From: Candidatus Gastranaerophilales bacterium
Lineage (GTDB): Bacteria > Cyanobacteriota > Vampirovibrionia > Gastranaerophilales > Gastranaerophilaceae
Reading direction: 5' to 3'
DNA length: 44,891 nt
Assembly (NCBI GenBank): GCA_944323145.1
Contig: CALURJ010000017.1
Location: 1-44,891 of the forward strand
Shown: positions 1 through 44,891 of the stretch, one piece after another
Position numbering within the stretch: the stretch's first letter is position 1
How the letters are laid out: each line of letters opens with the position of its first letter
The notes under the pieces: model-generated
What the model saw: the letters and a program-made list of their open reading frames with translations, nothing else
Databases searched by the model: none
Told to the model about the DNA's origin: nothing
Program-made: the position numbers and the translations under genes

Positions 1-7
1 TTCCTTT

Positions 8-45
8 ACTTGTTGAGTGATTATTGGCGTAAGCACTCTACAAGT
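8..45. repeat. Hairpin-forming inverted repeat at window start
   Basis: Two 12-nt arms (8-19 and 34-45) pair at 11 of 12 positions around a 14-nt loop. A looser outer pair, TTCCTTT at 1-7 with AAAGGAA at 60-66, encloses it. No T-run follows, so it is not a clear terminator. It could be the 3' part of a structured element that begins outside the window. Function unknown. Confidence 0.4.
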
Positions 46-93
46 TGCATGATAATATATAAAGGAAAAATTGCAAGTTAAATATTACAAAAT

Positions 94-579
94 TTAAATT
101 CTATGTGCTAGATAAGACGCTTTTGATAGTAAATTATCAGTATTCATTTCGCCATCTGTAAAAGCTTTTTTAGCTTTGGCAAGTTGCCCTAATTCAAAGT
201 TACTGTCAGAGTTTGCATATTTGTTTTCTAGAGTATCATATATTTTTTCAAGTAATTTAAGGTTATCTTTTGAAGCCTGATATTCTGCCCATGCAACTTC
301 AAATTCAGCCTGTTTTTTTTCATAGCGTTCATTTAAAAAATCAATAAATTCTCTTTTTGTAACTCCTTTTTCTAAATATTCAAGGAATTTTTCCCGTAAA
401 CCATCAGGCAAATTAGCTACATTTTGATACAACTGTTCTTTTAAAGTCATATTATCAGCTTTTTTGCTATCTGAAAATCTGCCGGCAAAAACAGTATTTA
501 TAAAAGTGTTAGTTACAACTTTATTTAATTGGAAGTTGTTCTCACTATGTTCATTAATTTTGTTGACCTCTAATGTCAT
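94..579 (-). CDS. Hypothetical 161-aa charged helical protein
   Basis: No family is recognised. The ATG at 579 is preceded by an AGAGAGGA ribosome site at normal spacing. The product has no signal peptide or membrane segment. It is rich in Lys, Glu and Ala and probably alpha-helical; residues 60-125 look amphipathic or coiled-coil-like (for example LEKGVTKREFIDFLNERYEK). An N-terminal stretch contains FINTVFAGRFSDSKKA, which recalls the short F-A/T-G patch near the N termini of other unassigned proteins in this window. The gene stands alone, next to a palindrome-rich intergenic region. Real-gene status rests on the ribosome site, codon-like composition and length. Confidence 0.6.
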   Translation of the reverse strand: MTLEVNKINEHSENNFQLNKVVTNTFINTVFAGRFSDSKKADNMTLKEQLYQNVANLPDGLREKFLEYLEKGVTKREFIDFLNERYEKKQAEFEVAWAEYQASKDNLKLLEKIYDTLENKYANSDSNFELGQLAKAKKAFTDGEMNTDNLLSKASYLAHRI

Positions 580-678
580 AATTATCCTCTCTTATATATA
601 TAAAATATATATACCCAAAATAATTGCCTTTTTTGTTAAGATTTGTAAAAGATAATGTATATTATTAGAAGTATAATT

Positions 679-732
679 TACCTCTCCAAAGGAGGTAGGG
701 TTATTAATTATTCCCTCCCTTTTTAGGGAGGG
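679..732. repeat. Paired purine/pyrimidine palindromes
   Basis: TACCTC (679-684) pairs with GAGGTA (692-697). CCCTCCCT (713-720) pairs with AGGGAGGG (725-732) around TTTT. The second unit is followed by AGGGGTGGG and resembles the pair at 30300-30374, so this is a dispersed repeat family. The 580-1128 interval holds this element, four 8-5-8 palindromes, one GTGCGGG/CCCGCAC palindrome and the purB promoter; I see no gene in it. Confidence 0.65.
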
Positions 733-765
733 CAGGGGTGGGTAACAAACTTTTAAGTTTATGCG

Positions 766-786
766 ATTGCGTGTCAAGCACGCAAT
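766..786. repeat. 8-5-8 palindrome, copy 1
   Basis: ATTGCGTG and CACGCAAT flank the 5-nt loop TCAAG. A G precedes and GAC follows, the flanks shared by this family. Its sense is opposite to the copy at 865-885. Confidence 0.75.
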
Positions 787-818
787 GACGAAAATGATTG
801 GTGGAGGATTTATTTTAT

Positions 819-850
819 GTGCGGGAACTCTGCGTCCCCGCGCCCCGCAC
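819..850. repeat. GC-rich inverted repeat
   Basis: GTGCGGG (819-825) pairs with CCCGCAC (844-850) around an 18-nt GC-rich loop. It lies between two 8-5-8 palindromes and may be a separate repeat or part of a composite element. Confidence 0.5.
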
Positions 851-864
851 CAAATATTCTTGTC

Positions 865-885
865 ATTGCGCACCTGTTGCGCAAT
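865..885. repeat. 8-5-8 palindrome, copy 2 (inverted)
   Basis: ATTGCGCA and TGCGCAAT flank the 5-nt loop CCTGT, with GTC before and CTA after. Read on the other strand it has the same GAT...ATGAC flanks as copy 1. Confidence 0.75.
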
Positions 886-906
886 CTAATATTTGTTATA
901 ATACAG

Positions 907-927
907 ATCGCGGAATAAATCCGCGAT
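907..927. repeat. 8-5-8 palindrome, copy 3
   Basis: ATCGCGGA and TCCGCGAT flank the 5-nt loop ATAAA and are followed by GACA. The stem sequence differs from copies 1 and 2, but stem length, loop length and flanks are the same. Confidence 0.75.
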
Positions 928-946
928 GACATAACTATTTAGTGTC

Positions 947-967
947 ATTGTGGACTTGATCCACAAT
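947..967. repeat. 8-5-8 palindrome, copy 4 (inverted)
   Basis: ATTGTGGA and TCCACAAT flank the 5-nt loop CTTGA, the reverse complement of the copy 1 loop. TGTC precedes and CTC follows. Confidence 0.75.
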
Positions 968-1113
968 CTCTTTACCACTCAAACAGCATCCGCTTTGTTA
1001 TTGTTTCATTAAGTGCAGATTATTTAAAATTTTATGTACGCAAAGCGTACCGTAACGACTTAACGACTTAGAGACTTAACGTCTTATCGACTTCTAATAA
1101 TATTATGTTTTTG

Positions 1114-1122
1114 TGCTAAAAT
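1114..1122 (+). promoter_or_regulatory. Extended -10 promoter of purB
   Basis: TGCTAAAAT is an extended -10 whose last base is six nucleotides before the purB ATG. Transcription would start at or next to the start codon, giving a leaderless mRNA. No good -35 box and no Shine-Dalgarno sequence are seen. Confidence 0.6.
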
Positions 1123-1128
1123 AAACTT

Positions 1129-2424
1129 ATGATTGACAGATATTCACGAAATGAAATGGCTGAAATTTGGACTCTGGAATCTAAATTTCAATATTACCTT
1201 AATGTAGAAGTTGCTGCTGCAGAAGCTTATGCAGAACTCGGAACTTTTCCAAAAGACGACATTGAAGAATTAAAAAAGAAAGCAAAATTTGACGTTCAAA
1301 GAATTGACGAAATTGAAGCGGAAGTTAAACACGATGTCATAGCTTTTTTGACCTGCGTTAACGAAAGTTTGGGCGACTTAGCAAAGTACATGCATGTCGG
1401 GATGACAAGCTCGGATGTAATTGATACAGCATTTGCACTTCAAATTCAAGACAGCGGAAAAATTATTATCAAAGATCTTGATGAAACTATCCAATCAATG
1501 AAAGATTTAGCCAACAGACACCGTAACACTATCTGTATCGGACGCTCACACGGAGTTCATGCAGAAGTTATGACCTTCGGTGTCAAAATTTGCAGTTGGA
1601 TTGATATTCTTGAACGGCAGAGAGCAAACTTTATCCACGCGCTTGAAGGAATCAGAGTAGGGCAAATTTCTGGGCCTGTAGGAACTTACAGCAACATTCC
1701 CCCTGAAGTCGAAGAAATTACATGTAAAAATCTCGGGTTGAAACCCGCAAGAATTTCCACACAAATTATTGCCAGAGATTACCACGCTTATTTTATGCAG
1801 TCACTGGCTTTAATAGCAAGTGTTCTTGAACAGTTTGCAACCGAAATAAGACACCTCCAGCGGACAGAAGTTTTGGAAGTTGAAGAAGGTTTCGGTAAAA
1901 ATCAAAAGGGATCATCTGCCATGCCGCATAAGAAAAACCCTGTTCTTTCAGAAAACTTATGCGGACTTGCACGTGTTGTCCGAGCAAATTCTATAGTTGC
2001 ACTTGAAAATATTCCGCTCTGGCACGAACGCGACATTTCTCACAGCTCTGCCGAAAGAATAATTTTCCCTGACAGCTTAACTCTTGTTGACTTTATGTTA
2101 AACAGATTTAACGGGGTTGTACAAAATCTTGTTGTACATGAAAAAAATATGCTCAAAAATACCGAAAAATTCGGCGGAATAATTTTCTCACAAAAAGTTC
2201 TTTTAAAACTTATTGAAAAAGGAATAACAAGAGAGGAAGCATACCGGCTTGTTCAACGCAACGCGATTGATGCTTTTGAAAATGACGGAGATTTCAGGGT
2301 TAACCTTTTGAATGACAAAGACGTAACTAAATTACTTACTCCTTTAGAAATTGACGAAATTTTCAACAAAGAAGAGTTTTTGAGAAACGTCAATACAATT
2401 TATAAAAGAATACTTGATTTATAA
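1129..2424 (+). CDS. purB: Adenylosuccinate lyase
   Basis: Cytosolic enzyme that removes fumarate from SAICAR and from adenylosuccinate in purine and AMP synthesis. At 431 aa it has the usual length of the short bacterial PurB type. The fumarase/aspartase-superfamily signature SSAMPHKKNP lies at about residues 262-271, with the mobile-loop catalytic serine near 262-263. The second catalytic region, GRSHGVHAEVMTFG, has H141, and TSSDVIDTA near residue 89 forms part of the substrate site. The gene is apparently leaderless: there is no ribosome site and the -10 box lies six bases before the ATG. A promoter for the following hydrogenase genes overlaps its 3' end. Identification is firm. Confidence 0.97.
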   Translation: MIDRYSRNEMAEIWTLESKFQYYLNVEVAAAEAYAELGTFPKDDIEELKKKAKFDVQRIDEIEAEVKHDVIAFLTCVNESLGDLAKYMHVGMTSSDVIDTAFALQIQDSGKIIIKDLDETIQSMKDLANRHRNTICIGRSHGVHAEVMTFGVKICSWIDILERQRANFIHALEGIRVGQISGPVGTYSNIPPEVEEITCKNLGLKPARISTQIIARDYHAYFMQSLALIASVLEQFATEIRHLQRTEVLEVEEGFGKNQKGSSAMPHKKNPVLSENLCGLARVVRANSIVALENIPLWHERDISHSSAERIIFPDSLTLVDFMLNRFNGVVQNLVVHEKNMLKNTEKFGGIIFSQKVLLKLIEKGITREEAYRLVQRNAIDAFENDGDFRVNLLNDKDVTKLLTPLEIDEIFNKEEFLRNVNTIYKRILDL

Positions 2425-2442
2425 GCCGGCATACTGTAAAAT
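2414..2442 (+). promoter_or_regulatory. Sigma70-type promoter of the hydrogenase operon
   Basis: TTGATT (2414-2419) and TAAAAT (2437-2442) are separated by 17 bases, with TG directly before the -10. The -35 lies inside the purB coding end. The same TTGATT-17-TAAAAT arrangement occurs at 44761-44789. Confidence 0.6.
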
Positions 2443-2466
2443 ATAAATCATACGAGGAATTTATTA

Positions 2467-2709
2467 ATGGCAAAAATCAAAATTACTGTTTGTATGGGAA
2501 GTTCTTGTTTTGCGCGCGGTAATCAGCAAAATCTCGCGTTTATTGAAGCATTTATGAAAACTCATGATTTGGAAGCAGATATTGATCTTGCAGGTGCACG
2601 CTGCGAAAATAAATGCGCTACGGGGCCGAATATTACAATTAACGGTGTTGAGTATAACGGTGTTGATGAAAAAAAACTGGAAGAAATTTTGACTAAACTT
2701 GTCAAATAA
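2467..2709 (+). CDS. Small thioredoxin-fold [2Fe-2S] ferredoxin
   Basis: This 80-aa cytosolic protein resembles the C-terminal thioredoxin-like [2Fe-2S] domain of the 24-kDa NADH dehydrogenase subunit (NuoE/HndA/HydC family). The ligand pattern is C-x4-C at C9 and C14 (CMGSSC) and C-x3-C at about C45 and C49 (CENKC). It lacks the N-terminal helical domain of full NuoE, as is common for free-standing versions beside [FeFe] hydrogenases. It is the first gene after the 2414-2442 promoter, with ACGAGGAA as ribosome site, and sits 41 bases before the sensory hydrogenase. It probably passes electrons to or from that protein or a partner NADH-linked subunit; the partner is inference. Confidence 0.85.
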   Translation: MAKIKITVCMGSSCFARGNQQNLAFIEAFMKTHDLEADIDLAGARCENKCATGPNITINGVEYNGVDEKKLEEILTKLVK

Positions 2710-2750
2710 TAAATTTACGAAACGCATCTTTTTATAATGGAGTTACAATA

Positions 2751-4478
2751 ATGAATAAACAATATCCGGTATATACACTGGTTAATGAATGCCACGATTG
2801 TTACAAATGTATCAGAGAATGCCCTGTTAAAGCTATCAAAATTGAAGACGGCCATGCATCTGTCATTCCGGAAAGGTGTATCGCCTGCGGGAACTGCGTT
2901 AAGGCCTGCCCGTCAAATGCAAAACGTGTCAGAAATGATATAGATAAAGCAAAAAACTTAATTCTTGCACAAAAAGATGTTTATGTTTCACTTGCACCTT
3001 CATGGCGTGCTTCTTTTGAAAATTCCGCAGAAAAAATGATTGCCGTTTTAAAACGCCTCGGATTTAAAGATGTTTCGGAAACTGCTTTAGGCGCTCAGGA
3101 AGTTTCTATTAAAACCACTCAAATGCTTAATAATACGGAGCGCGGACTTTTTATCTCCAGCGCATGTCCTGTTATTGTTGACTATATAAGGCTTTATATG
3201 CCGGAATTCACAAAATACATAACTCCTATCGGCTCCCCGTTAATGACTCATTCCAAATTATTAAAAGAAACTTACGGAGATGATATTTCAATAGTATTTA
3301 TAGGGCCCTGTATAGGTAAGAAAAATGAAGTTACATATTCAGGTTTGTTTGATGTTGCCCTGACGTTTGATGAACTCAGGATGTGGATTAATGATGAAAT
3401 TATCGACATATCTAAAATTGCAAAAGACAAAAGATACCAGTTTGTACCTGAATCCGCTTATGAAGGGACATTATATCCGATTGACGGCGGGATGAATGAA
3501 ACCATTAAAAAATCTGGTATAAATGATAACGTACAGCTTCTGGAAGTTTGCGGTCTGCATGCCCTGCAGCGTGCGTTAAAAAATCTTGACGTTGAAAAGC
3601 TTGATAAAACAATATTTATAGAAGCTTTAGCCTGCGAAGGCGGATGTGTCGGCGGGCCTTGTATTTCATCCGAAAAAGCAGGTATCGTAATGGTGTCCGA
3701 TATTTTAACAAAAGAAAAGAAACGCGACAAAATTCCTGAAGAACCAAAAGTTGTTGTAAATTATGATATTCAACCGAAAAAAGTTGTTCATTCGGATTAT
3801 CCTCTGGAAGATATTCTTGCAACACTTAAAAAAATCGGCAAACATACAGTCGATGATGAGCTGAACTGCGGAGGCTGCGGTTATGCTACATGCCGCGACT
3901 TAGCCAAAGCTTTGTTGGACGGAGATGCAGAACCCTCAATGTGCGTTTCATACATGAGAAAAATTGCTGTCAGAAAAGCTGCGGCAATGATACGCTGCAT
4001 GCCTGCCGCAGTTGTTATGGTTGATAATAATATGAATATTATCGAGGCAAACGATAGTTTTATGAAAATGTTTACAGGCGACATGTATGATGTGTTTAAA
4101 AGCCGTCCGGACGGGCTTAAAGGTGCTGCAGTCGACAGAATTGTTGATTTTGCAGACATTTTCAGAACGATTTTGAAAACCGGAAAAGATCTTCATAAAG
4201 AACGCTACCATGTTAAAAACCGCCTTTACGATATTTCGGCCTTTACTATTGAAGAAAATGAAATTGTAGGGGCAGTAATTACTGACGTTACCTCCGCGGA
4301 AACAAATAGGGAAAAAATTTCTCAAAAAGCGCATGAAGTTATTTCTAAAAATATCTCTATTGTACAGGAAATTGCCTGTCTGCTTGGTGAGCACATGGTA
4401 GAAACAGAAACCCTGTTGAGTTCGATTGCCGAAGACTACGACGATAAAGACGAAGCAGGCAATGAGGGTAACAGTTAG
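2751..4478 (+). CDS. Sensory-type [FeFe] hydrogenase with PAS domain
   Basis: 575 aa. Domain order: two [4Fe-4S] ferredoxin motifs (residues 14-53); the [FeFe] hydrogenase large-subunit H-cluster domain (about 75-320); an extra Fe-S motif CGGCGYATC...C (C373, C376, C381, C398); then a PAS-like domain (about 410-510). H-cluster loops: L1 SSACP (136-140), L2 GPCIGK (C187), L3 EALACEGGCVGGPC (C295, C299). In catalytic enzymes L1 is TSCCP; here the first cysteine, normally the proton-relay residue, is alanine while the cluster-ligating one is kept. That, with the PAS domain, is the pattern of group C (HydS-like) sensory hydrogenases. The next gene encodes a phosphatase and overlaps this one by a base, so the pair probably senses H2 or redox state and signals by dephosphorylation. 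No hydE, hydF or hydG is in the window. The sensory role is inference from family knowledge. Confidence 0.9.
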   Translation: MNKQYPVYTLVNECHDCYKCIRECPVKAIKIEDGHASVIPERCIACGNCVKACPSNAKRVRNDIDKAKNLILAQKDVYVSLAPSWRASFENSAEKMIAVLKRLGFKDVSETALGAQEVSIKTTQMLNNTERGLFISSACPVIVDYIRLYMPEFTKYITPIGSPLMTHSKLLKETYGDDISIVFIGPCIGKKNEVTYSGLFDVALTFDELRMWINDEIIDISKIAKDKRYQFVPESAYEGTLYPIDGGMNETIKKSGINDNVQLLEVCGLHALQRALKNLDVEKLDKTIFIEALACEGGCVGGPCISSEKAGIVMVSDILTKEKKRDKIPEEPKVVVNYDIQPKKVVHSDYPLEDILATLKKIGKHTVDDELNCGGCGYATCRDLAKALLDGDAEPSMCVSYMRKIAVRKAAAMIRCMPAAVVMVDNNMNIIEANDSFMKMFTGDMYDVFKSRPDGLKGAAVDRIVDFADIFRTILKTGKDLHKERYHVKNRLYDISAFTIEENEIVGAVITDVTSAETNREKISQKAHEVISKNISIVQEIACLLGEHMVETETLLSSIAEDYDDKDEAGNEGNS

Positions 4479-5641
4479 TGTTTATTGATATTGATTGCAG
4501 CCAGATGAAAAAATATAACCAGAATGCTTACGGGGATTATTTTATTTCCAAAAGATACCCCGATGAAGCGAAACTGATTGCTGTTCTTTCCGACGGTTTA
4601 GGCAGCGGAATTAAAGCAAATATTTTATCCTGCATGACTGCAACAATGCTTTTAAAATTCATAGAAGGCGACCAGATACCAATCAGCAAGGCTGCCGAAA
4701 TTATTATGAACTCGCTTCCCGTATGTCAGGTTAGAAAAATAAGTTACTCGACATTTTCAGCTATTGAGGTGGATGACGAAGGGAATGCAAAAATTGTTGA
4801 AGAAGGAAACCCACGGTTTATATGGCTTAGAAACAATGAAGTTATGGATCCTGAATATAAATCAATTCCTTCAAAAACCTTTAAAAACCGTTGTTTAAAA
4901 ATTTATAAAATTAAATTGCAGTTAGGTGACAGATTGATTTTCTGTTCTGACGGCGTCACACAATCCGGGCTCGGCGGCGGGCGGTTGAAGCTTGGGCTAA
5001 GACGTGAAGGCTTAATTGTCCTTTTACAGGATAAGCTGAAAGAACATCCCGATATTTCAAGTACCGAACTTGCCCAGTATATAGTAAATCAGGCAAGAAA
5101 TATTGAAACTGACAGGCTTCCCAAAGATGATATTTCTGCATGCGCAATTTATTTCAGAGAACCCAGAGAAGCACTGGTATTCACAGGGCCGCCTTATCAT
5201 CAGGAAAAAGATGCCGAATATGCAAAAATGTTTGCTAATTTCAAAGGGAAAAAAGCAATCTGCGGGGGTACAACCGCAAATTTAATATCAAGAGAACTTA
5301 ACAGGCCTATTACAATGGATACAACAATAAGTATAGGCAAACTCCCTGCCTGCTCATATATGGAAGGGGTTGATCTGGTAACTGAAGGGATACTTACTCT
5401 TACTAAAGCCATGGAATATCTGGAGGCAAATACTCCTGAGATTGATAATGCCGCAGGAAAACTGGTGAGATTTTTATTAGACAGCGACTGCATATATTTT
5501 ATGGTAGGGGCAAAACTAAATCAGGCGCATTATGACCCAGCCCTTCCCATAGAAATCGAAATCAGAAAAAATATTATCAAAAAAATGTCGAATTTGCTTC
5601 AAGAAAAATATTTTAAAAAAGTTAATATACAATACATGTAA
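4478..5641 (+). CDS. SpoIIE/PP2C-type protein phosphatase
   Basis: 387 aa. Likely Ser/Thr phosphatase of the SpoIIE/RsbU branch of PP2C. LSDGLGSGIKA near residues 37-47 and FCSDGVTQ near 156-163 are the metal-binding Asp-Gly motifs; YSTFSAIEVDDEG lies between. The C-terminal third (from about residue 230) contains CGGTTANLISREL and is an extension I do not recognise, shared in my recollection with phosphatases beside sensory hydrogenases. The start is GTG, and the upstream stop and this start share one base (TAGTG), with GAGGG as ribosome site, so translation is probably coupled. It most likely acts as the output of the hydrogenase/PAS sensor. Its substrate is unknown. Confidence 0.85.
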   Translation: MFIDIDCSQMKKYNQNAYGDYFISKRYPDEAKLIAVLSDGLGSGIKANILSCMTATMLLKFIEGDQIPISKAAEIIMNSLPVCQVRKISYSTFSAIEVDDEGNAKIVEEGNPRFIWLRNNEVMDPEYKSIPSKTFKNRCLKIYKIKLQLGDRLIFCSDGVTQSGLGGGRLKLGLRREGLIVLLQDKLKEHPDISSTELAQYIVNQARNIETDRLPKDDISACAIYFREPREALVFTGPPYHQEKDAEYAKMFANFKGKKAICGGTTANLISRELNRPITMDTTISIGKLPACSYMEGVDLVTEGILTLTKAMEYLEANTPEIDNAAGKLVRFLLDSDCIYFMVGAKLNQAHYDPALPIEIEIRKNIIKKMSNLLQEKYFKKVNIQYM

Positions 5642-5647
5642 AAAAGA

Positions 5648-5676
5648 TTGAAAAAATAAATTTATAATTGTAAAAT
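5648..5676 (+). promoter_or_regulatory. Promoter for the repeat-bearing leader and ferredoxin gene
   Basis: TTGAAA (5648-5653) and TAAAAT (5671-5676) are spaced by 17 bases. Transcription from about 5683 would carry all three leader repeats in a roughly 228-nt 5' UTR. Confidence 0.55.
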
Positions 5677-5700
5677 TACAATAAAGTATAATGAAGGTTA

Positions 5701-5906
5701 ATAGAAAGGGTTAAAAAGGAGGCGAAGCCTCTGGTGAAAATATAACAAAATATTACTAAAATTGACGGAATGGTTAAAAAGGAGGCGAAGCCTCTGGCAA
5801 AAATATAACAAAGTATAACTAAAATTGACGGAATGGATAAAAAGGAGGCAAAGCCTCTGACGAAAATATCAGAAGTATAACGAATATTAATAGAAAGGGT
5901 AAAAAG
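5701..5906 (+). repeat. Tandem 63-bp leader repeats (three units plus partial)
   Basis: The palindrome GGAGGCGAAGCCTCTG occurs at 5718-5733 and 5781-5796, and a variant with GCAAAGC at 5844-5859: exactly 63-bp spacing. Each unit has a GGAA/AAGGG purine patch, TTAAAAA or a close form, the palindrome, then an A-rich tract. A fourth unit would begin at 5907, where the real gene's start replaces the palindrome. Units 2 and 3 contain short frames, ATG at 5770 (12 codons) and at 5833 (15 codons), both encoding K-K-E-A-K-P-L. A related array precedes lpxA. Confidence 0.85.
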
Positions 5907-5910
5907 AAAA

Positions 5911-6168
5911 ATGAGCGAAAAAGTTAGTGTTAAAGTATGTTTGGGAACAACATGTTTCGTAATGGGGTCGTCTAATTTACAGGAATTAATCGAAATGGTT
6001 CCTAAAAAATACGGTGACAAAGTAGAAGTTGCAGGAGTTCCTTGTTTAGGCTTATGTTCAATTGACTGGGAATTTTCAAAAGCACCTTATGTAAAAGTTG
6101 ACGATGAGGTGATTAAAGAAGCAACTGTTGAAAAGGTTTTAAAAGCTATTGATGAAAAATTGAAATAG
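5911..6168 (+). CDS. Small thioredoxin-fold [2Fe-2S] ferredoxin, second copy
   Basis: 85 aa, same fold class as the 2467-2709 product: C-x4-C at C10 and C15 (CLGTTC) and C-x3-C at about C46 and C50 (CLGLC). The two are clearly diverged. The gene has its own promoter and a long leader with three 63-bp repeats, and is followed by a terminator at 6198-6226, so it forms its own transcript between the sensory and catalytic hydrogenases. The start is the ATG after AGAAAGGGTAAAAAGAAAA. Likely an electron carrier to the hydrogenase encoded at 6303. Redox partner is inference. Confidence 0.85.
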   Translation: MSEKVSVKVCLGTTCFVMGSSNLQELIEMVPKKYGDKVEVAGVPCLGLCSIDWEFSKAPYVKVDDEVIKEATVEKVLKAIDEKLK

Positions 6169-6197
6169 TATTTAAATTAAAAATGATATAATTAGTT

Positions 6198-6226
6198 AAA
6201 AGCTCCCATACTTAATAGGAGCTTTT
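6198..6226 (+). terminator. Rho-independent terminator after the ferredoxin gene
   Basis: AAAAGCTCC (6198-6206) pairs with GGAGCTTTT (6218-6226), an 11-nt loop between, followed by ATTATATATATTT. It separates the ferredoxin transcript from the hydrogenase gene at 6303. Confidence 0.75.
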
Positions 6227-6302
6227 ATTATATATATTTGGAAAAATTTTATGTTCATGCCATAATATAAAATATATGGAATAGTAAAGAGGAAAAAGAT
6301 AT

Positions 6303-7787
6303 ATGGCAATGAATACCAGCACTCCAAAAGAAACATCACATTTAAAAAGAGAGATTTTAGTAAGGCTGATAAAAGCATATTTGAGTGGTAACTTTGAAGA
6401 AAATACAAGACTTATACCTTATGCTATGCGTCCGAAAAACAGCGATGTTCCCAATTACAGGTGCTGTATTTTTAAAGAACGTGCAATTTTAAGGGACAGA
6501 GCTATTGCCGGTTTGGGATTTTCTATTGAAGATACGGATGACAGTGTTCTTCTCTCAGACTTAGCCCAAAAAGCAGAAAAAAGAGAAGTTCCAGATGAAC
6601 ACCCTCTTACGGTTCTTACAACCGCATGCAAAGGCTGCGTTCCTTCAAGAATTTATGTAACGGATTTATGTCAGGGCTGTGTTGCAAGGCCTTGCGTAAA
6701 TACATGTAAATTCGGCGCAATTTCAATACAGAATGGTAAATCAGTTATAGATCCAGCAAAATGTAAAAATTGCGGAATGTGCGTTCAGGTTTGTCCTTAT
6801 CAAGCAATTCAGAAAATTATTGTTCCGTGTGAAAGTGCATGCCCTGTCGGTGCAATTGCCAAAGATGAAAACGGACATGCAAAAATAGATTTTGACAAAT
6901 GTATTTCCTGCGGTAAATGTGCATCAGCCTGCCCGTTTGGTGCGGTTCATGAAAAAAGCCAGATTATTGATGTACTTAAACAAATTAAAGCGGGGAAAAA
7001 GGTAATTGCAATGGTAGCTCCTGCAATGTTCGGGCAGCTTCCATGCAAACCGCAGCAACTTAAAGAAGCTATAATGGAGCTTGGTTTTGCGGATGTTTAC
7101 GAAGTCGCTCAAGGTGCAGATGTTACGACAAAAACCGAAGCTGCCGAATTTGAGGAAAGACTTGTAAAAGGCGCTGAATTTATGACAACTTCCTGCTGTG
7201 CGGGGTATAACGAACTTGTTGATAAGCATATCCCTGAAATGAAGCCTTTCCGTTCAGACACAAAAACTCCAATGTATTACACAGCTGAGATTGTAAAGAG
7301 AGAAAATCCGGATGCTGTAACCGTATTTTTCAGCCCATGCGTTGCAAAAAAACGTGAAGCTCTACAAAATCCGAATGTTGATTATGTCTTGAATTATGAA
7401 GAAATTGGAGCCTGGATGGTTGCTTTAGGTATACAGGTTGCAGAATGTTCTGAAAGCGAGTTTAAACATGAGGCTTCAGCAGAGGGCAGAAATTACTGTG
7501 TATCCGGCGGAGTTGCAAAAGCAGTAGAAACATTATTACCGGAAGAAATTCCGGCTCATGTAGTTTTAGTAGACGGACTTACAAAACAATCCGTAAGAGA
7601 TTTGAAAAAATATGCCAAAAACGGAATGTGCGATTTAGGAAATCTGATTGAAGTAATGGCCTGCACAGGCGGATGTCTCGGCGGGAATTCAACTGTTAAC
7701 GCATTCAAACCTGCATTAAAACAGGTTACAACCTACGTTAATGAAAGTAAGTCAATAAAAGAACAGGTTGAAGAAACATCCAAATAA
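6303..7787 (+). CDS. Ferredoxin-rich [FeFe] hydrogenase, probably group B
   Basis: 494 aa, cytosolic, likely reduces protons with ferredoxin electrons (or the reverse) in fermentation. An N-terminal Cys-rich region and several [4Fe-4S] motifs span residues 109-215 (for example CKNCGMCVQVCP and CISCGKCASACP). The H-cluster domain follows: L1 TTSCCAGY (C298, C299), L2 SPCVAKKREA (C346), L3 EVMACTGGCLGG (C454, C458). Both L1 cysteines are present, so unlike the 2751 protein it keeps the proton-relay residue. L1 departs from the usual TSCCPxW in having Ala and Tyr, and L2 SPC replaces MPC; such loop variants and the N-terminal architecture match group B monomeric enzymes. The ribosome site is AGAGGAA and a strong terminator follows. 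Maturases are not in the window. Confidence 0.9.
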   Translation: MAMNTSTPKETSHLKREILVRLIKAYLSGNFEENTRLIPYAMRPKNSDVPNYRCCIFKERAILRDRAIAGLGFSIEDTDDSVLLSDLAQKAEKREVPDEHPLTVLTTACKGCVPSRIYVTDLCQGCVARPCVNTCKFGAISIQNGKSVIDPAKCKNCGMCVQVCPYQAIQKIIVPCESACPVGAIAKDENGHAKIDFDKCISCGKCASACPFGAVHEKSQIIDVLKQIKAGKKVIAMVAPAMFGQLPCKPQQLKEAIMELGFADVYEVAQGADVTTKTEAAEFEERLVKGAEFMTTSCCAGYNELVDKHIPEMKPFRSDTKTPMYYTAEIVKRENPDAVTVFFSPCVAKKREALQNPNVDYVLNYEEIGAWMVALGIQVAECSESEFKHEASAEGRNYCVSGGVAKAVETLLPEEIPAHVVLVDGLTKQSVRDLKKYAKNGMCDLGNLIEVMACTGGCLGGNSTVNAFKPALKQVTTYVNESKSIKEQVEETSK

Positions 7788-7793
7788 TTTATA

Positions 7794-7823
7794 AAAAAAG
7801 CGGGATTAAAATCCCGCTTTTTT
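7794..7823 (+). terminator. Terminator after the hydrogenase gene
   Basis: AAAAAAGCGGGAT and ATCCCGCTTTTTT form a perfect 13-bp stem with a TAAA loop. The T-run passes directly into the dxr -10 region, so terminator and next promoter are fused. Confidence 0.9.
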
Positions 7824-7826
7824 GTT

Positions 7827-7837
7827 TATAATATAAT
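7827..7837 (+). promoter_or_regulatory. Promoter -10 of dxr (leaderless)
   Basis: Two overlapping TATAAT hexamers (7827-7832 and 7832-7837) follow the terminator T-run. The second ends six bases before the dxr ATG. AATAAACTTATG here matches the purB start region AATAAACTTATG. Confidence 0.6.
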
Positions 7838-7843
7838 AAACTT

Positions 7844-9025
7844 ATGAAAACTAAGAAAAGAAAAATAAGTATTATAGGCTCAACAGGCTCTATCGGCCGT
7901 CAGGCACTCGAAGTTATTGAAAAATTAGAAGATAAGTTTGAAATTATAGCCCTTGCAGGCGGTAACAACGTTGAACTTTTAAAAAAACAGGCAGAAAAAT
8001 TTAAACCGAAATATATCTGCCACAATAACCCCTCACCCGCCTTTCAGGCACCCTCTCCCGCACGGAGGTCAATCCGACGGGGCAAGGGACACAAGCTGCT
8101 GTACGGCTCAGAAGGCCTTGAACAAATTTGTTCAAATAAAGAAAACGATATTATACTTGTTGCATGCTCGGGGAAAATAGGACTCAAACCGACATTAACC
8201 GCAATAAAAAACGGAATTGATATCGCTCTTGCCAACAAAGAAACTCTTGTCATGGCAGGCGATATAGTTATGAATGAAGCTAAAAAATACGGAGTAAATA
8301 TTATTCCGGTTGACAGCGAGCACTGCGCAATTCATCAATGTATAAAAGATATTAAACTGGTTGATAAATTAATTATCACAGCATCAGGCGGCCCGTTTCT
8401 TCACAAATCTGTTGAAGATATGAAAAATGCAACGGTTGAACAGGCGCTTGCTCATCCCAGATGGAACATGGGCAAAAAAATTACGGTTGACAGTGCAACT
8501 TTGATGAACAAAGGGTTAGAAATTATTGAAGCCCATCATCTTTTCGGTTTTGATTATGACAAAATAGAAGTTGTAGTTCATCCGCAAAGCATTGTCCACT
8601 CCGCAATAGAATACGTTGACGGAAGCGTTATTGCACAATTAGGTTTGCCGAGTATGCATATTCCGATACAATATGCAATAACTTATCCCGAGAGATTTGA
8701 AGGTATTAAATCCAAAAGTTTCAGTTTCTCGGAAATTGCAAGACTGGATTTTGAAAAACCTGATTTTGAAAAATTCCAGACGGTTAAGCTCGCTTATGAA
8801 ATGGGCAAAATCGGCGGGACAGCAACAGTTTGTATGAATGCTGCGAATGAAGAAGCTGTTTTTGCATTTCTTGACGGGAAAATAAAGCTTTATAATATAT
8901 ATGAAATAACCAAAAAAATGTGCGATGAACATACTGTTATAAAAAATCCTTCAATAGATGAGATTTTTGCAGTTGATAAAGAAATCCGCCAAAAAACAAA
9001 AGAATATATTTTAAAATTTATATAA
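7844..9025 (+). CDS. dxr: 1-deoxy-D-xylulose 5-phosphate reductoisomerase
   Basis: NADPH-dependent second enzyme of the MEP isoprenoid pathway, making 2-C-methyl-D-erythritol 4-phosphate. 393 aa. GSTGSIGRQALEVI at residues 12-25 is the NADPH-binding motif. The metal and substrate site is VDSEHCAIHQ, followed by ASGGPF and HPRWNMGKKITVDSATLMNK. Residues 61-83 (PSPAFQAPSPARRSIRRGKG and flanks) are Pro/Arg-rich, unlike the family at this point in the NADPH domain, and are encoded by GC-rich repeat-like DNA; I read them as an in-frame repeat insertion. Frame and all later motifs are intact. The gene is apparently leaderless. The later MEP gene ispE is also in the window. Confidence 0.96.
   Translation: MKTKKRKISIIGSTGSIGRQALEVIEKLEDKFEIIALAGGNNVELLKKQAEKFKPKYICHNNPSPAFQAPSPARRSIRRGKGHKLLYGSEGLEQICSNKENDIILVACSGKIGLKPTLTAIKNGIDIALANKETLVMAGDIVMNEAKKYGVNIIPVDSEHCAIHQCIKDIKLVDKLIITASGGPFLHKSVEDMKNATVEQALAHPRWNMGKKITVDSATLMNKGLEIIEAHHLFGFDYDKIEVVVHPQSIVHSAIEYVDGSVIAQLGLPSMHIPIQYAITYPERFEGIKSKSFSFSEIARLDFEKPDFEKFQTVKLAYEMGKIGGTATVCMNAANEEAVFAFLDGKIKLYNIYEITKKMCDEHTVIKNPSIDEIFAVDKEIRQKTKEYILKFI
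8024..8092. repeat. Repeat-like insertion inside dxr
   Basis: A roughly 69-bp GC-rich, C-rich-then-G-rich block (CACCCTCTCCCG...GACGGGGCAAGGG) in an AT-rich gene. It encodes about 23 residues with no counterpart expected in Dxr. Length is a multiple of three. C-rich runs resemble the palindrome family at 679-732 and 30300-30374. Exact boundaries need an alignment. Confidence 0.6.
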
Positions 9026-9111
9026 TACATACTATTTTACTAATTACTATTTATAAAAAGCTGTTTGTTTGTAATATAATATTTACATCCGGAGAAAAGG
9101 GAGAAAAACAA

Positions 9112-10065
9112 ATGGTAAAGAATAGAATTGGTATAGATGTAGGCGGTACTAACGTTAAAATTGCGCTTGTTGATGACAAAGGTGAAATTAAGTATTCAAA
9201 TTCAGTTCCGACACGTGCGGAAATGGGGTATGAATATACTGTTAACAATATTAAACAGGCAATTTATGATTTATTAAAAGAAACAAAATTAACAACAAAA
9301 GACATAGAAGGAATAGGTTTTGGTTTCCCGGGACAGGTTGATTATAAAGCGGGAATTGTAAGAAATGCTCCGAATATTCCGGGATGGGTTGAAGTTCCTA
9401 TCGCAAAACTTATCGAAGATGAATTTCATATTCCGACACGTGTTGATAACGACGTAAGATGTGCTGCACTTGGCGAGCTTAATTACGGTGCAGGTAAGGG
9501 CTGCGAAAACTTAATCTGTATTACTGTTGGCACAGGTATCGGTTCAGGACTGATTGTAAACGGCAAGCTTGTGCGCGGAGCCTCAAATGCTGCAGGTGAA
9601 ATCGGCCATATTAAGCTGCAAATGAAGGACGGCCCGATATGCGGCTGCGGCGACACAGGATGTATGGAAGCTTTTGCCTCAGGCCCTTCAATTGTTGCAA
9701 TGGCTAACGACTATATCAGAGGCGGAAAATCTGCAAAATTCCGTGAAATGGCAAACGGAGGTGCCATAACACCTTATATAGTCTGCGAAGCAGCAAAAGC
9801 AGGAGATCCTGTTGCCCAAAGAATTTTCTCAATAATGGGTGAATACATAGGAATAGGTATGGCAAGCGTTGTTAACCTTTTGAATCCTGAAAGAATTATT
9901 GTAGGCGGCGGGGTTGCTGATGCGGGTGATTTGCTTTTAGCACCTTTGAGAGAAACTTTATACAAACGTGCAATGAAAGTTGCAGGTTCTGCTGTTGAAG
10001 TTGTTCCGGCTCAGCTCGGAAATACTGCAGGTGTTATCGGCGCAAGCTTACTTATTGAAAGCTAG
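9112..10065 (+). CDS. ROK-family sugar kinase (probable glucokinase)
   Basis: 317 aa. N-terminal phosphate loop GIDVGGTNVKIALVDDKG identifies the actin-fold ROK family. GPICGCGDTGCMEAFASG near residues 178-195 is the ROK zinc site (C-G-C-G-x-x-G-C-x-E), found in kinases rather than repressors. There is no N-terminal helix-turn-helix, so it is an enzyme. GFPGQVD and VDNDVRCAALGE (catalytic Asp in the second) fit a glucose- or N-acyl-hexosamine kinase; glucose is the more likely substrate. A TATAAT at 9075-9080 and ribosome site AAAGGGAG precede the ATG. With the PPi-dependent phosphofructokinase it would feed glycolysis. Confidence 0.88.
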   Translation: MVKNRIGIDVGGTNVKIALVDDKGEIKYSNSVPTRAEMGYEYTVNNIKQAIYDLLKETKLTTKDIEGIGFGFPGQVDYKAGIVRNAPNIPGWVEVPIAKLIEDEFHIPTRVDNDVRCAALGELNYGAGKGCENLICITVGTGIGSGLIVNGKLVRGASNAAGEIGHIKLQMKDGPICGCGDTGCMEAFASGPSIVAMANDYIRGGKSAKFREMANGGAITPYIVCEAAKAGDPVAQRIFSIMGEYIGIGMASVVNLLNPERIIVGGGVADAGDLLLAPLRETLYKRAMKVAGSAVEVVPAQLGNTAGVIGASLLIES

Positions 10066-10110
10066 AAAGGAAAATTTTAATCTTTGTCTTCCTGTTTCGG
10101 AATCTGTGTG

Positions 10111-10137
10111 AGATCCTGAAATAAGTTCAGGATGACA
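10111..10137. repeat. 8-5-8 palindrome upstream of holA
   Basis: ATCCTGAA (10113-10120) and TTCAGGAT (10126-10133) flank ATAAG; AG precedes and GACA follows, as in the 766-967 copies. It ends only a few bases before the holA -10 box, so it occupies the expected -35 region. Confidence 0.75.
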
Positions 10138-10142
10138 GAAAT

Positions 10143-10148
10143 TAAAAT
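10143..10148 (+). promoter_or_regulatory. Putative -10 of holA (leaderless)
   Basis: TAAAAT lies seven bases before the chosen ATG at 10156. No Shine-Dalgarno sequence is seen and no good -35 was found. Confidence 0.4.
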
Positions 10149-10155
10149 AATTTAT

Positions 10156-11112
10156 ATGTCAATTTATTTTTTCTACGGCGAAGAAGATTTTAATATTGAA
10201 CAGGAAATCGGGAAGTTGAAAAAAGGACTCGATAAGAATTTTCTTGAAATGTCTTTCAAAACTTACGATAATCCGAAATTTCCCGATTTAATTTCAATTT
10301 TGCGTTCACAACCGATGATGTTCGGAAAAATGCTTATTGTAATAAACTGTCTTGATTATTTTTCTAAAACTTTTGAAGATAAAGAGATTAAAGAAATCGA
10401 AAGTGCGCTTGAAAATAATAACGAAAACCTTGATATAGTCTTTGTGGCACAACTCCCGAGAAACGAGGGTAAAAAACTCGACAGCCGTAAAAAATTCTTT
10501 AAACTTCTGAAAAAATATAATTCTCTTGAATGTCCGCTTATCCCGACATATAAAACAGCCGAGCTTGAAAGCTGGATTATTAAGCAGGGAAAAGCTAAAG
10601 GGATAAAACTTGATAAAAATGCGCTTACTGCAATAATTTCACAAATAGGGAATAATCTTCGTCAGATAGACGGCGAACTTGATAAACTCAAACTTTTCGC
10701 CTATCCGAGTGATACAGTAACAGCGGATATGGTGAGAGAAATCTGTATTTCAAATGAGGATTTGTTTGCTTTTTCAGATTTTTTGATGGAAAACGAGAAA
10801 GACAGGGCGCTTCTTGAATACAGAAAACTGCTTGATACACGATATCCGCTTGAAATTTTGTCAACTTTGCAGACTATGCTCAGACGCTGGATAATTCTTA
10901 AAGCAAAATCGCAGAGTGCAACGCCGATGGAGCTTTCAAGAATGACAGGAATGCATGAATATGTTGTCAAACTAACATTGCAAAAACTGAAAAAAAATAA
11001 TTTAAAAGATTTAGTCAAACTAAAAGAAAATTTGACAGACGCTGAATACAGGATTAAATCAGGACTTGCGTTAGATGTTGAAAAAGAGGTGGAAAATGCA
11101 CTCTTTAGATGA
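10156..11112 (+). CDS. holA: DNA polymerase III subunit delta
   Basis: 318 aa. Delta subunit of the clamp loader, which opens the beta clamp ring. The N terminus IYFFYGEEDFNIEQEIGKLK is the characteristic start of HolA, with a degenerate ATP-binding region, followed by the helical lid domain and C-terminal collar (LSTLQTMLRRWIILKAKSQ). An ATG further upstream (10132) lies in the repeat GACAGAAA and is ignored because HolA proteins start directly at this strand. The last 17 bases overlap holB, so the two clamp-loader genes are translationally linked. Confidence 0.93.
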   Translation: MSIYFFYGEEDFNIEQEIGKLKKGLDKNFLEMSFKTYDNPKFPDLISILRSQPMMFGKMLIVINCLDYFSKTFEDKEIKEIESALENNNENLDIVFVAQLPRNEGKKLDSRKKFFKLLKKYNSLECPLIPTYKTAELESWIIKQGKAKGIKLDKNALTAIISQIGNNLRQIDGELDKLKLFAYPSDTVTADMVREICISNEDLFAFSDFLMENEKDRALLEYRKLLDTRYPLEILSTLQTMLRRWIILKAKSQSATPMELSRMTGMHEYVVKLTLQKLKKNNLKDLVKLKENLTDAEYRIKSGLALDVEKEVENALFR

Positions 11113-11956
11113 AAAATATCCATTTTTAATGAAGTATTTTAACAGCGGAATATCTTCACAAGACAGGCAAATAGCACATTGCATTTTGTTTTACGGTTCT
11201 GATATTCAGGCTCAGTATGATTTGGCGCTTGAAATTGCAAGACTGCTCAATTGTACCGGCGATCGCTCTGAAAACTGTCAATGTTTGAATTGCAAATGGA
11301 TAAGAGAAAACAATCATCCTGCAGTTTTGACCATTTCTAAAGTTGACAACAAACCTTCTGATGATACATCAAAAACGGTTATTTCAATTGATCAGGCAAG
11401 GATGATAAAAAATGATTTGCTTGTAACATCTGACTACCATAGGGTCCTAATCTTCTGTGACAGAGATAAAGAAGGTAATATTCAAGGACTTAATCAGCTT
11501 AATTTTCAGGCGGATGCGGCAAATGCCCTATTAAAAACTTTTGAAGAACCGCCGTCAAACACAACTTTTTTCTTTTTGACAAAAGATAAATCAGATATGA
11601 TTACGACTGTTGTGTCACGCGCCCAGTGTTTTTATGTCCCGTCAATGAAAGATGAAAACAGAGATTATTCATTAGTAAAAGATACAATGGACGGGTATCT
11701 GGAGCTTGAAAGGAATGAAGTTCTGGATTTTAATGACAAAATTCTTGATATTACAAAGATGGTTGATCCGTTAGAGGTTTTTACACAAATGCAGAATTAT
11801 ATGGAAGCTCTTTTACAATCCAACCTTGACAACTTATCTTTGAAAGTAAAGCTCATCTCTGATATTAAGTCTGTAGAAACAGCAAAACAAGAACACCGTC
11901 TGAATATAAATATTCAAACAATAGTAGAAACATTGAGTTTCAAGTTAATACTCTAA
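11096..11956 (+). CDS. holB: DNA polymerase III subunit delta'
   Basis: 286 aa. Clamp-loader stator subunit of the AAA+ family. ILFYGSDIQAQYDLALEIAR replaces a functional Walker A, as expected for delta'. A zinc-binding Cys cluster (CTGDRSENCQCLNC) follows, then ADAANALLKTFEEPPSNT, the sensor region typical of HolB/DnaX, and VVSRAQCF. The start was set at the ATG at 11096, which has GAGGTGG ahead of it, rather than the in-frame ATG 21 bases earlier. Its stop abuts the stop of the next, convergent gene with no intervening base. Confidence 0.92.
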   Translation: MHSLDEKYPFLMKYFNSGISSQDRQIAHCILFYGSDIQAQYDLALEIARLLNCTGDRSENCQCLNCKWIRENNHPAVLTISKVDNKPSDDTSKTVISIDQARMIKNDLLVTSDYHRVLIFCDRDKEGNIQGLNQLNFQADAANALLKTFEEPPSNTTFFFLTKDKSDMITTVVSRAQCFYVPSMKDENRDYSLVKDTMDGYLELERNEVLDFNDKILDITKMVDPLEVFTQMQNYMEALLQSNLDNLSLKVKLISDIKSVETAKQEHRLNINIQTIVETLSFKLIL

Positions 11957-12295
11957 CTAAACATTGCTCATATATTTTTGAGCTTGCTGTTTCAATTTTT
12001 CCTGTTTTGCCATTTTTTTCAGGAGTTTTTCTTCAGGTGTTTTTATTCTAAACAGATTTAAAAACCATACTTTTGCCATTCGCAGGCCTGCTTTAGAAAA
12101 CAAAGGAGCCTTAACAGACGGCGCTGATATATTTTTTGATAGTTCAAAATTATCCACAGCTAATTTAGCGTATTCTTTTATTGCATGTTTAAATCCCTTG
12201 TAATCGCCGGTTACTGCAGAAAAAACGCTGTCGGATTTTAATTGTGCAATTCTTTTTGCAACAGGTGATGTAATATCAGGCGAAACTTTTATCAT
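11957..12295 (-). CDS. Hypothetical 112-aa basic protein
   Basis: No known family recognised. It is Lys-rich with a strongly basic helical C terminus (KLLKKMAKQEKLKQQAQKYM) and a short hydrophobic stretch (MAKVWFLNLFRIK). The N-terminal part reads SVFSAVTGDYKGFKHAIKEY, again with an F-A-x-T-G patch. An AAGGAG ribosome site precedes the ATG. It is the last gene of the lpxA-M29-GNAT run (gap 11 bases to the GNAT gene). No terminator lies between it and the convergent holB. Function unknown. Confidence 0.6.
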   Translation of the reverse strand: MIKVSPDITSPVAKRIAQLKSDSVFSAVTGDYKGFKHAIKEYAKLAVDNFELSKNISAPSVKAPLFSKAGLRMAKVWFLNLFRIKTPEEKLLKKMAKQEKLKQQAQKYMSNV

Positions 12296-12306
12296 AATTA
12301 CTCCTT

Positions 12307-12882
12307 TTAAATTTCTTTTTTAAAGATTAATGTATTTATATTTTTGTTATTTACATTACATTCAATTTCTTTAACAAGCGTAAATTTATTTTTTTGATAG
12401 TAGTCAAAATCACAGGTTGTATCAGTCCAGAGATAAATATTTTTTATATCTCTTTCTTTTGCGGTTTCAATGAGTTTAGACAGAAGCATTCTACCTCCGC
12501 CTTTTTGTGTGCTGATAAAAAGCCCCATCATCAAATCATCATCACCCATCGCGTTTTTAACTTCTCTACCCGTATTTTCAACATAGTCAAACAGATTGAG
12601 AGCAATTATTCTGTCATTATCTGACAGGTTTTGAATTTTTGTTTTAAAATTTTCAACACTACCGTTTTTATCAGTTTTTAATGAGGCAAAAACAAGCCCT
12701 TTAAGTCCGTTTTCATCAAGAGCAAAAGAAAATGTATTATTCAAATAATAGTATTCAAGCGTAAAATCATAGATAAGTTTTTGAAGCTCGCAGCTTTCTT
12801 TTTCATACAAATTCCCCCAGACAAGATGAGAAATTTTAGAAGCTTCTTCAACATCATTATCAGTAAAATTTCTGACTATCAT
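12307..12882 (-). CDS. GNAT-family N-acetyltransferase
   Basis: 191 aa. The N terminus MIVRNFTDNDVEEASKI is a typical GNAT opening. The acetyl-CoA-binding motif A is degenerate but present: MMGLFISTQKGGGRMLLSKL at about residues 117-136, with Q-K-G-G-G-R in place of Q/R-x-x-G-x-G/A. The C-terminal region (IYLWTDTTCDFDYYQKNKF) matches motif B. Its ATG overlaps the stop of the aminopeptidase gene by four bases (ATGA), so the two are translationally coupled. Substrate unknown; coupling to an aminopeptidase might suggest peptides or amino acids, but that is inference. Confidence 0.8.
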   Translation of the reverse strand: MIVRNFTDNDVEEASKISHLVWGNLYEKESCELQKLIYDFTLEYYYLNNTFSFALDENGLKGLVFASLKTDKNGSVENFKTKIQNLSDNDRIIALNLFDYVENTGREVKNAMGDDDLMMGLFISTQKGGGRMLLSKLIETAKERDIKNIYLWTDTTCDFDYYQKNKFTLVKEIECNVNNKNINTLIFKKEI

Positions 12883-14000
12883 ATGATAAACTTCCCGTTT
12901 TCATAGATAAGTTTGTCATCGGCATAAATTTTTCCGCCGGCATTTTCATCAGACGGCTTCATATTTTTAATCATATCCCAGTGGACGCCAGAAACGTTCT
13001 TACCGCCTGTTTCCGGATAAGAAGCCCCGACTGCCATATGAATTGCTCCGCCGATTTTTTCATCAAAAAGAATATTGCCTGTAATCTCCTGAATTTCGTC
13101 ATTTGTACCGATTGCAATTTCACCGATACCTTTTGAACCTTCATCAGTATTCAGCATTGCTTCAAGAAAATCACGTCCGGTTTCTGCGTCAAATTTTACT
13201 ATCTGTCCCTTTTCAATCCACAGATGAACTCCTGTTGCGGAATTTCCGCGGTAGTTTTGAGGGAAATCAAAATATATTTCACCGTTAATATCATCTTCAA
13301 CTGGTGATGTGAAAACTTCACCGTCAGGATAGTTATTAAGGCCTGAGCAGCTAATCCATTTTCTACCCTCAACACCAAAAGTTATATCCGTTTTCTCGCC
13401 GACAATGCGTAATTTTTTCACACCGTTTAAATAATCTGCCCATTTTGTCTGTTTTTCATCAAGTTCTTTAAGTTTGGCAACAGGATCGTCCAAATTCAGG
13501 TAGCAGGAATTAAATAAAAATTCCGAATATTCATCAAAAGACATTTTTGCTTCCTGTGCAAGCGCATGTGTCGGAACATCCGCTATAACCCATTTTGCTT
13601 CTCCTTTTGCAGATCTGTCCATAAGAAGTTTTGATAATCCTTGAGATGCTTTTGAACGTCTTGCAAGCTTTGATAAATCTGCACGCGCCATATTTTTGGT
13701 ATTCATAGGTGCACCGATTGAAATAAATTTGTCTATTTTTTCGTATTCAAGCTCAATAATGGGGTCGATATAATCAAGCTGTTCATCTGATGCATATTTT
13801 ATAAAAATATCCGACATATCTTCAAACGAAGTTCTTAAAATCGGGTGCGCTCCTTTTTGAATAACACGCTTATAAACAGCCTTAACAAGATCTTTTGCAT
13901 AAATACTTGTTGCCCTAATTTGAACAAGGTCGCCTTTTTGAACATTTGTCGAATAATCAACAAGAACTTCTGCGTATTTTTCCCAGATTGTTTTTTGCAT
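12879..14000 (-). CDS. M29-family aminopeptidase (aminopeptidase T-like)
   Basis: 373 aa. Metallo-exopeptidase of the AmpS/PepS/aminopeptidase T family, cytosolic, two metal ions. Family regions seen: HLWIEKGQIVKFDAETG, GIGEIAIGTNDEI, IHMAVGASYPETGG and SGVHWDMI; the Glu, His, Tyr and His-x-Asp residues in these are the metal and catalytic ligands. The start was moved to the ATG at 14000 (MQKTIWEKYA), which has AGGAG ahead of it and matches the normal N terminus. It follows lpxA by 72 bases on the same strand. Confidence 0.92.
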   Translation of the reverse strand: MQKTIWEKYAEVLVDYSTNVQKGDLVQIRATSIYAKDLVKAVYKRVIQKGAHPILRTSFEDMSDIFIKYASDEQLDYIDPIIELEYEKIDKFISIGAPMNTKNMARADLSKLARRSKASQGLSKLLMDRSAKGEAKWVIADVPTHALAQEAKMSFDEYSEFLFNSCYLNLDDPVAKLKELDEKQTKWADYLNGVKKLRIVGEKTDITFGVEGRKWISCSGLNNYPDGEVFTSPVEDDINGEIYFDFPQNYRGNSATGVHLWIEKGQIVKFDAETGRDFLEAMLNTDEGSKGIGEIAIGTNDEIQEITGNILFDEKIGGAIHMAVGASYPETGGKNVSGVHWDMIKNMKPSDENAGGKIYADDKLIYENGKFII

Positions 14001-14072
14001 GGTTTCTCCTATAAACAGATTTATCCGTAATGGTGCATCTAGCAAAACGATGCGAGGGCAAAGAATTTTTTG

Positions 14073-14876
14073 CTACGCTTCTAATGATTCATGACCTGAC
14101 TTATGGGTTTTTAAAAGCACCCCGCGTTTAGACGTCTGGATAAATTCAATCATTTTTTCAATATACTCATTCATCGGAATTTCAGCTTTAATTTTTTCGA
14201 TAGCCTGAGTTGTGTTATATTCATCTGAAATCAAAAGTTTAAATGCTTCATTAGTAGCAGTTCTGATTTCCTGAGAAACGCCGCGTCTTTTCATAGCAAT
14301 AACATTCAAGCCGCGCGGAACAGGCGGTCTGCCTTCGCCCTTTGAATACGGCAAAATATCCTGACGGGAAGCAGAGAAACCGCTTATAATTGCCATATCA
14401 CCTATTCTTATATTTTGATGGAATACACTCATACCGCCGACAAATGCGCCGAAACCTACATGAACATGTCCGCCTAAAGTTACGAGATTTGCTAAGATTA
14501 CCTCATCTGCAAGAACACAGTTATGAGCGACATGAGAGCCAACCATGAGCAAGCATTTTTTACCTATTCTTGTTGTAAAATCTCCGCAAGCAGCACCTCT
14601 GTGAACAGTTACATTTTCTTTTATAATTGTTCCGTCACCGATAACAACTTTTGTAGGTTCACCCTTGTAGCCCAAATCCTGAGGTTCGGACCCTATTGTT
14701 GCAAATGGAGAAATCGTACAGTCATCCCCGATTTCTGCAAATTCAATATGAGCATTTGAAATTACTCTTGTTCTGTGCCCTATTGTAACATTTTCACCTA
14801 TAACAACATATGGTCCTATTATTGCGTCATCTGCAATTTTTGCGGATGGGTGGATAATCGCGGTTTTGTCTATCAT
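14073..14876 (-). CDS. lpxA: UDP-N-acetylglucosamine O-acyltransferase
   Basis: 267 aa. First enzyme of lipid A synthesis: transfers a 3-hydroxyacyl chain from ACP to UDP-GlcNAc. Left-handed beta-helix hexapeptide repeats are plain (IIGPYVVIGENVTIG). The catalytic histidine is H118 in GSHVAHNC, equivalent to E. coli H125. A helical C-terminal domain completes the usual length. Its 5' leader carries three tandem copies of a 64-65 bp repeat, the last joined to the ribosome site GAGGGC AAAAAAG before the ATG. It is separated from fabZ by an unrelated gene, whereas fabZ-lpxA is contiguous in many genomes. Confidence 0.96.
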   Translation of the reverse strand: MIDKTAIIHPSAKIADDAIIGPYVVIGENVTIGHRTRVISNAHIEFAEIGDDCTISPFATIGSEPQDLGYKGEPTKVVIGDGTIIKENVTVHRGAACGDFTTRIGKKCLLMVGSHVAHNCVLADEVILANLVTLGGHVHVGFGAFVGGMSVFHQNIRIGDMAIISGFSASRQDILPYSKGEGRPPVPRGLNVIAMKRRGVSQEIRTATNEAFKLLISDEYNTTQAIEKIKAEIPMNEYIEKMIEFIQTSKRGVLLKTHKSGHESLEA

Positions 14877-15068
14877 CTTTTTTGCCCTCTTTGTCGATTT
14901 TTGTGATACTTATTATTTTTTGTCAGAGGCTTCGCCTCCGCTTTTTTGCCCTCTTTGTCGATTTTTGTGATACTTATTATTTTTTTGTCAGAGGCTTCGC
15001 CTCCGCTTTTTTGCCCTCTTTGTCGATTTTTGCGATACTTATTGTTTTTTGTCAGAGGGTTCGCTTCC
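14877..15068 (-). repeat. Tandem 64-65 bp leader repeats upstream of lpxA
   Basis: Read on the minus strand: GGAAGCGAACCCTCTG at 15068-15053, then GGAGGCGAAGCCTCTG at 15004-14989 and 14939-14924, spacings 64 and 65. Each unit continues ACAAAAAAT/CAATAAGTATC, then AAAAATCGAC AAAGAGGGC AAAAAAGC. In the last unit AAAAAAG is followed by the lpxA ATG in place of the palindrome. These share the palindrome and the layout with the 5701-5906 array but have a different spacer sequence. The gene-free interval 14877-15150 otherwise holds only AT-rich sequence. Confidence 0.85.
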
Positions 15069-15150
15069 GTTTTTTCCTCTCTTTTACTATAAAATCAATT
15101 ATAGTACAAATCAGAGGGTATCACAATATTTTTATATTATTTTAATATAT

Positions 15151-16752
15151 TTATGAAAGTACAACTTCAGGATGTGTCGTCATTGCAAATTCAAATGATT
15201 CGTCAAGAGATTTATTTATTATATCTATTGCTTCTTTAGACTTTTGTTTGACCGCAAATGCCGCAAGCTGTATAAAATCCTGCTGTGCTTCTTCTGTATA
15301 TTGAACTTTGTATCCTTTGCCATTATCAGGAATATTCTTTTTAGCGATATATATAGCAAAATCTCTGAGTTCTATAAGCGGTTTATTTTTATTAGTAGGT
15401 TTAAGATCTTTTAATTTTCCTATAATATTAAAAATTGAGATTTGATATGTGTCCGCCATTAAATCTTGAATACCTTTAATATTTTTACAAATTTTAATTA
15501 ATATTTTTTGGCTTTCTTCATTAACTGAGCTTGTTCCAAGGTAAGGATTATATGCTGTTTCAGTGTTTAATTGTCCTGCCTTTAAACCTGCTTTTTCTTC
15601 AATAAATTTTAATAGCTTTGTCGGAGTATTTTTCAGATAATAAACAGTTTCATTTTCTTCTTTAACTTTTCTCCATCCATATTTCATGTTTTTTGAAAAA
15701 GCTTTACGCGCCCAATCGTTTAATCCCCAGAACGCTCTCATTGCTTTTGACTGTTCTTGATTTAATTTCTCAGGAGATGTTTCCAGATCAAATGTTTCAA
15801 CTTTACGTCCTTTTAAGAATTTTGACAAAGCAGCTTTAATTCTGTCTGCGGGCGGCAAGTTCCATGCTTTTTTCAAAACACGGGATAATTCTTCTGATTT
15901 TTCAGGGTTTTGTCTGTAAAACTCTTTTTGTCTTTCAGACATTTCATAAATTCTTTCAGGATTTTCCTGATAATATTTTTTCAAACCTTCTGATATTCTC
16001 TGTTTATGTTCTGCAGAAAGTGGACCGCGTTTGATATATACAGGTTCTCCTGTTTCAATTTGAGCTTTTCTATCCAACGTTGCAAGACGTTTTTCTGTCA
16101 TCTCACGCATTAAACGTTCGTTATATTCAGGGTCAGAAAATTTTAAAATATGACCGTAATTTCTGCTTGCTGTCGGGATATTAAGCTTTTTCATTGTATG
16201 GTACAAATCTTGCCCGTCAGCATATCGTTTTAAATCGTTTGTAGAGAAACCTTCTCCCCAGTATAATTTTATTAACTGAACCGTTAAATCTTCATCATTG
16301 TCAAAATATTCAAGTTCGCCTTTGCGGAATTTATCTATTACTGAACCTTTTACAGCAGTAACATTTTCTGATGAGATAACATCTTTAAATTCCGGGAATT
16401 TTTCTTTTATTTCGTCTAAACTAAAACATTCTTTAAGGCTTGCAAAATATTTTTTGTGAATACTAATTAATGTTTCTTTAGCTTTGTTGCCTTCTTCCAA
16501 AATCAGCCCTGCCCATTCTCTTATGTTTGGCGGATAGATAGAAGAGTTTTTTTCGGCAAATTTGTCAAGCTGCTGAATAGTTTTTGCCAAATCAAGGCTG
16601 TAGCCGCCTGTAAAAGCCAAATACTGTGCGGTTGTCGGGAGTTGTGTATTTGACACCTCAGGCTTGTTTTCGCTTTGAATTGGTTGGGTTGTATATTTAT
16701 AAGTATTAAATTTAGGGGTAATGTTATAATTTTGTATATTATTTATTCTCAT
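15151..16752 (-). CDS. Large protein with NUMOD3-like repeats
   Basis: 533 aa, no whole-protein family recognised. The N terminus (NNIQNYNITPKFNTYKYTT) is followed by AQYLAFTGGYSLDL. Residues about 245-325 contain short repeats LSAEHKQRISEGLKKYYQ, MSERQKEFYRQNPEKSEEL and ADRIKAALSKFLKGRK, which match the NUMOD3 consensus (S-x-E-x-x-x-K-I-S-x-x-x-K-G) of homing-endonuclease DNA-binding regions, but I see no GIY-YIG or HNH catalytic motif. There is no signal peptide. The chosen ATG at 16752 lies 11 bases after GGAG; a TTG three codons earlier is too close. It separates lpxA from fabZ, each side having its own signals, so it may be an inserted cargo gene. Function unknown. Confidence 0.65.
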   Translation of the reverse strand: MRINNIQNYNITPKFNTYKYTTQPIQSENKPEVSNTQLPTTAQYLAFTGGYSLDLAKTIQQLDKFAEKNSSIYPPNIREWAGLILEEGNKAKETLISIHKKYFASLKECFSLDEIKEKFPEFKDVISSENVTAVKGSVIDKFRKGELEYFDNDEDLTVQLIKLYWGEGFSTNDLKRYADGQDLYHTMKKLNIPTASRNYGHILKFSDPEYNERLMREMTEKRLATLDRKAQIETGEPVYIKRGPLSAEHKQRISEGLKKYYQENPERIYEMSERQKEFYRQNPEKSEELSRVLKKAWNLPPADRIKAALSKFLKGRKVETFDLETSPEKLNQEQSKAMRAFWGLNDWARKAFSKNMKYGWRKVKEENETVYYLKNTPTKLLKFIEEKAGLKAGQLNTETAYNPYLGTSSVNEESQKILIKICKNIKGIQDLMADTYQISIFNIIGKLKDLKPTNKNKPLIELRDFAIYIAKKNIPDNGKGYKVQYTEEAQQDFIQLAAFAVKQKSKEAIDIINKSLDESFEFAMTTHPEVVLS

Positions 16753-16804
16753 TTTTTTCAATTCTCCGAACTATATAAATCTTGTAAAAAATTTTTTTGA
16801 CAAT

Positions 16805-16839
16805 AAAAAAGTAAATCGTTACATTCGATTTACTTTTTT
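16805..16839 (-). terminator. Terminator after fabZ
   Basis: AAAAAAGTAAATCG and CGATTTACTTTTTT form a perfect 14-bp stem with a 7-nt loop, 20 bases after the fabZ stop. The stem is symmetrical, so it could also stop plus-strand reads. Confidence 0.85.
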
Positions 16840-16859
16840 ATATAAAAATTAAAATAAAT

Positions 16860-17312
16860 TTATTTTAAAGCAAAAGTCATATCTGCTTCTACGCAGACTT
16901 TGCCGTCAACTTTACCGACGCCGTGAGCTTTGCATACAGGGCCTTTAACTTTTGTAAGTTCTACTTCCATTTCAAACTTGTCGCCCGGTCTTACGATATT
17001 TTTAAATCTTACGCCGTCAACACCTGCGTATAAAGTTAATTTCCCTTTAAATTCAGGCATTGTCATTAAAATTGGAGCAGAACATTGCGCCATAGCCTCC
17101 AACTGCAATACACCCGGCATAATCGGATTGTTCGGGAAGTGCCCCTGGAAAAATTCTTCGTTCATCGTCAAATTTTTATACCCTTTTGCGCTTTTACCCG
17201 GGATACATTCAGTAATTCTGTCAACTAATAAAAACGGATATCTGTGAGGAATCATTTTCATAATATCCATAATGTCAAAGCTTAATACTTCTGTTTTAGT
17301 TTCTTCTGTCAT
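16860..17312 (-). CDS. fabZ: 3-hydroxyacyl-[ACP] dehydratase FabZ
   Basis: 150 aa. Dehydrates 3-hydroxyacyl-ACP in fatty acid elongation, competing with LpxA for its substrate. Hot-dog fold; signature IPHRYPFLLVDR at 21-32 and active site GHFPNNPIMPGVLQLEAMAQ with H58 and E72. AAGGAGAG ribosome site; starts 10 bases after the lpxC stop. Ends with the 16805-16839 terminator, so it is the last gene of the rfaE2-lpxD-lpxC-fabZ run. Confidence 0.97.
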   Translation of the reverse strand: MTEETKTEVLSFDIMDIMKMIPHRYPFLLVDRITECIPGKSAKGYKNLTMNEEFFQGHFPNNPIMPGVLQLEAMAQCSAPILMTMPEFKGKLTLYAGVDGVRFKNIVRPGDKFEMEVELTKVKGPVCKAHGVGKVDGKVCVEADMTFALK

Positions 17313-17322
17313 TTTTCTCTCC

Positions 17323-18141
17323 TTATTTACATTCTATTAATTTATCTTTTAAAATTTTCGCAGTTTTTAAGTGAACTGCATGACCAGCCTCTTTTACTAA
17401 AATCTGGCATTTCAAATTCAGAGGGTTAACACCTGTCAGATATAAATCTCCGATTAAATCTAAAATTTTATGTTTTATAGGTTCATTTTCAGAGCGAAGC
17501 TCAGATGTGTAACCTTTATCCTGAAGCCCTAATGTATTTTCTATATTTACTCCCTGAGCAAAACCGAGCATCTGAAATTTCCTCAAATCCTTATAAAAAC
17601 CGAAGGTTCTTGCCTCAATAATTTCCTGCTTGTTTTTAGGATTATATGCAACCCAGCGTCTGGTCAGGTCGGGATGGTCATAATTTACCGCGTAAGAAAT
17701 ATACAATTCTTTATCGGGTAAGATGACAAGGCTTGTTTTTCCGTTCAGGTAATAAACAGGCTCCGATACTGTATAATATTTAGGTTTTTCAAACAAATGT
17801 TTTTCAATTCCTGCTTTTTCAAAAAGCTCAACCCATTTTTTTGAACTTCCGTCAAGTGCAGGAACTTCCATTTCATCCATGCAGATATCAATACTGTCAA
17901 TTCCGCAAAAAGCCAGAGCAGCTGTCAAATGTTCCGTAAGCATTGCTTTTGATTTTTTATTTCCTAAAACAACGCAATGGTCTGTGGATAATACATTATC
18001 AACAGATGCCTCAAACGCCTCTCCGCCATTTACAAAGTACCGTATTTTCCCTGTTTTGGATGGGAAAAAATTAACAGTACACGGTTTATTTTTCATCAGA
18101 CCGTTTCCGGATATTGATATTTCTTTAAGAATTGTGGTCAT
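17323..18141 (-). CDS. lpxC: UDP-3-O-acyl-GlcNAc deacetylase
   Basis: 272 aa. Zinc deacetylase, committed step of lipid A synthesis. Zinc ligands H71 (LTEHLTAAL), H224 and D228 (KHKILDLIGD), and catalytic H254 (AGHAVH) are all present. DGSSKKW supplies the usual loop. The ATG at 18141 gives the normal N terminus (TTILKEISISGNGLM); a TTG six codons upstream is possible. The first 17 bases overlap lpxD. It is short compared with E. coli LpxC (305 aa), as in the cyanobacterial type. Confidence 0.95.
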   Translation of the reverse strand: MTTILKEISISGNGLMKNKPCTVNFFPSKTGKIRYFVNGGEAFEASVDNVLSTDHCVVLGNKKSKAMLTEHLTAALAFCGIDSIDICMDEMEVPALDGSSKKWVELFEKAGIEKHLFEKPKYYTVSEPVYYLNGKTSLVILPDKELYISYAVNYDHPDLTRRWVAYNPKNKQEIIEARTFGFYKDLRKFQMLGFAQGVNIENTLGLQDKGYTSELRSENEPIKHKILDLIGDLYLTGVNPLNLKCQILVKEAGHAVHLKTAKILKDKLIECK

Positions 18142-19228
18142 GATTAATGTTGTCCTCAAATTCTTTCAAAAGCGGTTCGTATTTTCTGAATTTTGCAAAG
18201 ATTTCCTGAGCATCTTTCATAGTTTTTAATTGTTTTATGAAATCTTTTCTCGGCATAGCAGGTATACCTACTACAATTGATTTTTCAGGGAAGGATTTTG
18301 TAACCCCTGCTTTTGCCGTAATAATTGTATCCGAGCCGATTTCGATATGATCTGCCAGACCTGCCTGACCTGCAATTGTTACTCTGTCGCCGATTACGCA
18401 GCTTCCGGCAATTCCAACCTGTGATACAATGAAACATCCCTTTCCGACTTTACAATTATGACCTATCATAACAAGGTCGTCAATTTTTGTGTCATCGCCG
18501 ATTGTTGTATTTTCGATTGTCCCTCTGTCAATTGTTGTATTTGCTCCGATTTCAACATTGTTGCCTATTTCAACTGAACCGATTGAAGGGATTTTAAAAA
18601 TAACCTGTTTTGTAGAAGCCTCTTTAATTTCTCCTTCTTTTCTGGCCTGTTCAATGTTATCGGGATTTTCTGTTACAAAACTGAAACCGTCAGCGCCGAG
18701 AGAAACACCGTGATGAAGAATAACATCATTTCCGACTTTTACTCTGTCGCCGATATTAACACCGGGGTGGAAGAAACAATTTTTACCAATCACAGCTCCG
18801 CCGCCGATATAAGAATTTGCAAGAATTTTTGTATTATCACCGATTACGGCATCATGTGATATTACTACATTCGGACCGATTTGAACATTTTCGCCTAATT
18901 TAGCAGTTTCATGAACAACAGCTGTCGGATGAACCCCCTTATTTACTTCAGGAGCAGTATAGAACATATTAAGAAGTTTCATCATAGCAAGTCTTGGTCT
19001 TTCAACCTCAATTGTCGTAAGCCCGTCAATTTGAACCCCTAAAGGAACAAGTGCTGCTTTGGCTTTTGATTTTGCAAGATTTGCAATTTCTTCTTCCCCG
19101 AGCGCAAGTGCAAGGGTATTTTCATCAGAGAGCAAGGGCGGAGCGATTTGAGTAATTTTTACGTCCTGAACTTTTGTCAGCATACCGCCTGTAATTTGCG
19201 TAATTTCTTCTAATGTAAAGGTTTTCAT
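18125..19228 (-). CDS. lpxD: UDP-3-O-acylglucosamine N-acyltransferase
   Basis: 367 aa. Third lipid A enzyme: adds the second 3-hydroxyacyl chain, to the amino group left by LpxC. An N-terminal uridine-binding domain (1-100, TLEEITQITGG) is followed by left-handed beta-helix repeats (IGPNVVISHDAVIGDNTKI) and a C-terminal helix. H257 in MIGHNCKVG corresponds to the catalytic histidine. GAAGGAGAAGATAT precedes the ATG. Overlap with lpxC implies coupled synthesis. Confidence 0.96.
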   Translation of the reverse strand: MKTFTLEEITQITGGMLTKVQDVKITQIAPPLLSDENTLALALGEEEIANLAKSKAKAALVPLGVQIDGLTTIEVERPRLAMMKLLNMFYTAPEVNKGVHPTAVVHETAKLGENVQIGPNVVISHDAVIGDNTKILANSYIGGGAVIGKNCFFHPGVNIGDRVKVGNDVILHHGVSLGADGFSFVTENPDNIEQARKEGEIKEASTKQVIFKIPSIGSVEIGNNVEIGANTTIDRGTIENTTIGDDTKIDDLVMIGHNCKVGKGCFIVSQVGIAGSCVIGDRVTIAGQAGLADHIEIGSDTIITAKAGVTKSFPEKSIVVGIPAMPRKDFIKQLKTMKDAQEIFAKFRKYEPLLKEFEDNINHDHNS

Positions 19229-19260
19229 ATATCTTCTCCTTCGTATTAAATAAGTTTAAT

Positions 19261-19593
19261 CTATGTTGTCTGATCTATGTTATTTGATTTTAATGAATCA
19301 TCCCAGATTTTTAAAATTTCATCATGTAAATCATTCCAATCAGGGTTATTCGAATTTACTACAGATATTAAATCCGCTTTGTTCATCTGTTCAAGTTCTT
19401 TTTTACGAATAATCGCCTCATCGAGTTCTTTATATTTTTCATAATATGCAAGTTTATTTGTGGAAAATTCGTTTTCGTAAATCTTGCTGATTTGATTTTT
19501 AATTTCGTGCATGTGCATTAAAAGATTTGAGGTTACACCTATTATTAAATTTTCATCCGGTTTATTAAACAATATATAAACATAAGCGCTCAT
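19261..19593 (-). CDS. Degenerate GIY-YIG domain protein
   Basis: 110 aa, size of the small single-domain GIY-YIG (UPF0213-like) proteins. YVYILFNKPDENLIIGVTSN corresponds to the family opening; the second catalytic tyrosine (Y-I-G) is isoleucine (I-I-G). The conserved arginine of the next helix (L-x-R-R-x-x-E-H) is replaced by L-L-M-H-M-H-E-I. The tail NNPDWNDLHDEI matches the family ending NP-x-W-x-D-L. Two catalytic positions appear lost, so it may bind DNA without cutting. It lies between rfaE2 (21-base gap) and lpxD (32-base gap) with AAAGGAG before the ATG, suggesting co-transcription with lipid A genes. Confidence 0.8.
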   Translation of the reverse strand: MSAYVYILFNKPDENLIIGVTSNLLMHMHEIKNQISKIYENEFSTNKLAYYEKYKELDEAIIRKKELEQMNKADLISVVNSNNPDWNDLHDEILKIWDDSLKSNNIDQTT

Positions 19594-19614
19594 AACCCGT
19601 TCTCCTTTTAAAAA

Positions 19615-20079
19615 CTATGCATTTTGCATTTTTTCAATAGTTTTTGTCGTCGACTTGCCCTGTACAAATTCTATGAATTCGACCCTTGTGCCGTTTTTTT
19701 TCATAATATCCGCTTCAGGCAGAGTTTCCATGGTGTAATCTGCACCTTTTGTATAAACATCAGGTTTAATTTCATCCAAGAGATCTTTAGGACTGTCCTC
19801 ATCAAATAATACCACATAATCAACATATCTCAAAGCACTTAATATTTCTGCCCGATCATTTTCATTGTTGATTGGGCGTGACGGCCCTTTTATACTTTTT
19901 ACTGATTTATCCGAATTTAATAAAACTATAGAATAATCTGCGAATGATTTTGTTTTTTCAAGATATCTTACATGACCTACGTGCAGTATGTCAAAACATC
20001 CGTTTGTACAGACAACGGTTTTACCTGATTTGTGAATTTTATCAACTAAAGCTTTTATATCTTCTCTCTTTATCAACAT
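19615..20079 (-). CDS. rfaE2: D-beta-D-heptose 1-phosphate adenylyltransferase
   Basis: 154 aa. Stand-alone nucleotidyltransferase domain of the HldE type, making ADP-heptose for the LPS core. CTNGCFDILHVGHVRYL holds the HxGH nucleotide site; KGPSRPINNENDRAEIL and KGADYTMETLPEAD complete the family pattern, and VQGKSTTKTIEKM the end. No kinase domain is attached, so a separate heptose kinase would be needed elsewhere. First gene of the lipid A run. Confidence 0.92.
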   Translation of the reverse strand: MLIKREDIKALVDKIHKSGKTVVCTNGCFDILHVGHVRYLEKTKSFADYSIVLLNSDKSVKSIKGPSRPINNENDRAEILSALRYVDYVVLFDEDSPKDLLDEIKPDVYTKGADYTMETLPEADIMKKNGTRVEFIEFVQGKSTTKTIEKMQNA

Positions 20080-20160
20080 ATCCGCTAACCTTAGTTTATA
20101 AAATAAATTTTAGCAAAAACACCGCTAAAAATCTTTAAAAGTTACCTTTTGTTAAGCATA

Positions 20161-20188
20161 AATAAAACCCGCCGGAGCGGGTTTTATT
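20161..20188 (-). terminator. Terminator of the 45-aa gene
   Basis: AATAAAACCCGC and GCGGGTTTTATT form a 12-bp stem with the tetraloop CGGA (plus-strand reading), starting five bases beyond the small gene's stop. It separates that gene from rfaE2. Confidence 0.8.
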
Positions 20189-20193
20189 TTAAT

Positions 20194-20331
20194 TTAAGCA
20201 ATTTGTAATGTCTGATCAAGATAGTCATTTGTTAATCTTGGAATATCAACGTTAACTTCTTTTGATTTTTCAATTTTTTCAGTTAACTCTGTTTTTGCTC
20301 CTTGCTCTTTTTTTGCTTGTAATTTTTTCAT
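20194..20331 (-). CDS. Small 45-aa charged protein
   Basis: The frame starts at ATG 20331 and reads MKKLQAKKEQGAKTELTEKI then EKSKEVNVDIPRLTNDYLDQ and TLQIA. A GGGGGA ribosome site lies 10 bases before the ATG, a TATAAT at 20362-20367 could be its promoter, and a strong hairpin follows its stop by five bases. So it looks like a monocistronic small gene. The product is Lys/Glu-rich at the N terminus with no hydrophobic segment. No family recognised. Confidence 0.6.
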   Translation of the reverse strand: MKKLQAKKEQGAKTELTEKIEKSKEVNVDIPRLTNDYLDQTLQIA

Positions 20332-20361
20332 GATAATTTATCCCCCATAATTTTCCCTAAT

Positions 20362-20367
20362 ATTATA
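20362..20367 (-). promoter_or_regulatory. -10 box of the 45-aa gene
   Basis: TATAAT on the minus strand, about 30 bases before the small gene's ATG. A clear -35 was not found in the AT-rich sequence upstream. Confidence 0.4.
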
Positions 20368-20419
20368 AAAAAATTTTGAGATTAAAAATTGCGTAAAAAA
20401 TAAAATATATGAAGAAATG

Positions 20420-20650
20420 TTAAATCCGAACAATAAATTTATCACTGCTCATTTTTGTAGCCGGATTTACAAAACCTTTTAAAATTTTAGGAATTTTTCT
20501 GAACACTCTGGGTTGTCTGAAATCATCCTGATAGCCTGATACCAATCTTTCTTTTATCAATATTCCTGCCCTTGAAGCGGAGGGGTTCTCTATAACTGCT
20601 CCGGGCCATCCCTTTGCAAGCGGGGTAATTGTTAATTTTGTAATTTGCAT
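20420..20650 (-). CDS. Hypothetical 76-aa basic protein
   Basis: No family recognised. Basic and proline-containing, no membrane segment: ITPLAKGWPGAVIENP at the N terminus, RQPRVFRKIPKILKGF in the middle. It begins two bases after the asd stop codon, with GGAG inside the asd end as ribosome site, so it is probably co-transcribed with asd. The run SASRAGILIKERLVSGY has a degraded look, and part of the frame may be derived from a repeat; real-gene status is moderate. Confidence 0.5.
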   Translation of the reverse strand: MQITKLTITPLAKGWPGAVIENPSASRAGILIKERLVSGYQDDFRQPRVFRKIPKILKGFVNPATKMSSDKFIVRI

Positions 20651-20652
20651 TA

Positions 20653-21669
20653 TTAGTATAGCTCCATTTCTATTAATTTTTTACATATTCTTACTGTATT
20701 TAAAGCAGCACCTATTCTAAGGTTATCTGCAACGCACCAGAGTGAAATACCGTTCTTAAAAGCAAGATTTTTTCTGATACGTCCGACAAACACAGGGTCT
20801 ACCCCTGATGCATCATAAGTTGTCGGATACTCAAAGTTATCCGGACTATCAATAACTTTTACTCCGAATGAATTTCTTAAGATTTCACGTACTTCATCAG
20901 GGGTAATTTCATTTTCAAATTCTATATCAACCGCCTCTGAATGTCCGTTGTAAACCGGAACGCGGGCTGCCGTACATGAAATCGGTAAATCAGATGAAAG
21001 ATGAAGAATTTTTTTTGTTTCATTTACAACCTTCATTTCCTCTTTTGTGTATCCGTTTTCTGTAAAAACGTCAATTTGCGGAATTACATTAAAAGCAATC
21101 GGTTTTTTGAAACATTTATTTTCAAAATTTTCACCTGCGAGGCGCGCTTTTGTATTTTCAGTAAGTTCGTTAATTGCGGCTAAGCCTGCACCTGAAACTG
21201 CCTGATAAGTTGAAACTATTAATCTTTTCATAGGGTTTTTGTCAATTAATGGTTTTAATACAAGCATTAATTGAGATGTTGAGCAATTAGGGTTTGCGAC
21301 AATACCTTTGTGCCGTCTTAAATCCTCATCATTTACATAAGCAATAACTAATGGAACATCGGCGTCCATCCTGAAAGCGGAGGAATTGTCAACCAGAACA
21401 CCGCCGCGTTTAACAATTTCCGGCGCGAAAAGCTTAGAAGTAGAGGCTCCGGCAGATGCAAGAACTATATTTACACCATCAAAACTTTCAGGTTTGGCTT
21501 CTTCAACAGTATATGTCTTTCCTTGAAATTCAATTTTTGAACCAGCCGAACGGGCACTTGAAAGAAATTTAATTTCGTTAAATTCAACTCCCAATTCGTT
21601 GACAATTTTAGTAATTTCTCTACCTACAACACCTGTAGCTCCTAATATTGCTATGTTTGGTTTTCTCAT
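20653..21669 (-). CDS. asd: Aspartate-semialdehyde dehydrogenase
   Basis: 338 aa. NADPH-dependent reduction of aspartyl phosphate to the semialdehyde, leading to diaminopimelate, lysine, threonine and methionine. ILGATGVVGREITKI is the NADP-binding start; VANPNCSTSQLMLVLKP holds the catalytic cysteine. CTAARVPVYNGHSEAV contains the active-site histidine. An extended -10 (TGTTATAAT) and AGGGAGAA ribosome site precede the ATG. dapB lies just upstream on the same strand, so two lysine-pathway genes are clustered but each has its own start signals. Confidence 0.96.
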   Translation of the reverse strand: MRKPNIAILGATGVVGREITKIVNELGVEFNEIKFLSSARSAGSKIEFQGKTYTVEEAKPESFDGVNIVLASAGASTSKLFAPEIVKRGGVLVDNSSAFRMDADVPLVIAYVNDEDLRRHKGIVANPNCSTSQLMLVLKPLIDKNPMKRLIVSTYQAVSGAGLAAINELTENTKARLAGENFENKCFKKPIAFNVIPQIDVFTENGYTKEEMKVVNETKKILHLSSDLPISCTAARVPVYNGHSEAVDIEFENEITPDEVREILRNSFGVKVIDSPDNFEYPTTYDASGVDPVFVGRIRKNLAFKNGISLWCVADNLRIGAALNTVRICKKLIEMELY

Positions 21670-21689
21670 GTATTCTCCCTTTTTTATTA

Positions 21690-21698
21690 ATTATAACA
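21690..21698 (-). promoter_or_regulatory. Extended -10 of asd
   Basis: TGTTATAAT on the minus strand, with the TATAAT hexamer 20 bases before the ATG, leaving a short normal leader with a ribosome site. Confidence 0.5.
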
Positions 21699-21751
21699 GA
21701 AAAATTAATAAACTATGTATATAAATTTCTTCAAGCACCTGTGCTTCAATT

Positions 21752-22498
21752 TTATAAAATATTATCTAAACCGTATACAAAGTCATTCTTTTCGGCAACA
21801 TGTTTAACCGCAAGCAGCACTCCCTGCATATAGCATTTTCTGTCCATCGAGTCATGTCTGATTGTCATAATCTGGCCTGATGAACCAAAAATGACTTCCT
21901 GCGAAGCTATATAACCCGGCATTCTGACAGAATGGATATGAATATTTGAGTAAGAATTGCCGCCTCTGGCGCCTTCAATAGTTTCTGTTTCAGGACAGTT
22001 GCCTTTTGTAAAATCATCTTTAACTTCTGCCATCATAGAAGCTGTTTTGATTGAAGTTCCTGAGGGAGCATCCTTTTTTTGGTTGTGGTGAAGTTCAATA
22101 ATTTCAGCATTATCAAAATATTTTGAAGCCTGACGGGCAAACATCATCATTAATACAGCACCTGTTGAAAAATTCGGAGCAATCAGACAGCCTGTATTTT
22201 TTTCTTTTGATAAGCTTTTCAACTCATCAATCTGCTCATCTGACAAACCTGTAGTTCCGATAACAATTTTTATTCCGTTATTAAGGCAGTATTTTGCGTT
22301 TTCAAAAATGGATTTCGGCTGAGTAAAGTCAATCAAAACATCAATTTCACATGCTTTATGAGCTTCCTCAATTGATTTAAACTCAGCTCCTGCTATATCA
22401 ATCTGAGCAATAAGTTCTGTATCAGGGCAATCTGTAACAGCCTGAACAACTTCTTTTCCCATTTTCCCTAAAGCACCGCATACTGCAACTTTTATCAT
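21752..22498 (-). CDS. dapB: 4-hydroxy-tetrahydrodipicolinate reductase
   Basis: 248 aa. Reduces the DapA product using NAD(P)H in the diaminopimelate/lysine pathway. IKVAVCGALGKMGKEV is the dinucleotide-binding start (Gly-x-x-Gly-x-x-Gly), VIGTTGLSDEQ follows, and IIELHHNQKKDAPSGT is the substrate-binding signature with the catalytic His pair and Lys. The start was set at ATG 22498, after AAGGAGAAAATCT; an upstream in-frame ATG lies in palindromic repeat sequence and gives 13 unsupported residues. Confidence 0.96.
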   Translation of the reverse strand: MIKVAVCGALGKMGKEVVQAVTDCPDTELIAQIDIAGAEFKSIEEAHKACEIDVLIDFTQPKSIFENAKYCLNNGIKIVIGTTGLSDEQIDELKSLSKEKNTGCLIAPNFSTGAVLMMMFARQASKYFDNAEIIELHHNQKKDAPSGTSIKTASMMAEVKDDFTKGNCPETETIEGARGGNSYSNIHIHSVRMPGYIASQEVIFGSSGQIMTIRHDSMDRKCYMQGVLLAVKHVAEKNDFVYGLDNIL

Positions 22499-22533
22499 AG
22501 ATTTTCTCCTTAGTTTTGTTTCGTCGTTCTCTG

Positions 22534-22604
22534 TCATCCTGAATTTATTTCAGGATCTCAATCAGATTCTGAAACACGGAGTTCAATCCGACGTTCAGAA
22601 TGAC
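22534..22604. repeat. Two inverted palindromes upstream of dapB
   Basis: ATCCTGAA (22536-22543) and TTCAGGAT (22549-22556) flank TTTAT, the same stem as the copy at 10113-10133. A second unit, ATTCTGAA (22566-22573) with TTCAGAAT (22594-22601), has a 20-nt loop. The two units face each other, TGTC and GACA outermost. Confidence 0.75.
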
Positions 22605-22685
22605 ATTTACGAACAGTAAAGCTCAAAATATATAAATATATTCTTAACTCTATCATAAAAAAAATTTTCTGTGCTAAAATAAAAA

Positions 22686-22748
22686 GTGAAGCGTGAAACG
22701 TGAAGAGTGAAAATTATTACTTTTACGCTTCACTTTTTCACTCTTCAC
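22686..22748. repeat. GTGAAGAGTGAA-type inverted repeat
   Basis: GTGAAGCGT (22686-22694) pairs with ACGCTTCAC (22725-22733), and GTGAAGAGTGAAA (22700-22712) with TTTCACTCTTCAC (22736-22748). It lies directly before the PC4-like gene. Related strings occur at 23009-23043, 23103-23124 and 33500-33525. Confidence 0.7.
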
Positions 22749-22771
22749 ATAACAATAAGGAGAGAAAAATA

Positions 22772-23008
22772 ATGGCAGATGCAAAACTTTTAGCAGCTAT
22801 TGAAAGAAGCGACACAGAACAATTACAAATTTCTATAAGCGAATATAAAGGCAAAAGTTATTTAAATATGAGAATATTTTATACAACTGATGACGGTGCT
22901 ACATGGCTTCCGACTAAAAAAGGGGTAACCTTCACTCCGGAACAGCTTGATTTGCTGGAAGAAGCTATTCAGGAAGCACGTAAAGAGTTTATGTCTGAAG
23001 AAGTCTAG
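22772..23008 (+). CDS. PC4/SUB1-like single-strand DNA-binding protein
   Basis: 78 aa. Matches the bacterial PC4 transcriptional-coactivator fold: QLQISISEYKGKSYLNMRIF (beta strands), DDGATWLPTKKGVTFTPEQL, then an amphipathic helix LDLLEEAIQEARKEF. Such proteins bind single-stranded DNA, usually as dimers; the cellular role is poorly known. The start was set at the ATG at 22772, which has AAGGAGAG; the longer frame upstream reads through the inverted repeat. It sits before priA, a replication-restart helicase, which also handles single-stranded DNA; a link is inference. Confidence 0.85.
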   Translation: MADAKLLAAIERSDTEQLQISISEYKGKSYLNMRIFYTTDDGATWLPTKKGVTFTPEQLDLLEEAIQEARKEFMSEEV

Positions 23009-23043
23009 AAGTGAAATGTGAAAAAGTGAACGGTGAAGTGAAA
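23009..23043. repeat. GTGAA-rich repeat between PC4-like gene and priA
   Basis: Degenerate repeats of GTGAAA, GTGAAAAAGTGAA and GGTGAAGTGAA fill the gap before priA. Same family as 22686-22748. Confidence 0.5.
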
Positions 23044-23066
23044 AAAATTTTTAAGGGAATTTAAAT

Positions 23067-25457
23067 ATGGTTAAAAATTTAACGGATAATGAACAAAATC
23101 CACTCCTCACTCTTCGCTCTTCACACAAATACGCATCAGCACTTGTAAATATTAAAGCTCTCGGGGTTAAGACATTCAGCTACTTAATCCCCGATGATAT
23201 GAAAGATAAAATTCAAATCGGACAGGCTTTGCTTGTCCCTTTTGGCAGACAGGGGCTGATTAATGCTTTTTGTGTCGGGTTTTCCGATTATCTGCCGGGC
23301 GATTTTAAGGTTAAAAAAATCAGCAAAATCCTTGATGAAACCCCGCTTTTTTCAATTGATTATTTAAAACTGCTTGAATGGGTTGCAAATTACTATTGCT
23401 GCGATTTAGTAACTGTTCTGAATGCCGCAATCCCTATGAAATTAATTGAAAAAGCATCAAAAACAGAACAGCTTGTAGAATTCGTAAAATTTGAAGGTGC
23501 GACAAAACGTCAGCTTCAGGTGCTTGAATTACTCCAAAAATCAGGCAAAATGCCTTTAATCTTATTTGAAAAATACGCAAAAACAACACGGGCGACAATA
23601 AAAAAACTTGAGCAAGCCGGTTGTGTAAAGCTTATTCAGGAAGAATTATACAGAAATCCGCTTGATATTTTACATATAACTGAGCGCGAGCCTCTTTTTG
23701 AATTGTCCGGCGACCAGAAAAAAGTTTATGAAGGGATAAAAAGTATTATAGAAAATAAGAAGATAGGAAGGTATGAAGGTAAGCTATTATCTGAAAAAAG
23801 TTTATCCTCCTATCCTCCGCCCCTCTTATCTTCCGAGCTGCTCCTTCATGGTGTTACCGCGTCCGGAAAAACTGAAGTCTATTTCAAACTCATAGACGAT
23901 ACAATAAAAGCGGGGAAAAATGTTCTTTTTCTTGCACCTGAAATTGCACTTGCGTCACAATTAACAAAGCGTCTTGCAAAAAAATTTGGGACAAAAGATG
24001 TTGCAATCTGGCACAGCAGCATATCAGACGGCGAAAGATACGACGTATGGCAAAAACTTTATAAAGATGAGATAAAAATTCTCGCCGGAGCACGTTCTGC
24101 AGTTTTTGCCCCTCTAAAAAATATAGGTTTGATAATAATTGATGAGGAGCATGAGAGCGCGTATAAACAGACAACCCCTGCCCCGCGGTATGACGCACGT
24201 GTTGTGGCTCGCAAACTTGCAGAATTTCACAATTGCCCTTTATTGCTCGGATCAGCAACACCTGATATTTCAACTTATTACCGTGCGGTAAATTCAGGAA
24301 ATCTCTTTGAACTTAAAAAACGTTACAACGATGCAAAAGTCCCGCCTGTTACAGTCATAAACATGCAGGAACACGGACGTGCTTCATATAGAAATATTAT
24401 CTCAATACCTTTGCAGACAGAGATTAAAGAAACACTTGCAAAAGGACAGCAGGTAATCCTGCTGATAAACAGACGAGGATTTTCGACATTTACTCAATGT
24501 CAAGCGTGCGGACACGTTATTCAATGTCCTAATTGCGCAATTCCAATGATATGGCATTCAAAAGATCAAATGCTTAAATGCCACTATTGCAACCATGCGG
24601 AATATTTTCCTGATGTTTGTCCGGAATGCGGATCAGATGCTTTTAAAAACAGCGGTACAGGAACACAAAAAATTGAACAGTATGTAAAAGAGCTTTTCCC
24701 TGAAAACAATGTTGAACGTATTGACAGTGACATTCTTGTAAGAAAAGGCGAACACATAAGACTGCTGGAAAAATTTCAGCGTGGAGATATTGATATCTTA
24801 GTCGGCACACAAATGATTGCAAAGGGTTTGGATAACCCGAATGTTACTCTTGTCGGCGTAATCTCTGCCGATGCAAGTTTTAATCTTCCTGATTTTAGAG
24901 CATCGGAACGCGGGTTTCAACTCCTCACACAGGTTGCTGGGCGCGCGGGGCGCGGAGAATTTGCAGGAAAAGTTTTTTTCCAGACATACAATCCTGATTT
25001 CTACGCACTTGAAAGTGCTAAATCACAAAATTACAGTGAATTTTATGAAACAGAAATTACGGCACGCGAAGAATTTGACTATCCGCCTTTTAGCCAGATT
25101 ATAAGACTTGTTTTAAGCTCAATAAATAACTTTCGTGCCGAAAAATCCGCGCAGGAAATTGCTTTGCGCCTTTGTACAATGATTGAAAAATTCGGAATAT
25201 CAGAAAGGCTTGAAGTTCTCGGACCAACGCCCTGCGTAATTGAACGGATTAACAGCCAGTATCGTTTTCAAATTCTTATAAAAAATAAAATGGACAACGG
25301 GAGCATAGCGACTGACCAAAGTACTAAAAGTCCAGCAAATATTTACGCAGGTGATGAAAAAAAAGGACATCAATTTATATCAAGTTTCCTAAACAAAATA
25401 ACTTTGCCAAAAGATATTAAAATGGTTGTTGATGTTGACCCGCTGGATATTCTTTAA
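23067..25457 (+). CDS. priA: Primosomal protein N' (replication restart helicase)
   Basis: 796 aa. DEAH-family 3'-5' helicase that reloads replication at stalled forks. Motifs in order: Walker A GVTASGKTEVY (near residue 264), IIIDEEHESAYKQ, LLGSATPD, the zinc-binding region CQACGHVIQCPNC...CHYC...CPECG (from about 478), GTQMIAKGLDNPNVTLVG and QVAGRAGRG. The usual ending VVDVDPLDIL is present. Three segments look foreign to the family and coincide with repeat-like DNA: residues 12-20, about 230-257 just before Walker A, and about 741-759 near the C terminus. All keep the frame. AAGGGAA precedes the ATG. Confidence 0.95.
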   Translation: MVKNLTDNEQNPLLTLRSSHKYASALVNIKALGVKTFSYLIPDDMKDKIQIGQALLVPFGRQGLINAFCVGFSDYLPGDFKVKKISKILDETPLFSIDYLKLLEWVANYYCCDLVTVLNAAIPMKLIEKASKTEQLVEFVKFEGATKRQLQVLELLQKSGKMPLILFEKYAKTTRATIKKLEQAGCVKLIQEELYRNPLDILHITEREPLFELSGDQKKVYEGIKSIIENKKIGRYEGKLLSEKSLSSYPPPLLSSELLLHGVTASGKTEVYFKLIDDTIKAGKNVLFLAPEIALASQLTKRLAKKFGTKDVAIWHSSISDGERYDVWQKLYKDEIKILAGARSAVFAPLKNIGLIIIDEEHESAYKQTTPAPRYDARVVARKLAEFHNCPLLLGSATPDISTYYRAVNSGNLFELKKRYNDAKVPPVTVINMQEHGRASYRNIISIPLQTEIKETLAKGQQVILLINRRGFSTFTQCQACGHVIQCPNCAIPMIWHSKDQMLKCHYCNHAEYFPDVCPECGSDAFKNSGTGTQKIEQYVKELFPENNVERIDSDILVRKGEHIRLLEKFQRGDIDILVGTQMIAKGLDNPNVTLVGVISADASFNLPDFRASERGFQLLTQVAGRAGRGEFAGKVFFQTYNPDFYALESAKSQNYSEFYETEITAREEFDYPPFSQIIRLVLSSINNFRAEKSAQEIALRLCTMIEKFGISERLEVLGPTPCVIERINSQYRFQILIKNKMDNGSIATDQSTKSPANIYAGDEKKGHQFISSFLNKITLPKDIKMVVDVDPLDIL
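23103..23124. repeat. In-frame repeat in the priA N terminus
   Basis: CTCCTCACTCTTCGCTCTTCAC is a variant of the TTCACTCTTCAC arm at 22736-22748 and encodes LLTLRSS ahead of the conserved KYASALVNI start. Confidence 0.55.
23757..23836. repeat. In-frame imperfect inverted repeat in priA
   Basis: Left arm AAGAAGATAGGAAGG, right arm CCTCTTATCTTCC, with a further CCTCCTATCCTCC copy inside the right half. It encodes about 27 residues (KIGRYEGKLLSEKSLSSYPP and neighbours) between the Q-motif region and Walker A. Confidence 0.6.
25292..25325. repeat. Possible leader-repeat copy inside priA
   Basis: CGGGAGCATAGCGACTGACC plus AAAGTACTAAAA matches the window-end element (CGGGAGCAAGCG and AAGCGACTGACAAAAATCG). 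It encodes NGSIATDQSTK, a segment not expected in PriA near the C terminus. The match is short and imperfect. Confidence 0.4.
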
Positions 25458-25567
25458 CACAAAACGATACAGGAGCAGACTTTAAAATAAATTGTATTAT
25501 GAAAAATATATTTTTTATTGTAAAATATTTATTGTAAATAGTATTACTCAAGAAAAGGAAGAGAAAT

Positions 25568-27250
25568 ATGGAAAAACTTTCACCATTGCAAATCGAAAGA
25601 TTAAAGTATCAGCCGAAACTTCCGTCAAGCCTTGCTAACGGAATTAATAACCTTGAAATGGCTGAAGGTTCCGCAACTCAATCTGTTAGAGATCAGGAAC
25701 AAATTCAAAATTTATTCAAAAACACATACGGAAAACCTGTTGTAACTTTCAACACATCTTCTTCTTCTAAATCATCAGAAGTAAGAAATGTTGGTGTTAT
25801 TCTATCAGGAGGTCAGGCTCCCGGAGGACACAACGTAATTGCCGGTTTATATGACGCTTTAAAACAGGCTAACCCTTCAAATAAATTATACGGTTTCTTA
25901 GGCGGTCCGTCAGGTATTATCGACGGCAAATACGTTGAATTTGATGACAAATTTATTGGCGCTTACAGAAATACTGGCGGATTTGATATTATCGGTTCAG
26001 GAAGAACTAAATTAGAAACAGAAGAACAATTCCAAAAATCTCTGGAAGTTTGTAAAAAATTAAACATCTCTGCTGTTGTAATTATCGGCGGTGATGATTC
26101 AAACACAAACGCAGCACTTTTAGCAGAATGGTTTGTTAAAAATAATACAGGCATTCAGGTAATCGGCTGTCCGAAAACTATTGATGGAGATTTGAAAAAC
26201 GACCAGATTGAAATTTCGTTCGGTTTCGATACAGCTACAAAAACTTATGCAGAACTTATCGGAAACATTGAACGTGACGCAAACTCTGCTAAAAAATACT
26301 GGCACTTTGTAAAAATTATGGGCAGAAGCGCATCTCACGTTGCATTGGAAGCTGCTTTACAGACTCAGCCAAATATTACTTTGATTTCGGAAGAAGTTGA
26401 AGAAAAGAAAATGTCTCTGGAAAGCATCATAAATTACATGTGCGATATTATCGTAAGACGTGCCGATATGGGCAAAAACTTCGGGATTGCCGTAATTCCG
26501 GAAGGTTTAATTGAATTTATTCCTGAAATGAAATCGATGATTTCAAACCTCAACGATATTATGGCATCATTAGAAAATGACCCCGATTTTGTAAACGCTA
26601 CAACAATTCGTGACAAATTTGACATTGTAGAAAACAGACTTGAACCTGCAAATGCTAAAGTTTACAATTCATTGCCTGCGCTTATCAAAGGTCAGTTATT
26701 AGCAGACCGCGACCCGCACGGCAATGTTCAGGTATCAAAAATTGAAACTGAAAAATTGTTAATCGAAATGATTGCAACAAGATTGGATGAATTAAAATCA
26801 CAGGGAGATTATATCGGCAAATTCAACCCGCAGTCACACTTCTTCGGATACGAAGGCAGATGCGCATTCCCGTCAAACTTTGACGCTGATTACTGCTACT
26901 CATTAGGCTTTAACGCTTTTGCATTAATCAACTTCGGTTTAACAGGATACTTATCATCAGTAAGAAATCTTACAGAATCTGCTGATAAATGGATTGCAGG
27001 CGGTGTTCCTCTTACAATGATGATGAACATGGAAAAACGCCATGGAGAAATGAAACCTGTTATTCAAAAAGCTCTTGTAAAACTTGACGGGCCTGTATTC
27101 AAACAGCTTGAACAAAACAGAGAAGACTGGGCTATGAATGACAGATATTTATTCCCGGGTGCAATCCAGTATTTCGGACCATCATGCGTTTGCGACGTTA
27201 CAACATGCACACTTCAGCTTGAAAAATCAAAAGAACTCGCAAGCGTATAA
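25568..27250 (+). CDS. pfp: Pyrophosphate-dependent 6-phosphofructokinase
   Basis: 560 aa, the long PPi-PFK type (about 550 aa, related to plant PFP beta). Phosphorylates fructose 6-phosphate using PPi, reversibly. GVILSGGQAPGGHNVIAGLY is the phosphate-binding start; VVIIGGDDSNTNAALLAE contains the GGDD that marks PPi use rather than ATP, and GCPKTIDGDLKN holds the catalytic Asp. Ribosome site GGAAGAG. Ends with a terminator at 27268-27304. Use of PPi saves ATP, fitting a fermentative life style. Confidence 0.95.
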   Translation: MEKLSPLQIERLKYQPKLPSSLANGINNLEMAEGSATQSVRDQEQIQNLFKNTYGKPVVTFNTSSSSKSSEVRNVGVILSGGQAPGGHNVIAGLYDALKQANPSNKLYGFLGGPSGIIDGKYVEFDDKFIGAYRNTGGFDIIGSGRTKLETEEQFQKSLEVCKKLNISAVVIIGGDDSNTNAALLAEWFVKNNTGIQVIGCPKTIDGDLKNDQIEISFGFDTATKTYAELIGNIERDANSAKKYWHFVKIMGRSASHVALEAALQTQPNITLISEEVEEKKMSLESIINYMCDIIVRRADMGKNFGIAVIPEGLIEFIPEMKSMISNLNDIMASLENDPDFVNATTIRDKFDIVENRLEPANAKVYNSLPALIKGQLLADRDPHGNVQVSKIETEKLLIEMIATRLDELKSQGDYIGKFNPQSHFFGYEGRCAFPSNFDADYCYSLGFNAFALINFGLTGYLSSVRNLTESADKWIAGGVPLTMMMNMEKRHGEMKPVIQKALVKLDGPVFKQLEQNREDWAMNDRYLFPGAIQYFGPSCVCDVTTCTLQLEKSKELASV

Positions 27251-27267
27251 AACATAATATATTAAAA

Positions 27268-27304
27268 TAAAAAAACCGGTCAGCTAAAATTGATCGGTTT
27301 TTTT
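27268..27304 (+). terminator. Terminator after pfp
   Basis: AAAAAACCGGTCA pairs with TGATCGGTTTTTTT (one G-T pair) around CTAAAAT or similar. The T-run leads into the promoter region of the histidine kinase. Confidence 0.85.
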
Positions 27305-27320
27305 ATTTTGTTTAATATAA

Positions 27321-27349
27321 TTGCCCTCAGATATTTAACTAAATATAAT
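27321..27349 (+). promoter_or_regulatory. Promoter of the histidine kinase gene (leaderless)
   Basis: TTGCCC (27321-27326) and TATAAT (27344-27349) with 17-base spacing. The -10 ends six bases before the chosen ATG at 27356. Another TATAAT at 27316-27321 is nearer the terminator. Confidence 0.6.
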
Positions 27350-27355
27350 ATTAGT

Positions 27356-29014
27356 ATGAGGAAGTTTGATTTTTTCAGACAGTTTAGGGATGCTGTTTTA
27401 ATTTTAAACAAAAAACAGGAAGTTGTTTACAGAAACCACACATTTAAACGGTGGTTCAAAGATTTTACAAACCTGAAAAAACTTTCTCACAATACAGGAT
27501 TTGACATCTGCCCTCTGGATTCCGAAAATATTGAAATTTATTCTCCTGTTTATCACGCAATAACTTCAAAAGAAAATTTCTTTGCAAGAATTTCTTATCA
27601 ATCAGAGCTCAACAGAATTTTTTATTACGATTTGCAGGCAATAAAAAAGGGAAATTATACAATAATATTTTTTACCGACGTCAGCGCGCAGAATAAACTC
27701 AAAGATGTTTATAAAGAAAATGAAAAATTAAAAGAAAAGTACAAAAAACTTCTTGAAGAAAATGAAGATTTACAAAAAATTAAACAAAAAGCTCAAAGTC
27801 AGGCCATCCGAATTGCGCTCATAAACAAAGTTTCAAACAACATTAGAGAAAGTATTGATATATCCAAAATTCTTCAATCCGCTTTAAAAGAACTTTCAAC
27901 CATGTTCGGAGCTTATAAAGCTTATTATGCAAAAGCTAACAGTTCAGCATTTGTTATTGATGAAATTTACGGAGAGAAAAAAACAAAACACAATAAAGAA
28001 ATTTCTTTTGATGAAAAAACAATGGAAACTATTGGTAGACGGGAGATTTCGGCCTACAATTCTTTAATAGAATACGTCGGTGCCAAACCTTTTAAACAAC
28101 CTGTTTTAAGAATAGTTATACCTGTTCATCATATGCAAAACCTTATGGGAGTCATAGTTTTACTGAGTTATCAAAAAAGAGAACTCTCAGAAGAAATTGA
28201 AATTCTCGAAGCAATTTCATCGCAATTGTCGAACGCAATAACTCGCGCAGAACTCTATCAAAAAAATATTCAAACCGTAAAAGAATTGCAAAATACCCTG
28301 AAAGAATTGAAAGAAACTCAAATCCAGCTGATAAATTCCGAAAAAATGGCCTCTTTAGGCCAGCTCGTTGCAGGTGTTGCACATGAAATTAACACACCCG
28401 TTGCTTCAATAAAATCAAACAATGCAATAGCCGCAAAACTTCTCGGCTCAATAGAAGACACCGAATTAAAAGAAATGCTCACGGAATTGAACAACATTGA
28501 TAAAGAAGCCGTGAGCCGAATAAGTAATATTGTAACTTCACTGAAAAAATTTGTCCGTCTTGATGAAGCAGAACTCCAGGAAGCAGATATCAATAAAGAG
28601 CTGGATTTAACACTTGAGCTTATCAGACACGAAACAAAAAACAGAATAAAAATCATTAAAAATTACGGCGAAATCCCCGTCATTAAATGCTTTCCGAACA
28701 TGCTCAATCAAGTCTTTACAAACATTTTAATCAACGCATGTCAGGCGATTGAAGGTGAAGGAACTATTACAATAACAACAGAATGTAAAGATAAAAATCT
28801 TATTGTAAAGATAAAAGACAGCGGATGCGGAATACCCGAAAAACAGCTCAACAAGATATTTTCAGCAGGGTTTACAACAAAAGGAGCGGGTATCGGAACA
28901 GGGCTCGGGCTTGCAATTTGTTCAAAGATTATTGAAAAGCATAACGGTAAAATTATTGTAAACAGCGAGGTTGGCAAGGGCAGCGAGTTTATTATTACTA
29001 TCTGTAGTGAGTAA
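27356..29014 (+). CDS. Cytosolic PAS/GAF sensor histidine kinase
   Basis: 552 aa. N-terminal PAS-like region (about 1-110), coiled coil rich in Lys/Glu (about 115-150), a GAF-like domain (about 155-300), then HisKA with phospho-acceptor H343 in GVAHEINTPVASIKS, and HATPase_c with N-box NILINACQAI, G1 DSGCGIP and G2 GTGLGLAI. There is no membrane segment or receiver domain, and no response regulator lies nearby, so it is an orphan kinase. The start is ATG 27356; a longer frame from 27290 begins inside the pfp terminator. No Shine-Dalgarno is present, consistent with a leaderless mRNA. Confidence 0.9.
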   Translation: MRKFDFFRQFRDAVLILNKKQEVVYRNHTFKRWFKDFTNLKKLSHNTGFDICPLDSENIEIYSPVYHAITSKENFFARISYQSELNRIFYYDLQAIKKGNYTIIFFTDVSAQNKLKDVYKENEKLKEKYKKLLEENEDLQKIKQKAQSQAIRIALINKVSNNIRESIDISKILQSALKELSTMFGAYKAYYAKANSSAFVIDEIYGEKKTKHNKEISFDEKTMETIGRREISAYNSLIEYVGAKPFKQPVLRIVIPVHHMQNLMGVIVLLSYQKRELSEEIEILEAISSQLSNAITRAELYQKNIQTVKELQNTLKELKETQIQLINSEKMASLGQLVAGVAHEINTPVASIKSNNAIAAKLLGSIEDTELKEMLTELNNIDKEAVSRISNIVTSLKKFVRLDEAELQEADINKELDLTLELIRHETKNRIKIIKNYGEIPVIKCFPNMLNQVFTNILINACQAIEGEGTITITTECKDKNLIVKIKDSGCGIPEKQLNKIFSAGFTTKGAGIGTGLGLAICSKIIEKHNGKIIVNSEVGKGSEFIITICSE

Positions 29015-29347
29015 TAAGTATTAAGAATTATTACAAATTTGATTAACTTATACTTGAAAGACACCTTTTATTAAAAAAACAAATACAGCGATTTTTTAAA
29101 ATATTAATCCAATACGAGCAATTATTTAAAAAATATGTTATATTGTTAATATAAAGTGTTAGTTTTACCCTTAAAAAAATTTTTAACCCGTAACTGCACT
29201 TCTTGACAGTAAAAAAGACAACCACTAAAATAATATGTTAACAAAAATTAATACAAGTAGGTAAAAAAGGCAATATTTTATTCGCAAAATTTTTTATAAA
29301 TGCATAAGGTGTAGTAGAATTTAATATTGTGCGTCGGAGGAAAGTGA
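29015..29347 (+). other. AT-rich intergenic region before the HEAT gene
   Basis: 333 bases without a convincing gene. It holds a TTATATT/AATATAA palindrome at 29138-29154, and TAGAAT at 29315-29320 that may be the -10 of the next gene. I see no structured RNA or repeat-family member. Confidence 0.4.
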
Positions 29348-30208
29348 ATGACAATTAGTGTGAACAGCAAGAAAAAACAAGTGAAAAAATCTTTTGAAGA
29401 ATTATTAACTGATTTGAAAACAAGTAATTCTGAAAAAGTAAGATATAACGCTGCACGTGTTTTAGGCGAAATGGGCGATTCTAAAGCTGTTGAACCGCTT
29501 ATTGATGTATTGAAACATGATAAAAACGGTTCGGTAAGACTTTATGCAGCCCGTGCTTTAGGTGAACTCGGCGATTCTAAAGCTACAATTCACTTAATTG
29601 AATCTTTGCGCGAAGACAGAAATGTTGATGTTCGAGTTCGTGCAGCCCGTGCTTTAGGACGTTTGGGCGGTGAAATCGTTGTTGAACCGCTTGTTGAAGC
29701 TTTGAATGATGAAAACCCGCAGGTTTGCATTACTGCAACTGATGCTTTAATTGAAATCGGCGATGTTGCAACTGATGCTTTAATCGCTTCATTAGATCAC
29801 GAAAAAGTTAACGTAAGATGCGATGCAACAAGAGCATTAGGTGAAATCGGAAACAAAAAGGCTGTTGATAAGGTAATCAATATGTTGTATGACGAATGGG
29901 TTAACGTAAGAATTTATGCGGTAACTTCACTCGGTAAATTAAACGATACAAAAGCAGTTCCGGCATTGATTGATGTTATGAAAAACCGTAATGAAAACGA
30001 ACTTGTAAGAGCAGGTGCTGCTGCTGCACTCGGCGTACTTCGCGATCAGCGTGCATTGCTTCCGTTGAGAGAATTGATTATGGAAGCTGAAGAACTCGGT
30101 GAACTTGAAGATACAGCATTGAAATCATTCAAGAAAATTATGGCAGCTAACTGGCAGTCAATCCCGGGTGCTACTGCACAGAAAAAACCTGCAAATACTT
30201 TTGCTTAA
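29348..30208 (+). CDS. HEAT-repeat (PBS-lyase type) protein
   Basis: 286 aa made of about seven HEAT-like repeats of roughly 31 residues, each with A-A-R-A-L-G-E-L/M-G and P-L-I-D-V-L/A-L: for example VRYNAARVLGEMGDSKAVEP and VRLYAARALGELGDSKA. This is the PBS-lyase HEAT pattern seen in cyanobacterial phycobilin lyases and many unrelated scaffold proteins. No phycobilisome genes are present, so a protein-binding role is more likely than lyase activity. GGAGGAAAG is a strong ribosome site. A terminator follows at 30243. Confidence 0.88.
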   Translation: MTISVNSKKKQVKKSFEELLTDLKTSNSEKVRYNAARVLGEMGDSKAVEPLIDVLKHDKNGSVRLYAARALGELGDSKATIHLIESLREDRNVDVRVRAARALGRLGGEIVVEPLVEALNDENPQVCITATDALIEIGDVATDALIASLDHEKVNVRCDATRALGEIGNKKAVDKVINMLYDEWVNVRIYAVTSLGKLNDTKAVPALIDVMKNRNENELVRAGAAAALGVLRDQRALLPLRELIMEAEELGELEDTALKSFKKIMAANWQSIPGATAQKKPANTFA

Positions 30209-30242
30209 TCTTTAATCTTTTCATAAATAAAACAAAAAGGAT

Positions 30243-30279
30243 AAAACCGGCCTTTAAATCAAGAGCCGGTTTTGTTTTT
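30243..30279 (+). terminator. Terminator after the HEAT gene
   Basis: AAAACCGGC (30243-30251) pairs with GCCGGTTTT (30265-30273), followed by GTTTTT. Confidence 0.8.
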
Positions 30280-30299
30280 CACTCATATTACTACCTGCC

Positions 30300-30374
30300 C
30301 CTTCCCTCACTGACTAGGGAAGGATAAAGAAAAATGACCCGATACCCATCCAAACCTTCCCTAAACAGGGAAGG
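30300..30374. repeat. Pair of CCTTCCCT palindromes
   Basis: CCTTCCCT/AGGGAAGG occurs twice: 30300-30323 with an 8-nt loop and 30355-30374 with the loop AAAC. ATACCCATCC lies between. Matches the 713-732 unit in design (8-4-8). Sits between convergent genes. Confidence 0.7.
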
Positions 30375-30401
30375 CATAATATAATACCAATAACAAAATG
30401 C

Positions 30402-31187
30402 TTATTTGAAATAGTATTCAATTTCTGTATCAAGATCAAGTTTTTTCGCACCTGCGCGGAAAATTCTTGACTTCAAGCCCATTTTAGCGAGCCTGTATTT
30501 TAAACTTACTGCCAGAACTCCAAGCCCGTATTTACATGAACGGACAAAGTTTATTGAGGACGCTTCCTTAAAGTATTTTGTCGGGCAGGAAACTTCTCCG
30601 ATTTTAAAATTGTTATAAAACAAAAGAGCAATCATTTCATTATCAAAAATGAAATCATCATCACATTCACCAAGCGGCAATGTTTCAAGCACCTCTTTTG
30701 TAAACCCCCTGAAGCCTGTATGGTATTCCGTTAAATTTTCGCCAGTAAAAAGATTTTCAAACCAGGTTAAAAACTTATTTGCAACGAATTTGTAAAGCGG
30801 CATACCGCCTTTTAATGCGGAGTTACCTAACATTCTGGAAGCCAGAACCGCATCATACTGCCCGAAAGCCATCATACAAACAATTGCAGGAATAAGTTTC
30901 GGAGTATATTGATAGTCCGGATGAAGCATAACAACGATATCAGCTCCGGCTTTTAATGCAGCTTTATAGCATGATTTCTGATTCCCGCCGTATCCTTTAT
31001 TTTCTTTGTGCACGATAGTTGTAATATTTAATTCTTTAGAAACAAGTTTTGTATTGTCCTGCGAATTGTCATCAACAAGGATTACTTCATCAACAAACGG
31101 CTTATAAATTTCCTCATAAGTTTGCTTAAGCGTTTTTTCCGCATTATAAGCAGGCATTATTATAACTACTTTTTTATCATTAATCAT
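30402..31187 (-). CDS. Family 2 glycosyltransferase (DPM1-like)
   Basis: 261 aa. Single GT-A domain with the GT2 opening VVIIMPAYNAEKTLKQTYEE, VILVDDNSQDNTKLV, then MLHPDYQYTPKLI with the Asp of the metal-binding D-x-D-like site, and YHTGFRGFTKEVL near the acceptor site. It resembles polyprenyl-phosphate mannosyl/glucosyl transferases without the C-terminal membrane helices. The start is ATG 31187; the longer frame includes the promoter. Donor and acceptor are unknown; the envelope or glycolipid is likely. Confidence 0.88.
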   Translation of the reverse strand: MINDKKVVIIMPAYNAEKTLKQTYEEIYKPFVDEVILVDDNSQDNTKLVSKELNITTIVHKENKGYGGNQKSCYKAALKAGADIVVMLHPDYQYTPKLIPAIVCMMAFGQYDAVLASRMLGNSALKGGMPLYKFVANKFLTWFENLFTGENLTEYHTGFRGFTKEVLETLPLGECDDDFIFDNEMIALLFYNNFKIGEVSCPTKYFKEASSINFVRSCKYGLGVLAVSLKYRLAKMGLKSRIFRAGAKKLDLDTEIEYYFK

Positions 31188-31193
31188 AACCTT

Positions 31194-31199
31194 ATTATA
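31194..31199 (-). promoter_or_regulatory. -10 of the glycosyltransferase gene (leaderless)
   Basis: TATAAT on the minus strand, six bases (AAGGTT) before the ATG. It follows the hpf terminator's T-run directly (TTTTTTGTTTTATAAT). Confidence 0.6.
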
Positions 31200-31202
31200 A
31201 AA

Positions 31203-31233
31203 CAAAAAAGGCGCTTAAAAAGCACCTTTTTTT
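31203..31233 (-). terminator. Terminator after hpf
   Basis: On the minus strand GGTGCTT pairs with AAGCGCC through one G-T wobble and is followed by TTTTTTG. On the plus strand the same position is an A-C mismatch, so the minus strand is the functional direction. Confidence 0.75.
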
Positions 31234-31261
31234 CATTTTTTTATTTAATAAAAATATTTAT

Positions 31262-31627
31262 CTATTCTTCAACAGCTTCAACGGATTCTTCTACGGCACC
31301 AACATCGGTTCTGATAGAAGACTTATCCGTTCCTAAGCTTTTATCTTTAAATTTTTGAACTTGTCTTGCCAATTTATCAGCCAGCAAATCAATACTTTCA
31401 TACATAGATTCTCCTGCTTCTTCACAGCGGACAACTCCTGTATTCATTTTACAGCTGACTTCTGCAACGTGTTTGCCGGAAGCTGCGGGATTTTTAATTA
31501 CCGACAAAACAACGTCAATCCCCTGAATTTGGTCATAGTGTGCTGCTACTTTACCAAATTTTTCTTTCACATAAGCTTTAATAGCATCTGTGATTTCAAT
31601 GTTTCTTCCGTTAACATAAATGTGCAT
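31262..31627 (-). CDS. hpf: Ribosome hibernation promoting factor
   Basis: 121 aa. Short-type HPF/YfiA/RaiA protein that binds the small ribosomal subunit and silences it in stationary phase. HIYVNGRNIEITDAIKAYVK is the family start; KFGKVAAHYDQI and VVRCEEAGESMYESIDLLAD complete the beta-alpha core, and the last 25 residues are an acidic tail. It lacks the long-form C-terminal dimerisation domain, although the tail (KSSIRTDVGAVEESVEAVEE) could be its remnant. A near-perfect GGAGGT ribosome site six bases before the ATG. Confidence 0.9.
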   Translation of the reverse strand: MHIYVNGRNIEITDAIKAYVKEKFGKVAAHYDQIQGIDVVLSVIKNPAASGKHVAEVSCKMNTGVVRCEEAGESMYESIDLLADKLARQVQKFKDKSLGTDKSSIRTDVGAVEESVEAVEE

Positions 31628-31732
31628 GCGTGAACCTCCTATAACATACTGCTTGTATATTATAACATATATTTTTTGATTTTTAAAGCCTTTTCAGCAC
31701 ATTTTTGCAAAATTACATAAAAAATTTTTAGA

Positions 31733-32032
31733 CTAATCTTCAATAATGAATTGTTGTAATTCTACATTCGGGGTGCCGATTACGCGAACGAGTTCAAGCA
31801 CTGATGCTTTCATCTGGCATTTCTGCGAAGAACCGCTGAAGAAATCCCTGTAAAAACAACCCTCACAATTACAACCTCTTTTATAGCATTCCAACGCTGT
31901 CGGTGTCCATCTTCTTACTGCAACAGCTCTGCCCATATCCCTGCTTCTAAACAATTTATAAAATCTCCAATTAAAATATCCTACCCAAGTATGGCAACCA
32001 TGACAACTCTTATGAACTGTCAAAATCCCCAT
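31733..32032 (-). CDS. Cysteine-rich 99-aa conserved-looking protein
   Basis: No function recognised. Six cysteines and paired motifs: HKSCHGCHTW at the N terminus, then CYKRGCNCEGCFYRDFFSG with C-x5-C-x-C-x-x-C spacing, and CQMKASVLELVRVIGTP, which looks like a helix. The pattern suggests a metal-binding, possibly nucleic-acid-binding, small protein. GAGGTG lies about 13-15 bases before the ATG, longer than ideal, so the true start might be internal. Its gene is isolated between hpf and mntP. Confidence 0.6.
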   Translation of the reverse strand: MGILTVHKSCHGCHTWVGYFNWRFYKLFRSRDMGRAVAVRRWTPTALECYKRGCNCEGCFYRDFFSGSSQKCQMKASVLELVRVIGTPNVELQQFIIED

Positions 32033-32307
32033 TAGAGATGTGTTTCACCTCTTTAACTTTATTATAAAAAATAAGGAAATTATTTCAAGGGAAGAACATG
32101 AGATTATGAACATTTGTAACAAAGCCCGTAGTCAGTACAATACAGCCGTTTTTCAAAAGTCAATCATGCTAAAAATCAAGCTGTTACATGATTTACAGAT
32201 TTTAAATCATGCAATCATGCTCATGCCATGGTTTTCCATGATTTAGTTCTTTATTAAGAATTGTAAATTCTTTAGTATCCATGCCTGTTTCGGGCATGCC
32301 AGAAAAC

Positions 32308-32847
32308 CTAAAATAATGCTTTTATACCAAGAATTAACAGGATTAAACCGCCTGTAATTTCCAAAAATTTTGAAGGAAGTTTTTTGAAAAAATTCCCGAG
32401 CCAGAACCCGACCAATGACATTAAAACAGACGCAAAACCTATTACAATCGCTGAAAACATAAGCGGTGTAGACGTTAAATGCAGGTTAACTCCCGCTCCC
32501 ATAGCGTCAATACTCGTTGCCAGACCGAGAGTTACAAGACATTTCAAACCGATACAGCATATTTCATCTTCTTTTTCCTGAAACGCCTCATAAATAAATT
32601 TTATGGCAAGTATGGTAAATATGGCAAAAACAATCCATTTTGCATAAGGCTCAATATACCTGCTGACGGAAACCGCTGCAAGATAGCCTATACACGGCAT
32701 AACAGCCTGAAAAGTTCCCATAGTAATCGCAAGAGCGGATGAATTTTTCACCTTGTTTTGTGTGAAAATCAAACCCTGTGAAAAAGAAACAACAAGGCAA
32801 TCAACACCAAGTGCCGCTGCAAGAAGTGTTATTTCAGCTAAGTTCAA
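32308..32847 (-). CDS. mntP: Manganese efflux pump MntP
   Basis: 179 aa, about six membrane helices. Two repeated halves carry the family's aspartate motifs: AALGVDCLVVSFSQG in the first helix and GLATSIDAMGAGVNLHLT in the fourth. Exports Mn2+ across the inner membrane. The start is taken as TTG 32847, six bases after GAGG, giving NLAEITLLAAALG, the normal N terminus; a TTG four codons earlier overlaps the ribosome site. It overlaps the end of the DUF4127 gene by 14 bases and is probably coupled to it. No mntP riboswitch is visible. Confidence 0.88.
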   Translation of the reverse strand: MNLAEITLLAAALGVDCLVVSFSQGLIFTQNKVKNSSALAITMGTFQAVMPCIGYLAAVSVSRYIEPYAKWIVFAIFTILAIKFIYEAFQEKEDEICCIGLKCLVTLGLATSIDAMGAGVNLHLTSTPLMFSAIVIGFASVLMSLVGFWLGNFFKKLPSKFLEITGGLILLILGIKALF

Positions 32848-34216
32848 CTTCCACCTCAAACAATCTGTTCCATGGGAACTTATATGATGTATTATAATTT
32901 ACACCCAATTTTTCAAAAACTGTGGTTTCAAACGGCTTCATTTTCGATTTAATTACATCTTCATCCGGCTTTTCAAGCATTTGTCTTACATTTGCCTGAT
33001 ATGCCCAATCATCAAGAAAGCGAATTGTTTGCAATTTTTTAAATACGCATTGATTATATAAGTCTGCCTTCCTGCCCTCTTGAACTCCTGACCTCCATTT
33101 AACAACAGCAGCACAAATAAGGCTGCCGAGTGTATTGGCAGATGTGTTCCAGGCGGAATACCCGTAAAAGTTTTCATCAAAACCTTTTTCAAAAAGCTTT
33201 TCAACAAACGCATTATCGGCTCCGTTTGCAAACCGTACATCAGCAATCATATAAGGTTTATCAGGCCTGTTCCATTCACTCGAAAAATGTTTAGCAGGCA
33301 CCTTCATAACAATTTCGCCCTGATGTTCTTCAAAGTTATTTACATATAACAGAATATCGGCAGCTTCCGGCTCACAAATCGTGCACCCTGCGAGTTCAAG
33401 CTGACCTTTGACGGAATTTTCAATTGAAACATCTTCATAATTTGAAATTAAGGCTTTGTATTCAGGCGCGAGAAATATCGGAGCAACATTGACCGGTAAA
33501 GAGTGAAGAGTGAAGAGTGAAAAGTCATTAACAGCACGCGCCAAAAGTGTCAGAGGGATTTCATCAGCGCCGGTTTTCACAAATCCGCCAAGCCGTTCAA
33601 GCTCCTCTGCTTCCATAACATTCAGCCCGTATTCGGAACAATCGTCCTTTGAAAATACAAGCGTATTAAACAATCCCTGTTTTTGAAATTCCAGATAAAT
33701 CTTATTTATCTCAAAATTCCTCTTTCTTGTTTCAAGGTAATCGTTTAATATATCCTGCGGCACGTCACAATCAAAATGACCGTATTTATGAGTATTATAC
33801 GAGTATTCAAAAATCTTTTTTCCCCACAAATTCCAGTACTCTTTTTCTTCTTCGTTAATATTGTTGTTTGAAATTCTCATAATACTTGAAAAAGCATAAA
33901 TTTTAGCGTGTTTCTGCTCAAGAATTTCACGGAGCTTAAACACCCTCTGTTTTATCTCATCAAAGCTTTGAGGACAGCGTCTTGAAGAAATAAGCCCGCC
34001 ATATGCAACAGTATCCAGACTTAAAATTACCGCATCTATTTTATCTAAATTTTCCAGCCAGCCGAAAATTTTTTCAACATCCGCAAACTTTTTTAAATCT
34101 CCCAGCCATTCTCTTTCCGGCATAAATAACTTTATACAGCTATCCATCGCACAAATCTGTTCCGGAAGGGTATAACAAACGGGTCTGTTATCTATAGGAA
34201 TAAAAGCTATGTTCAT
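32834..34216 (-). CDS. DUF4127 family protein
   Basis: 460 aa. NIAFIPIDNRPVCYTLPEQI is the hallmark start of DUF4127 (P-x-D-x-R-P); further family-like regions are DAVILSLDTVAYGGLISSR and SAWNTSANTLGSLICAAVV. Function is not established; the fold may be chelatase- or hydrolase-like. No signal peptide is visible. The start was moved to ATG 34216, where a TATAAT lies six bases upstream (leaderless). About eight residues near 232-240 (DFSLFTLHS) are encoded by a GTGAAGAGTGAA-type repeat. Runs into mntP with overlap. Confidence 0.88.
   Translation of the reverse strand: MNIAFIPIDNRPVCYTLPEQICAMDSCIKLFMPEREWLGDLKKFADVEKIFGWLENLDKIDAVILSLDTVAYGGLISSRRCPQSFDEIKQRVFKLREILEQKHAKIYAFSSIMRISNNNINEEEKEYWNLWGKKIFEYSYNTHKYGHFDCDVPQDILNDYLETRKRNFEINKIYLEFQKQGLFNTLVFSKDDCSEYGLNVMEAEELERLGGFVKTGADEIPLTLLARAVNDFSLFTLHSLPVNVAPIFLAPEYKALISNYEDVSIENSVKGQLELAGCTICEPEAADILLYVNNFEEHQGEIVMKVPAKHFSSEWNRPDKPYMIADVRFANGADNAFVEKLFEKGFDENFYGYSAWNTSANTLGSLICAAVVKWRSGVQEGRKADLYNQCVFKKLQTIRFLDDWAYQANVRQMLEKPDEDVIKSKMKPFETTVFEKLGVNYNTSYKFPWNRLFEVEVELS
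33500..33525. repeat. In-frame GAGTGAA repeat inside the DUF4127 gene
   Basis: AGAGTGAAGAGTGAAGAGTGAAAAGT: three GAGTGAA units. Same family as 22686-22748. The frame stays open. Confidence 0.6.
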
Positions 34217-34222
34217 AATTTC

Positions 34223-34250
34223 ATTATATGTTAAGATTGAATTTAAGCAA
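34223..34250 (-). promoter_or_regulatory. Promoter of the DUF4127-mntP operon
   Basis: On the minus strand TTGCTT (34250-34245) and TATAAT (34228-34223) with 16-base spacing; the -10 ends six bases before the ATG. Confidence 0.6.
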
Positions 34251-34263
34251 AAAGGTAACAATT

Positions 34264-34950
34264 ATGACACAGGAAAAAATATTTAATAAAAATCCGAAAT
34301 CTGTTCAGACTATGTTCAATCTTATTGCGGATAAATACGATTTTTTAAACAATGCCATATCATTAGGCACCCAGAAGCGTATAAAATATCAGAGCATAAA
34401 AAATCTGGGTATAAAACCCTGTGACAGAGTAATTGATATTTGCTGCGGAACAGGCGACCTTACCCGAATAATCAAGCAAATAGAACCTGATGCAGATGTT
34501 ACGGGAATTGATTTCTCCGAAAAAATGCTTGAAATTGCATTCCGCAAAAATGAAAATAACCGGATAGAATACTTACAAGGAGATGCGACAAGTCTTCCTT
34601 ATCCTGATAATACGTTTGACTTTGCCGTAATGGGGTTTGGTTTAAGAAATATCCAAAACGCCGAAAAAGCCGTGGAAGAAATTTACAGAATTTTAAAACC
34701 GGGCGGATGTTTTATGCATCTTGATTTCGGAAAACATAATTTCTTGAGCAAAATATTTGATATAACAACACCAATTCTTTCAAGAATATTCACGAAGAAT
34801 TATTCAGCATACTCATACCTGATTAAATCAAAGCAAATTTTCCCCGAACCGGAAGACTTAATTAAGGATTTTGAAAGCAAGGGATTTAAATTAAAAAAGA
34901 GAGAGGATTTTTTATCCGGTGTAATTTCTTCGCAGATTCTATACAAATAA
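34264..34950 (+). CDS. ubiE: UbiE/MenG-family methyltransferase
   Basis: 228 aa. SAM-dependent C-methyltransferase of ubiquinone/menaquinone synthesis. Start VQTMFNLIADKYDFLNNAIS is typical; motif I is VIDICCGTGDLTRII, then GIDFSEKMLEIA, GDATSLPYPDNTFDFAV and LRNIQNAEKAVEEIYRILKP. The start was moved to ATG 34264 with AAAAAGG ahead; the longer frame runs into the divergent promoter. Other quinone genes are not in the window, so its acceptor (menaquinone or another) is uncertain. Confidence 0.9.
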   Translation: MTQEKIFNKNPKSVQTMFNLIADKYDFLNNAISLGTQKRIKYQSIKNLGIKPCDRVIDICCGTGDLTRIIKQIEPDADVTGIDFSEKMLEIAFRKNENNRIEYLQGDATSLPYPDNTFDFAVMGFGLRNIQNAEKAVEEIYRILKPGGCFMHLDFGKHNFLSKIFDITTPILSRIFTKNYSAYSYLIKSKQIFPEPEDLIKDFESKGFKLKKREDFLSGVISSQILYK

Positions 34951-35976
34951 TTAATACGTCCTGTATTGGCTACCGCCTTTTATAATATCAAGAATCCCCT
35001 TGAACGATATTTCCAGAATATAATCAATTGCATCCTGTGTTTCATAGGCTATATGAGGGGTGATAATTACATTATCCATTTTAGCAAGTTCTTTTACTAC
35101 CCTCGCTTCTTCAAGACATTTTAAATCATTATTGAGTTTTTTCTCAAACTGGCTGCATTTAAAACTTAACTGTTCACACATAACCACATCCAGTGCTGCT
35201 CCGCCCAATTTATTTTCGTTTAACGCATTATAAAGTGCAATAGTATCCAAAATCTCTCCGCGTGATGTATTTATCACAAACGCTGTATCCTTCATCATTT
35301 CAAATTGTTTTTGCGAAATTAAATGAAAATTATTTCCGGTATAAGGCATGTGCAGTGTTAAAATATCGGATTGCTTTAATAAGGTGTCAAAATCAACATA
35401 TCTAACGTCATACTTTGAAATTAATTCCTGCTTTTTTGTTATATCATAAGTTAAAACTTTCATTCCGAATACACTTGCAAGTTTACAAACCGCAGAACCT
35501 ATCGCACCTGTCCCCATTACACCAAGAGTTAATTTTGATAGATCTCGCCCCAGAAAATTTGAACAAGACTCATTTTCTGAGAGAATATAGCGAGAAGCCG
35601 GAATAATTTTTCTAACAAGATTAATCATAAGTCCTATTGTAAATTGTGCAACAGATTTTGAGCCGTAACCCTCAACATTTATTACTGCAATATTTTTGGC
35701 TTCAGCAGTTTTTAAATTTATATGATTAACACCCGTGGAACGGGTGGAAATAATTCTTAGATTTTTAAAAGAATTTATAACATCTTCAGTTAACTCAGAA
35801 TCAATAAAAACACTCACAACCATAGTATGTTCAAGCTGCTCGAGAGGAAGATTTTTTACCGAATCCTCATTCAAACTTTCGCTGTAAAACGTTATATCAA
35901 AATTTTCAAACTTGTTATTTCCGAAAAATTTTCTCTCACTTTCACGGTAGTCAAAAACCAACATTTTTATAGACAT
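34951..35976 (-). CDS. D-2-hydroxyacid dehydrogenase (D-lactate dehydrogenase type)
   Basis: 341 aa. NAD-binding GVMGTGAIGSAVCKLA; catalytic Arg in NTSRGEILD; His in VIITPHIAY with the paired Glu upstream. The N-terminal SIKMLVFDYRESERKFF matches the D-LDH branch, so pyruvate to D-lactate is the likely reaction, regenerating NAD+ in fermentation; other 2-ketoacids are possible. The start is ATG 35976 with AAGGAGG; earlier frame positions lie in the leader. Its stop abuts the stop of convergent ubiE. Confidence 0.88.
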   Translation of the reverse strand: MSIKMLVFDYRESERKFFGNNKFENFDITFYSESLNEDSVKNLPLEQLEHTMVVSVFIDSELTEDVINSFKNLRIISTRSTGVNHINLKTAEAKNIAVINVEGYGSKSVAQFTIGLMINLVRKIIPASRYILSENESCSNFLGRDLSKLTLGVMGTGAIGSAVCKLASVFGMKVLTYDITKKQELISKYDVRYVDFDTLLKQSDILTLHMPYTGNNFHLISQKQFEMMKDTAFVINTSRGEILDTIALYNALNENKLGGAALDVVMCEQLSFKCSQFEKKLNNDLKCLEEARVVKELAKMDNVIITPHIAYETQDAIDYILEISFKGILDIIKGGSQYRTY

Positions 35977-36108
35977 TTTAAATTTCCTCCTTGAGGCATT
36001 ATCACTTAAATTAGCATTTATTCTATTACACAAAAGTACATAGTTTCAGAACAATTAATTAATATAAAGTTGAATGAAAAATGACCCAAAAAATTTTAGA
36101 ATAAAAAT

Positions 36109-36408
36109 GTAGAAAAAATTCAACTTCGTATCTCAAAGCCGGATCATCCGAGATATTTTCGGCCCCGGAGAACACAGTCCGGAATGTACATCTGTGTTCG
36201 TATTCGAAGCAGGTGACAGTGATAACCTGCACTAATTCCGGGGGTATAAGCGGCGGGGTACGGACGATTACCCGACTGGTCAAACCTTTCTGAGAAAACT
36301 TCCGAATATATTTTATTTTGCGGATAAAGAAAGGCTAAGCGCATCGTCGCAATCCCGGATGACGGTAATCGATGAACGCGGAATGGAAATGCATTCCGCG
36401 TTTTTTAT
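36109..36408 (+). ncRNA. Putative structured RNA, unassigned
   Basis: A GC-rich, gene-free island within 437 bases between two minus-strand genes. Foldable helices in order: TCTC...GAGA around CGGATCATCCG; CCCCGGA (about 36163) with TCCGGGG (about 36237) enclosing GAACACAG/CTGTGTTC and GCAGGT/ACCTGC hairpins; GGGTA/TACCC; CCTTTCT/AGAAAGG enclosing TCCG/CGGA; CGTC/GACG or CATCG/CGATG; then a terminator. ATGAAA and TAGAAT (36097-36102), spaced 17, could be its promoter. It lacks the hallmarks I know for RNase P, tmRNA, SRP RNA, 6S RNA and common riboswitches. Read on the minus strand it could instead be the leader of the 2-hydroxyacid dehydrogenase gene, but the T-run favours plus. Ends are approximate. 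Confidence 0.55.
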
Positions 36409-36409
36409 T
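36375..36409 (+). terminator. Terminator of the putative RNA
   Basis: AACGCGGAATG (36375-36385) and CATTCCGCGTT (36392-36402) form an 11-bp stem; TTTTTTATTTT follows. No T-run is present on the minus strand. Confidence 0.85.
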
Positions 36410-36413
36410 TTGC

Positions 36414-37739
36414 TTAGTTTTGTACAAATTTTATTAATTTTTTGATATCTTTATTCCAAACACCGTTCCAGTTGCGAATAATAATATCCGCAGGAGTTAT
36501 ACCGTTCAAAGCATATTCTTTTATCGGCTCTATAAATTTCTCTTCGCCGGTATCCATACCTATAAGAGATTTTTCCGCAATATACAAAATCTCTTTCACT
36601 ATGTCTTTTATCCTGTGATGTCCGATTTTAGAATTCAAGGCACTTTTGGGAACATTATACCTCAACTCTGAAAAATCTCTATATTCATAAGGGGCAAAAA
36701 GTTCTTCAACCTCATCCATTGCACCATTGTTATACAAAATTCCCTTGTAAATTGCAAGAATTGAATATTGCAAGTCTTTTCCCACACAATCATGGTTTCT
36801 TATCTCAAGAAAGTTGCGCAGACGGACTTCAGGAAAATAAAGATTTGCATGAAGTTTAAAATCGTCAATATCAGCGTCAAATCCCTCAAAACCATTCTGC
36901 ATAAACTGATTAAAGGTAATTTTTCCGTTTACGGGTATTGCACCTGATTCACGGTTAATAAATATCATCGGAGATTCAAGAACATAATCCACATATTCTT
37001 CAAACGAAAAATGATCGTCAATCTGCCCGACAAAGCCGCATCTGTCATTATCCGTATTGAGCCAGCTCAATGCCCTGAAACTTTTATAGCCGGTTTCCAC
37101 ACCGCCCCTGATTGGAGAGTTTGCAAACATTGCTGTCATAAAAGGAACCAGCTTGTTTGCAATTTTGAATTTGCGCATTGCATCTTCTTCACTCTCAAAA
37201 TCTATACAGCATTGAATACCCGCAGTTTCCGTCATCATTACGTCCGACAAAATTCCCCAGAGATATTTTGCCATAATTTTGTATCTCTTTTTAGGAATAA
37301 GATTTATAGACTTGTGTGTCGATAAAGGCGAAACCCCGTAATTTAAAAGTGTTATATTAAATTTATTCAGTATGGGTTTCAATTTTTTGTCTAAAGATGT
37401 TATTTTTGATTTTAATTCATCAATTGTTTTCTGCGGTTCAAGGCTCATCTCCATCTGGCAGCCGGGTTCAAGTGTAATTGTGTCATGAGCTTGCTTCAGA
37501 CCGATTATGTTGTAATCGTCCATTATATAGTCCCAGTTTTCTTCCCGTGCAAAATTTCTCAGAAAATTACAAATCCCGAATTCTGATGAGTAATCAACAG
37601 CCTTGGAAGTAACCGAAAATACAGGGAGTCTTTCGTATTCAATCCCGATTTTATATGTTTGAGAAGATTTACATCCTGCCTCAAATAATCTTATAATTTC
37701 TTTTTTGTTTAATTTGGTTTTAGTTTGTACGTTGTTCAC
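36414..37739 (-). CDS. Glutamate-cysteine ligase (GCS2 type)
   Basis: 441 aa. Ligates glutamate and cysteine, first step of glutathione or a related thiol. IGIEYERLPVF and the later regions DTITLEPGCQMEMSLEP and MTETAGIQCCIDFESEEDAM match the plant/proteobacterial GCS2 family, with the Glu residues that bind metal and ATP. The start was taken as GTG 37739, seven bases after AGGGGG; the longer frame begins upstream of the -10 box and cannot be the true start. A glutathione synthetase is not in the window. The related EgtA (gamma-glutamylcysteine for ergothioneine) cannot be excluded. Confidence 0.88.
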   Translation of the reverse strand: MNNVQTKTKLNKKEIIRLFEAGCKSSQTYKIGIEYERLPVFSVTSKAVDYSSEFGICNFLRNFAREENWDYIMDDYNIIGLKQAHDTITLEPGCQMEMSLEPQKTIDELKSKITSLDKKLKPILNKFNITLLNYGVSPLSTHKSINLIPKKRYKIMAKYLWGILSDVMMTETAGIQCCIDFESEEDAMRKFKIANKLVPFMTAMFANSPIRGGVETGYKSFRALSWLNTDNDRCGFVGQIDDHFSFEEYVDYVLESPMIFINRESGAIPVNGKITFNQFMQNGFEGFDADIDDFKLHANLYFPEVRLRNFLEIRNHDCVGKDLQYSILAIYKGILYNNGAMDEVEELFAPYEYRDFSELRYNVPKSALNSKIGHHRIKDIVKEILYIAEKSLIGMDTGEEKFIEPIKEYALNGITPADIIIRNWNGVWNKDIKKLIKFVQN

Positions 37740-37755
37740 AAGTGACCCCCTATCT

Positions 37756-37764
37756 ATTATAACA
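37756..37764 (-). promoter_or_regulatory. Extended -10 of the glutamate-cysteine ligase gene
   Basis: TGTTATAAT on the minus strand; transcription would start around 37749, giving a leader of about 10 bases that contains the AGGGGG ribosome site. It decides the GTG start at 37739. Confidence 0.6.
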
Positions 37765-37810
37765 TCCACAAAAGTAACAAAAAAAATTTCTTAAAACATT
37801 TACCTGTGTG

Positions 37811-37819
37811 TGGTATTAT
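37811..37819 (+). promoter_or_regulatory. Extended -10 of rsmA
   Basis: TGGTATTAT ends 10 bases before the ATG at 37830; the resulting leader would be about 4 nt, too short for a ribosome site. Confidence 0.5.
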
Positions 37820-37829
37820 TATAGGTAAG

Positions 37830-38660
37830 ATGAACTACTTCGACAGAGCAAGATATTTCAGAACAAAAAAAAGACTCGGACAGAATTTTCTGATTGATGG
37901 TCAGGTAATCTCTGACATTATCGACTATGCTGATATTAAGCCTGACGATACAATTGTTGAAATCGGCCCCGGTGTAGGTTTTGTAACAGAACAGCTGGTA
38001 AAGCATGCCAGACGGGTGATTGCAATTGAACTTGATGAGGAAGCAATAAAAGAACTTGAAAAAATTGAAGCAGACAATCTTACAATTATACATAATGATA
38101 TTTTAAAAACTGATTTATCTGAATTGTGCGAAGAAAAAATCAAAATTGTTGCAAATATTCCGTATTATATTACAAGCCCGATTATTGCGCATCTGCTCGG
38201 GGAAATTGATGATTTGCACAATAAAAACAGACAAAAAATAACGGATATAATTCTTATGGTTCAAAATGAAGTAGCCTTAAGAATGACAGCCGACGAAAAC
38301 TCGCCTTCCAAACAATACGGACTTTTGACAATTCTTTCTCAATTTTGGGCAGATGTTGAAATCTTAAGAATTGTCGGCAGAAAAGCGTTTTATCCGGCGC
38401 CAAAAGTCAATTCCGCACTTGTAAGAATTACTGTCCGCGAAAAACCTCTGTTGGAATTACAAGACTACAAACATTTCAGAAAAACCCTCAAAGCAGGTTT
38501 TGCACAAAGAAGAAAGACTCTTAAAAATTGTCTGCTTGCAGCAGGTTTTGCAAAAGAAACAATACTTTCAGCTTTTTCAAAGCTCAATCTTGATGAAAAT
38601 ATAAGAGGCGAAAAACTTTCAATAGAAATGTTCGGGAAATTGTCAGAGGCTTTAAAATGA
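37830..38660 (+). CDS. rsmA: 16S rRNA dimethyladenosine transferase
   Basis: 276 aa (KsgA). Dimethylates two adjacent adenines in helix 45 of 16S rRNA. KKRLGQNFLIDGQVISDI is the family start, IVEIGPGVGFVTEQLV binds SAM, and VANIPYYITSPIIAHLL contains the N-x-P-Y catalytic motif. The start was set at ATG 37830 (MNYFDRARYF); the longer frame would include the promoter. Last four bases overlap ispE (ATGA), so the two are coupled. Confidence 0.95.
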   Translation: MNYFDRARYFRTKKRLGQNFLIDGQVISDIIDYADIKPDDTIVEIGPGVGFVTEQLVKHARRVIAIELDEEAIKELEKIEADNLTIIHNDILKTDLSELCEEKIKIVANIPYYITSPIIAHLLGEIDDLHNKNRQKITDIILMVQNEVALRMTADENSPSKQYGLLTILSQFWADVEILRIVGRKAFYPAPKVNSALVRITVREKPLLELQDYKHFRKTLKAGFAQRRKTLKNCLLAAGFAKETILSAFSKLNLDENIRGEKLSIEMFGKLSEALK

Positions 38661-39466
38661 ACATAAAAATCCAGTGTCCTGCAAAAATTAATTTAACTTT
38701 AAAGGTCACAGGCAAACGTCCTGACGGATTTCATAACATTGAAAGTATTATGCAGACCATAAGCCTTTATGATTATTTAACAATTTGCACGGATAGTTCG
38801 GAAAAATTTTCAATCAACCTTTCCGGAAACAGCAGTGAAATTCCTTATGATGAAAAAAATCTTGTTTACAAGGCAGCAATGCTTTTTATTGAAAGGACAA
38901 ACCTTTCTCCTCACAAAATTGATATTTATATAGAAAAAAATATCCCCGTATCAGCAGGACTTGCAGGCGGCAGTACAGACGCCGCGGGAACTTTATACGG
39001 TTTAAATAAAATATTTAATGAACCGTTATCTAAAAACGAATTACATTCACTCTGCGCAAAACTCGGCTCTGATTTAAATTTTTGCCTTGAAGGCGGACGG
39101 CAGATGACATCAGGCAGGGGGGAAATTTTAAAACCGCTTGAATTTGAAGAATTTTCTGTTTCGCTTATTAAACCCGTAAATCTCGGGATAAGTGCAAAAG
39201 AAGCTTATACCAAATTTTCCGACAAACTAAAAAGCGGGTTTAAATCAGAATTCGGAAACAGAAACGATTTTCAAAATGATTTGGAATGGGCTTTGATAGA
39301 CGATTATGAAGAATTAAAGACCATTAAAAAATTATATCCCGAATCAGTAATGTCCGGTTCGGGCTCATCTTATTTTAGTGTTAACGAGGAGTTCACCCCG
39401 ATGGAACATTATTGGACAGCAAATAACCTTCAGGCAACAGCTCAAGGCATTTGTATCCTGAATTAA
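38657..39466 (+). CDS. ispE: 4-diphosphocytidyl-2-C-methyl-D-erythritol kinase
   Basis: 269 aa. GHMP kinase of the MEP isoprenoid pathway. CPAKINLTLKVTGKRPDGFH is the start signature with the catalytic Lys and His; PVSAGLAGGSTDAAGTLYGL is the ATP-binding loop; MSGSGSSYF is the C-terminal GHMP motif. rsmA-ispE pairing is common in bacteria. The pathway's dxr is also in this window. Followed by a strong terminator. Confidence 0.96.
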   Translation: MNIKIQCPAKINLTLKVTGKRPDGFHNIESIMQTISLYDYLTICTDSSEKFSINLSGNSSEIPYDEKNLVYKAAMLFIERTNLSPHKIDIYIEKNIPVSAGLAGGSTDAAGTLYGLNKIFNEPLSKNELHSLCAKLGSDLNFCLEGGRQMTSGRGEILKPLEFEEFSVSLIKPVNLGISAKEAYTKFSDKLKSGFKSEFGNRNDFQNDLEWALIDDYEELKTIKKLYPESVMSGSGSSYFSVNEEFTPMEHYWTANNLQATAQGICILN

Positions 39467-39500
39467 AAGACCTTCCTTATATAAAGGAAGGTCTTTGTTT
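39466..39500 (+). terminator. Terminator after ispE
   Basis: AAAGACCTTCCTT and AAGGAAGGTCTTT form a 13-bp stem with a 5-nt loop; GTTTTT follows. The CCTTCC core resembles the 30300-30374 palindromes. Confidence 0.85.
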
Positions 39501-39518
39501 TTATTATTAATATGGGAA

Positions 39519-41234
39519 TTATTCATTTACTCCTGCATTGATTTCTGCTTGAGCTTGTTCCATTGCGTTATTTCTTTCCTCTGCAGTTGAGAAGTTCTGG
39601 CTTCTGTTACCGTTGCAGTCTGTATAATAGTACTGTGTTCTTGTAACAGTGTTGAAACGTTGTTCCTGTCTTGTTATAACACCGGGATCTGTACCATTCC
39701 ATTTTTTAGTCGGAGTAGCATAATTCCCCTGATTTTTTATTGTAACTTTTGCGTCACAGTCAACACAATATTTTTTACCGTTTATTTCAGAATATAGTCT
39801 TAACTCTTTAACAGGAATATATTTAAGATCTAACGGAATATTATGCATTTTCTTCAATCCCTGCCAAACTTCTTTCATTTCTTTCTGAGTCAGCGCAGAT
39901 CCATCTTCGTGACGGTATTTTGCGGCGACTATACCTAACCATAAATCATTCTTTTTAACTGTATACGGACAATATTCAATAGGAACATCCACATTTTCTG
40001 AAGTAGTTTCAACTTTTGATTCTTCGCCCGGAGTTAATTTACAAGGTTCCGGTTCCGGTGTTGGATCCGGTTCAGGATGAGGCTGAGGTTTACCCGGTTC
40101 ATATATACGGGCTTCTTTATTACCTTTATCCTGAAGGAATGTTGAGGTTGCGGCTCCAAGTCCTGCACCTGCGGCGGCACCGGGAAGGACTCCCGAAACT
40201 TCTGCTGCGGCGGCGGCAGATGCACCTGCGGCGGCACCACTTCCTGTTCCTACACCAGTACCTGCGCCTGCTGATGCTGAACCGGCTGCTGATGCTGCTG
40301 ATGAAGCTCCAAGACAAGCCGCGCCAACACCTGCACCTATTGCTGCTGCACCAACAACAACACCGGCTCTGATTAACGGTGTATAATCTTTTTCATAACC
40401 TATATTAGCTCTGTTTGCAATATCTGATATTACATCGTCATCAACACCGTATTGTGCTGCGACCTCGCGTCTTTCTTTCAAGCTTAAGTAATGATTTTCT
40501 GCTTCATCACTTCTTGTATGAGTATTTGCAAAGTTTACAGCCTGTTGTTTAAATTTATCACTTGAGAAGTTTCCGTCTTCATCATAGAACATTTCTTCAT
40601 GATTTTCTACGAAAGCACGTGTCTGTTTATTTTTAACATATTCATTTTTTCCCAATTCAGCATTAGCACGAGCCTTGGCCATTTTTCTGGCTTTCACTCT
40701 TCTAAAACCCTGTTCTCTGTATTGACCTTTATATTGATTGTATAAGTCATCATACTGCTTATCACGTTCTTTTTCCGCAGCTTTATATTCTTCTTTATCC
40801 ATAAAAACTTCTGTTCTATTAGATTCTTGTTCGTAAGATTTATCTCTTACATAATCTTCAGCCATTTGCTGAGCTTGTTCGTCATCAGCAACAACTTCAC
40901 CGTTTGCTTTTCCGTGTTGTAAGAAATCATTTTTGACTTTTTCTTCCGCAGCTTTACGATCTTCCTTCAAAGCAAGATTTCCTAAAGTTTGAGTTTCTTC
41001 CTGTTGAACATTGCCGGTTTGTTCAGGGTCATTTTGACTCTGTTCCTGATGTTCTACAGTAAGCCCTTTGTTTTCATTTTTTACATCGGTCTTGCCTATA
41101 GGGACAGTTGTTCTTTTAATCCCTGCATCTTTTAACATTTGATCCACACGTATGGATGATTCTTTTGCTTTTTCTCTAAACTCTGCAGCATAGTCTCTCA
41201 TGCCGTAAATAGAGTAACTCGGATTAATTCCCAT
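39519..41234 (-). CDS. Glycine-zipper protein with LysM-like segment
   Basis: 571 aa, no whole family recognised. Layout: charged, Gln/Glu-rich N-terminal half (about 1-280) with probable coiled coils and no signal peptide; a long Ala/Gly/Ser run (about 285-370: VGAAAIGAGVGAACLGASSA and similar), a glycine-zipper-like hydrophobic segment; a Pro-Glu linker PHPEPDPTPEPEP; then YTVKKNDLWLGIVAAKYRH, which resembles a LysM or other peptidoglycan-binding repeat, and a Cys pair YCVDCDAK. AAAGGGG precedes the ATG. The architecture suggests a membrane- or wall-associated, possibly exported protein. Function unknown. Confidence 0.7.
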   Translation of the reverse strand: MGINPSYSIYGMRDYAAEFREKAKESSIRVDQMLKDAGIKRTTVPIGKTDVKNENKGLTVEHQEQSQNDPEQTGNVQQEETQTLGNLALKEDRKAAEEKVKNDFLQHGKANGEVVADDEQAQQMAEDYVRDKSYEQESNRTEVFMDKEEYKAAEKERDKQYDDLYNQYKGQYREQGFRRVKARKMAKARANAELGKNEYVKNKQTRAFVENHEEMFYDEDGNFSSDKFKQQAVNFANTHTRSDEAENHYLSLKERREVAAQYGVDDDVISDIANRANIGYEKDYTPLIRAGVVVGAAAIGAGVGAACLGASSAASAAGSASAGAGTGVGTGSGAAAGASAAAAAEVSGVLPGAAAGAGLGAATSTFLQDKGNKEARIYEPGKPQPHPEPDPTPEPEPCKLTPGEESKVETTSENVDVPIEYCPYTVKKNDLWLGIVAAKYRHEDGSALTQKEMKEVWQGLKKMHNIPLDLKYIPVKELRLYSEINGKKYCVDCDAKVTIKNQGNYATPTKKWNGTDPGVITRQEQRFNTVTRTQYYYTDCNGNRSQNFSTAEERNNAMEQAQAEINAGVNE

Positions 41235-41452
41235 AATTTCCCCTTTCCATTTCCTCGTGATTGAGTATTATTTTTCCCCTGTACTTTTATAAAAAATTTT
41301 TGTTTCCAAAAATTGCATGGCAGCATGGGATTTCAAACTGCTAGCAGCGTCAAAAAGCAGTATTGACGAGCTTTTTCAGATACTAATACATATCTTAATA
41401 TTTGTTAACAAAACCCGCCTGAAAGACTATTCACTTATTTTTAAGTATCATA

Positions 41453-41458
41453 TATTAT
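41453..41458 (+). promoter_or_regulatory. Putative -10 of the ABC ATPase gene (leaderless)
   Basis: TATTAT six bases before the ATG; no Shine-Dalgarno sequence is seen. Confidence 0.45.
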
Positions 41459-41464
41459 ATAACT

Positions 41465-42415
41465 ATGCCAATTTTAGAAGTGAAAAATTTAAATCTGGGT
41501 TTTAACTGTGAAAACGGATTTCGTCAGGCACTGTTTGATGTTTCGTTTTCTCTGGAAAAGGGGAAAATGCACTCTCTTGTCGGAGAATCCGGATGCGGGA
41601 AAACAATCAGTGCAATGAGTATACTAAGGCTTTTACCCAAAACAGCAAAAATCACATCCGGAGAGATTATTTACAATAACGAAAATATTTTAGAAAGTTC
41701 CTTAAAAAATATGCAAAAAATCAGGGGGTCTAAAATTGCTTTAATTCCTCAAGATCCTATGACTTCTCTTAATCCACTGTATACCGTTGGGAATCAGCTT
41801 CTTGAAGTAATAAATATTCATCAAAAATTAAAAGGCAAAGAAGCTTTCCAAAAAGCCATAGAAGCATTAGATGCTGTCCAAATTCCCTATGCAAAAGAGC
41901 GGATGAAAGCGTACCCGCATGAGTTTTCAGGCGGAATGAAACAAAGGGCGATAATTGCAATGGCGCTTGCCTGCAATGCGGAAATCCTTATAGCAGACGA
42001 ACCTACAACTGCTCTTGACGTAACTATTCAGGCACAGATTATGAATCTGCTTAATGAAATAAGAATTTCGAAAAATACTTCAATCCTTTTGATTACGCAT
42101 GATTTGGCACTTGTAGGGGAAAATTCCGATTACGTTTCTGTTATGTATGCTGGCAGAATTGTTGAAACAGCACCGTCTAAAGAATTTTTTGCCAACCCCA
42201 AACATCCATATTCCACAGCACTTTTACGTTCTCTGCCGTCAAACAGAGAATCCAGACTTGAAACAATTCAGGGACAGCCGCCATCTATACAGCAAGATAT
42301 TACAGGCTGCAGATTTCACCCCAGATGCCAAAAATGTATTGACATCTGTGTTAACAAAGTACCGGATCTTGATAATGTAGGAATTAACCATTACAGTGCC
42401 TGCTTCAGAAATTAG
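41465..42415 (+). CDS. Oligopeptide/dipeptide ABC transporter ATP-binding protein
   Basis: 316 aa. DppD/OppD-type ATPase that drives peptide import from the cytosolic face. Walker A GESGCGKTI, Q-loop LIPQDPMTSLNPLYTVG, signature FSGGMKQR, Walker B ILIADEPTTALD, H-loop LITHD. The C-terminal Cys region CRFHPRCQKCIDIC is the oligopeptide_HPY tail (extra Fe-S or metal site in such ATPases). No permease, binding protein or second ATPase lies nearby; it is an orphan in this window. It abuts a convergent gene (gap 8 bases). Confidence 0.92.
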   Translation: MPILEVKNLNLGFNCENGFRQALFDVSFSLEKGKMHSLVGESGCGKTISAMSILRLLPKTAKITSGEIIYNNENILESSLKNMQKIRGSKIALIPQDPMTSLNPLYTVGNQLLEVINIHQKLKGKEAFQKAIEALDAVQIPYAKERMKAYPHEFSGGMKQRAIIAMALACNAEILIADEPTTALDVTIQAQIMNLLNEIRISKNTSILLITHDLALVGENSDYVSVMYAGRIVETAPSKEFFANPKHPYSTALLRSLPSNRESRLETIQGQPPSIQQDITGCRFHPRCQKCIDICVNKVPDLDNVGINHYSACFRN

Positions 42416-42423
42416 ATATCTTT

Positions 42424-43500
42424 TTAATAATTTCTGATATGTGAAGGTCTGTTATCTTCAGCCTTTTTGCCTTTGCCGCTTACAATTTTTGCTATTATCG
42501 CAGCAGCAATAACAACCCCTGCAGCTATCAGGCCTATTGTTTTCCCTGACATCTTTTTTACTTTATCCGCAGCCTGATACCATTTTTTATTAATAAATAA
42601 GTCTTCTGCGTTATCGTAGAATATCTTATTCAAAGCGCTTTCGGCCTCATCCGGCGTATTTTTATAAAATTCTTTTATACTGTTTTCCACAAAATCAGTA
42701 AATTGACGGTATTTATCTTTATCGCCCATTTCTCCTATCGGAGTGTCAGAACCGAAAAGAATCCTGTCAGCTCCAACCTTTTCAAGAAGCTGCCTCAATA
42801 TATTTTTACTTTCCTCACCTTTGCCGTCAAAATCAGTAAGCCAAGAAATATCTACAAACAAATTGGATTTTCCGCTGTTCACCGATGATGAAATCTCGTC
42901 AATTGTTTTTGACACCTGTTCAGGTTTTGACATCAAATCAACATGGTACAGAACAACAGGAAGCTTGGGATACTTTTCAGCAAGTTTTATTATCTGTGAA
43001 GGGTTAGATTTCCCGTCCGTTGTTGAATGGAAAACGCAGGGCAAACCTTTCTGGTCTGCTAGTTTAAGATAATCCGAATAAATTTCAAAATTATCCTCAA
43101 CAGACATATCCGTCATTGTTGGATGAAATTTTAGCCCGTAAAATTTGTGCCTTTCTATAAGACCTTTAACAGTCTCAGTATTTTGAGAAATTCCCGGCTG
43201 ACACGAAAGAAGCGGATATAAAGTAACTTTATCATTCCCTTTAAGATTTATAATTTCATCTGCCGCATTTGCTTCTGATTTAAAGAAGCCGCTTTCCTTG
43301 GGATTTAACCCCGAAAGAGTGCTGACAAGCACTTTTTTTACATTATTGGTTTCGACTGTATCAATAATATTTTGTGCCGTATAGCTGGCTTCCCTGTTCC
43401 ACAGCCCGTCATAATGAGAACCGATATGCCCCTGCACATCAAACTTCCGCCTGTCGCTTGTAAACGACGGAGAATACATTTTTACAGATTGAATTTTCAT
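42424..43500 (-). CDS. Amidohydrolase-2-like protein with C-terminal membrane anchor
   Basis: 358 aa. TIM-barrel metal hydrolase of the amidohydrolase 2 family: VQGHIGSH near the start, YGLKFHPTMTDMSVED, LPCVFHSTTDG, VVLYHVDLMSK and ILFGSDTPIGEMG supply the metal and catalytic His/Asp. The N terminus SVKMYSPSFTSDRRKF is unlike typical family members. Residues about 320-340 (TIGLIAAGVVIAAAIIAKIV) form a single hydrophobic helix followed by a basic tail, so the enzyme may be tail-anchored with its catalytic part in the cytosol. AAGGAG precedes the ATG; it follows bioY by 12 bases. Substrate unknown. Confidence 0.8.
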   Translation of the reverse strand: MKIQSVKMYSPSFTSDRRKFDVQGHIGSHYDGLWNREASYTAQNIIDTVETNNVKKVLVSTLSGLNPKESGFFKSEANAADEIINLKGNDKVTLYPLLSCQPGISQNTETVKGLIERHKFYGLKFHPTMTDMSVEDNFEIYSDYLKLADQKGLPCVFHSTTDGKSNPSQIIKLAEKYPKLPVVLYHVDLMSKPEQVSKTIDEISSSVNSGKSNLFVDISWLTDFDGKGEESKNILRQLLEKVGADRILFGSDTPIGEMGDKDKYRQFTDFVENSIKEFYKNTPDEAESALNKIFYDNAEDLFINKKWYQAADKVKKMSGKTIGLIAAGVVIAAAIIAKIVSGKGKKAEDNRPSHIRNY

Positions 43501-43512
43501 ATATTAACTCCT

Positions 43513-44172
43513 TTACATAAAAAACCATAAAATAATTTTTGCATATTTAGCAGCAAATACAGCCGCAAAGCTGAATACAAAATCATAAATAATTTTGACA
43601 CCGCTCTGCGCACAAATCCACCCCCACATGAACGAAGCACCCTCATGCTTCAATCCGGCTATAAATAACATGTATAATATACCGATTAAATGAATAGTCA
43701 AAACTCCCACAAGCATTGCATGAAGCATATTCCTGTTTGTAAAACCGCTTTTGAGGATTGAGCCGGCAAAAAATACAGCCGGAATATAAGCCAGAATATA
43801 CCCGAAACCGTATTCAAAAATATATCCGGGGCCGCCCCCAAGTGCAAAAACAGGAATTATAAACAGCCCTGTAAGAATATAAAGCAGAATACTTGCAATA
43901 CCGTATTTTCGTCCGAGAAAAGCCCCTACAAACATAACTACAGGTATCTGAGGTATAAGCTTGTATGTGTGAATAAAATCGCTTAATTGCAAATTAGCTC
44001 CGGAAAAAGCACCTTTTGGAATTATAAAATGCGTTACATCTAGCTGAACAAATGTTGAAAGAATAAGTAAAAATGTACAGCACAACATTAAAAGCAAACT
44101 GCCGAATGTCAGCCTTATCCCCTCAATTTGTTTTTTTATTACCCTAATCTTCGGCGCGGAAGTTTTAATCAT
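43513..44172 (-). CDS. bioY: Biotin transporter BioY
   Basis: 219 aa, about six membrane helices. Substrate-binding subunit of the ECF-type biotin importer. GGPGYIFEYGFGYILAYIPA is the BioY signature (biotin-binding G-G-G-P-x-Y region), and VVMFVGAFLGRKYGIASILLY the preceding helices. Energising ATPases EcfA/EcfT are not in the window, so they are shared or the protein works alone. Its ATG overlaps the rimI stop (ATGA). Confidence 0.9.
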   Translation of the reverse strand: MIKTSAPKIRVIKKQIEGIRLTFGSLLLMLCCTFLLILSTFVQLDVTHFIIPKGAFSGANLQLSDFIHTYKLIPQIPVVMFVGAFLGRKYGIASILLYILTGLFIIPVFALGGGPGYIFEYGFGYILAYIPAVFFAGSILKSGFTNRNMLHAMLVGVLTIHLIGILYMLFIAGLKHEGASFMWGWICAQSGVKIIYDFVFSFAAVFAAKYAKIILWFFM

Positions 44173-44702
44173 AAAATATTAATTTTCCCCTTTAACGTAT
44201 GAGCATTTTGCCCATATTCTGATTTAAATTTATCGTAAAAAATATTCTCTGTCCACATAATCAATGCATCTTCATTGTTATCCTGATAATACCCTTTTCT
44301 TACACCTAATGATTTAAACCCGTATTTCTCATAAAGTGAAATCGCTGCAGTATTGCTAACTCTGACTTCCAGTGTAATATATTTAATCATATCCCTGTAA
44401 CACTGCTCCAACAGAGTAACAAAAAGCGCCTCTCCCAAAGACTTTCTTCTGTACTGCGGCAAAACAGCAATAGTTGTAATATGAGCCTCCTCAAGGATTT
44501 GCCAGCAGCCTGCATAACCTATCAATTCACCACTTTCATTAAATGCACTAAAATATTTAGCAAGTTCGTTCGAAAGCTCACTCATAAAAGAATCTTTTGA
44601 CCAGTGGTGCTGTCCGTATGCCTTCTCCTCAATTAATACTACAGAATCCACATCAGACTTTTCCATGGGTTTAATTTTAACGGTTAAGATGCCAGTGTCC
44701 AT
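44169..44702 (-). CDS. rimI: Ribosomal-protein-alanine N-acetyltransferase
   Basis: 177 aa. GNAT enzyme of the RimI type, N-terminal acetylation (S18 or other substrates). Acetyl-CoA motif A is THE segment ITTIAVLPQYRRKSLGEALF; ITLEVRVSNTAAISLYEKYG contains the family's L-E-V-R and N-x-x-A-x-x-L-Y-x-x-x-G-F hallmarks. The C-terminal tail after EDALIMW is about 25 residues longer than usual. It appears leaderless: extended -10 TGCTAAAAT, six bases, ATG. First gene of a rimI-bioY-amidohydrolase unit. Confidence 0.87.
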   Translation of the reverse strand: MDTGILTVKIKPMEKSDVDSVVLIEEKAYGQHHWSKDSFMSELSNELAKYFSAFNESGELIGYAGCWQILEEAHITTIAVLPQYRRKSLGEALFVTLLEQCYRDMIKYITLEVRVSNTAAISLYEKYGFKSLGVRKGYYQDNNEDALIMWTENIFYDKFKSEYGQNAHTLKGKINIL

Positions 44703-44708
44703 AAATTA

Positions 44709-44717
44709 ATTTTAGCA
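44709..44717 (-). promoter_or_regulatory. Extended -10 of rimI (leaderless)
   Basis: TGCTAAAAT on the minus strand, the same nine bases as before purB, ending six bases before the ATG. Confidence 0.65.
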
Positions 44718-44760
44718 TATAAAACGTACCGAAGCTTGAATATTAAATTTTGTTTACCTC

Positions 44761-44789
44761 TTGATTAAACCCGCTCAATATGGTAAAAT
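44761..44789 (+). promoter_or_regulatory. Promoter reading out of the window
   Basis: TTGATT (44761-44766) and TAAAAT (44784-44789) spaced by 17, with TGG before the -10. Divergent from rimI. Its transcript begins with the leader-repeat element below. Confidence 0.6.
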
Positions 44790-44891
44790 TACAACGGATA
44801 TCAACGGAAAGGGTAAAACGGGAGCAAGCGTTCTTAAAAATATAAATGAAAGCGAAGCGACTGACAAAAATCGAAAAAATTACAACGGATA
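44786..44891 (+). repeat. Start of a third leader-repeat array
   Basis: AAATTACAACGGATA occurs at 44786-44800 and again at 44877-44891, period 91. Between them are GGAAAGGGTAAAACGGGAGC and AAGCGACTGACAAAAATCG, recalling the purine patch, TTAAAAAGGAGGC and CTCTGACAAAAA parts of the other arrays. It continues beyond the window. Confidence 0.6.

Follow-up and report, generated by a model that had tools for sequence, protein, structure and literature searches.

A structured RNA family of Gastranaerophilales, probably derived from the 3' end of hsp20 mRNA, is retained at loci without hsp20

A GC-rich segment at positions 36109–36408 lies between two protein-coding genes of a Candidatus Gastranaerophilales genome and raises the questions of whether it encodes an RNA, what kind of RNA this is, and what purpose it serves. 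The window analyzed is the 44,891-nucleotide contig that contains the segment. According to a preliminary description made from the letters alone, the segment is a GC-rich island in AT-rich surroundings, with a closed multibranch helix (CCCCGGA/TCCGGGG) carrying two hairpins, a terminator, and no plausible gene inside, and all these observations hold. The GC content is 48%, compared with 36% for the whole window, and about 1% of equal-length stretches reach 48%. The multibranch helix is formed by residues 36164–36168 and 36238–36243 and contains the two hairpins, the terminator stem is followed by a U run, and there is no plausible gene within 36109–36408. The minimum free energy of the plus strand is −100.5 kcal/mol (z = −4.75 relative to dinucleotide shuffles, with none of 100 shuffles as good), and the minus strand folds more weakly. 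The choice of strand is decided by G-U pairs: standard pairs occupy 94.9% of the pair cells on the plus strand compared with 87.6% on the minus strand, and the plus strand is therefore the correct one. Because promoter boxes are located at 36069–36079 and 36097–36102, we place the start of the transcript at approximately 36109. The predicted transcript, for which there are no expression data, would extend to the end of the U run at approximately 36406, and is thus nearly equal to the segment as originally delimited.

By BLAST, 27 of 33 genomes in the window's genus carry the RNA, and 25 other genomes do not. A structure with nine helices, drawn by hand, was scored against 20 aligned sequences (alignment A3). 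Pairing is maintained in 94.9% of the cells, compared with 88.9% in shuffles and at most 52.1% with slid partners. Two-sided changes occur at 21 of the 47 pairs (8.4 in shuffles) and in 62 cells (20.1 in shuffles), and none of 500 shuffles reached the observed paired percentage, pair count, or cell count. Independent predictions by RNAalifold include P1, P6, P7, and the terminator. These four elements and P5 were also recovered when all five-column windows were scanned without guidance. A search for covariation among homologues, proposed in the preliminary description, thus identified compensatory changes, which indicate that the structure is more than a product of chance. The RNA encoded by residues 36109–36406 of the plus strand is almost certainly real and functional.

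In the window's genus, the RNA is composed of a 5' domain closed by P1, inside which are P2, P3, and P4-P5-P6, and a 3' domain closed by P7, and helices P1 and P7 abut (Table 1). An unguided scan for an inter-domain pseudoknot in this genus did not establish any. A pairing of GCGGCG with CGCCGC, linking the junction and the 3' domain, was rejected, because the variation in relatives favors a local hairpin. Hammerhead-like and twister-like motifs that had been seen by eye were dropped, since the motif letters differ between homologues.

Table 1. Positions of the RNA, its structural elements, and neighboring genes in the window
Feature	Position	Strand	Basis or remark
Inferred full noncoding RNA transcript	36109–36406	+	Start from promoter, end from terminator; not experimental
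Conserved upstream promoter box GTTGAATGAAA, common to hsp20-bearing loci	36069–36079	+	AATG[AG]A at 26/26 RNA-only loci
−10-like box TAGAAT, aligned to TTATTCT of hsp20-bearing loci	36097–36102	+	By-eye alignment, inference
Structured core P1 to P7	36125–36371	+	Match of covariance model R1, 249.5 bits
P1, 5' strand, pairs with 36255–36264	36125–36134	+	Covariation
P1, 3' strand, pairs with 36125–36134	36255–36264	+	Covariation
P2, 5' strand GCCG in conserved core AAAGCCGGAUC, pairs with CGGC 36251–36254	36138–36141	+	Compensatory changes in other genera
P3 hairpin CCGA...UCGG	36148–36162	+	One pair A-U to G-C in 9/20 sequences
P4 multibranch subdomain CCCCGG/CCGGGG	36164–36243	+	In window's genus; missing from compact forms
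P5 hairpin GAACACAG/CTGTGTTC	36170–36199	+	Unguided scan: five columns with two-sided changes
P6 hairpin GCAGGU/ACCUGC	36209–36230	+	One pair G-C to A-U in 8/20 sequences
3' domain closed by P7 (36265–36272/36364–36371), with P8, P9, and P10 inside	36265–36371	+	P8 register uncertain in window
Intrinsic terminator	36375–36406	+	Stem 36375–36385/36392–36402 and U run
2-hydroxyacid dehydrogenase (PF02826/PF00389)	34951–36033	−	Divergent neighbor at every RNA locus reaching far enough
GCS2-type glutamate-cysteine ligase	36414–37769	−	Convergent neighbor; not constant among relatives

In other genera, the RNA has compact forms of approximately 100–125 nucleotides that lack P4–P6 and keep P1, P2, the P3 hairpin, and the 3' hairpin. 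The P2 pairing of GCCG with CGGC is replaced by other complementary pairs in some of these genera. Across genera, the core is 90.8% paired, compared with at most 49%. In the compact forms, the 3' hairpin contains a complement to the five bases after P3 in 31 of 31 sequences, which indicates a pseudoknot. The bases belong to five types (CGUAC, CAUGC, CGUGC, CGUGG, and CAUGU), and in a control, partners of the other types were present in only 9 of 124 trials. In 19 of the 31 sequences, the fold predicted for the 3' domain leaves at least four of the five partner bases unpaired. In genus g21, the pseudoknot partner is located in a hairpin loop instead, and the two strands covary (for example, ACUGGC/GCCAGU and AUCGGU/ACCGAU).

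Three covariance models (R1, R2, and R3), built in succession from increasingly distant members, were used to search 383 genomes of the order, which appear to be mostly metagenome assemblies, and matched 44, 65, and 88 of them, respectively. Together, the models identified at least 109 of the 383 genomes, with a single copy in each among the matches listed. All the matches are within one family and include 12 genera, to which a 13th genus was added by eye. A few of the matches with E values close to 0.01 may be due to chance, and the tallies for members used in training are not independent, since the models were trained on them. All ten R3 matches that had not been used in building R3 are at the same locus. 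A search with R2 over 292 genomes of the phylum found nothing credible outside the family, and a weak match in a cyanobacterium (E = 0.0096 among the 292 genomes) was taken as chance.

The RNA could not be assigned to any known family. The Rfam search suggested in the preliminary description produced no match over the RNA at the gathering score, only chance-level matches up to E = 10 in the region 36000–36450, and only chance matches for 14 diverse relatives searched against Rfam 15. A search for tRNA and tmRNA in the window found none, and RF00013 (6S RNA) has no match there. SRP RNA, RNase P RNA, and tmRNA, which had been excluded by eye, were located on other contigs of the same genome. Contig C1 carries a probable 6S RNA (L040:1501–1680), the score of which, 43.3 bits, is just under the RF00013 gathering score. 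Because these copies and the 6S candidate are on other contigs, the RNA in the window is not RNase P RNA, tmRNA, SRP RNA, or 6S RNA. Together with the strong covariation and the family-wide conservation, this agrees with the original designation of an unassigned, lineage-specific structured noncoding RNA. As a separate observation, 6S RNA of Gastranaerophilales may be under-detected, as the candidate scores below the Rfam threshold.

The typical order of elements at the locus is a divergent 2-hydroxyacid dehydrogenase gene, a shared promoter, hsp20, and the RNA. The dehydrogenase gene is located upstream on the opposite strand at 63 of 64 loci, and the remaining locus is cut by a contig end. 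The hsp20 gene is positioned between the dehydrogenase gene and the RNA at 38 of the 64 loci and is missing from 26, including the window. At 32 of the 38 loci, the hsp20 stop codon precedes the RNA by 0–21 nucleotides (median of about 8; one overlaps by one nucleotide). By position, the RNA fulfills the definition of a 3'UTR-derived RNA, which is located at the 3' end of a coding transcript, at these 38 loci and not in the window; co-transcription with hsp20 is inferred from position only. The gene downstream of the RNA is convergent in the window, and in relatives it differs or may have either orientation. A tandem-like array with units such as CATGATATAAAAAGTCATACGAACATTTACACAGTGGGGGAGT adjoins the RNA locus of one relative (L014:1271–1490).

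Loci with hsp20 carry, in front of this gene, a block formed by NNNAATGAAA, a spacer of about 14–17 bases, and TTTATTCTRA; at loci without hsp20, the same block precedes the RNA. The element AATG[AG]A is present at 26 of the 26 RNA-only loci and in 24% of shuffles. It is also present at 34 of 37 hsp20 loci, a count that is inflated by the hsp20 start itself. The promoter and transcript start are inferred from sequence, without start mapping. Another conserved block, TTTATTCTATTACACAAAAGTACATA, is located beside the RNA promoter in the window (36017–36043) and in relatives, and is probably the promoter of the divergent dehydrogenase gene.

The history of the locus was followed on a quick tree of 82 dehydrogenase proteins, which cannot distinguish loss from gain. 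The presence of hsp20 changes 17 times, and 13 of the changes are forced by well-supported branches. The presence of the RNA changes once, in a clade of five genomes without RNA and hsp20. On the tree, 28 of 77 RNA-bearing loci lack hsp20, and hsp20 without the RNA was never found at the examined dehydrogenase loci of the family. The simpler reading of the hsp20 changes is that they are losses, because nearly all genera have hsp20 at an identical position and the RNA-only loci keep the promoter block. At locus L015, the hsp20 reading frame seems to have been excised cleanly. Other small heat-shock genes that were examined (L197–L200) encode clearly different proteins, and the linked hsp20 has therefore not merely moved, although one paralogue of the window's genome (C10) was outside the comparison. 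One of the examined sequences, L198 (contig C35 of the window's genome, 3,984 bases), is GC-rich and carries hsp20, unlike the AT-rich genome, and is probably assembly contamination. The five-genome clade belongs to the window's genus (L202, L205, L206, L208, and L209) and represents a natural knock-out. Since the RNA was lost there together with hsp20, it is dispensable in this clade.

The main finding, which was out of reach of the preliminary description, is the association of the RNA with hsp20 and the repeated loss of this gene. The RNA has been retained with its structure intact at loci without hsp20. Its pairing is 94.9% without hsp20 and 95.0% with hsp20, and compensatory changes are still seen within a clade devoid of hsp20, which argues that the RNA is selected on its own and not only for hsp20. 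Because hsp20 has vanished in many species where the RNA and its promoter were kept, the RNA itself matters to the cell. Its function is very probably not confined to hsp20.

We propose, with a probability of approximately 0.6, that the RNA is a lineage-specific trans-acting structured noncoding RNA that was born as the 3' end of hsp20 mRNA and uses the hsp20 promoter; evidence from transcripts, partners, or phenotypes is lacking. What the genomes themselves show is that the RNA has a conserved fold and a constant locus with a common upstream promoter block, and that it has repeatedly been retained where hsp20 is absent. At loci with hsp20, the RNA would be produced as the tail of the mRNA, from which it may then be matured, or it may be used while attached. 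At loci that lack the gene, its former promoter would produce the RNA alone, and we therefore expect the RNA to be stress-regulated. The rigid core, composed of P1/P2, P3, and the pseudoknot to the 3' hairpin, may associate under stress with a partner that is a protein or a ribonucleoprotein, and the bound RNA could serve as a scaffold or sequestering RNA, a suggestion based only on analogy with what is thought of 6S, Ms1, and raiA/ModT RNAs. Whether the RNA acts in trans as such a protein-binding or scaffold RNA, rather than as a base-pairing regulator, ribozyme, or ligand sensor, is evenly balanced in our estimate. More far-reaching, and tentative, is the possibility that it represents a class of catalytic RNA or ribonucleoprotein new to bacteria, selected as the main product of a stress operon, the optional chaperone gene of which was discarded many times independently. 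A base-pairing regulator, a ribozyme, and a purely cis-acting 3'UTR role are all ranked below a trans-acting structured RNA.

The 3'UTR-derived small RNAs of enteric bacteria are located at the 3' ends of coding transcripts, share their terminators, and base-pair with target mRNAs, usually with Hfq. The RNA described here similarly follows a coding gene, in this case a stress gene, with a terminator in common, and might regulate mRNAs by a seed. We consider this unlikely, since the conserved sequence is mostly paired or within the rigid core. The RNA also differs from the enteric small RNAs in its family-wide rigid pseudoknotted fold and in the repeated disappearance of its host gene. A search of 20 genomes with an Hfq model found no match, but the model is insensitive to cyanobacterial Hfq, as it also missed that of Synechococcus.

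Alternatively, the RNA could be a cis-acting 3'UTR element that stabilizes, localizes, or thermally controls hsp20 mRNA and has no role without hsp20. The short distance from the hsp20 stop codon and the lack of hsp20 without the RNA at the examined loci are consistent with this possibility. ROSE-type RNA thermometers of hsp20 genes also tie an RNA structure to a small heat-shock gene; however, they are in the 5'UTR, over the ribosome-binding site, whereas the RNA described here follows the stop codon and is retained in the absence of hsp20. In a cis-acting role, P1 would be kept open by ribosomes terminating on hsp20, since the fold begins at the stop codon. The many independent changes in hsp20 presence, the undiminished pairing at loci without it, and the compensation in the hsp20-less clade make a purely cis-acting role improbable.

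A self-cleaving ribozyme that frees itself from hsp20 mRNA would account for a compact pseudoknotted fold directly after the stop codon. Nevertheless, this is very unlikely, as none of the ribozyme families in Rfam matches the RNA, which is kept where no upstream message exists to be cut; there are no data on cleavage.

Even less probable is a strongly diverged member of a known family, such as a second 6S-like RNA or raiA/ModT RNA, to which the similar size, single copy, and stress context would correspond. The raiA motif, or ModT RNA, of Bacillota and Actinomycetota is a pseudoknotted structured RNA with its own transcript, is often a neighbor of the stress-protein gene raiA, and has a molecular role that is still open; its published model contains two pseudoknots and eight helices (PMC11706538). 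However, the raiA/ModT covariance model in Rfam did not match region 36000–36450 up to E = 10, and raiA/ModT RNA occurs in other lineages and has comFC and raiA as neighbors. The 6S, Ms1, and CoRP RNAs bind RNA polymerase, and Ms1 and CoRP are lineage-restricted (PMC11077062). They are structured and comparable in size to the RNA in the window, but there are no polymerase-binding data for the latter, and the genome contains the separate 6S candidate. Neither the window nor the 14 relatives have Rfam matches beyond chance.

A metabolite-binding riboswitch or attenuator, as implied by the term "riboswitch-like" in the preliminary description, would fit the complexity, pseudoknot, and 3' terminator of the RNA but is highly improbable, because a riboswitch precedes the gene that it controls and has the same orientation, whereas this RNA ends in its own terminator with nothing downstream on the same strand to control in the window and no gene consistently placed for control in relatives; ligand-binding data do not exist.

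The RNA family appears to be new and to belong among orphan structured RNAs and 3'UTR-born RNAs; its unusual part is that the host gene has been discarded repeatedly. We found no description of the RNA in the open-access literature, supplements not included, and no noncoding RNA work in the literature on gut Gastranaerophilales. Orphan structured RNAs are among the few large unknowns left in bacterial gene content, and most of them come without a clue. Here, the clue is that one promoter is inferred to drive either hsp20 and the RNA or the RNA alone, with the chaperone gene removed many times. With this clue, the purpose of the RNA beyond hsp20 is directly testable. The locus documents a likely route from a 3'UTR to an independent RNA gene and provides the gut Gastranaerophilales with a well-defined RNA family for which covariance models are ready.

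The closest relatives of the GCS2-type neighbor encoded in the window are from metagenome-assembled genomes labeled Candidatus Gastranaerophilales (Melainabacteria), mostly from guts. Three entries titled Fusobacterium sp. CAG:439, Muribaculaceae, and Heliobacteriaceae (L048, L096, and L117) contain GCS2 of the Gastranaerophilales type and are likely to be mislabeled or misbinned.
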